This document shows positions 1 through 37,842 of a stretch of 37,842 bases of DNA, one piece after another; within the stretch, counting starts at the first letter, position 1, and each line of letters starts with the position of its first letter. A program made the translations under genes and the position numbers. The notes below the pieces were generated by a model, which saw only the letters and a program-made list of their open reading frames with translations, made no database searches and was not told where the DNA came from. Source of the DNA: Clostridia bacterium (GTDB lineage: Bacteria > Bacillota > Clostridia > Christensenellales > Borkfalkiaceae); the NCBI GenBank assembly GCA_029062045.1, contig JAIDQV010000113.1, positions 1 to 37,842 on the forward strand, in the 5' to 3' direction.

Positions 1-17
1 CATTAAACCGCAATCAT

Positions 18-69
18 TTATACGAAGTTGAAATAGATGTGCCATCTATTGAAACGCAACTTCGTATAA
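18..69. repeat. Imperfect inverted repeat with arms resembling loxP arms (TTATACGAAGTTG ... CAACTTCGTATAA), inner arms AATAGATG/CATCTATT
   Basis: Read directly: 13-bp outer arms 18-30 and 57-69, 8-bp inner arms 32-39 and 43-50, 3-nt loop; 11 bp of each outer arm (TATACGAAGTT/AACTTCGTATA) identical to a loxP arm but in the opposite polarity. Confidence 0.85.
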
Positions 70-80
70 CTAACATTATA

Positions 81-1757
81 TCAATTAACTAAATGTAATG
101 TTTTTAATTGGTCTAAAATTTGTTTATCTAACTCTTTCCCTTCTTCAATTAGAGCCGAATATTCTTGCTCAAAAGTAGCCAGCTTTGACTGAAACTCTTC
201 GGGAGTAATATCAATATGTTCAATTACAATTTCAAAGTATTGCCCCGCACTAAAAGAATATTTCTTATTTTCAATTTGTTCAAATGATACTTTTATTGCA
301 AAATCTTTCTCCTCCTTTTTCGAAATAAAAGTACTAATTATTAATTTTCCTTCTTCAGGTGACAATGCGGTCTTTTGATTTTTTCCTTCCTTAACTTTAC
401 TACCAAGCTTTGACGCATCAATAAGCATAACTTCATTGGTTTCGTTTGTTTTTTCAATAAAAAGTACAGAGACATTGGTCCCAGTGTTTGCAAAAATATT
501 AGAAGGCATAGAAATAACACCTTTTAGTAAGCGATTTTCAATCAAGTATTCTCTTATTGTATATTCAATGCCATTTTGTGCCGTTAAGAATCCCGTGGGA
601 ACAACAATCGCTGCTTTGCCGTTCTCTTTTAAAGAGAATATGATGTGTTGAATGAACATCAAGTAAATTCCCATCGATTCTTTTTTCTTCTTAGGAACAC
701 TTGGAATACCAGCAAAAAATCGTTTTAACCCGTTAGCATCTTTGACTTCACCCCAATTATTCTCAATCTCATCTCTAGTGGAAGAGAAATCGGTTTTGAA
801 CGGTGGATTAGAAACGATATAGTCAAATTTTTTTAAACCTGATGTCTGTTCGTGTTCAATAACATAATGGGCCGGATGCAATAAGGTATCACCTTGAATA
901 ACATTGTGCAAGGAATCTGTTAAGCCGTTTAATAAAAGATTAATTCTTAAAAATCTTGATGATTTATTAGAAATATCTTGAGTATATACAATTGCCCGAG
1001 AAATATTATCTTCACTACCTAATTCGTTTGCTAAGTGAAGGATAAGTGAACCAGAGCCTGCAGACGGATCATATATCTCAGATGCTTGGATTTTTTCTGA
1101 CATTCCAACAAGAATTTCTGCTATTATTTTTGAAATAGCCTGTGGCGTGAAATATTCAGCATATGTTCCGCTTGCAACATTGTAATTTTTAATTAGGTGT
1201 TCAAAGATACGAGAATAAAAGTCAAAGTTATTTTTAAATGCGCCGCTGAAATCGAAGCGTTCTTGAGCAATTGTCGCAAAAATTCTTTTAGCAAAATTAT
1301 TTTTACTTTGACTTTCAACTTCTCCTGAAATAGCCTCAAACAACTTTTTCCTCGTTCCATCGGCCGTTTCGATATTAAAATTTTCATTTCTTGGATTAGT
1401 AGAAATACGATCTAGCGCAGCATCAAATTTTTCATAAAATTTGGTATCCGCTACTTGTTGCATTAGGGCTTCAATAGTATCCTCTTCACCAAATGCAACA
1501 TTACCGGAGTAAGTATCGTAAAATGCATCCAACTCATCGTTTTGATTAGCTAAAATAGTCTTATAATCAACACCAATTGATCTTGCAAACTCTTTAATGC
1601 TATGCATAAATTTATCATTAAGAAATTTATACAAGAAAATAGTAGTGACTATTCTTTCTTCACTAGCTTGATTGGCTAATCCATGTTGCGAACATATGCC
1701 TTGCAAATCGTTAATTATTTCGTCAATTCTACTTTCTAACGAAGAAATTTCCGTCAT
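81..1757 (-). CDS. hsdM: Type I restriction-modification system DNA methyltransferase (M) subunit
   Basis: SAM motif DPSAGSGSLILHLANELG, catalytic NPPF motif, HsdM-type N-terminal helical region; next to hsdR. Confidence 0.95.
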   Translation of the reverse strand: MTEISSLESRIDEIINDLQGICSQHGLANQASEERIVTTIFLYKFLNDKFMHSIKEFARSIGVDYKTILANQNDELDAFYDTYSGNVAFGEEDTIEALMQQVADTKFYEKFDAALDRISTNPRNENFNIETADGTRKKLFEAISGEVESQSKNNFAKRIFATIAQERFDFSGAFKNNFDFYSRIFEHLIKNYNVASGTYAEYFTPQAISKIIAEILVGMSEKIQASEIYDPSAGSGSLILHLANELGSEDNISRAIVYTQDISNKSSRFLRINLLLNGLTDSLHNVIQGDTLLHPAHYVIEHEQTSGLKKFDYIVSNPPFKTDFSSTRDEIENNWGEVKDANGLKRFFAGIPSVPKKKKESMGIYLMFIQHIIFSLKENGKAAIVVPTGFLTAQNGIEYTIREYLIENRLLKGVISMPSNIFANTGTNVSVLFIEKTNETNEVMLIDASKLGSKVKEGKNQKTALSPEEGKLIISTFISKKEEKDFAIKVSFEQIENKKYSFSAGQYFEIVIEHIDITPEEFQSKLATFEQEYSALIEEGKELDKQILDQLKTLHLVN

Positions 1758-1768
1758 CTATTGTCTCC

Positions 1769-4700
1769 TTAACTGTATAACTGTAAATTGATATAAATCC
1801 TAACCAATAAAGAGTCATACCATTCCTTTAGTTTAAGTTCTTTATATATACCTTGTTTTAATAATAGCGTTGTAACCTTCTTTTTTACATTATCAATAAA
1901 GTTAGTCCTACCAAGAAGAATTAAATTATTTACAGAACTAATGCTTGTAACATTTTCTTGTATAATCTTAAGCAACTGTAATAACTTATCTTTATTAACT
2001 TCAGGCATTTCTTTCACGATATCCTGATATGTTTTTACATAAGCAAATTGATTTTCAAAGCGACTTGCCAGCTTCTCATTTTCACGATTTATTGCTTCCG
2101 CTTCATTGATTGCTTTTAATAATTCTTCGTCAATTGCGTCAAGATCGGACAAGTCGCAAATTTGTAACTTCTTAAGAATTTCTTTAATAAATTCATTAAG
2201 TTTAATAACCCTCTCATCGTCTTGGTTTTTAATCTCTTGTACAGCCTTAGACAAGTGTGCAAAACGCTCTTTTGTTTTAATCCCTCCGCCATGCAATGAC
2301 ATATCTAAAATAGTCGTACGCACTTTAATAAAACTGAAAACAATTTCGACCACTTCCTTTTGAGAAAGAATCCTCATTGCATCTACAGGCCTATCTGTTA
2401 TATTAAGAAAATCTATTCTACTCTGAACCAACTTCAACAGCTGACGAATTTCATCTTTGTCTATTTGTTTTGCCTGTTCATCCGCTCTTGATAGTAAAAA
2501 TTCAGTTTTACAGTCTTTGATTTTATTCAGTAGCGACCGCAATGTAAAAAGTTTTCTTTTATCTCCTATGCCATTAAGAAATTTATTAAACTCTTCTTTA
2601 TTCCTTGTATCACAAAAATTATCCAGATCCTCTACAGCTTTTTCATATTTCTTTTGAATATCATCTGGGCTTACAAGAAGCGTAGTTGGACTTACTCCTT
2701 CGCCATCGTCATCTGTAGTTTCAAACTTTAATTCCTCTAAATAACTTGCGACAGTTCTATCATATTCCTCTGTTATATCAACAAAATCTGAGATATACCC
2801 GTAACGATAAATAGTCCCATTTGGACTTTTATATGGCCTATTAACACGAGAAATAGTTTGTAGTAGAGAATGCTCTTTGGGTGCTCTCAATAAGTACATT
2901 TTTTTAAGCCTGTCCACATCATATCCCGTTGTCAACATTAAGTGCACAATCATTATGTCTATCTTATATGCGGGATCTTTAAAAGCTAATTGATTTTGTT
3001 TATTAACTTCAGATGGAATAGACTCATCACTGATAACAAGCCGAGTTTTTAAGCGTGAATTATTTTCAAACCATTTTTGCATTTTGATTGCTTGCGGATT
3101 TGAATTACATACAATCATTCCACCAATGGTTTTATCATCATTAATAAATCTAAAATTCGTAAAATCCGCATCGATATACTTACCTAATGCGCAGATATAT
3201 TCGTCTGATTCCAAAATTTTTGCAGTATCGCCAGACTTTAACTCTAATTCAAGGTTGCGTTTTATCTCTGCTTTTGCAACAGTTTCAATTTCTTCTTTCT
3301 TAATTTTTAAAGTGTAACCGTCAAGAATTGACTTGTCGTAAAAATACTTATGTATATATTCCCCAAAACGGAGATTAGAACGTTCTTTTTTGCCAAGCAA
3401 AGGGGTGCCCGTTAAAGCAATAAAAATTGCGTCCCTATCTATAAGCATTAAATTTCTATAAAATTCACCGGTACCTTTTGAATAGCTTCTATGCGCTTCA
3501 TCAATAAAAAATATCCTTTGTATTTTTGCGTTATAATCGTTATGTGGCGATGGTAAGCTATCAGCAAATTTCTGTATATTTACTATAGTGCAAGAGCCAG
3601 AAGCATTTTTACTTTTGCCAACCGATAACGGCTTGCTTAATTCTTTAATAAATGATTGCTTATCATCAACCCCTATAGCTTCACAATTTCTAATAGAATA
3701 TTCGATTTTAGTTTGCTCTAAAAGGTCAAGCCTATCTACTACATAAAAAAACCTAGCCTGAATTCCTTTTTCAGCATAATAATCACTTAAAATACGGTTA
3801 CAATAAATACTTAAAGCGGTTTTACCGGAACCTTGAGTATGCCAAATTATACCGCTTTTTGTCCCTCTTTTGAGCCTTTCGACTAACGCTCTAGCAGCAA
3901 AAAACTGGGGATAGCGCATAATGTGTTTTTCCCTGACAGCTTTTTCAACATATAAAATCCCATAGTGGATAAAAAACAGAAATCTTTCTTGTTCAAAAAT
4001 TGATGAACAAAATGCATTACAAGGAGAGTCCAATTCCAAACTCGTCTTAAATTCTTCACTTTCCTTAATATCAGGATCATATTTATTATCTTGTAAAATA
4101 AAACTTATTTTTTCTGCGTCATCGGGAATAAATCCATCTGTTTTCTTTTTCTCATCACGGAAAAAGTTGAATGTAGTTTTCTTGCCATTAGGAGTAGAAT
4201 AAAACGAACCGGCCTTGGGGTCTTCACCTCTATCATCGTCAGACTCGTATTCCATATTGTTCGAAAAACAAGTCATTTGTAGCATATTAAAGAACCGCCG
4301 ATTTTCGGGTTCTTCATATCGTTCATTTACCATCCTATCAAATTCGACTTGTATCCCCCCTTCATTATTGGAATTTTTCACTTCGAGAAACGCAAGGGGA
4401 ATACCGTTAACCAAAATGGTTATATCAGGACGAAAAGAACCTTTTAATTTAGATCCAAAAATCAGTTCATTTACAACATAAAATGAATTGTTGCTAATAT
4501 CTTGAAAATCAATAAGCCTTATCCTGTCAACCGGATTAACAAGCCATTCATAAAAATCCTTACCTAAATCATTATTTTTAATTGAAGCAAGTATCTCTCC
4601 CAGTAAGGAATTTATCTCGTCATCCGTAAAATTCCTTCCATTGATTTTTTCTATTGCAGGCTTAAATAAATTTTTAAAAATTTTAGTTTCATTATCTACA

Positions 4701-4810
4701 AAACCACTCTTTATTGCATCACGATACGACTGATACTTATAACCCAATCGTAACAAGTGAATTGTAGCAGGGAATTTAACCCTTGTGTTCTCATTATAAG
4801 GATTTGACAT
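1769..4810 (-). CDS. hsdR: Type I restriction endonuclease R subunit
   Basis: PD...ExK nuclease motif (FRPDITILVNGIPLAFLEVKN), Walker A HTQGSGKTALS, DEAH box FFIDEAHRSYSKG, QTISRVNRPY helicase motif; RBS GGAGG upstream. Confidence 0.95.
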   Translation of the reverse strand: MSNPYNENTRVKFPATIHLLRLGYKYQSYRDAIKSGFVDNETKIFKNLFKPAIEKINGRNFTDDEINSLLGEILASIKNNDLGKDFYEWLVNPVDRIRLIDFQDISNNSFYVVNELIFGSKLKGSFRPDITILVNGIPLAFLEVKNSNNEGGIQVEFDRMVNERYEEPENRRFFNMLQMTCFSNNMEYESDDDRGEDPKAGSFYSTPNGKKTTFNFFRDEKKKTDGFIPDDAEKISFILQDNKYDPDIKESEEFKTSLELDSPCNAFCSSIFEQERFLFFIHYGILYVEKAVREKHIMRYPQFFAARALVERLKRGTKSGIIWHTQGSGKTALSIYCNRILSDYYAEKGIQARFFYVVDRLDLLEQTKIEYSIRNCEAIGVDDKQSFIKELSKPLSVGKSKNASGSCTIVNIQKFADSLPSPHNDYNAKIQRIFFIDEAHRSYSKGTGEFYRNLMLIDRDAIFIALTGTPLLGKKERSNLRFGEYIHKYFYDKSILDGYTLKIKKEEIETVAKAEIKRNLELELKSGDTAKILESDEYICALGKYIDADFTNFRFINDDKTIGGMIVCNSNPQAIKMQKWFENNSRLKTRLVISDESIPSEVNKQNQLAFKDPAYKIDIMIVHLMLTTGYDVDRLKKMYLLRAPKEHSLLQTISRVNRPYKSPNGTIYRYGYISDFVDITEEYDRTVASYLEELKFETTDDDGEGVSPTTLLVSPDDIQKKYEKAVEDLDNFCDTRNKEEFNKFLNGIGDKRKLFTLRSLLNKIKDCKTEFLLSRADEQAKQIDKDEIRQLLKLVQSRIDFLNITDRPVDAMRILSQKEVVEIVFSFIKVRTTILDMSLHGGGIKTKERFAHLSKAVQEIKNQDDERVIKLNEFIKEILKKLQICDLSDLDAIDEELLKAINEAEAINRENEKLASRFENQFAYVKTYQDIVKEMPEVNKDKLLQLLKIIQENVTSISSVNNLILLGRTNFIDNVKKKVTTLLLKQGIYKELKLKEWYDSLLVRIYINLQLYS

Positions 4811-4832
4811 TTCATCCTCCGTATTTTAACTT

Positions 4833-4864
4833 CTTATAACTTTTTATTATCGGAAGTTTATAAG
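4833..4864. repeat. Inverted repeat CTTATAACTT ... AAGTTTATAAG in the XRE-hsdR intergenic leader
   Basis: Read directly: arms 4833-4842 and 4854-4864, one-nt bulge. Confidence 0.6.
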
Positions 4865-4917
4865 TAAAAAAATATATTTAAAAAAATGTTAAGTACACTT
4901 TTATTTACAAAATTGCT

Positions 4918-5112
4918 TTATTGCAACTCAAATAAAATACCGTTATCCTCGCAGAACTTTTTAAAACGGTATAGTGTAAGCTTTTGTGGAACAGCTTTAC
5001 CATTCTCCCAACGGTTAATTGTAGCAAAAGACACATCAAGCTTTCTTGCCAACATTTCCTGACTTAAATTGAGTTTTAGTCTTGTTTCAAGACAGAATTT
5101 AGAGAATTCCAT
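4918..5112 (-). CDS. Small XRE-family helix-turn-helix regulator (64 aa)
   Basis: Cro/C1-type HTH: LNLSQEMLARKLDVSFATINRWENGKAVP; upstream of hsdR on the same strand. Confidence 0.85.
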   Translation of the reverse strand: MEFSKFCLETRLKLNLSQEMLARKLDVSFATINRWENGKAVPQKLTLYRFKKFCEDNGILFELQ

Positions 5113-5136
5113 AATACACCTAAAAAATTATAACAT

Positions 5137-5173
5137 ATTATAGCAAACTCTAACTTAATTGTCAATAATGACA
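5137..5173 (-). promoter_or_regulatory. Consensus sigma-A promoter for the XRE-hsdR-hsdM unit with overlapping inverted repeat TGTCA-N4-TGACA
   Basis: Minus strand TTGACA (5165-5160), 17-nt spacer, TATAAT (5142-5137); dyad 5160-5173 overlaps the -35. Confidence 0.75.
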
Positions 5174-5206
5174 TTAAAGCTTTATTGAGGTAATTACAAA
5201 CCAATT

Positions 5207-5244
5207 AATAAAGCAGAACTTCTATCGAATATTTCTGCTTTATT
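5207..5244 (-). terminator. Intrinsic-terminator-like hairpin downstream of the 516-aa ORF
   Basis: 12-bp arms AATAAAGCAGAA/TTCTGCTTTATT; only A/T-rich, not pure-T, flank. Confidence 0.55.
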
Positions 5245-5258
5245 CTTTCATTAGCTAT

Positions 5259-6809
5259 TTAAATGACAATTCCCGGAATCGCTAAAATCTCAATTTTTTC
5301 ATTACATATGTTGCGAATCCGCTTAATACTATTTCTAACAATATTTATTATTTGTTTGTAATGAACAGTTGTCTCAATGGTACTATGCATTTTAAATATT
5401 GATAAAACTGATTCCAATATAAAAATTAAGCACATATCAGTTCCAATTATTACATTATTAACATCGCCCCAGGCACCACTATTTGCATACCACATATACC
5501 CATTAGCGTGGGAAAGCATTTGGCTCTCCATATAATCTAATAACATCCCTCTATCCCAAGACTTTGCAACATCAGGATTATGAAACTTTTTAATAAAATC
5601 CTTCACTATACATGTTAAGTTTTTGACATTGCCTTTTTCATCGATAGTGTAACCGCTATTATTTAAAAAACCTTTATCAAATTCTTCTTTACTTACACCG
5701 TTAGCATAAAGTGTTTTATAAAGGTTATAGGCATATTCAGTAGAAAATTCTTGTCCCACATTACGCTTTACTTGTATACGTTCGTGTTCTTCTAACAATT
5801 TGAAATGCTCTTCATAAGGAAAATATGATATGTAGCATTTATAAAATGCAGAAAGCATATCCAATACAATTTTCCATTTTGATTTAACTTGCTCACAAAG
5901 ACCGAGCAACTTATCTGAACACATTTCGCTTATCAGTAAGTTCATGCTGACCAGTGTATTAGATGTATAATTTTTATCAAAAAATCGTTTAAAAACTTCA
6001 CTAATATTAACCAAAATCTTACATTCTTGTTGTACCAAATTTTCGTATCTACGCACAATGTTTGACTCATATATTGATGTGTAATATGTATTAAACTCTA
6101 ACTGCGCTGGTTTTAAAGAATGATATTCTTTCATCATAAGAAACAAGATATTAGGAATAGTTTTCCAAACTACCTCGTTCATATAAAAATCATTTACTGA
6201 TGGATGAATTGCTTGGCTGTATAATCCATAAATTTGCGCATATTCTTCACCTAAATTTTCTCCTACTAACTTCCTAAAATTTGTATATGGATCACAAAGA
6301 AATGGCTTATTTGTTTTGATAATAGCGTTAATTTGTTTTTCGCTAAATTTGCCAGCAAGTTTCTCTTTATAAATAGCCGCAGCGTTTTCTTTATCCTTTA
6401 TTAACTTTTCGGGAATTAAAATTTTATCTGCTATATCATCAAAATCTTTATAATAGTGATACTCAATTAAATATACTTGGTGTCGCAGCAATTCAATATG
6501 TAAATCTGTTATCTTGCCATGCTCGTACATTCGCTTTAATGCTAAGCCTTCAAGAAAACATCTAGCAGTAAGAAGCATTCCAAGACTTCCAATATGTTGC
6601 ATTAAGAAATCTTTTATAAAACATTGCGCTTGTGAGGTTAAATAAAAGTCCATTACATCAATGAACGATTCCGAGCCATATAATTTTTCGTCTTCGGAAC
6701 GTTTCATAAGTGAATGATTGTAAGTAAACAATCTTCCCCAAAACAAATTCAGTTGTTCTATAAACTCTTTTGCATTAAAATCCATATCTTTAATAAAATC
6801 TAATTCCAT
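5259..6809 (-). CDS. Uncharacterised helical protein, DUF5677/HEPN-like, possibly two related halves (516 aa)
   Basis: LLTARCFLEGLALKRMYEHG ... IYGLYSQAIHPSVNDFY resembles DUF5677-type motifs; second half has a similar pattern (LLDYMESQMLSHANGYMWY); 6 bp downstream of the DUF2971 gene. Confidence 0.5.
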   Translation of the reverse strand: MELDFIKDMDFNAKEFIEQLNLFWGRLFTYNHSLMKRSEDEKLYGSESFIDVMDFYLTSQAQCFIKDFLMQHIGSLGMLLTARCFLEGLALKRMYEHGKITDLHIELLRHQVYLIEYHYYKDFDDIADKILIPEKLIKDKENAAAIYKEKLAGKFSEKQINAIIKTNKPFLCDPYTNFRKLVGENLGEEYAQIYGLYSQAIHPSVNDFYMNEVVWKTIPNILFLMMKEYHSLKPAQLEFNTYYTSIYESNIVRRYENLVQQECKILVNISEVFKRFFDKNYTSNTLVSMNLLISEMCSDKLLGLCEQVKSKWKIVLDMLSAFYKCYISYFPYEEHFKLLEEHERIQVKRNVGQEFSTEYAYNLYKTLYANGVSKEEFDKGFLNNSGYTIDEKGNVKNLTCIVKDFIKKFHNPDVAKSWDRGMLLDYMESQMLSHANGYMWYANSGAWGDVNNVIIGTDMCLIFILESVLSIFKMHSTIETTVHYKQIINIVRNSIKRIRNICNEKIEILAIPGIVI

Positions 6810-6815
6810 TGAAAA

Positions 6816-7958
6816 TTATTTTAAAATCAATTGCTTTGAGGTGTTCTTTTGACGAATGGGTTTTAAACGATAATCTTTACTTTTATCATCTATAACCATT
6901 TTAAATACAGGTATTTTTTGTTTAAAGGCAATATTTCGTAATATTAGTTCATCAGAATCTTTAATTTTTCTACCTAAATATAGCGCACAAGGTTTTTTCC
7001 AAATATTAGCTGTTTGATCGTAGGGATAATTATTTGAATTATAGCTAACCGTCATGCGCCATTCTTTTTCATAATTCCATTTATTAAATTTATGAAAAAC
7101 TGTTTTTGTTTGCATAAAAATGTCTGAACATGTTATAGACGCTAATACTTTCTGCCATAATGGTTCAGGCACACGTAAATCAAATAGAAATTTTCTTGTA
7201 AACGCATCTTGCATTAAATATCTTGCATAATCAGTTGCCTCAAACATTTTGTCAGCATAAAAAATTGGTAACAATCTATTAAATTTTGGAGTTATACAAG
7301 TTACGCCAAGTTTGGGACAATTGTGACATTCATTATAGTGTTTTTCCCTAAAATCATAGGCTAATGCGAATCCAGAACTATTACTTGCGTAATGGCCCCA
7401 CATAAGCGGCGAACAAATATTTTCACTAAAAGATGAAATCTTTACTACATTCTGTGGCGTATGCGAAATAAATGGGAACTGCGCTTTAAAACCGTTTTCC
7501 ATAAATGTTTTGATAGATAAGCTCATTTCATTAATAGCTTTATTATCAGCGTTTTTAACAATTTCTCTAGCATTCTCGATATATTTAGTCCCAAAAAGGT
7601 CGTACAGTCTCTCGGGAATTGCGTCACCCTCTTTTAATGCTTTCAAAAATATAAGAGTACCGTTTATATCGAACAAACTGTTTAGCTCTGCTAAAATTTC
7701 ATTCTTATCACAATATAGAATTGCATCATAATCATCGTTCATCTTTGCGCCTGTAGCGAACCAAATCTGTTGATTACGAAAAGCGTTTATATTGTTCTCA
7801 TTACATTCTCTAAATTTGTATAACTGTGCTGGTGTATGTTTATCAACCCAATCATTTAGTGGCTTTAAAATCATATCCATTTCTTCTTGGGTTATGGTCG
7901 AAGGAATGATTGTATTATGTAATAAATTGCAATATTCACGATAATCCTTGTTTGTCAT
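6816..7958 (-). CDS. DUF2971 domain protein
   Basis: LYKFRECNENNINAFRNQQIWFATGAKMNDDYDA, SFSENICSPLMWGHYASNSSGFALAYDF, KFNKWNYEKEWRM pattern. Start assigned to ATG at 7958, preceded by GGAGAAAAT, rather than the longer ORF start at 7985. Confidence 0.8.
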   Translation of the reverse strand: MTNKDYREYCNLLHNTIIPSTITQEEMDMILKPLNDWVDKHTPAQLYKFRECNENNINAFRNQQIWFATGAKMNDDYDAILYCDKNEILAELNSLFDINGTLIFLKALKEGDAIPERLYDLFGTKYIENAREIVKNADNKAINEMSLSIKTFMENGFKAQFPFISHTPQNVVKISSFSENICSPLMWGHYASNSSGFALAYDFREKHYNECHNCPKLGVTCITPKFNRLLPIFYADKMFEATDYARYLMQDAFTRKFLFDLRVPEPLWQKVLASITCSDIFMQTKTVFHKFNKWNYEKEWRMTVSYNSNNYPYDQTANIWKKPCALYLGRKIKDSDELILRNIAFKQKIPVFKMVIDDKSKDYRLKPIRQKNTSKQLILK

Positions 7959-8173
7959 ATTTTCTCCAATATTATACCAGCACATAAACGAAACAAACTT
8001 GTGATATTTACTCTTATAGATGTGCTTGCTTTAATTTTTCAATATATTATATACCTTTTTTGTAATTATTCTTATATGAAATGATTATGTTTAAAATATT
8101 ATACAAAATTATAAGCGACATATCAATATCTATTTGCATTACGATTCTTATTTTTAATAGTAATTAAGAGTTT

Positions 8174-8206
8174 CTCACGTAGCGAAAGCCCCGTGAGTTT
8201 TTTGTT
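8174..8206 (+). terminator. Intrinsic terminator on + strand with no obvious upstream + strand gene
   Basis: CTCACG (8174-8179)/CGTGAG (8192-8197) followed by TTTTTTGTTT. Confidence 0.65.
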
Positions 8207-8254
8207 TGAAATTTATTTTAAAATTTTTATCAAAATGGTTGCAAAAATGCCGTT

Positions 8255-8425
8255 CTATTCGGCTACCATATGTAAGGCTTTTTTTCAAAAGCGCATAAAA
8301 ACGGCTTGTTAATCGGCTACCCCTTGTAGGGATATTTAAAAAATTTTTAGGTTATAGGCTAACTTTTAGCTTTATCACTTGGCTACCTATTGTAGAAATA
8401 TTTTAAAAAAATTTTTTAAATATAA
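8255..8425. repeat. Three degenerate repeats with core GGCTACC-N3-TGTA in an AT-rich non-coding region
   Basis: GGCTACCATATGTA at 8261, GGCTACCCCTTGTA at 8315, GGCTACCTATTGTA at 8381; copies 2 and 3 extend through TTGTAGRRATATTT-A-rich-TTTTT. Confidence 0.7.
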
Positions 8426-8462
8426 CAATAACTGTCATGTTTTATTTTTATAATACTAAGCC

Positions 8463-8517
8463 GAGAGGGTATCTCTCAAATACCGTAAGGAGGACAATTT
8501 TTATGAACAGCAGTTGA
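8463..8517 (+). promoter_or_regulatory. Leader-like element: two mutually exclusive hairpins, strong Shine-Dalgarno and a 4-codon ORF (MNSS*)
   Basis: GAGAG/CTCTC (8463-8477) overlaps GGTAT/ATACC (8468-8484); AAGGAGG 8487-8493; ATG AAC AGC AGT TGA 8503-8517. Confidence 0.4.
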
Positions 8518-8594
8518 CAAAGCATACGGATAAAAGCCCCGCAGGGCACACTACTCTTATGAAATAAGTGTAGTGTGTACACTTAAAAAATTAA

Positions 8595-8623
8595 AAAGCA
8601 CTCACCTTGTTGGAAAGTGCTTT
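8595..8623 (-). terminator. Intrinsic terminator of the GIY-YIG gene
   Basis: Minus strand AAAGCACT-N13-AGTGCTTT followed by TTAATTTTTT. Confidence 0.75.
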
Positions 8624-8640
8624 ATTAAAATTAGCTCCAT

Positions 8641-9486
8641 TTAATTGCTATTCATTCCGAATTTTCTAGTCATTAAAACTTCTTTCCAATATGTTTCACG
8701 CTCAATAATATACTCATTGCCCAAGTTCATATTGCACACTTCCAAAATTGAATACTTAAAATTGTTTCTATAATCAATTCCGTTATTGTGTAATATTTCT
8801 TTCAGTTCAATATTTCCGCCGTGTCCGTTTTTTGCATATTCAGACCAGCGTTGCCATATACAATCTTCGCCGTATGCACTACCTACATATTGTTTACCTG
8901 AAAGAGTGTCAACTATTAAATAAACACCTTTTACATTTGATAATGCGGATTTCCAAGTTGGAATGTTGTTTTCTATAATATACTTTAAAGTTTGATAAGA
9001 AATATTTACATTATCAAAGCCGGTAAAATCGTTTATCGTAACTCGTTTATCCAAAATTGAATAAACACAAATGTCCACAGGGTTAGCTCCGTTCTTTGTT
9101 TGCAATTCTAAACAAGGATATGAGGCTCGAAACTCTTTTTTATAATAAACAAAAACCCTGCCTATCATATCGCTTTGATTATCTATAAGCGTTAAATCGT
9201 AATGCCACCCGTTCCAACCGTTATTATGCGATATGGGCTGAGGCGTTTGATTATTAACTTTATAAATTCCACCAAAAAGCCAAATGTCTTTATCGTAATA
9301 AATTAACGAAATAACATATTCACGGTTAAAATTTTTATTTGTTTGGTCAGCTTGCCACTCTTCAAATTCGTTTATTAAAAACTTTCTGTAGGGCGCTTTT
9401 TTATCGTTTGCGCCAGTTGCAAAATGAATTTTATAATTTCTATAATCTTCTGGTTTTATAGTTAGAAAATCAACTAATTTTATCAT
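8641..9486 (-). CDS. GIY-YIG nuclease-family protein with uncharacterised N-terminal region
   Basis: C-terminal GVYLIVDTLSGKQYVGSAYGEDCIWQRW GIY-YIG core; start placed at ATG 9486 because the longer ORF to 9669 runs through the tRNA gene. Confidence 0.8.
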   Translation of the reverse strand: MIKLVDFLTIKPEDYRNYKIHFATGANDKKAPYRKFLINEFEEWQADQTNKNFNREYVISLIYYDKDIWLFGGIYKVNNQTPQPISHNNGWNGWHYDLTLIDNQSDMIGRVFVYYKKEFRASYPCLELQTKNGANPVDICVYSILDKRVTINDFTGFDNVNISYQTLKYIIENNIPTWKSALSNVKGVYLIVDTLSGKQYVGSAYGEDCIWQRWSEYAKNGHGGNIELKEILHNNGIDYRNNFKYSILEVCNMNLGNEYIIERETYWKEVLMTRKFGMNSN

Positions 9487-9563
9487 TTGTAACTCCACTT
9501 GGTTATTGTTACAATTATACAAGAACTTTTCTCTAAAATCAATACTGACATTATTTAAAACAA

Positions 9564-9594
9564 AAAAGACAAGCGATGTTGCTTGTCTTTTTTT
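9564..9594 (-). terminator. Intrinsic terminator downstream of tRNA-Gln
   Basis: Minus strand AAGACAAGC-aacatc-GCTTGTCTTTTTTG. Confidence 0.75.
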
Positions 9595-9668
9595 GGCTGG
9601 GGTAGCTGGATTCGAACCAACGAATGACGGAGTCAGAGTCCGTTGCCTTACCGCTTGGCGACACCCCA
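9594..9668 (-). tRNA. tRNA-Gln (anticodon CTG), CCA encoded
   Basis: TGGGGTGTCGCCAAGCGGTAAGGCAACGGACTCTGACTCCGTCATTCGTTGGTTCGAATCCAGCTACCCCAGCCA folds as a cloverleaf; anticodon loop CTCTGAC. Confidence 0.93.
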
Positions 9669-9762
9669 ATATATGTTTTTTGCCGTGATTGCTTAATTAT
9701 TATATATTTAACTTACAAAAATTACAAGCGTTTTTAAATGCGTTTTTAAATTTTAATATTGA

Positions 9763-9791
9763 AAAGGGGATTGCGTAATGCAACCCCCTTT
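9763..9791 (-). terminator. Intrinsic terminator of the SGNH lipoprotein gene
   Basis: Minus strand AAAGGGGGTTGC ... GCAATCCCCTTTT. Confidence 0.7.
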
Positions 9792-9794
9792 AAA

Positions 9795-11429
9795 TTATTC
9801 TGTGCCAGCGCTGCCCGTAATTTCAACGGACACGTTTGAAAACTGCACCGTCATCCCCCTTGTTGCAAACAGGCAAATGTACATATATTTGGTATCGACA
9901 GCTTTAAGCCCTATCTGCAAATCCGAATACTCTTTTGTAAAGGTTTTATCGCCGCTTGTAACGGTAAGATAAATCTTTTGCCCTACCCTTTGTATTTTCA
10001 AACCGTACTCTGCGTCAACCGTAACACTAACAGAATTGCTTTCTTTATGAAGCAACTTGCTTTCACGGCTGAAAATTGCGGTTTTATTATCTATTACTCC
10101 TGCGGCAAGATAGGTGGAATTAAGCCCGTCGTTTCTTGTATCGATGTAAATATCGTCCCTGACCATAAGCCCGAACGCCGACTGTCTGCCTGCGTTATCG
10201 GCCATGGCGATTACCTTCGCCTTTGCGGTTGCCGTAAAGTTTTCAGACGAGCCTACCTGCATAAACGCCGCCGCAAAACCGTCCCCGCCCGAAGTGCCGT
10301 CTTTGTTATCGAAAATTTTGCCCTTTTTATCTTCGGCGCTTATTGTAAACACCCTGCCCGTTTCGGAAACGGTAAAGGGATTAAGCGAGTTACCGCCCAA
10401 ATTTCCCATTGCCGTACCGTACCACCCTTCGGCGGTTACAGCGTATCTTTGCGACTTCATCGAATGCGTAAACGCTTTATATCCCGTTTTGACGTAATCG
10501 TCTTTCACCGCCAAGGGAAAATCAATTTCCCAAGTGGGTGCGGCCGCGTTTGTTATGACGTTGTCTTTAAGCGGGCAGTTCGTCTTCAAGAGCGCCCTTG
10601 TAATCTCGTAGCAAACCATTTTGGCGCCGTACATATTTATATGCGTGCCGTCCATGCCCGAAAGAATTCCGTCTTCCTTTGCCCCCTCGTAAGAGTTGTG
10701 CGCAAGGTAATATTTTGCCGCATTATTATCCGAGCTGTATATTTTTTTAGTTATCGCCGTTAAATCTATAACCGTAGTCGAGGTGGCTTCACCGAGTTCT
10801 TTTATTGCCTTGGGATAGTCACCGTTATCGGTTATATGGACGGGCTTCCCGGTATAGCTGCCCGTGCTGTCATACCTTACGATAGGCGTACAGAGAATGG
10901 GCGTTGCGCCTGCATCTCTTGCCATTTTAATATAGCTTTGATACAAATTATATTGGAAGGACAGTCCGCCTTCGGTGCTGTCGTCGGTATAGGATTTATT
11001 GGGATTTGTATAACGCGAAGGGTCTTCGTCCTTTTCGTCGTTATGCCCGAAACCTATTATAAGATAATCGCCCTTACCTATATTGTTTTTAATGGCCGTA
11101 TAGTGTTCTAAGTTCTTATAATCAAGCGAGCTTCTGCCCGACGCGGCAAGATTGATAATTTGGTTGGGGTCGCAGTTTAGATATTTATGAAGCTGCGTGC
11201 CGTAGCCGTAGCGGGGAAGATACTGGTCGTCTAATCCGCTTTGAGGCTTAACGGTATAGTCGCAAACGGTAGAATCGCCTACGATATAAACCTTGCCCGT
11301 AAGTTTAGTTGAAGTGTCCACCGGGGGATTACCTCCTTCACCGTCCGTACTTCCGTTATTGCAACCCGCAAATGCAAAAAGCATAAATGCGGCGCAAAGC
11401 AAAAGCGCAAGCCGTTTTATCGATTTCAT
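9795..11429 (-). CDS. Secreted lipoprotein, SGNH/GDSL hydrolase, rhamnogalacturonan acetylesterase-like
   Basis: Lipobox LFAFAGC; KVYIVGDSTVCDY (block I), GFGHNDEKD (block III), DGTHINMYGAK (block V); C-terminal beta-rich extension. Confidence 0.8.
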   Translation of the reverse strand: MKSIKRLALLLCAAFMLFAFAGCNNGSTDGEGGNPPVDTSTKLTGKVYIVGDSTVCDYTVKPQSGLDDQYLPRYGYGTQLHKYLNCDPNQIINLAASGRSSLDYKNLEHYTAIKNNIGKGDYLIIGFGHNDEKDEDPSRYTNPNKSYTDDSTEGGLSFQYNLYQSYIKMARDAGATPILCTPIVRYDSTGSYTGKPVHITDNGDYPKAIKELGEATSTTVIDLTAITKKIYSSDNNAAKYYLAHNSYEGAKEDGILSGMDGTHINMYGAKMVCYEITRALLKTNCPLKDNVITNAAAPTWEIDFPLAVKDDYVKTGYKAFTHSMKSQRYAVTAEGWYGTAMGNLGGNSLNPFTVSETGRVFTISAEDKKGKIFDNKDGTSGGDGFAAAFMQVGSSENFTATAKAKVIAMADNAGRQSAFGLMVRDDIYIDTRNDGLNSTYLAAGVIDNKTAIFSRESKLLHKESNSVSVTVDAEYGLKIQRVGQKIYLTVTSGDKTFTKEYSDLQIGLKAVDTKYMYICLFATRGMTVQFSNVSVEITGSAGTE

Positions 11430-11547
11430 AATTTTTTCCTCGTTAACTTTTAAAATTATATCACCCGGGCTTTCTGTTTGTCAATATTCGGGCGCTGTCA
11501 AATCGCTTGACTGAATTGCCGTATAATATATAATTGAATACGGTCAT

Positions 11548-12243
11548 ATGAAGAAAATACGCAACCCTTTTAAAAATCTTAATAAGTTCGAATGGATATT
11601 ATGGACATTTTCGCTGGCGGCGATAATAGCCTCTTTCTTTGCGGTTGGAAGCTCGGATTACGCCACCCTTGCCACTTCCCTTCTCGGGGTTACGGCGCTT
11701 ATCTTCGCCGCGAAGGGCGACGTGTTCGGAATGATAATTATGTTGATTTTCAGTCTGACATATTCATTCGTTTCGTTCATGTTCGGGTATTACGGCGAGA
11801 TGATAATTTATCTTTGTATGCAGCTGCCCTGTTGCACAGCTTCGCTTGTAAGCTGGCTGAAACACCCGTCGGACAAGGGCACCGCCGAAGTTAAAGTGGG
11901 CGAATTCAAAAAGAAGTACCTTGCTATTTTAATTCCCCTTGCCGTGGCGATAACGGTTGCGTTTTACTTTATTTTGCAAGCCTTCAACACACAAAACCTG
12001 ATAGTAAGTACTCTTTCCGTTACGACAAGTTTTGTGGCGTTGTTCCTGATGATATTAAGAGTGCCCGCCTATGCGGTTGCGTTTATATTTAACGATATAG
12101 TGCTGATAGTTTTATGGTCGCTTGCGTGTGTGCAGGATATAGGCTATTTGGCGCTTGCGGTGTCATTCGGGATATTTTTGATAAACGATACCTACACATT
12201 TATTTGCTGGACGAAGAGAAAGCGACAGTTACAAGAAAAATAG
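11548..12243 (+). CDS. pnuC: PnuC-family nicotinamide mononucleotide/riboside-type transporter
   Basis: Multi-TM protein with GVTALIFAAKGDVFGMI and FGYYGEMIIYLCMQLPCCTASLVSWLKHP, PnuC pattern. Confidence 0.8.
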   Translation: MKKIRNPFKNLNKFEWILWTFSLAAIIASFFAVGSSDYATLATSLLGVTALIFAAKGDVFGMIIMLIFSLTYSFVSFMFGYYGEMIIYLCMQLPCCTASLVSWLKHPSDKGTAEVKVGEFKKKYLAILIPLAVAITVAFYFILQAFNTQNLIVSTLSVTTSFVALFLMILRVPAYAVAFIFNDIVLIVLWSLACVQDIGYLALAVSFGIFLINDTYTFICWTKRKRQLQEK

Positions 12244-12245
12244 AA

Positions 12246-12284
12246 AAATCCCCGCAGGGCATAAAGCACTGCGGGGATTTTATT
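12246..12284 (+). terminator. Intrinsic terminator of pnuC
   Basis: AAATCCCCGCAG/CTGCGGGGATTT followed by TATT. Confidence 0.8.
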
Positions 12285-12298
12285 ATGGTGAATGGTGG

Positions 12299-14884
12299 TC
12301 AGTCTTCTCTTATATATCGAACGTCATACGGTCCTATATTGTAATCCCAGGTGTTCTCGTCCTTTATGATACTCTTCCACTCTTCGTCCGTTCCGGTAAA
12401 ATAAATAATTCTTAACGCACTGCAATTATAAAACGCCTGATAGCCGATATAGTTTACCGTGTTGGGGATTGTAACTTCTTCAAGATTCGTGCAGTTATAG
12501 AACATCTGCATATCAATACCCGTCAGTCCTTTCGGAAGATAAACCTTTTTCAGCGACGTGCAGTTGTAAAAAGCCGAGTAACCCAATTCAATTAATCCTT
12601 GGGGAAGTATGGCTCTTTCAAGCGCATAGCAATCTCTAAACACTTCGTTTCTTATACGTTTTAGGTTGCTTGAAAAAGTTACGCTTCTAAGATACCAACA
12701 CGAATCAAACGCGTAATCGTCTATGATTTCTACACCTTCCATCGTTACTTCATGTATATAGCTACGCAGGAAGGCGTTGCGTGAAATTTCTTTTACGGAA
12801 GCAGGAATAAATAACTTTTGAATGTTACACTCTTGGAATGCCGCGTATCCTATACTTGTAACGCTGCCGTCATCCGGAATAACGCTTGCCACGCAACCGA
12901 CAACCAACGTTTTGGTTGCCCTTTCGATTATGCAATTTTGACTACTGTACAAGACTGTATTATTCGCGTCTACGGTAAATGAATCGATATAATCACACCT
13001 ACCGAACGCACCGGAGCCAATCTCTTTTACGCTTGCAGGAATATTAACGGATGTAAAATCACAATTTGCAAACGCGTTATCATCAATCACGGTAACCGTT
13101 GCTGGCAAATTAAACTGTTTAACCCCGCTGCCGCAAAATGCCATATCGCCTATCTTCTCTACACTGCCGTCGGAGGGAATGACGCTCGTTTTGCAACCGG
13201 CAACCAACTCTTTATTTGCTATATCGATTATGCAGTTATCAACACTGCGGAAAACGGTGTTACCGGATGCAACCGTTATTTTTTCAAGATTGCCGCACCA
13301 CGAGAACGCCCCATACCATAAAGTTTTAAGGCTTGCGGGGAAGTTGACGGATTTTAAACTGTAACACGAGAAGAAAACTTGACTGTCTATCGTTTCAACT
13401 CCCTCGGGTATATCAACGTTTTTAAGACTGTCGCAATTACCGAAAGCTGTTTGACCTATCGTCTTTAAACTTGTGGGCAAGCTCAGTTCTTCTAAGTCGC
13501 AATCGTAAAACGCATCTCTACCGATATATTCGAGCGTAGAAGGGAACTCAACTTCCGTCAAGCTGCGACATTCATTAAACGCTTCCTGTTCTATTCTCGT
13601 AATGCCGTCGCTGATAATAACTTTTTTAAAAGAGCCTTTTTGAAGTGCGCCGCCGGCTATACTTACGATGGGCTTGTCGTTATAAGTTGCGGGGATAACC
13701 AGGGTTTCAGGCTGCTTTGCATTTTTATCGTAAGACGAAACCGAATACGTTCCGTCGCCGTTGTCCCTATACTTCAAAATATCGATGTCTGGGTCTTCGG
13801 GGCTTTCGTATTCTAACCCGTTATCTGTATACTTTACGGTAAACAAACCTGCATTACTGCCTATTGCATAATCTACGTTATAACCTTGCCCATCCTCGCT
13901 TTTACCGGCGACTGTGAAAATTGCTTTATCGTTTTTGCCGTCCTTGATATTTATAACCAAGTCCTTGCCTGCGGGGGTATATGCGACAGCCTCGCTTACC
14001 GTAGTGCCGCCAGAAACGATTTTATATGAATAGCCTTTAACTGTAACACCGTCGATTTCTATAAATTCAAGCTGCATCAGTCCGTAGGTCGTTTTGTCGC
14101 TTAAATTCGGATAGGCGTAAAGTTTGAGGGCGGTTTCTTCTGCGTCTGCTGCGTCGGACGACATAGTGCGTTCGCCGACCAATGACAGCCCGCTTGCCCA
14201 GGAAGCGGTAATAACGCCTTCAAGGTCATAGTCTACGGGGTTGCCCGAAACGTAATCCTTCTTCACAATCTTATATTCTGTGTAATACATCGCGTAGCTG
14301 AACTCGTCGCCGTTTAAACGAGGGCCTGAAAGAACTATCGATTTCTGATAGTCGACGGGTTTCGGTTCAAGTTTCTTGTTTACACCGTTATCACCCAAGA
14401 AACAATCAAGTGCGGTAAAGTAAGTTCCGAACTCGTTAAAGTCGTCGGACGAAACCGAACTTGCCATAGATTTAGTCATAGCCTTTGCTTGTGCGGGCTC
14501 GTTTAAAAAACTTTCCGCAAGCCGTGCCGTAGTTACTGCGCCATAAGTGTAGGAATCGCCGAGGTCGATTTCGGCAACTACTTTATCGTCGCCATCAATA
14601 AGCGGGGGCGTGGTAACGCCGCCTTCGTACTTTCCGCTTAAAGCAATGGGCAAAGCTATCGTAAGACAAATTGCCGCAACCGAAGCAAGGGACACTATTA
14701 GAGCCGCCTTTTTGTTTACATAATTTAACGCAACAGTTTCGCCGTCGGAATACGCTTCTTCGTCAATGGCGTTACATTTAAAAAGTCCGCTTGCGTTTGC
14801 GGCGTTAATTATTTTATCGTAATTGTCGGGGGCATGAAGTTCGCTTTCACGTTTAATTCTTTTCAATAAATCTTTTTCTTCCAT
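12299..14884 (-). CDS. Membrane-anchored BspA-type leucine-rich repeat (LRR_5) protein with short cytoplasmic N-terminus; candidate anti-sigma/sensor partner
   Basis: Repeated LRR_5 units (e.g. GITRIEQEAFNECRSLTEVEFPSTLEYIGRDAFYDC); single TM (AALIVSLASVAAICLTIALPIAL) after about 57 N-terminal residues; directly downstream of an ECF sigma gene. Confidence 0.8.
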   Translation of the reverse strand: MEEKDLLKRIKRESELHAPDNYDKIINAANASGLFKCNAIDEEAYSDGETVALNYVNKKAALIVSLASVAAICLTIALPIALSGKYEGGVTTPPLIDGDDKVVAEIDLGDSYTYGAVTTARLAESFLNEPAQAKAMTKSMASSVSSDDFNEFGTYFTALDCFLGDNGVNKKLEPKPVDYQKSIVLSGPRLNGDEFSYAMYYTEYKIVKKDYVSGNPVDYDLEGVITASWASGLSLVGERTMSSDAADAEETALKLYAYPNLSDKTTYGLMQLEFIEIDGVTVKGYSYKIVSGGTTVSEAVAYTPAGKDLVINIKDGKNDKAIFTVAGKSEDGQGYNVDYAIGSNAGLFTVKYTDNGLEYESPEDPDIDILKYRDNGDGTYSVSSYDKNAKQPETLVIPATYNDKPIVSIAGGALQKGSFKKVIISDGITRIEQEAFNECRSLTEVEFPSTLEYIGRDAFYDCDLEELSLPTSLKTIGQTAFGNCDSLKNVDIPEGVETIDSQVFFSCYSLKSVNFPASLKTLWYGAFSWCGNLEKITVASGNTVFRSVDNCIIDIANKELVAGCKTSVIPSDGSVEKIGDMAFCGSGVKQFNLPATVTVIDDNAFANCDFTSVNIPASVKEIGSGAFGRCDYIDSFTVDANNTVLYSSQNCIIERATKTLVVGCVASVIPDDGSVTSIGYAAFQECNIQKLFIPASVKEISRNAFLRSYIHEVTMEGVEIIDDYAFDSCWYLRSVTFSSNLKRIRNEVFRDCYALERAILPQGLIELGYSAFYNCTSLKKVYLPKGLTGIDMQMFYNCTNLEEVTIPNTVNYIGYQAFYNCSALRIIYFTGTDEEWKSIIKDENTWDYNIGPYDVRYIRED

Positions 14885-14894
14885 TCTCTCACCT

Positions 14895-15404
14895 CTACTC
14901 TTGCAACGCCTTTATCATTTTCCCCGTTGCGCAGTTAAGTTTGTACGTTACAGTTGAAAGGGGAATATTCATTAGCTCGGCAACTTCACGCCTTTTATAA
15001 CCCGCTGCCGCTACTAAAATTAAAACCTCGAATTCGTCTTGCGGCAAAATCCTGCGGGCAAGGTCAATTAAAAGTCCGTAATCGTCGGTTTGCTCAGCTC
15101 CGAAAACGCCCTCGTTCTGCCTTTCGTCGATATATGTCTCGTGCCCGCGCTTCTTTCTTAAATTCAGCGCCTCGTTACGGCATATGCGTTTTATCCACGA
15201 GGCGGCATCAGTTCCTTCACGGTAAACGCCTGCGTTCTTTATCACCTTTAAATAGGTGGTCTGCATAATGTCTTCCGCCAAAGAGCGGTCCTTTAAAATA
15301 GACAGCGCCGTATAATACACTGCCTTTTTGGTCTTTTTATAAATACTTTCAAATGCGGACCCGTCCCCTTTCGAAAGCTTTATCATCTGCTTGTCAAGCG
15401 ACAT
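14895..15404 (-). CDS. ECF-type RNA polymerase sigma factor
   Basis: Sigma-70 region 2 (AFESIYKKTKKAVYYTALSILKDRSLAEDIMQTTYLKV) and region 4 HTH (YKRREVAELMNIPLSTVTYKLNCATGKM). Confidence 0.9.
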   Translation of the reverse strand: MSLDKQMIKLSKGDGSAFESIYKKTKKAVYYTALSILKDRSLAEDIMQTTYLKVIKNAGVYREGTDAASWIKRICRNEALNLRKKRGHETYIDERQNEGVFGAEQTDDYGLLIDLARRILPQDEFEVLILVAAAGYKRREVAELMNIPLSTVTYKLNCATGKMIKALQE

Positions 15405-15507
15405 TTATTGTGGTTCTCCGATATATCGATTAATTTAGCGCCTTCACTATATAAAACAATTATGACCGCTTTTTTTTCAGTAAGAAATAAAATTTTTTAA
15501 AATTTAA

Positions 15508-15534
15508 GCGCCCGCCGCATTACTCGGCGAGCGC
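15508..15534 (-). terminator. Probable intrinsic terminator of the nadB-nadC-niaR unit
   Basis: GCGCCCGCCG/CGGCGAGCGC hairpin followed on minus strand by TTAAATTTT. Confidence 0.5.
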
Positions 15535-15538
15535 ATAT

Positions 15539-16048
15539 TTATATTTCGATTAAAAACCCGCGGGAGCGCAAAAGATTTTCTATATTGTCCAAAATCTCTT
15601 CGCTGTCTGCGGACACCGTGTGGTAGTGATAGCCGTCCGTAACGCTCATTAATGGTTTAGACGCGCCCGACACCAGCGACCGGTAAAGCTCTTCAACGTG
15701 TGTGCGGTTAATGAGGTCAAGCCGCGAAGATATTCTTCCGTAAACGCGGTGGTTGACAAAAATATCTTCAATGCGCCCGCCCGCTTCAATAATAAGAACA
15801 CCCTCGTCCACGATTTCTTCAAACGAGTGCCTGCACTTAAAAACGCGGGTTGCCTGAATTTTTGTGTTGAGAACGTAGCCTCGGTTAGTGGCGGTAACGT
15901 CCAGCCCGTTTGCGCGCAAAATTGCAATATCCTGCACTATTACCTGGCGGGACACCGCAAACCTTTCCGCAAGCACGTTTGCGGGAATGGGATTTTCGGC
16001 GTTGCCTATAAGACTTAAAATTTCCTCACGCCTTTTTTCGGCCTTCAT
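15539..16048 (-). CDS. niaR: NiaR-type niacin-responsive transcriptional repressor (HTH + 3H domain)
   Basis: N-terminal winged HTH, conserved histidines in 3H region (CRHSFEEI, NHRVYG, RTHVEELY, DGYHYHTV); clustered with nadBC. Confidence 0.85.
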   Translation of the reverse strand: MKAEKRREEILSLIGNAENPIPANVLAERFAVSRQVIVQDIAILRANGLDVTATNRGYVLNTKIQATRVFKCRHSFEEIVDEGVLIIEAGGRIEDIFVNHRVYGRISSRLDLINRTHVEELYRSLVSGASKPLMSVTDGYHYHTVSADSEEILDNIENLLRSRGFLIEI

Positions 16049-16908
16049 ACTTCCTCCACGGGGTGAAGATTTTTCAGCGACAAATCGAGTATAGGCGCTG
16101 AATGGGTAAGCGCACCGCTTGAAACGTAGTCCACGCCCGTTGAAATTATATTCTTGATATTTTCTTTAGTTACGTTGCCGCTACACTCGGTAACCGCCCT
16201 ACCCGCAATATACTTCACTGCGGCGGCCATATCTTCAACCGACATATTGTCAAGCATGATAATGTCCGCGCCCGCCTCAACGGCTTCCTTTACGCCGTCA
16301 AGCGTTTCCACTTCAACCTCTATCTTCCTTACGAAAGAAGAATATTCCTTCGCGGCTTTAATTGCGTTTTTTATTCCGCCCGCCGCGCCGATGTGGTTAT
16401 CCTTTAAAAGCACCCCGTCCGAAAGGTTATAGCGGTGGTTGTTTCCCCCGCCCACCTTAACGGCGTACTTTTCAAAAATACGCATATTGGGCGTGGTCTT
16501 GCGGGTATCCAAAAGTTTAGTGCTGCTTCCCTTCAAAAGATTGGCAACTTCCGATGTATAAGTTGCAATTCCGCTCATTCTTTGAAGATAGTTCAAAGCC
16601 GTCCTTTCACCCTGCAAAATTACACGCATATCCCCCGTTATTTGGGCTATATGTTGGGTCTTAGCTACTTTTTCGCCCTCTTTTACGAAGAACTTGATTT
16701 CGGTATTTTCATCAAGAATTTTGAATACTCTTTCAAAAACGTTAAGCCCGCAAATTATGCCGTCCTGCTTGCAAATTAAGTCGGCTTTGCCCTTTTTATA
16801 ACCCTTTAAAACGGCGTTTGTGCTTACATCCTCGTTGGAAATATCCTCTTTAAGCGCCATTTTTATAAGTTCGTCTGCGTTCAGCTTTAAAGATACGTTT
16901 TCTAACAT
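16045..16908 (-). CDS. nadC: Nicotinate-nucleotide diphosphorylase (carboxylating)
   Basis: LDTRKTTPNMRIFEKYAVKVGGGNNHRYNLSDGVLLKDNH; EVEVETLDGVKEAVEAGADIIMLDNM. Confidence 0.95.
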   Translation of the reverse strand: MLENVSLKLNADELIKMALKEDISNEDVSTNAVLKGYKKGKADLICKQDGIICGLNVFERVFKILDENTEIKFFVKEGEKVAKTQHIAQITGDMRVILQGERTALNYLQRMSGIATYTSEVANLLKGSSTKLLDTRKTTPNMRIFEKYAVKVGGGNNHRYNLSDGVLLKDNHIGAAGGIKNAIKAAKEYSSFVRKIEVEVETLDGVKEAVEAGADIIMLDNMSVEDMAAAVKYIAGRAVTECSGNVTKENIKNIISTGVDYVSSGALTHSAPILDLSLKNLHPVEEV

Positions 16909-18209
16909 TGTTTTTTTGCCTCCTCAATCGCTTTAAGCAATGTGCTTTTATAACTTTCCAATATCTTTGCGGGGTCGGAATAATCGCCTAAATATGCGTT
17001 ATTTGCGGTATATTCGGGGTTCAATCCTATAATAGGCTTGTAATTTGCCGCGATATCGACGGCTGCGCGCTTTGCGAAAAGTATACTTTCCAGAAGGGAA
17101 TTAGAGGCTAGCCTGTTCGCACCGTGTACTCCGTTGCAGCAGGTTTCCCCCACGGCGTAAAGCCTATCCATAGTGGTTCTGCCGTTCAAATCGCTTCTTA
17201 CGCCGCCCATAAAATAATGCTGTGCGGGCACGACGGGAACGGGCTGAGAAAAGACGTCGTACCCCTCTTCCGCGCACCTTTTAACTATACTGGGGAAGTG
17301 GGTAGAAAGCTCTTCTTTGCCGACGGGACGCATATCCAACCAAACAAATGACGAGCCGTCCTTTTTCATCTGTTTTTTAATTTCCGCGGTAACAACGTCG
17401 CGCGGTTGAAGCTCGTCGCAAAACCTGTTACCTTGCATATCCAAAAGATGCGCGCCCTCGCCGCGGACGGATTCGGAAATTAGGAAACACCTTTCCCCCT
17501 TCTTCTCGGTGTAAAGCGTGGTGGGGTGTATTTGAATATAATCAATGTTATCAACCGCAACTCCGTGGTTCAGACATATTGCAACGCCGTCGCCCGTCAA
17601 AAGGCGGAAGTTAGTCGAGTGTTGAAAAACCCCGCCTATTCCGCCCGTTGCAAGCACGGTGTAGTCGGCAAGAATTTTATTAACCTTGCCCGTTGCGTTA
17701 TCTAAAACGACTATGCCCATACACTCGTTTTTATTGCAAATCAAGTCAATAAGCGTGATTTTAGGGCAAATTTCCACGTTTTTAAGAGCGGATACCGCTT
17801 GCATAAGTTTAGAAGTTATTTCTTTACCCGTGCAGTCCTCATGGAAACAAATACGGTTTCTGGAATGCCCGCCTTCACGCGTGGCGGCAAGACTACCGTC
17901 CTTTTCGCGCGCAAAATCAACGCCAACGGAAACAAGCTCGTCGATAATTTCCGGTGAGGATTTTATCATACACTCTACGGCATCGGGGTTGTTTTCGTTA
18001 TGCCCAGCGCGCATAGTGTCGCCAAAATAACTTTCATAGTCCTCTTCGTCCTGCAAACGGCAAATTCCGCCCTGCGCAAGATAGCTGTCGCTTTCTTCGG
18101 GCTTGCCCTTACAAATTATAAGAACTTTTTTATCTTTCGGCAGGTGCAGCGCGCAGTTAAGCCCCGCAACGCCCGCACCAACGATTATAACGTCATACTT
18201 CTCTTTCAA
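16902..18209 (-). CDS. nadB: L-aspartate oxidase
   Basis: FAD motif DVIIVGAGVAGLNCALHL, SYLAQGGI, HPTTLY, HYFMGGVRSDLNGRT, GANRLASNSLLE. Confidence 0.93.
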   Translation of the reverse strand: MKEKYDVIIVGAGVAGLNCALHLPKDKKVLIICKGKPEESDSYLAQGGICRLQDEEDYESYFGDTMRAGHNENNPDAVECMIKSSPEIIDELVSVGVDFAREKDGSLAATREGGHSRNRICFHEDCTGKEITSKLMQAVSALKNVEICPKITLIDLICNKNECMGIVVLDNATGKVNKILADYTVLATGGIGGVFQHSTNFRLLTGDGVAICLNHGVAVDNIDYIQIHPTTLYTEKKGERCFLISESVRGEGAHLLDMQGNRFCDELQPRDVVTAEIKKQMKKDGSSFVWLDMRPVGKEELSTHFPSIVKRCAEEGYDVFSQPVPVVPAQHYFMGGVRSDLNGRTTMDRLYAVGETCCNGVHGANRLASNSLLESILFAKRAAVDIAANYKPIIGLNPEYTANNAYLGDYSDPAKILESYKSTLLKAIEEAKKQC

Positions 18210-18239
18210 AATTAGCCTTCTTTAATATTAGTCTAGAAA

Positions 18240-18281
18240 AGTTTACACTAAAACTTTACACCTGTCAAGTCATATGTAAAG
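18240..18281 (-). promoter_or_regulatory. Promoter of nadB-nadC-niaR with overlapping 28-bp dyad, candidate NiaR operator
   Basis: Minus strand TTGACA (18268-18263), 17-nt spacer, TAAACT (18245-18240); dyad CTTTACA...TGTAAAG at 18254-18281. Confidence 0.65.
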
Positions 18282-18347
18282 ATTGTATGCCGTAAAATCG
18301 ACAAAAATGTATATTTTTAGTTGTGTTAAGGCTAGAGATTTAAAAAT

Positions 18348-18881
18348 ATGATAGAGCGTAAGGAGAAAATTATGAACGTTTCATTATTGTACGGCAAAAA
18401 AGTTTTGAGCACGGAAGGAAGAAAGGGCTACGTAATTTCCGTGAATGCGGCGGCGGGAAAGATAGAGTGTCTTACCTGCGCCGACGAAGACGAGAACGAG
18501 TTCTTCGTGGATATGAAAAACGTTTTGAAGATAGGCGAAACTATTCTTTTCGAGGACAGGGAAAGGGCGATAAAGGCGGCAAAGCCCATCCGACTTGGCA
18601 GGGCAAGCTACGACGACGGCGGAATGTATCTTGGAAATTTGGAAGATATGTCCTGTAACGGAAAAAGAATTTTGCGGGTGAAAATAGGCAAAAAAAGCTA
18701 TTCCCCGGGCGAGCTTGTTTACGGCGACGTAGTTATCGCCAAAAAGACGAAAAGGCTTAAAAGCGACGTTATAAAGGACGGCGTTGTAATCATTAAAAAG
18801 GGAATGCCCGTTACGGACGAAGTGCTTAAAAAAGCCGAAAAAGAGGGCGAACTTATTCAGACGAACTTGAAATCGATTTAA
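18348..18881 (+). CDS. Hypothetical protein, PRC-barrel-like
   Basis: VSLLYGKKVLSTEGRKGYVISVNAAAGKIECL PRC-barrel-like pattern; start may be ATG at 18372. Confidence 0.55.
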   Translation: MIERKEKIMNVSLLYGKKVLSTEGRKGYVISVNAAAGKIECLTCADEDENEFFVDMKNVLKIGETILFEDRERAIKAAKPIRLGRASYDDGGMYLGNLEDMSCNGKRILRVKIGKKSYSPGELVYGDVVIAKKTKRLKSDVIKDGVVIIKKGMPVTDEVLKKAEKEGELIQTNLKSI

Positions 18882-18961
18882 GCCCTTTCCATTGACAAAA
18901 ACAGCGTTATTTCGAGCATATTCGGCACCCTTTGCAAAAATTTAAGGCTATAATTAATGTG

Positions 18962-19591
18962 ATGGCTAATTTATTTAAAGACTTTTACGGCTGGATTGAC
19001 AGCCTGCCCTTCGACACTTTAATTTACTTTATTTGGGGCTCTTATCTTGCAATTTTTCTTGTTGCGCTCGTGGCAACGCTTGCTTCCAAAAAAATTAAAA
19101 TTGCGTCCAAAAAACCCTTTTTAAGTTTAACAAATGCGTACGCCGCAATAACCCTTGCCGCGTTTATGTTGCAATGCGGTTTTGCGCAGTCTGTTACGGC
19201 GACGGTAACTTTCTGGGTAGTCGGCTATATTCTTTACGGTGCGCTTTGCGCATTGACAAAAAGCTACGCAACCCACAAGGCAAAAATTACACAAGCCGCG
19301 GCGGCCGAAACGCCTATACCCGTTCAGCCTATGCGAGCGATGAGGACGGATATGCAAGCGCAAGCTCAGATACCCGCCGCAAAAAACGGCGTACGGCTTG
19401 AACACGCGGTTGCCGTTACGGACAAACTTTTGACTAAGAATCTTGCAAAAACCGACAGGCAAGAGCTTGAAAAGCTGAAAAACACGTTGGCGGTGCTTAA
19501 AATTAAGGGCTCGCTAAACCCGACGGAAGCCGACATATTAAACGACAACTTCAACGCGCTTTTAAAACTTATGGCTAAATACAACGTCTAA
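18962..19591 (+). CDS. Hypothetical membrane protein
   Basis: Hydrophobic N-terminal helices; ORF open from 18932, first ATG in frame with membrane N-terminus at 18962. Confidence 0.5.
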   Translation: MANLFKDFYGWIDSLPFDTLIYFIWGSYLAIFLVALVATLASKKIKIASKKPFLSLTNAYAAITLAAFMLQCGFAQSVTATVTFWVVGYILYGALCALTKSYATHKAKITQAAAAETPIPVQPMRAMRTDMQAQAQIPAAKNGVRLEHAVAVTDKLLTKNLAKTDRQELEKLKNTLAVLKIKGSLNPTEADILNDNFNALLKLMAKYNV

Positions 19592-19592
19592 A

Positions 19593-19628
19593 CAAAGAAC
19601 CCCGCGGCGGTTGCCGCGGGGTTCTTTG
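19593..19628. terminator. Bidirectional intrinsic terminator between convergent genes
   Basis: Perfect 16-bp arms CAAAGAACCCCGCGGC/GCCGCGGGGTTCTTTG. Confidence 0.85.
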
Positions 19629-19629
19629 T

Positions 19630-22600
19630 TTAATTCAAATCAATTTGCCTTCGGGTGTGAATGTTTACAATCGTCTTGCTGATTTTATCTGGCGAGCAGT
19701 GCAAAATAGCTGCCGTAACCTTTCTATAAAGGTTAAGCTGGGCGGCGTATGTCTTTATAAGCTGTTCGTCCGTCTTGTGTGAATACTTGTAGTCTATAAT
19801 TTTAACGCCGAAGTCGCCGACGGCAAGAAGGTCTATCGCGCCTTGAAGTAAAACGTAGTCCTCTGCCTCTGTTTCCAAAACCTCTTTGGCTTTTAAACGG
19901 CACAAAAATTCCCGTTCCCTATATAGCGTTGCACCGTTTAAATCCGCAAATACGGGCATATTGAGAATTTGCGAAAGCTCTTCTCCATTTAAAATGCCGT
20001 ATTGCGCTTCGGTAATTCTTCCCGAATTCAAAAAATTCAGTTTTTCGCTTTCAATTTCTTCCACGGACTTCTTTGAAAAGTCGCAAAGCTCTAAAAATCT
20101 GTGGTAAGCTATGCCTTTTTCCGTACCCGTTTCCCCTTCGCCGCCGAAAAGCGCGTGGGCGACCTCGTGAGGCTCGTCGTCACGCATTCTCAGTATTGCC
20201 GAAGCCGAGCTTTTTACGGGCAAATCAACGCTTATTTCATTTGCATAGGGTTGCATAAAGCGTTTTTCAATGCTTTCCACAAGCGCGCCGTCGGGGGTGT
20301 GTAGCATTGAGCCGCCGTATTCTTCCGCCGAAAAGTCTTTTAGCTCGCCTGCCTCTTCGTGCAAGAATTCCTGCATATTGAAAAGGTCGGCATAGCACTT
20401 TGCGTCGAAGAAGTTTGTTTCGTCAAAGGGCTTGACCCTTTCTGCAAGTATATGCAAATTGCACATTGCGCGGGTGCAGGCAACGTAGAAAAGGTTTAGC
20501 TCGTTGAAAAGCTCTTCCTCTTCCTGCTTGGATTTTATTAGGCGGCGCAACACAGTCTTTTGCGCAAGCATATTTTCCCTGTCATAAGACTTGGGCGCAA
20601 AACCGAAGTTTTCGTCAAACGGCACTTCGGAATAGTCCTGCCCTTTGAAAGTTTTGCATATGTCCGCAATAATTACTACGGGAAATTCCAGACCTTTCGA
20701 GGCGTGCATAGACATTATTTTTATACTGTCCGACGGGGCGGGCGCGGGCGCGGAAACGTCGTAACCACCCGCCTTTATTTTTTGTAGGAATGCGGCAAGG
20801 GGCAATGATGCACCCTCTTCCGCAAGGCGCAAAACGTTTTTGACTTTTATCTCGCCACCGGCGCCGTAACCGCTTTCCAAACCGAAGGTTTCCAAAAGCT
20901 CGTCAATAAGCTCGCCTGTGGGCAAAACGTCCGCCAAATCCCTCAATTTTTGTAATTGCCCCCCGAATATGTGCAACTTTCGCGATATTTCACCTGGCAA
21001 GGCCGCATATTTTTCACAACATTTTCTAAACGATAACGGGGGCTTTACACCTTGAAAAGCAATTCTTATTTCGGCAAGCTCGTCCTCGCAAAATCCGCCC
21101 AACGGCGACAAAAGCGCGGTAACCAAAGGCACGTCCTGCTCGGAGTTGTCTATAAGCGAAAGAATATCCAGAATTTGCTTTACTTCCGACAATTCGCAGA
21201 CGTTTGCTTCCTGCGCGCCCGAAACGGTATAGCCCTGGTCGGTCAACGCACGGACTATTCCTTCAACCGAATCACCCTTGTTTTTGCGCGTAAGAATACA
21301 TATGTCGCCGCGCTGGGTGGGGACGTATTCTCCCTTCTTTAAATCGTAGTGGGTGCTTTGCAACTCTTTTTCGACGATTTCGAGAACGGCAAGCCCCTCG
21401 CGCGTGTGGCATGATTTTTGCCCGCCGTTTAAAACGGAATACACCTCAAGCTCGCATTCTTCTTCCTCTTCTTCGCCGAAAACGTGAATTTTAGCCTCTC
21501 CGTATCCCTCGGGGTACTGTCCGCCGGCACGCATAACAGAGGTTTTTTTATAGTCAACGCCGCAAGTATCGAGGCGCATTAGCTTTGAAAACAGGTCGTT
21601 TGCAAAGTTTATAACCCCGTCCGAGCTTCTGAAATTGCTTGAAAGTTTCAACGCGTTGCCTAAGCCCTTTTCAAAATTTTCGAATTTTTTAGTAAAAAAT
21701 ACTGATTTGCTGCCGCGGAAGCCGTAAATTGACTGTTTTACGTCGCCTACGAGGAAGGTTTCACCGCAAAGTGAAGAAATAATTTCTTCCTGCACGGGGT
21801 TTACGTCCTGGTACTCGTCCACAAAAACGTATTTAAAGCCCGAGTTTATTTCTTTTTTTATCCCTTCGTCGCTTAAAAGCTGCAAGGTTAAATGCTCTAA
21901 ATCGTTATAGTCAAGTTTGTTTTCCTCCGCCTTTACCTCGGCAAATTCCCTGTCAAGCTGTAAAAGAACGCTTGAAAACGCACTTGCGACTTTTCCACTG
22001 TTAAAGAACTTTTCCCGTTCCTTTTCTTCCGTATCCAAATCGGGGCAAAGGGCGGTATATTTTTTATTTACAGAATCTTTAAACGCCTTAAACGACGCCC
22101 CTGCTTCCTTGTCCTCTTGCGCGTCTACGGGCTTACGGCTTATTGTTAAAGCGGGCTTCGTACCGAACAGCCCGACTGCCTCATACGTCTTTAAAGCGCA
22201 TTCCATTTCTGTGAAAAGCTGATTGTAAATTGCCGCCTTTTGGGTTGCGGGAAACTCCGATTTAAGGCGTTCAACGGCACATATTAGGGGGGCAATCTTA
22301 TTTTTTAGGGTTAAAAAGTAACTTTCGCATACCCTTTTAAAGCCCTCTTCCGTATACAAATTTTTCGCGTTTTCCAAAATTTCGGTGTAATGCGCAACCG
22401 AACGCACTTCGGCGTAGGCTTCCCACAAAAGTTTCTTTAAAGATATATCGTTACGCTTTTTCATAAAGCACGACAAAAGAAGTTTGAACTCTTCGTCGTC
22501 CTCTTCGTAAAGTCTTTCAAAAAGGTTATCCACGGCACGCGCCTGCAAGTCGCGCGCGACGGCATCGTCCGAAGAAATAATATCGAAGCCCGAATCCACC

Positions 22601-22944
22601 CCGTCAAGGGCGTAAAAGTAAGTTCTTATAAGCCTTGCGCAAAACGAGTGTATTGTAGATATGTTTGCCGAAGAAATTTTAGAAAGCTGAGCTTTTAAGC
22701 GGGTTTTTTCTTCGCCCGCGTTCTCTACACGCTTTATAATTGCCGAACGCAGCTTTTCCTTCATTTGCGCCGCCGCCTTTTTTGTGAAGGTTACGGCAAG
22801 CACGTCGTCCAAGTCAACCCCGTTTGAAACGGCATCGACAAGTTTTTCAATCATTACAAATGTTTTACCGCTGCCCGCAGAGGCGGAAACTATGGTTTTA
22901 CCGCGTGCGGCTATCGCGGCAACCTGCTCGTCAGTCAGTTGCAT
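19630..22944 (-). CDS. addA: ATP-dependent helicase/nuclease subunit A
   Basis: UvrD-type motifs SASAGSGKTFVMIEKLV, VDEYQDVNPVQ, GDVKQSIYGFRGS; C-terminal nuclease YVLLQGAIDLLAVGDFGVKIIDYKYS. Confidence 0.95.
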   Translation of the reverse strand: MQLTDEQVAAIAARGKTIVSASAGSGKTFVMIEKLVDAVSNGVDLDDVLAVTFTKKAAAQMKEKLRSAIIKRVENAGEEKTRLKAQLSKISSANISTIHSFCARLIRTYFYALDGVDSGFDIISSDDAVARDLQARAVDNLFERLYEEDDEEFKLLLSCFMKKRNDISLKKLLWEAYAEVRSVAHYTEILENAKNLYTEEGFKRVCESYFLTLKNKIAPLICAVERLKSEFPATQKAAIYNQLFTEMECALKTYEAVGLFGTKPALTISRKPVDAQEDKEAGASFKAFKDSVNKKYTALCPDLDTEEKEREKFFNSGKVASAFSSVLLQLDREFAEVKAEENKLDYNDLEHLTLQLLSDEGIKKEINSGFKYVFVDEYQDVNPVQEEIISSLCGETFLVGDVKQSIYGFRGSKSVFFTKKFENFEKGLGNALKLSSNFRSSDGVINFANDLFSKLMRLDTCGVDYKKTSVMRAGGQYPEGYGEAKIHVFGEEEEEECELEVYSVLNGGQKSCHTREGLAVLEIVEKELQSTHYDLKKGEYVPTQRGDICILTRKNKGDSVEGIVRALTDQGYTVSGAQEANVCELSEVKQILDILSLIDNSEQDVPLVTALLSPLGGFCEDELAEIRIAFQGVKPPLSFRKCCEKYAALPGEISRKLHIFGGQLQKLRDLADVLPTGELIDELLETFGLESGYGAGGEIKVKNVLRLAEEGASLPLAAFLQKIKAGGYDVSAPAPAPSDSIKIMSMHASKGLEFPVVIIADICKTFKGQDYSEVPFDENFGFAPKSYDRENMLAQKTVLRRLIKSKQEEEELFNELNLFYVACTRAMCNLHILAERVKPFDETNFFDAKCYADLFNMQEFLHEEAGELKDFSAEEYGGSMLHTPDGALVESIEKRFMQPYANEISVDLPVKSSASAILRMRDDEPHEVAHALFGGEGETGTEKGIAYHRFLELCDFSKKSVEEIESEKLNFLNSGRITEAQYGILNGEELSQILNMPVFADLNGATLYREREFLCRLKAKEVLETEAEDYVLLQGAIDLLAVGDFGVKIIDYKYSHKTDEQLIKTYAAQLNLYRKVTAAILHCSPDKISKTIVNIHTRRQIDLN

Positions 22945-25900
22945 TTCCGTCCCCCTTTATTTTTCTTACAAGCCCGACAATTTGCGAACATTTAACGGAC
23001 TTAGTTTTACGCTCTTCCCCGTCCTTGCCGAGATTTACGCCGCAACTTCCGCCCGCCTTGCAGTAGCGGCAAGTACCTTCCGCCGGGGAAGGCGCAATAT
23101 TGCCCGAAAGCATTTCCGTAGCGCCGACGTCGGCAACAAGTTTGGAATATTCCAAAAAGTCGGCAAAATCCGCCCTTGACATGGCGCTTTCCGACCTGCT
23201 GCCGCCGAGCGAAGCGTTCACGTAATCACTTTTCATTTTGGGCTGAACGGTACTGTCCGAAGCGATAACGACCTCTTCACTGCCGTCCATAAAGCCTTGA
23301 AGACGGAAAACCCCGTCCTGTTTGTCTTTGTATTCCAAAGATGCGGGGAAGTAATAAGCCCCCGCCGCACGCTTGCCCTTTGAAACGGCAAGAAGATACA
23401 AGGGCAGCTGCAATTTTGCGCCCGTGTAGTATTTTGAAGCTGTTGCGTCAATGTTGCCCGTCTTGTAGTCGATAATTCTAACCATATCGCCGCTTTCGTC
23501 GACGCGGTCGATGCGCCCGTAAATTTTTACGTTTGAAAGCTGCACCTCGCACCCGCACTCTGCCTGTGCGAACCTGAAAGACGAATTTTTAATTTGTCGG
23601 TACATTCCGTCTGAAATTTTTACGGCCTCGGACAAAAGCTCGTCCGCGACGTATTTGCCGCTTTTGCTGTCAACAAGCGAAGAATAGGGCGGCTTTGAAA
23701 GTTTTTCCTCAGCAACGGCGCGGGTACGCTTGGCAAACTCTTCCGCATTTTCAATGCTGCCCGTTTGCTCGGCCATGTCCTGTAAGACGGAATGAATGAA
23801 ATTGCCCGTGTCAACGGCACGGATAACGCCTTCCTCTCTTTCCTGAACTTTCAGCCCTTGGCGCATAAAGCCCAAATACGGGCAGGAAAAATAAGTTTCC
23901 AACGCGGTGGGTGAAAGGCTGCTTTTTCCGCCCAAATACAGCCGTTGCCCGCAGGATATGGCGCGTTTAACGGGTATTCTGAGTGCGGCAGAGGCTTCCC
24001 TCTCAAAGCCGTGGTTTGATAAAACTTTGTACACGGACGGGGCGTATTCTGTGGCCGCAAACTTCCTTAAATATTTTATTGCAGGCAATTTTTCACTGCA
24101 ATAATAGGGAATAGCGCGGTAGAGTGTTTCCACTTTTTTTACTGAAACAGGCTCTAAGCGCGCGCCCTTCGTCGTTTTAAACGCCGCCGCGGCGTAGGAA
24201 ATAAGCTCGCTTGCGCCGCTCTCTTCGCCGTTCTGGCGCACGGAATAAGACAGGTAAAGCTGTCTTTTGAAAGAGCATATATTCAATGCACAGGTTTCGC
24301 GCTTTCTTGCGTTTACCTGACTTATTTTAGGTGAAATATTGAAATTTACGCCCTCTAACGCAGAAATTTCCCTATCAGTTAACAGGGAAGTATCCGAGCT
24401 TGCCGAGGGCACATCGCCCGAAAGATGAGCGGCAAACACCACGTTGCTGCCCGTATTTGCGGTTGCAGCCAAGTCGCCCACGAAGACGGCGTCCGCCTTG
24501 GGGGGGATTAGCGAAATCTTCATTGCGGCAAATCCGCTTTTTAATATTTTTACAAACTCTTTGACGCTGACACCGCCCGAAATACTTTCGGCTTCGTCTA
24601 AAACAGTCAGTAAACTTTCGTATGCGCGCGAAGAAAATTGCGCCGCAGTCGGCTTATTGTCGCGGTACTTTTCGGACAGGTCTTTTAGCACGTTTTCTGC
24701 CTTAAAATAGGCTAAAAGTGCGCGTAGACCCCCACATATGCTTGAAATACCGCCTTTTAGCGGTAAATAATCAAGCCCCTTTAAAAACTCTTTTCTGACC
24801 TTTTCAACAGTTTCCATATCGAAGCCGAGGTTAGACAGCGCCTCTTCCTTGGGTGCGCGTTTAACGCCGCCGCGAAAGTTTGCAAGCCTTAAAAGGTAGT
24901 TACGGAAAACATCCTTTTGGGCGCGCTCTGCGGGGAAATACGGCGAAGCGATAATTGCGTCCACCTCCGCAAAGGGACAGCCCGAGGTTGCGCAAATAAG
25001 ATAATTTATAACGAAGGCGCAAAGCGAATGTTCGGAAAGAGACAGTCTTCTGTCCGCATAGTAGGGTATTTTATAGCGCGAAAAGACGCGGGCAAGAGCG
25101 CGCTCGCCCTCGTCAAGGTTCGGGAGCATTACCGAAATTTTTGCGTAGCGTTCGCCCTGCGAAATATGCTTTTTTATGTTTACTGCAATAAATTCAAGCT
25201 CTTCTTCGGTATCCGCCGCCTCGTAGATATTGACCTTATCGGTAGGCACGGGTTCACAGTAGAAACTTTCCGCGTTGTAGACGGCGCGGCGAAGAACTTC
25301 CGCCTCTTCCAACCCGTCCCCGCGCGCCGATGAAATTTCAGCCCCGCCGAACTCGTTTGCAATCGCAATAAAGGTTGCGCTTGCCTCGTTTACGTACAAA
25401 TCTTCTTTGCCGCCTATAAACAGCCCGTAAACGCTTTCCGCCGCCCCGAAAGCCGCGCGCACGCATTCCGCCGAAGTGCTTGTGAACGCCTGAAAACCCA
25501 AGAATATAACGCAGCTAGCGCGGATTTTCTGACTTTCGGAAATAACCACGCCTAGCTGACGAAGATAAGCGTTTCTGTCCTGCTTGCCGCTTTCTTGAAG
25601 ATACTTTTCGTACTCGGAATAAATTATGGCGAGGTCGTGCAGTTTACCGCCGAGGATACCGCCGTTTTCCGCCGCCTTTGCGGCATCCTCCGCCGACACG
25701 CGCGAGGAATACAAAAGCGCGATAGTATCGTAGACGGACTGCGCCGCGCCTGCCGCAGACAGTTTTTTAAACAGGGTAAGCTCGCTCTTCTTATCCTCGA
25801 TTATCTTACGGACAGCCATAGCCGAGCCCTGGCTTGAAAGAACGTTTTCCGCCTTGCCCTTCTCGCTGGACAAAAAGCGCGCCAAGGTGAAAACGGAAGT

Positions 25901-26068
25901 AGAAAAAGTGCCCTCTACCGCGGCGCAGACTGTGCGCTCGGCGGCAAGGGAAAGCCTGTCCTCGCAGAAAATTACGGTCTTTTGACCATTTTCTTCGTTT
26001 TTCTTGACGATATCTTTAAGTTGTTCCAGTGCAACGGACAGCGCCGCGCAGTTTATAGCGTGTAACAT
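22931..26068 (-). CDS. addB: ATP-dependent helicase/nuclease subunit B
   Basis: Overlaps addA start; C-terminal nuclease with IYGRIDRVDESGDMVRIIDYKTG and Fe-S cysteines (FSCPYLGF ... CRYCKAGGSC). Confidence 0.9.
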   Translation of the reverse strand: MLHAINCAALSVALEQLKDIVKKNEENGQKTVIFCEDRLSLAAERTVCAAVEGTFSTSVFTLARFLSSEKGKAENVLSSQGSAMAVRKIIEDKKSELTLFKKLSAAGAAQSVYDTIALLYSSRVSAEDAAKAAENGGILGGKLHDLAIIYSEYEKYLQESGKQDRNAYLRQLGVVISESQKIRASCVIFLGFQAFTSTSAECVRAAFGAAESVYGLFIGGKEDLYVNEASATFIAIANEFGGAEISSARGDGLEEAEVLRRAVYNAESFYCEPVPTDKVNIYEAADTEEELEFIAVNIKKHISQGERYAKISVMLPNLDEGERALARVFSRYKIPYYADRRLSLSEHSLCAFVINYLICATSGCPFAEVDAIIASPYFPAERAQKDVFRNYLLRLANFRGGVKRAPKEEALSNLGFDMETVEKVRKEFLKGLDYLPLKGGISSICGGLRALLAYFKAENVLKDLSEKYRDNKPTAAQFSSRAYESLLTVLDEAESISGGVSVKEFVKILKSGFAAMKISLIPPKADAVFVGDLAATANTGSNVVFAAHLSGDVPSASSDTSLLTDREISALEGVNFNISPKISQVNARKRETCALNICSFKRQLYLSYSVRQNGEESGASELISYAAAAFKTTKGARLEPVSVKKVETLYRAIPYYCSEKLPAIKYLRKFAATEYAPSVYKVLSNHGFEREASAALRIPVKRAISCGQRLYLGGKSSLSPTALETYFSCPYLGFMRQGLKVQEREEGVIRAVDTGNFIHSVLQDMAEQTGSIENAEEFAKRTRAVAEEKLSKPPYSSLVDSKSGKYVADELLSEAVKISDGMYRQIKNSSFRFAQAECGCEVQLSNVKIYGRIDRVDESGDMVRIIDYKTGNIDATASKYYTGAKLQLPLYLLAVSKGKRAAGAYYFPASLEYKDKQDGVFRLQGFMDGSEEVVIASDSTVQPKMKSDYVNASLGGSRSESAMSRADFADFLEYSKLVADVGATEMLSGNIAPSPAEGTCRYCKAGGSCGVNLGKDGEERKTKSVKCSQIVGLVRKIKGDGNATD

Positions 26069-26193
26069 AAATTTTCAAGCAAAACCATTATAGCATAAAG
26101 TGAAAGTAAATTTAAAGAATTTGGGCATAAAAGTTTTTACAAAATAAAAATTATATGGTATAATGACCGTAATTTCAAATTAAAGGATATTTT

Positions 26194-27318
26194 ATGAAGA
26201 AACGTTTTGGCGTTGCCGCGTTTGCCATGGCGGCAGGATGCGCGGTTATATTTGCGGGTTGTACAGGCTGTAACGGCTGCGGTGCGAACGGAAAATCCAA
26301 CGAGGCGGCATTCAGTTCCAACTGGTATGCGGATACAAATTACAGGTATATTCAGCCCACTTTCACCGAAGGCAAAGACAACTTTGCAAAAGAAGAAATT
26401 ACTTATACAGTAGAGCATGACACGGAGTCGGCAAGCAACACCTCTTATTCGGTTAAATACGCAGACAGCACTTATAAGACGACATTCTACGCAACGACCC
26501 TCCCCAAACATTTAATTAACGAGGAGTACAGCAGTACTTACCCCGAAAACGATATTACCGTTTACTACTACAAGACGGAGCTTGACATTCCGTCCATAAC
26601 GTTCAAGGTGGGTGAAGACACCAAAACGTTTACAGACAAGTACGTGCTTACCGAAAGCTACTTTATGGACGTAAACAACCACCTGCGCCCGCTGTATTCG
26701 GCACAAAAAATAAATATGGCTTCACCAGCCGAATATCAAGTGAACAGTATCGGGCAATCATATCTTTTAATTGACCAAGACGTTTTCACTTACTATAAGT
26801 ACGACGGCTCGGCGGCAAAGACCGAAATAGTCGTTCGCGACTATGAGGGAACGCCTAATGTAACCACCTCTGTTACAGGCTTGGGCGATACTGACAACTC
26901 TTTAATAGACGTTAACGGTTTGAATATCGCTGTAAGAGCTATGCAGCTTAGCGCAAGCATGTCGCAGGTTATAAGCGTTTATTCACCTTCGGGAAAAATG
27001 CAAAACTACACATTTGCAGGTTCTTCCATCGCTTTGAACGCTGAAGAGAGAAAATCTTACGAAGGTATTTTGGCGGGCAAACAATTATACAAAGGCGGCG
27101 ATGACAGTTCTTTAAACACCGTTTGCGTAACGGCTACACTTAACGCAAGCAATGATATGACCGGCGTTTCGCAAAAGTATTGGTTTGCGGCAATAGACAA
27201 CGCGAAGAACAACACTGGCAGGGCTACGATGGTAAAGATGTCCGTTCCCCTTGCGTTCAACCTCGGCACTGTGAATTACTCGCTTAACGAAATTAAAAGC
27301 ACATTATATAATAATTAA
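26194..27318 (+). CDS. Hypothetical lipoprotein
   Basis: Signal peptide and lipobox VIFAGC followed by TGCNGCGANG. Confidence 0.65.
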   Translation: MKKRFGVAAFAMAAGCAVIFAGCTGCNGCGANGKSNEAAFSSNWYADTNYRYIQPTFTEGKDNFAKEEITYTVEHDTESASNTSYSVKYADSTYKTTFYATTLPKHLINEEYSSTYPENDITVYYYKTELDIPSITFKVGEDTKTFTDKYVLTESYFMDVNNHLRPLYSAQKINMASPAEYQVNSIGQSYLLIDQDVFTYYKYDGSAAKTEIVVRDYEGTPNVTTSVTGLGDTDNSLIDVNGLNIAVRAMQLSASMSQVISVYSPSGKMQNYTFAGSSIALNAEERKSYEGILAGKQLYKGGDDSSLNTVCVTATLNASNDMTGVSQKYWFAAIDNAKNNTGRATMVKMSVPLAFNLGTVNYSLNEIKSTLYNN

Positions 27319-27330
27319 AGTAAATTAATA

Positions 27331-27362
27331 AAGCCCTGCGGCGAATGGCCGCAGGGCTTTTA
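27331..27362. terminator. Intrinsic terminator between convergent genes
   Basis: AAGCCCTGCGGC/GCCGCAGGGCTT followed by TTTATATT. Confidence 0.8.
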
Positions 27363-27364
27363 TA

Positions 27365-28327
27365 TTATGTAACTACGTTGATGGGTTTACCCCCTATATA
27401 TGCCTTTAAATTGCCCGCAACAATCCCCAAAAGTCTTTGGCGGGTTTCTTTAGGCACCCAACCTATATGGGGCGTTATAAGACAATTCTTCGCGCCGTAC
27501 AAGGGGTTGTCGGCACGCATAGGCTCGACCGCTACGGTATCTAGGCACGCGCCCGCAATTTGCCCTTTATTCAAGGCGGCGGCAAGCGCCACTTCGTCAA
27601 CAAGCCCGCCGCGCGCGGTGTTAATTAAAACTGCGCTGCTCTTCATAAGACTTAGAGCCTTACTATCGATTAAGTTCGCCGTCTTATCGGTCAACGGACA
27701 GTGCAAAGAAATTATATCCGAGGTTTTAAGCATCTCTTCAAAACTTACCTGTTTATAGGGGCAGTCCTTGGGCGGGGTGCGGGTGCAAATGACAACGTTT
27801 GCGCCGAAGGCCTGGGCAATTTTTGCAACAGATTTGCCAATGTTGCCGTAGCCGAAAATGCCGAAGGTTTTGCCGTACAGCTCGTAAGTGGGATAGGGAA
27901 AATAGCAAAAGGTTTTACTGCGTATCCAGTCGCCTGCGGCAACTGACGAGGTATATTCGGAAATTTTACCGTACAAATTTAAGAGAAGGGCGAAAACGTG
28001 CTGACTTACCGAGTGTGTGGAATAGTCGGGCGCGTTGCATACCGTAACACCGTGACGGCGGCAGGCTTCTATATCAACAACGTTATAGCCCGTAGCGAAA
28101 GTGCCAACGTACTTTAAGTTGGGGCAGGCGGCAAGCAGGGCTTCGTCCACTTCAACCTTGTTTACGATAAGCGCGTCCCTGTCGGCGCATAGCGAAAAAA
28201 GCTCTTCGCGTGAAATTTCACCGAAGTACTTTACTTCGCCCAGGCTTTCGAACTCCGAAAAATCCATATCGCCGTCGTATGATATTGCGCTTACGTTTAT
28301 TGCTATTTTCAACGCCTCACCCCTCAT
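27365..28327 (-). CDS. D-2-hydroxyacid dehydrogenase, NAD-binding
   Basis: GKTFGIFGYGNIGKSVAKIAQAFGA, SLHCPLTDKTANLID, LINTARGGLVDE, TPHIGWVPKE. Confidence 0.9.
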   Translation of the reverse strand: MRGEALKIAINVSAISYDGDMDFSEFESLGEVKYFGEISREELFSLCADRDALIVNKVEVDEALLAACPNLKYVGTFATGYNVVDIEACRRHGVTVCNAPDYSTHSVSQHVFALLLNLYGKISEYTSSVAAGDWIRSKTFCYFPYPTYELYGKTFGIFGYGNIGKSVAKIAQAFGANVVICTRTPPKDCPYKQVSFEEMLKTSDIISLHCPLTDKTANLIDSKALSLMKSSAVLINTARGGLVDEVALAAALNKGQIAGACLDTVAVEPMRADNPLYGAKNCLITPHIGWVPKETRQRLLGIVAGNLKAYIGGKPINVVT

Positions 28328-28689
28328 TTATTAGTAATATCGTAACTCAGCCGTATAAGCTGCTTTATATCTTCTTCGGGAACGTTTGATGAAAGCACTA
28401 CAGAAATCCAGTGCGTTTTATTCATATGGTATGCGGGAAGAACTTTGCCCTTGTGCTGTTCGCAAAGAAATTCGCGCAAATCGGGCGGGCATTTCAAATT
28501 TAAAACCTCGTTATTTCGGGCGGGCAAGCCGTAGCTTTTAAGATAGTTTGGCGAAGCCTTTAAAATAACGCCGAACCACTTGCCGCCGCTGTGTTTTAAT
28601 ACCGTTGAATAGAAGTCGCCTTCCCACGGGGTATCCGAGTAGGTTGAGGGCAGTTCTTCAATAAATTTTAAAATATCGTTTTTCGTCAT
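28324..28689 (-). CDS. MmcQ/YjbR family protein
   Basis: VLNLKCPPDLREFLCEQHKGKVLPAYHMNKTHWISVVLSS, MmcQ/YjbR pattern. Confidence 0.8.
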   Translation of the reverse strand: MTKNDILKFIEELPSTYSDTPWEGDFYSTVLKHSGGKWFGVILKASPNYLKSYGLPARNNEVLNLKCPPDLREFLCEQHKGKVLPAYHMNKTHWISVVLSSNVPEEDIKQLIRLSYDITNK

Positions 28690-28964
28690 ATCAGTTCAAA
28701 AGTAAAATCGTCCTCGCCAAGACTTGTATTGCGGTGGAATTTTGCGGTTTTGTTATCCCCGTCAAGCACGAAGTAGTGCGCCACCCCGCCTTCCATAAGC
28801 CGAAAGCAAAGACTGCCGTCTATAATATCGTCGATGATTATCCGGAAGAACGGCAAGCGGAAAATTTCCTCTAAAAGAAACTCTCCCTTTTCGGCAAAAA
28901 GTACTTGTTCGCCGCCGTATTCGCAATCGTTTGCAACCGAGTTGACGTTAATTTTTAACCGCAT
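28686..28964 (-). CDS. Hypothetical protein (92 aa)
   Basis: ORF overlapping downstream gene by 4 bp (translational coupling). Confidence 0.55.
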   Translation of the reverse strand: MRLKINVNSVANDCEYGGEQVLFAEKGEFLLEEIFRLPFFRIIIDDIIDGSLCFRLMEGGVAHYFVLDGDNKTAKFHRNTSLGEDDFTFELI

Positions 28965-29074
28965 AGTTTAATTAATTATATCAATTTTCATATAAAAAAG
29001 CAATAGAATTTTTGCGCGGGGGTATGTACAAATTAAAAAACGGGTGATATAATTAAAATAAGCGAGGGAAAATT

Positions 29075-30109
29075 ATGGCAGATACAAGCAAGATTAAATT
29101 TATAACTATGGGCGAACTTTTACTTAGACTTTCGCCCCCTAACTATGAAAAAATACGCACCACCGACGAATTCAAAGTAACTTACGGCGGCGCGGAAGCG
29201 AACGTAGCGGCGTCCCTTTCAAACTTGGGTATTGACGCCTCTTACTTCACCGTTGTGCCCGACAGTTCTATCGGCAAGGCGGCGATAAGATATTTGCGCT
29301 CTAACGACGTGCACTGCTCGCCCTGCATTTATTCTAACCAAGGCAGAATGGGCATTTACTTTTTGGAAGAGGGCTTCGGCGTGCGCTCTTCAAAGGTTAC
29401 GTACGACAGAAAGGACAGCGCTTTTTCAAAGTACGATTATTCGCAAATAGATTTTAAAGAAAAGCTGAAAGGCTTTACCTGGTTACATACTTCGGGTATT
29501 ACGCCCGCCCTTTCGGAAAATTGCCGCAAACTTGTTTTATACGCGCTTAAAGCGGCGAAAGAGCTTGGCATGACAGTCAGCTTTGACTGCAACTTCCGTT
29601 CGGCGCTGTGGGGCTGGCAGGAAGCGCGCGACTGCATAACGGAATATTTGCCCTACGTTGACGTACTCTTCGGCATAGAGCCCATTAATCTTCGCGACGA
29701 GAACGGCAAGGACATAAAAGACGGGCTTTCGATGAACCCTTCCTATAAAGAGCAGGACAGAATTTTCAGAGAGCTTCACAAGCGTTACAACTTCAAGGCG
29801 ATAGGCAGGCACGTAAGATACGTGCATTCGGGCAGCGAAAACAGCCTTAAAGCATTTATGTGGTACGACGGCGAAACTTACGAAAGCCGTACCTTCCGCT
29901 TCAATATTCTGGACAGGGTCGGCGGCGGCGACGCTTTTGCAAGCGGTATGATTTACGCGATTATGCGCGGAATGAGCCCTGACGAGATTGTGAACTTTGC
30001 GGTTGCATCTTCCGTAATCAAGCACACCATGCACGGCGACTTTAACATCACCGACGATGCGGAATCCATTAAAAAGATTATGAACCAAGAGTTTGAAATT
30101 AGGCGTTAA
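29075..30109 (+). CDS. kdgK: PfkB-family sugar kinase, 2-keto-3-deoxygluconate kinase-like
   Basis: GELLLRLSPP, YGGAEANVAASLSNLG, DRVGGGDAFASGMIYA PfkB signature. Confidence 0.75.
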   Translation: MADTSKIKFITMGELLLRLSPPNYEKIRTTDEFKVTYGGAEANVAASLSNLGIDASYFTVVPDSSIGKAAIRYLRSNDVHCSPCIYSNQGRMGIYFLEEGFGVRSSKVTYDRKDSAFSKYDYSQIDFKEKLKGFTWLHTSGITPALSENCRKLVLYALKAAKELGMTVSFDCNFRSALWGWQEARDCITEYLPYVDVLFGIEPINLRDENGKDIKDGLSMNPSYKEQDRIFRELHKRYNFKAIGRHVRYVHSGSENSLKAFMWYDGETYESRTFRFNILDRVGGGDAFASGMIYAIMRGMSPDEIVNFAVASSVIKHTMHGDFNITDDAESIKKIMNQEFEIRR

Positions 30110-30120
30110 CTACATACGAA

Positions 30121-30155
30121 AAAGCCTCCGCGGGCAGTTGCCCGCGGAGGCTTTT
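30121..30155. terminator. Intrinsic terminator between convergent genes
   Basis: AAAGCCTCCGCGGGC/GCCCGCGGAGGCTTTT. Confidence 0.85.
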
Positions 30156-30163
30156 AATTTAAC

Positions 30164-32383
30164 TTAAAGTCCCAAAAGGTTGAAAAGATTATATTGGTTG
30201 AACACCACTACCGCAACGAGGGATATGGTTGACATTATTTTAATTAATATGTCAAGCGAAGGTCCGACGGTATCTTTCAAGGGGTCGCCTACCGTGTCGC
30301 CAACGACTGCCGCGTCATGCGCGGGTGAGCCTTTACCGACGTTTTCTTCGGCGTTCTCTTTTTCCGCCTTTTCGATTTCGGCTTTGATTTCGTTCAAGCC
30401 GCCCGCCTCGATGTACTTCTTAGCGTTATCCCACGCGCCGCCCGAGTTGCCGCAGAAAAGCGCCAGCATAATTGCCGTTATGGTTGCGCCTATAAGCACG
30501 CCGCCCACAAATTCGGGGCCGAACACAAAGCCCGTAACAAGCGGGAACAATATGCAGAATATGCAGGGTACGCGCATCTCTTTAAGCGCGCCCTGTGAAG
30601 AAATTTCGATACAGGTTTTATAGTCGGGCTTTTCGGTGCCGCCGAGTATGCCGGGATATTCCCTGAACTGCCTGCGCACTTCCTCTACCATCTTCCTTGC
30701 CGCTTTTGCAACGGCTTTTATCAAAAGCCCTGAGAAGAAGAACGGCAGCGCCGCGCCGCAAAGCGCACCGCATAACGTCAGCGGGTCTATAAGATTTAAA
30801 AGCAAATCGCCGCCCGTGAACGCGTAGAGATATGAAGTCATAAGCGACAGCGCCGCAAACGCCGCAGAGCCTATCGCAAAGCCCTTTCCTATTGCCGCGG
30901 TGGTGTTGCCTACACTGTCAAGTTTATCGGTGATTTCACGCACTTCGGGGTCAAGCTCGCTCATTTCGGCTATGCCGCCGGCGTTGTCGGATATAGGTCC
31001 GTAAGTATCAACCGAAACAGTTGCCGCCACGAAGGAAAGCATACCGAGGGCCGCACACGCAACGCCGTACATACCCGCAATTTCGTAAGAGCCGAATATT
31101 GCAACAGCAAGCACTACTACGGGAAGCATACAGCTTATCATGCCCTCTGCAAGCCCCTGCGTTACGGTGAGGGCGGGGCCTTCCTTGGAAGCGTGCGCTA
31201 TGCCCTTGGTGGGCTTGTAGTCGTAGCTGGTGTAGTATTCCGAAATAATGCCTATTACTATGCCCGCGATTATTCCGCAAACGGCGGCAAGCCAGGGCGA
31301 AAATTCGCCTACGTTGAATTTTACCCATTCGTGCATTTCGTCCCACGAAACGTTCCTGAACATAAAGTAGCTCAGTATCGCGCCCACTGCAACGGTTACA
31401 CCCGCCGCTATCCAGGTGGCGATATTAAGTTCCATATGCACGTTTTTGGAAAGTTTGGGTTTTATAACTATGTAAGATATTCCTATTATGCAAGCCAGAA
31501 GTCCGCACCCTGCGAACACTATGGGGAAGAGCATAAGACTTTGTAAGAAAGCCGCGTCCGTAAACACGGCGGTGTGTGTAAAGAGTTCGCACGCGAGCAT
31601 TACTGCCGATAAAATGGCGCCCACGTAGCTTTCCAAAAGGTCGCTTCCCAAGCCCGCTACGTCGCCAACGTTATCGCCAACGTTATCCGCAATGGTTGCG
31701 GGGTTGCGGGGGTCGTCTTCGGGAATGTGCGCCTCCGTCTTGCCGACAAGGTCCGCGCCCATATCCGCGGCTTTGGTGTAAATACCGCCGCCCACACGGT
31801 TGAACATTGCAATTATGGAACAACCCAAAGCATAACCCGACAAAGTCATTGTGAACGACGCGGGAAGCTGGGTTATAAAGTTTTTGGAAATTTCACCGGA
31901 GATAATTTCGTCGATTTGACCTGCGCCGAGGCCGAAAATCAAATACACCGCTACAACGCCCAAAAGCGCGAAGCCCGCAACGCAAAGCCCCATAACCGAG
32001 CCGCCTTTAAATGCGACCTTAAGAGTTTTGCCCACGTCCTTGGTCTTGCGCGCCGTGTTGGTCACGCGCACGTTGGAATAGGTTGCTATCTTCATACCTA
32101 CCCAGCCGGCGGATGCGCTCATTACAGCGCCGATTACGAAGGCAATCGCCGCCTGCCAGCTTATTACGATAAATACCAAAACTGCTATTACTGCGCCGAT
32201 TATGGCAACCAGCTTGTATTCGTATTTTATGAAAGCGTTTGCGCCTATTCTTATGGCGCCCGCTATTTCACCCATCTTCTCGGTGCCTTCTTCCAGCTTT
32301 TTAACGCAAAAGTAGTTGAACACCGCGTAAGCTATTGCAAGAACAATTGCAATGCCGGCAATAATAAGCAGTAAATTTTCCAT
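30164..32383 (-). CDS. hppA: Membrane-bound (ion-pumping) pyrophosphatase
   Basis: KAADMGADLVGKTEAHIPEDDPRNPATIADNVGDNVGDVAG; GNTTAAIGKGFAIGSAAFAAL; HDAAVVGDTVGDPLKDTVGPSLDILIK. Confidence 0.95.
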   Translation of the reverse strand: MENLLLIIAGIAIVLAIAYAVFNYFCVKKLEEGTEKMGEIAGAIRIGANAFIKYEYKLVAIIGAVIAVLVFIVISWQAAIAFVIGAVMSASAGWVGMKIATYSNVRVTNTARKTKDVGKTLKVAFKGGSVMGLCVAGFALLGVVAVYLIFGLGAGQIDEIISGEISKNFITQLPASFTMTLSGYALGCSIIAMFNRVGGGIYTKAADMGADLVGKTEAHIPEDDPRNPATIADNVGDNVGDVAGLGSDLLESYVGAILSAVMLACELFTHTAVFTDAAFLQSLMLFPIVFAGCGLLACIIGISYIVIKPKLSKNVHMELNIATWIAAGVTVAVGAILSYFMFRNVSWDEMHEWVKFNVGEFSPWLAAVCGIIAGIVIGIISEYYTSYDYKPTKGIAHASKEGPALTVTQGLAEGMISCMLPVVVLAVAIFGSYEIAGMYGVACAALGMLSFVAATVSVDTYGPISDNAGGIAEMSELDPEVREITDKLDSVGNTTAAIGKGFAIGSAAFAALSLMTSYLYAFTGGDLLLNLIDPLTLCGALCGAALPFFFSGLLIKAVAKAARKMVEEVRRQFREYPGILGGTEKPDYKTCIEISSQGALKEMRVPCIFCILFPLVTGFVFGPEFVGGVLIGATITAIMLALFCGNSGGAWDNAKKYIEAGGLNEIKAEIEKAEKENAEENVGKGSPAHDAAVVGDTVGDPLKDTVGPSLDILIKIMSTISLVAVVVFNQYNLFNLLGL

Positions 32384-32407
32384 AATTACCTCTTAAGTAT
32401 TATATGC

Positions 32408-33634
32408 TTAATCCTGGGGTAAAGATTTTAAGTAAGCGTCCATAGCGGCGGCAACGCGCTTTGCCGTGTCAACCGCTTCGACAACGGTCTTCGCGCCGCG
32501 CACGACGTCGCCTGCGGCGAACAGCCCCTTGCGGGTGGTTGAACCGTCGGGGTTGATTTTAGCAAGCCCGCGCTCGTTTGTTTCAAGTCCTTCCGTCTGT
32601 GTAAGAATGAGGTTTGAAGGGCGCTGTGAAATACATATCATAACGCTGTCCGCTTCCATAAGCGTAGTTTCTTTAGAAACGCTTAAAATGCGCCCCTCTT
32701 CGTCGCAAACGGTGTCGGCAAACAGAACGCCGTTGTCGGTAATTTCAACGGGCTGCTTGTTGAATACGAACTCTGCACCCTCGATTTCGGCGTACTCTCT
32801 CTCTTCGTCGCTTGCCGAAACTTTGTCGCTTCTGACGGTGATTTTAACGTCGCGTACGCCCTTTCTTAAAGCCGTGCGCGCTACGTCCATTGCAACGTTG
32901 CCCGCGCCGATTATAACCATTTTTTGACCGAGCTTGTAAACGTCGGGGCGCTCTAAGAAGTGTACGCCGTAGTGAACGTGACCAAGCGTTTCACCCTTGA
33001 TGTTCAAGGCTATGGGCCAGGTTACGCCCGTACCTATGGAAATCGCCTTGAAGCCGTCGCGGAAAAGCTCTTCTATGCCGAAGGCTTTGCCGATAGTTAC
33101 GTTGTATTTTATCTTAACGCCCAGCTTTCTCAAAAGCCCTTCGTACTTGTCCACTATGGCTTTGGGAAGGCGGAACTCGGGTATGCCGTATCTCAATACG
33201 CCGCCTATTTCCGTCTTGCTTTCAAATATAGTTACATCGTAACCGAGCTGCGCCATTTTAATTGAAATGGTTATACCCGCAGGACCCGAACCCACGACTG
33301 CAACTTTAATGCCGTTGGGCTCCGCCTTTTCGAGTTCGAGGCTGTCAAGGTAGTGCCCCGAAACGAAGTTTTCGATAGTGCTTATTTCAACGGGCTCGCC
33401 CTTGATACCGCGTACGCAGTGCCCCTGGCACTGGTTTGCATGGTTGCACACAATCGAGCATACCACGGAAAGCGGGTTGTTATCAAACACCATTTTGCCC
33501 GCTTTTTTGATGTCGCCGTTTAAGAACGTTGAAATCATATCGGGAATGGGCGTGCTTACGGGGCAGCCCTGCCTGCACAAAGGCTTTTTACAGTTTAAAC
33601 ATCTTTTTGCTTCGGCAATTACGTTATGTGCCAT
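32408..33634 (-). CDS. GltD-like NAD(P)-dependent oxidoreductase (glutamate synthase small-subunit family)
   Basis: N-terminal Cys motifs CLNCKKPLCRQGCPV, GPAGITISIKMAQLGYDVTIFE, GAGNVAMDVARTALR, LFAAGDVV. Confidence 0.85.
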   Translation of the reverse strand: MAHNVIAEAKRCLNCKKPLCRQGCPVSTPIPDMISTFLNGDIKKAGKMVFDNNPLSVVCSIVCNHANQCQGHCVRGIKGEPVEISTIENFVSGHYLDSLELEKAEPNGIKVAVVGSGPAGITISIKMAQLGYDVTIFESKTEIGGVLRYGIPEFRLPKAIVDKYEGLLRKLGVKIKYNVTIGKAFGIEELFRDGFKAISIGTGVTWPIALNIKGETLGHVHYGVHFLERPDVYKLGQKMVIIGAGNVAMDVARTALRKGVRDVKITVRSDKVSASDEEREYAEIEGAEFVFNKQPVEITDNGVLFADTVCDEEGRILSVSKETTLMEADSVMICISQRPSNLILTQTEGLETNERGLAKINPDGSTTRKGLFAAGDVVRGAKTVVEAVDTAKRVAAAMDAYLKSLPQD

Positions 33635-33653
33635 AAAATTTTCTCCTCTCTAA

Positions 33654-34073
33654 TTACAACGCTTTCTTTATTTCTTCAATCATCTGCGAATATTCTTCGT
33701 CTGTTAAGTAAACCTTTTGCGGGTTCATAGTGAATGTGCCGCCCCACTCGTCCCCGCCCTCGTACTTGGGGCAAAGGTGCATATGAAGGTGACAGCCTGT
33801 GTCGCCGTATGCGCCGTAGTTGAGTTTATCGGGCTTGAACACCTTGTGTATTGCCTTTGCGGCGCGGTTCACGTCCGCGAAGAATGCGTTGCGTTCCTCG
33901 TCGGAAATGTTGACGATTTCGCTTACGTGGTCTTTATACGCGACTATGCACCTGCCGCGCTTGGACTGTTCTTTAAATAAAATAAGCTGGCTTACGGATA
34001 AATCGCATATCTTTATGCCGAACTTTGCAAGCGGTTCGCCGCCTACGCAGTATCCGCAATTACAGTCTTTCAT
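33654..34073 (-). CDS. HIT family protein
   Basis: HIT motif HLHMHLCPKY; 139 aa. Confidence 0.85.
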   Translation of the reverse strand: MKDCNCGYCVGGEPLAKFGIKICDLSVSQLILFKEQSKRGRCIVAYKDHVSEIVNISDEERNAFFADVNRAAKAIHKVFKPDKLNYGAYGDTGCHLHMHLCPKYEGGDEWGGTFTMNPQKVYLTDEEYSQMIEEIKKAL

Positions 34074-34161
34074 ATATTATTCCCCCTATGACGGATTTTA
34101 ACGTATATATTTTAACACACGCAAAGTCAATATTCAAGGGGTAAAAAAAATTTATTTGAAA

Positions 34162-34194
34162 AAAGCCCGACGGCTTATATCACCGTCGGGCTTT
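34162..34194 (-). terminator. Intrinsic terminator of the hydrogenase unit
   Basis: Minus strand AAAGCCCGACGG/CCGTCGGGCTTTTTTC. Confidence 0.85.
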
Positions 34195-34202
34195 ATATTT
34201 TA

Positions 34203-35927
34203 TTAATACTTGTCGCGCTTTGCGTACGAAGTGTGCAGTAATTCGTGAGATTTATGAGAGTTGGGCTCGCCGAAGAAATCTTTATACAGCACTTCAACTG
34301 CAGGGGTGTCGTGCGAACAGCGAACTTTACTTTCCTTGTCGTAGTCGTAAAGCGCTTGCGCGCGGACTGCCTTCAAGTCGATATTGTTGCGCACTTCGTC
34401 GTGAACGTAGGGCTGACCGCCGCCGTTTATACAGCCGCCGGGGCAAGCCATAATTTCAACGAAGGTATAATTCTTTTCGCCACTCTTTATTGCTTCCAAA
34501 ACTTTTCTTGCGTTGCCGAGACCGCTTGCAACCGCCACTTTAACGGTGGTTTTGCCGACGGTGTACTCCGCCTCTTTGACGCCCTCGGTACCGCGCACTT
34601 CTTTAAACTCTATGGGTGCGCCTTTGCCGCCGAGCTTCATAGCCGCCGTTCTTAAAGCCGCTTCCATTACGCCACCAGTCGCGCCGAAGATTGCGCCCGC
34701 GCCCGACGCCTTGCCGAAGGGCGTATCGAACTCGCTGTCTGGAAGGTTGGCAAAATCGATGCCCGCTTCCTTTATCATTTTGGCAAGCTCGCGCGTGGTG
34801 AGCGCCGCGTCCGTATAGTGCCCTAATTCGTCGCGGGAAATTTCAAACTTCTTCGCCGTGCAGGGTATAACCGAAACAACGTAAAGGTTTTTGGGGTCTA
34901 TACCGTGCTTTTCACAGTAATAGGTTTTAAGCACTGCCGAGAACATTTCCTGCGGGGATTTGCAGGTTGAGATATTGGGCAAAAATTCGGGGTAGTAATG
35001 CTCTGCAAACTTAACCCAGCCGGGGCAGCAGCTTGTAAACATAGGCGTGGGCTTACCGGTTTTGAGCCTTGTTAAAAGCTCGGTTGCCTCTTCCATAATG
35101 GTGAGGTCTGCGGTAATATCCATATTGAAGCACTTTATGTCGCCAAGCTGTTTTATAGCCGTAACCATTTTGCCTTCTACGTTGGTGCCTGCGGGCAAGC
35201 CGAACGCTTCACCCAGCGTCGCGCGCACGGAAGGCGCGGTGTAGAATACCACCTGTTTTTCGGGGTCTACTATTGCGCCCCAAACGTCCGCCACTGCCGA
35301 CTTTTCATATAATGCACCGACAGGGCATGCAACCACGCACTGTCCGCAGTTTACGCAGGGCGTAAAGGCAAGAGATACGTCGTACGGCGAACCTATCACC
35401 TTTGCATAGCCGCGGTTTTTAGGACCTATTGCGCCTATCGTCTGCTTCTCGCAAGCCGCAACGCAACGGGTACACATTATGCACTTAGAGTTGTCGCGCA
35501 CGACGGAAGCCGACAAATCGTCGATGGGCTTTAAGTCGTGGTCGGTACCGAACCTGTCCTCTTCGGCGTTGTACTCTAATGCAAGTTTTTGAAGCTCGCA
35601 GTTCATAGAGCGCACACAGGAGAGGCACTTTTTCTTATGAGTGGAAAGAATAAGCTCGATGGTAGTTTTTCTGGATTTTCTTACGCGGGGGGTGTTGGTG
35701 CGAACTTCCATACCCTCGGTTACAGGGTAAACGCACGCCGCCACCAAGCCCCTTGCGCCCGTCGCCTCTACAAGGCAAAGACGGCACGAGCCCACGCACT
35801 GAACGTCTTTAAGATAGCACAGGGTGGGAATTCTTACGTTGGCTAATTTTGCCGCCTGTAAAATAGTTGAACCTTCGGGCACACTTACGGGTATGCCGTT
35901 GATTTTTAAATTAATAAGTTTTTCCAT
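34203..35927 (-). CDS. hydA: [FeFe] hydrogenase catalytic subunit (NADH-linked/bifurcating type)
   Basis: H-cluster motifs TSCCPGW, PCTAKKFE, MACPGGCINGGGQP; N-terminal 2Fe-2S and 4Fe-4S ferredoxin domains. Confidence 0.93.
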   Translation of the reverse strand: MEKLINLKINGIPVSVPEGSTILQAAKLANVRIPTLCYLKDVQCVGSCRLCLVEATGARGLVAACVYPVTEGMEVRTNTPRVRKSRKTTIELILSTHKKKCLSCVRSMNCELQKLALEYNAEEDRFGTDHDLKPIDDLSASVVRDNSKCIMCTRCVAACEKQTIGAIGPKNRGYAKVIGSPYDVSLAFTPCVNCGQCVVACPVGALYEKSAVADVWGAIVDPEKQVVFYTAPSVRATLGEAFGLPAGTNVEGKMVTAIKQLGDIKCFNMDITADLTIMEEATELLTRLKTGKPTPMFTSCCPGWVKFAEHYYPEFLPNISTCKSPQEMFSAVLKTYYCEKHGIDPKNLYVVSVIPCTAKKFEISRDELGHYTDAALTTRELAKMIKEAGIDFANLPDSEFDTPFGKASGAGAIFGATGGVMEAALRTAAMKLGGKGAPIEFKEVRGTEGVKEAEYTVGKTTVKVAVASGLGNARKVLEAIKSGEKNYTFVEIMACPGGCINGGGQPYVHDEVRNNIDLKAVRAQALYDYDKESKVRCSHDTPAVEVLYKDFFGEPNSHKSHELLHTSYAKRDKY

Positions 35928-35940
35928 ACAGCCCCTCCCT

Positions 35941-37833
35941 TTACTTCTTAACTATTGCGTTAAATCTGCAATGAGCTATACACTGCCCGCACTTGATACA
36001 CTTCGTAGTGTCTATTTCGTGTGCGCTCTTTACCGCACCCGAAATTGCGTTTGCGGGGCAGTTTCTTGCACACAGCGTACAGCCGCGGCACTTGTCGGGT
36101 TCTATGTAGTAGTTTAAAAGCGACTTGCACACGCCCGCGGGGCACTTCTTGTCGTAAATGTGCGCCTCGTACTCGTCGCCGAAATGTTCCATAGCCGAAA
36201 GTATGGGGTTGGGCGCAGACTGTCCCAATGCGCACAGGGACGAGGACTTCATATGTTCCGCAACTTCCTTGATTTTGTCAAGGTCGGCGGGCTCGCCATT
36301 TCCGCTGCAAATTTTATCGAGAATTTCCAAAAGGCGCTTAGTGCCTATACGGCAGGGCGTACACTTGCCGCAGCTTTCGTCCGCGGTAAATTCCAAATAG
36401 AACTTCGCAATGTCAACCATACAGGTATCTTCGTCCATAACGATAAGTCCGCCCGAGCCCATCATAGAGCCTATTGAAACGAGGTTGTCGAAGTCCATTC
36501 CTATATCTATATATTTTGCGGGAATACAGCCGCCCGAAGGTCCGCCCGTTTGTGCGGCCTTGAATTTTTTACCGTGGGGGATACCGCCGCCGATATCGTA
36601 GACGATAGTTTTAAGAGGCGTACCCATAGGCACTTCCACAAGCCCGACGTTGTTAATTTTACCGCCGACCGCAAAGACCTTTGTGCCCTTGCTTTTTTCC
36701 GTACCTATGCCCGAGAACCAAGCATAGCCGTTGTTTATAATGGGTGCAACGTTTGCCCAGGTTTCTACGTTGTTGATAACCGTGGGCTTTTGGAAAATAC
36801 CGCTGTTTGCAGGGAAGGGCGGCTTAGGACGGGGTTCGCCCCTGTGCCCTTCTATACTTGCGATAAGCGCGGTTTCTTCGCCGCACACGAACGCGCCCGC
36901 ACCCAAGCGGATATGTATATCGAAGTTAAAGCCGCTGCCTAAAATGTTGTTGCCGAGTAGCCCGTATTCGCGCGCCTGTTTTATTGCTATGTTAAGCCTT
37001 TCAACCGCGATGGGGTATTCGGCACGAACGTAAATGTAACCTTCCTGTGCGCCTATCGCGTAGCCTGCGATAGTCATCGCTTCAAGCACGCAATGAGGGT
37101 CGCCTTCCAAAACCGACCTGTCCATGAACGCGCCGGGGTCGCCCTCGTCCGCGTTACAGCAAACGTATTTTTTATCGCCCTTAGCTTGCTTTGTGAACAG
37201 CCATTTGCGACCCGTAGGGAAGCCCGCGCCGCCTCTGCCGCGAAGACCCGACTTTAAAATTTCGTCGATTACACCGTCGGGGGTCATTTCGAAAAGCGCA
37301 CGTGCAAGTGCGGAATAGTCGCCCGCGCCGATAGCTTCTTCAATGCTTTCCGCTGCGATAACGCCGCAGTTACGGAGAGCTATACGCATCTGATGTTTAT
37401 AGAAAGGTATTTCCGAGAAGGGAATAACGCCGCCGTCGGGTTGAACGGTTTCTGCGTATAAAAGTTCCTTTACAATCTGCCCGCCCTTTACAAGGTGCTT
37501 TTCTGCAACCGTTTTAGCGTGTTCGGGGGTCATTTGCGAATAGAACGCGCCCTCGGGATAAACTATCATAATGGGCCCCAAAGCACAAAGTCCGAAGCAA
37601 CCCGTTTTTACGATTAAAACGTCGTCAATGCCAAGCTCTTTAAAAGACTTTTCAAGCTGCTCTATAACCTGATGAGAATGCGACGAGGTACAGCCCGTGC
37701 CGCCGCAAACCAAAACCTGCTTTCTGTAACCCGTTTGGGGCGCAAGTTTTTCGGCTTGTTCGCGCACTATTCTTCTTACGTTGATAAGCGCCGCTTTTTC
37801 GGCGGCAATTTTTCTTAATTCTTCTACCGTCAT
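35941..37833 (-). CDS. hydB: NuoF-like/HydB flavoprotein subunit of bifurcating hydrogenase
   Basis: N-terminal thioredoxin-like 2Fe-2S domain, GRGGAGFPTGRKW FMN/NADH motif, ESCGKCTPCRIGTKR, C-terminal 2[4Fe-4S] ferredoxin. Confidence 0.9.
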   Translation of the reverse strand: MTVEELRKIAAEKAALINVRRIVREQAEKLAPQTGYRKQVLVCGGTGCTSSHSHQVIEQLEKSFKELGIDDVLIVKTGCFGLCALGPIMIVYPEGAFYSQMTPEHAKTVAEKHLVKGGQIVKELLYAETVQPDGGVIPFSEIPFYKHQMRIALRNCGVIAAESIEEAIGAGDYSALARALFEMTPDGVIDEILKSGLRGRGGAGFPTGRKWLFTKQAKGDKKYVCCNADEGDPGAFMDRSVLEGDPHCVLEAMTIAGYAIGAQEGYIYVRAEYPIAVERLNIAIKQAREYGLLGNNILGSGFNFDIHIRLGAGAFVCGEETALIASIEGHRGEPRPKPPFPANSGIFQKPTVINNVETWANVAPIINNGYAWFSGIGTEKSKGTKVFAVGGKINNVGLVEVPMGTPLKTIVYDIGGGIPHGKKFKAAQTGGPSGGCIPAKYIDIGMDFDNLVSIGSMMGSGGLIVMDEDTCMVDIAKFYLEFTADESCGKCTPCRIGTKRLLEILDKICSGNGEPADLDKIKEVAEHMKSSSLCALGQSAPNPILSAMEHFGDEYEAHIYDKKCPAGVCKSLLNYYIEPDKCRGCTLCARNCPANAISGAVKSAHEIDTTKCIKCGQCIAHCRFNAIVKK

Positions 37834-37842
37834 TTTACACCT

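Follow-up and report, generated by a model that had tools for sequence, protein, structure and literature searches.

The left edge of the window (the whole stretch of 37,842 nucleotides analyzed here) probably carries part of a stored or inverted half-hsdS cassette, with positions 57-80 acting, as judged from sequence comparison, as the crossover site of a shuffling type I restriction-modification (R-M) locus. The window corresponds to contig 17 in a bin of 192 contigs (1.44 Mb, 82% complete); the contig ends at window base 1 and the bin is cut at the hsd locus. The hsdR and hsdM genes found in inverting (phase-variable) type I R-M loci are both present on the minus strand. The hsdM gene (81..1757) encodes a 558 aa protein matching Pfam N6_Mtase (1.8e-64) and PADLOC MTase_I (5.9e-188), and hsdR (1769..4810) encodes a 1013 aa protein matching Pfam HSDR_N (1.1e-23) and SWI2_SNF2 (1.3e-37), as well as TIGR00348 (8.3e-73, under the curated cut-off of that model). 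Two further minus-strand genes near hsdR, encoding a DUF2971 protein (6816-7985) that matches the PADLOC candidate PDC-S31 (1.3e-29) and a GIY-YIG protein (8641-9669) that matches UzuA (1.1e-62), suggest that the contig end harbours a small defence island.

Directly after hsdM, and antisense to it, the plus strand encodes the truncated 3' end of an hsdS gene (3..92), with 29 visible codons reading LNRNHLYEVEIDVPSIETQLRITNIISIN and a stop at 90-92; the fragment overlaps the last hsdM codons, and its 5' part lies beyond the contig end. An HsdS profile, built here from hsdS genes that accompany HsdM relatives, finds a match in this frame alone (E 1.3e-5), over model positions 129-155, where the first recognition domain ends and the central helix begins. 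A phmmer search with the fragment peptide against 10,293 ORFs of related loci returned hsdS products for all of the top 13 matches, although the E-values are modest, 0.02 at best, in keeping with a query of 29 residues; a Pfam search with the 27-residue fragment peptide by itself gave no match, the peptide being too short. These results place both arms of the palindrome that motivated the analysis (18-69) inside one antisense hsdS fragment. The original prediction correctly positioned this palindrome immediately downstream of hsdM, at a place where hsdS was expected to continue off the edge. An hsdS sequence is indeed found there, but its truncated 3' end is already inside the window and on the opposite strand, and the palindrome sits in the tail of that fragment rather than in a gap between hsdM and hsdS.

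The last codons of the fragment (QLRITNII) are encoded by positions 57-80, and the putative crossover site, CAACTTCGTATAACTAACATT, covers the QLRITNI codons (57..77, plus strand). The same 21 bp recur in a congener, G096, whose HsdM (contig C77) is 44% identical to that of the window. In this genome, an antisense half-hsdS (190 aa, PF01420) follows the hsdM stop and the contig ends exactly at GTACAATGTTAGTTATACGAAGTTG, which reads CAACTTCGTATAACTAACATTGTAC on the hsdS strand and matches window positions 57-80 at 23 of 24 aligned positions. By eye, this terminal segment encodes QLRITNI, which ends a second half-hsdS located upstream; the stop codon of that gene and the start codon of the following one overlap (ATGA). 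The proximal cassette terminates in the related CAACATTCAATAACTAACACTATAC. The two tandem half-hsdS ORFs of G096 also contain 25-nt direct repeats with 76% identity. No suitable tyrosine recombinase was found in the G096 bin, nor any copy of its half-hsdS in viral contigs.

The three aligned site copies read ACTAACAT, ACTAACAC and ACTAACAT at the same 8 bp, and suggest an arm-spacer-arm arrangement made up of CAACTTCGTATA, ACTAACAT and TATAT. The possible strand-exchange spacer would occupy positions 69..76 of the plus strand, flanked by ...GTATA and TATAT.... In such an arrangement, the 11 bp that resemble loxP would constitute a single recombinase arm bordered on the right by the 8-bp spacer, and the copy of that arm at 18-30 would have no role. 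The bin contains no second copy of the site, and the extended site was found only in this genome among 396 genomes of the order (this one included) and in no viral contig.

Among the species genomes, 80 loci encode an HsdM relative; 79 were analyzed, and 72 of them have at least 400 bp downstream of hsdM. The next gene is a sense hsdS in 66 of these 72 loci and an immediately antisense hsdS in none, so the window and G096 have an unusual layout in common. In the locus designated L040, with an HsdM 67% identical to that of the window, hsdM is accompanied by a convergent tyrosine recombinase gene, a half-hsdS in antisense orientation and a full hsdS. The sole exact inverted repeat of at least 13 bp in L040, the 18-bp CAACATAGTTGATATTAT, is common to the half and full hsdS genes, falls at model position ~151 in both, and corresponds codon for codon to the window site. 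L040 thus contains two hsdS copies in opposite orientations sharing a repeat; at the window locus, one antisense fragment and one copy of the site are assembled. In-silico inversion at the L040 repeat produces a new full-length, in-frame HsdS of 366 aa in which the recognition domains are swapped, with the old domain passing into the half gene, indicating that, in a relative of the window system, the anatomy allows for switching at these codons. In viral contigs, one HsdM relative was identified (L164), accompanied by a plain sense hsdS. A similar hsdS repeat core, approximately TAAAYGATAATTTA, is present in L117 (9917-9942 and 11539-11564), L085 (8193-8221) and other loci, which come from an Akkermansiaceae bin and an Acholeplasmatales bin.

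The bin encodes five tyrosine recombinases, none of them near hsdM on the window contig, and no hsdS other than the fragment described above was detected in it (82% complete) by Pfam or by our own alignment, including a second hsdS of the window type. One of the recombinases lies on a 1034-bp contig (L038, G000:C159), where it is convergent (196-1032, minus strand) to an hsdS 3' end (1-159, plus strand). This enzyme is 58% identical to that of L040, 93% identical to that of the congener G017 and 88% identical to that of G018, and the contig shares 79% DNA identity over 910 bp with the shuffling locus of G017, whose hsdM is a different one. Furthermore, the LLPxLL tail present in 55 of 68 long hsdS genes from the window's HsdM relatives is missing from the C159 hsdS end, which has a G017-type tail. 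Taken together, these data indicate that C159 is probably a second shuffling hsd locus, and we judged assignment of its recombinase to the window locus unlikely; as the search of the bin turned up no other hsdM, however, it may still belong there. A tyrosine recombinase of the predicted kind is available in the genome, but probably serves another hsd locus. The G017 and G018 loci, from the same genus, have hsdS genes of either orientation flanking a tyrosine recombinase gene, yet differ from the window in their hsdM (about 27% identical) and their repeats (ATAATCGCCATTATGAGAAGATTGGG). In two complete shuffling hsd loci of this genus (L159, 4505-8940; L160, 3942-8390), a recombinase is surrounded by multiple hsdS genes, some in each orientation, with inverted repeats of up to ~300 nt and 88-91% identity.

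Several contigs in the set terminate at hsdS repeats. The contig of G707 (HsdM 43% identical) ends within hsdS at GATAAACGATAATTTA, which is the L085 repeat (TATAAACGATAATTTA); that of L118 ends at TAAATTATCATTT, the repeat of L117; and that of L069 ends three bases beyond ATAAATGATAATTTA, a motif of the same kind. More broadly, the contigs of L165 (6509-6524), L118, L069 and L149 end at, or at most 3 bases from, hsdS inverted-repeat motifs, and several further truncated contigs stop elsewhere in hsdS. The window contig ends 56 bp before the site, a less exact fit to this pattern than that of G096. With contigs stopping at such repeats, hsdS seems to be absent from a bin precisely at the loci where it varies.

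The palindrome itself is real and has the sequence and coordinates originally described. Read directly from the sequence, it consists of a left outer arm, TTATACGAAGTTG (18-30, plus strand), over the LYEV codons at the end of the recognition domain; inner arms AATAGATG (32-39) and CATCTATT (43-50) separated by TGC (40-42); GAAACG (51-56); and a right outer arm, CAACTTCGTATAA (57-69). The outer arms pair at 13 of 13 bp across 26 bp and the inner arms at 8 of 8. Its single-strand folds, at -21.4 kcal/mol as RNA (z -4.1) and -13.6 as DNA (z -5.4), were each equalled by none of 200 shuffles. Dinucleotide shuffling of bases 1-110 produced 13-bp inverted repeats with gaps no longer than 60 in 6 of 20,000 trials, and synonymous recoding of the encoded peptide did so in 39 of 100,000, making local chance an unlikely source of a feature that was, nonetheless, chosen post hoc. 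The resemblance to loxP is also genuine, with 11 bp of one arm (AACTTCGTATA) matching. As had been noted from the start, this is not vector loxP: the arms are reversed relative to loxP and stand 26 bp apart, instead of forming 13-bp arms around an 8-bp spacer. A single loxP-like layout can be drawn (57-68, an 8-bp spacer, 77-89), but its second arm is poor and there is no Cre.

That the palindrome is a functional element in its own right, serving, once folded or paired, as a recombination site that has two loxP-like arms, is nevertheless very improbable, even if its perfect outer arms and additional inner arms are rarer than local chance would provide. The spacer is not of 6-8 bp, and one coding fragment holds both arms, which argues against their acting as a recombining pair. 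No second exact TTATACGAAGTTG, of the kind that the original prediction called for, exists in the window or in the remainder of the bin, where other matches contain mismatches and are attributable to chance; exact arm matches in other congeners, G096 excepted, fall in unrelated sequence. In addition, the conserved segment includes the right arm alone, the left arm being ordinary coding sequence, and folding of the proximal G096 cassette yields no palindrome (z -0.66; the upstream arm of the second cassette lies beyond the contig), indicating that such sites do not as a rule carry the palindrome. The same G096 result weighs against a terminator, attenuator or other RNA element at the 3' end of hsdM. 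This reading is highly unlikely despite the stable RNA fold at that position and the frequent need of convergent genes for a terminator, since a U-tract is absent from both strands and a scan for terminators gave no hit, whereas a Rho-independent terminator combines a G+C-rich stem with a U-tract. Near-perfect, G+C-containing hairpins at gene ends elsewhere in the window (19589-19632 and 12240-12286) are, unlike 18-69, probably ordinary terminators. A fold-back assembly artefact, for which the start of the palindrome 18 bp from the contig end could be taken as a sign, is extremely unlikely, as it would yield one long perfect palindrome and not an HsdS frame crossing both arms with profile support along its whole length. 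Most likely, the palindrome is incidental, arising from the hsdS coding sequence that precedes the site.

Two other readings concern the hsdS piece and not the palindrome. The fragment might be a dead remnant of an old rearrangement that no longer recombines, as could be argued from its missing central helix, from the lack of a partner hsdS or recombinase assignable to the window locus, and from the rarity of convergent hsdM and hsdS genes among relatives. We regard this as unlikely, given that 21 bp are identical to G096 when the HsdM proteins share such limited identity, that the G096 contig breaks exactly at the site, and that the switch in L040, located at the same codons, looks intact. 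A tandem array of half-hsdS genes beside hsdM, each with a single recognition domain and ending in CAACTTCGTATAACTAACATT or a similar sequence, with domains moved to an expressed hsdS by excision or inversion, would accommodate the two overlapping cassettes of G096 and is quite unlikely for the window. A phase-variable hsdS locus, as originally proposed, is thus consistent with the antisense fragment, the G096 identity at a contig end and the L040 repeat, and the part of the proposal that is not supported is the role of the palindrome as the recombining pair.

Under the preferred reading of a stored or inverted cassette, the window edge would be the 3' end of a truncated hsdS cassette that has a single recognition domain, lacks the helix after it and sits immediately downstream of hsdM in antisense orientation. 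The short segment at 57-80 would be the target of a site-specific recombinase, probably one of the PsrA/Xer type, that would let the half gene recombine with the corresponding site of a full-length, expressed hsdS at another position in the locus. This partner copy of the site would be part of a further hsdS past the contig end, and the exchange would replace the first recognition domain and hence change the methylation target. We infer both the exchange at the window site and the type of enzyme acting on it.

Comparable systems are well described. In the pneumococcal cod/SpnIII locus, PsrA drives inversion at a 15-bp repeat (IR1) in hsdS (PMC7096588, PMC4948785), and at the tvr/SpnIV locus of the same species segments are excised and reintegrated between direct repeats (PMC6265443). 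A survey that used repeats of at least 20 bp reported that 3.9% of type I systems have duplicated hsdS genes carrying inverted repeats (PMC7394358). Like cod/SpnIII-type inverting loci, the window and its kin combine hsdR and hsdM with extra hsdS pieces in the opposite orientation (PMC4948785, PMC7096588, PMC7394358) and short repeats inside hsdS, with a tyrosine recombinase at the locus in L040. In contrast to cod/SpnIII, the window half gene is antisense directly after hsdM, with no sense hsdS next to it, and the site lies at the end of the recognition domain. The tandem half-hsdS genes and direct repeats of G096 resemble tvr/SpnIV, and excision could occur there; neither tvrATR genes nor circular forms were noticed. 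The anatomy of the window fits an inverting type I R-M system and, with a second hsdS, a shared repeat and a local recombinase unassembled, membership in this class is likely only.

The window locus is thus most likely a known kind of shuffling R-M system with one stored hsdS piece. This places a likely specificity-switching R-M locus in an uncultured genus and points to a candidate crossover segment at the very codons where an independent relative has its switch. Furthermore, these data suggest as a practical rule that metagenome contigs of shuffling loci tend to end at hsdS repeats, and such contig ends may offer a way to spot shuffling loci in fragmented assemblies.
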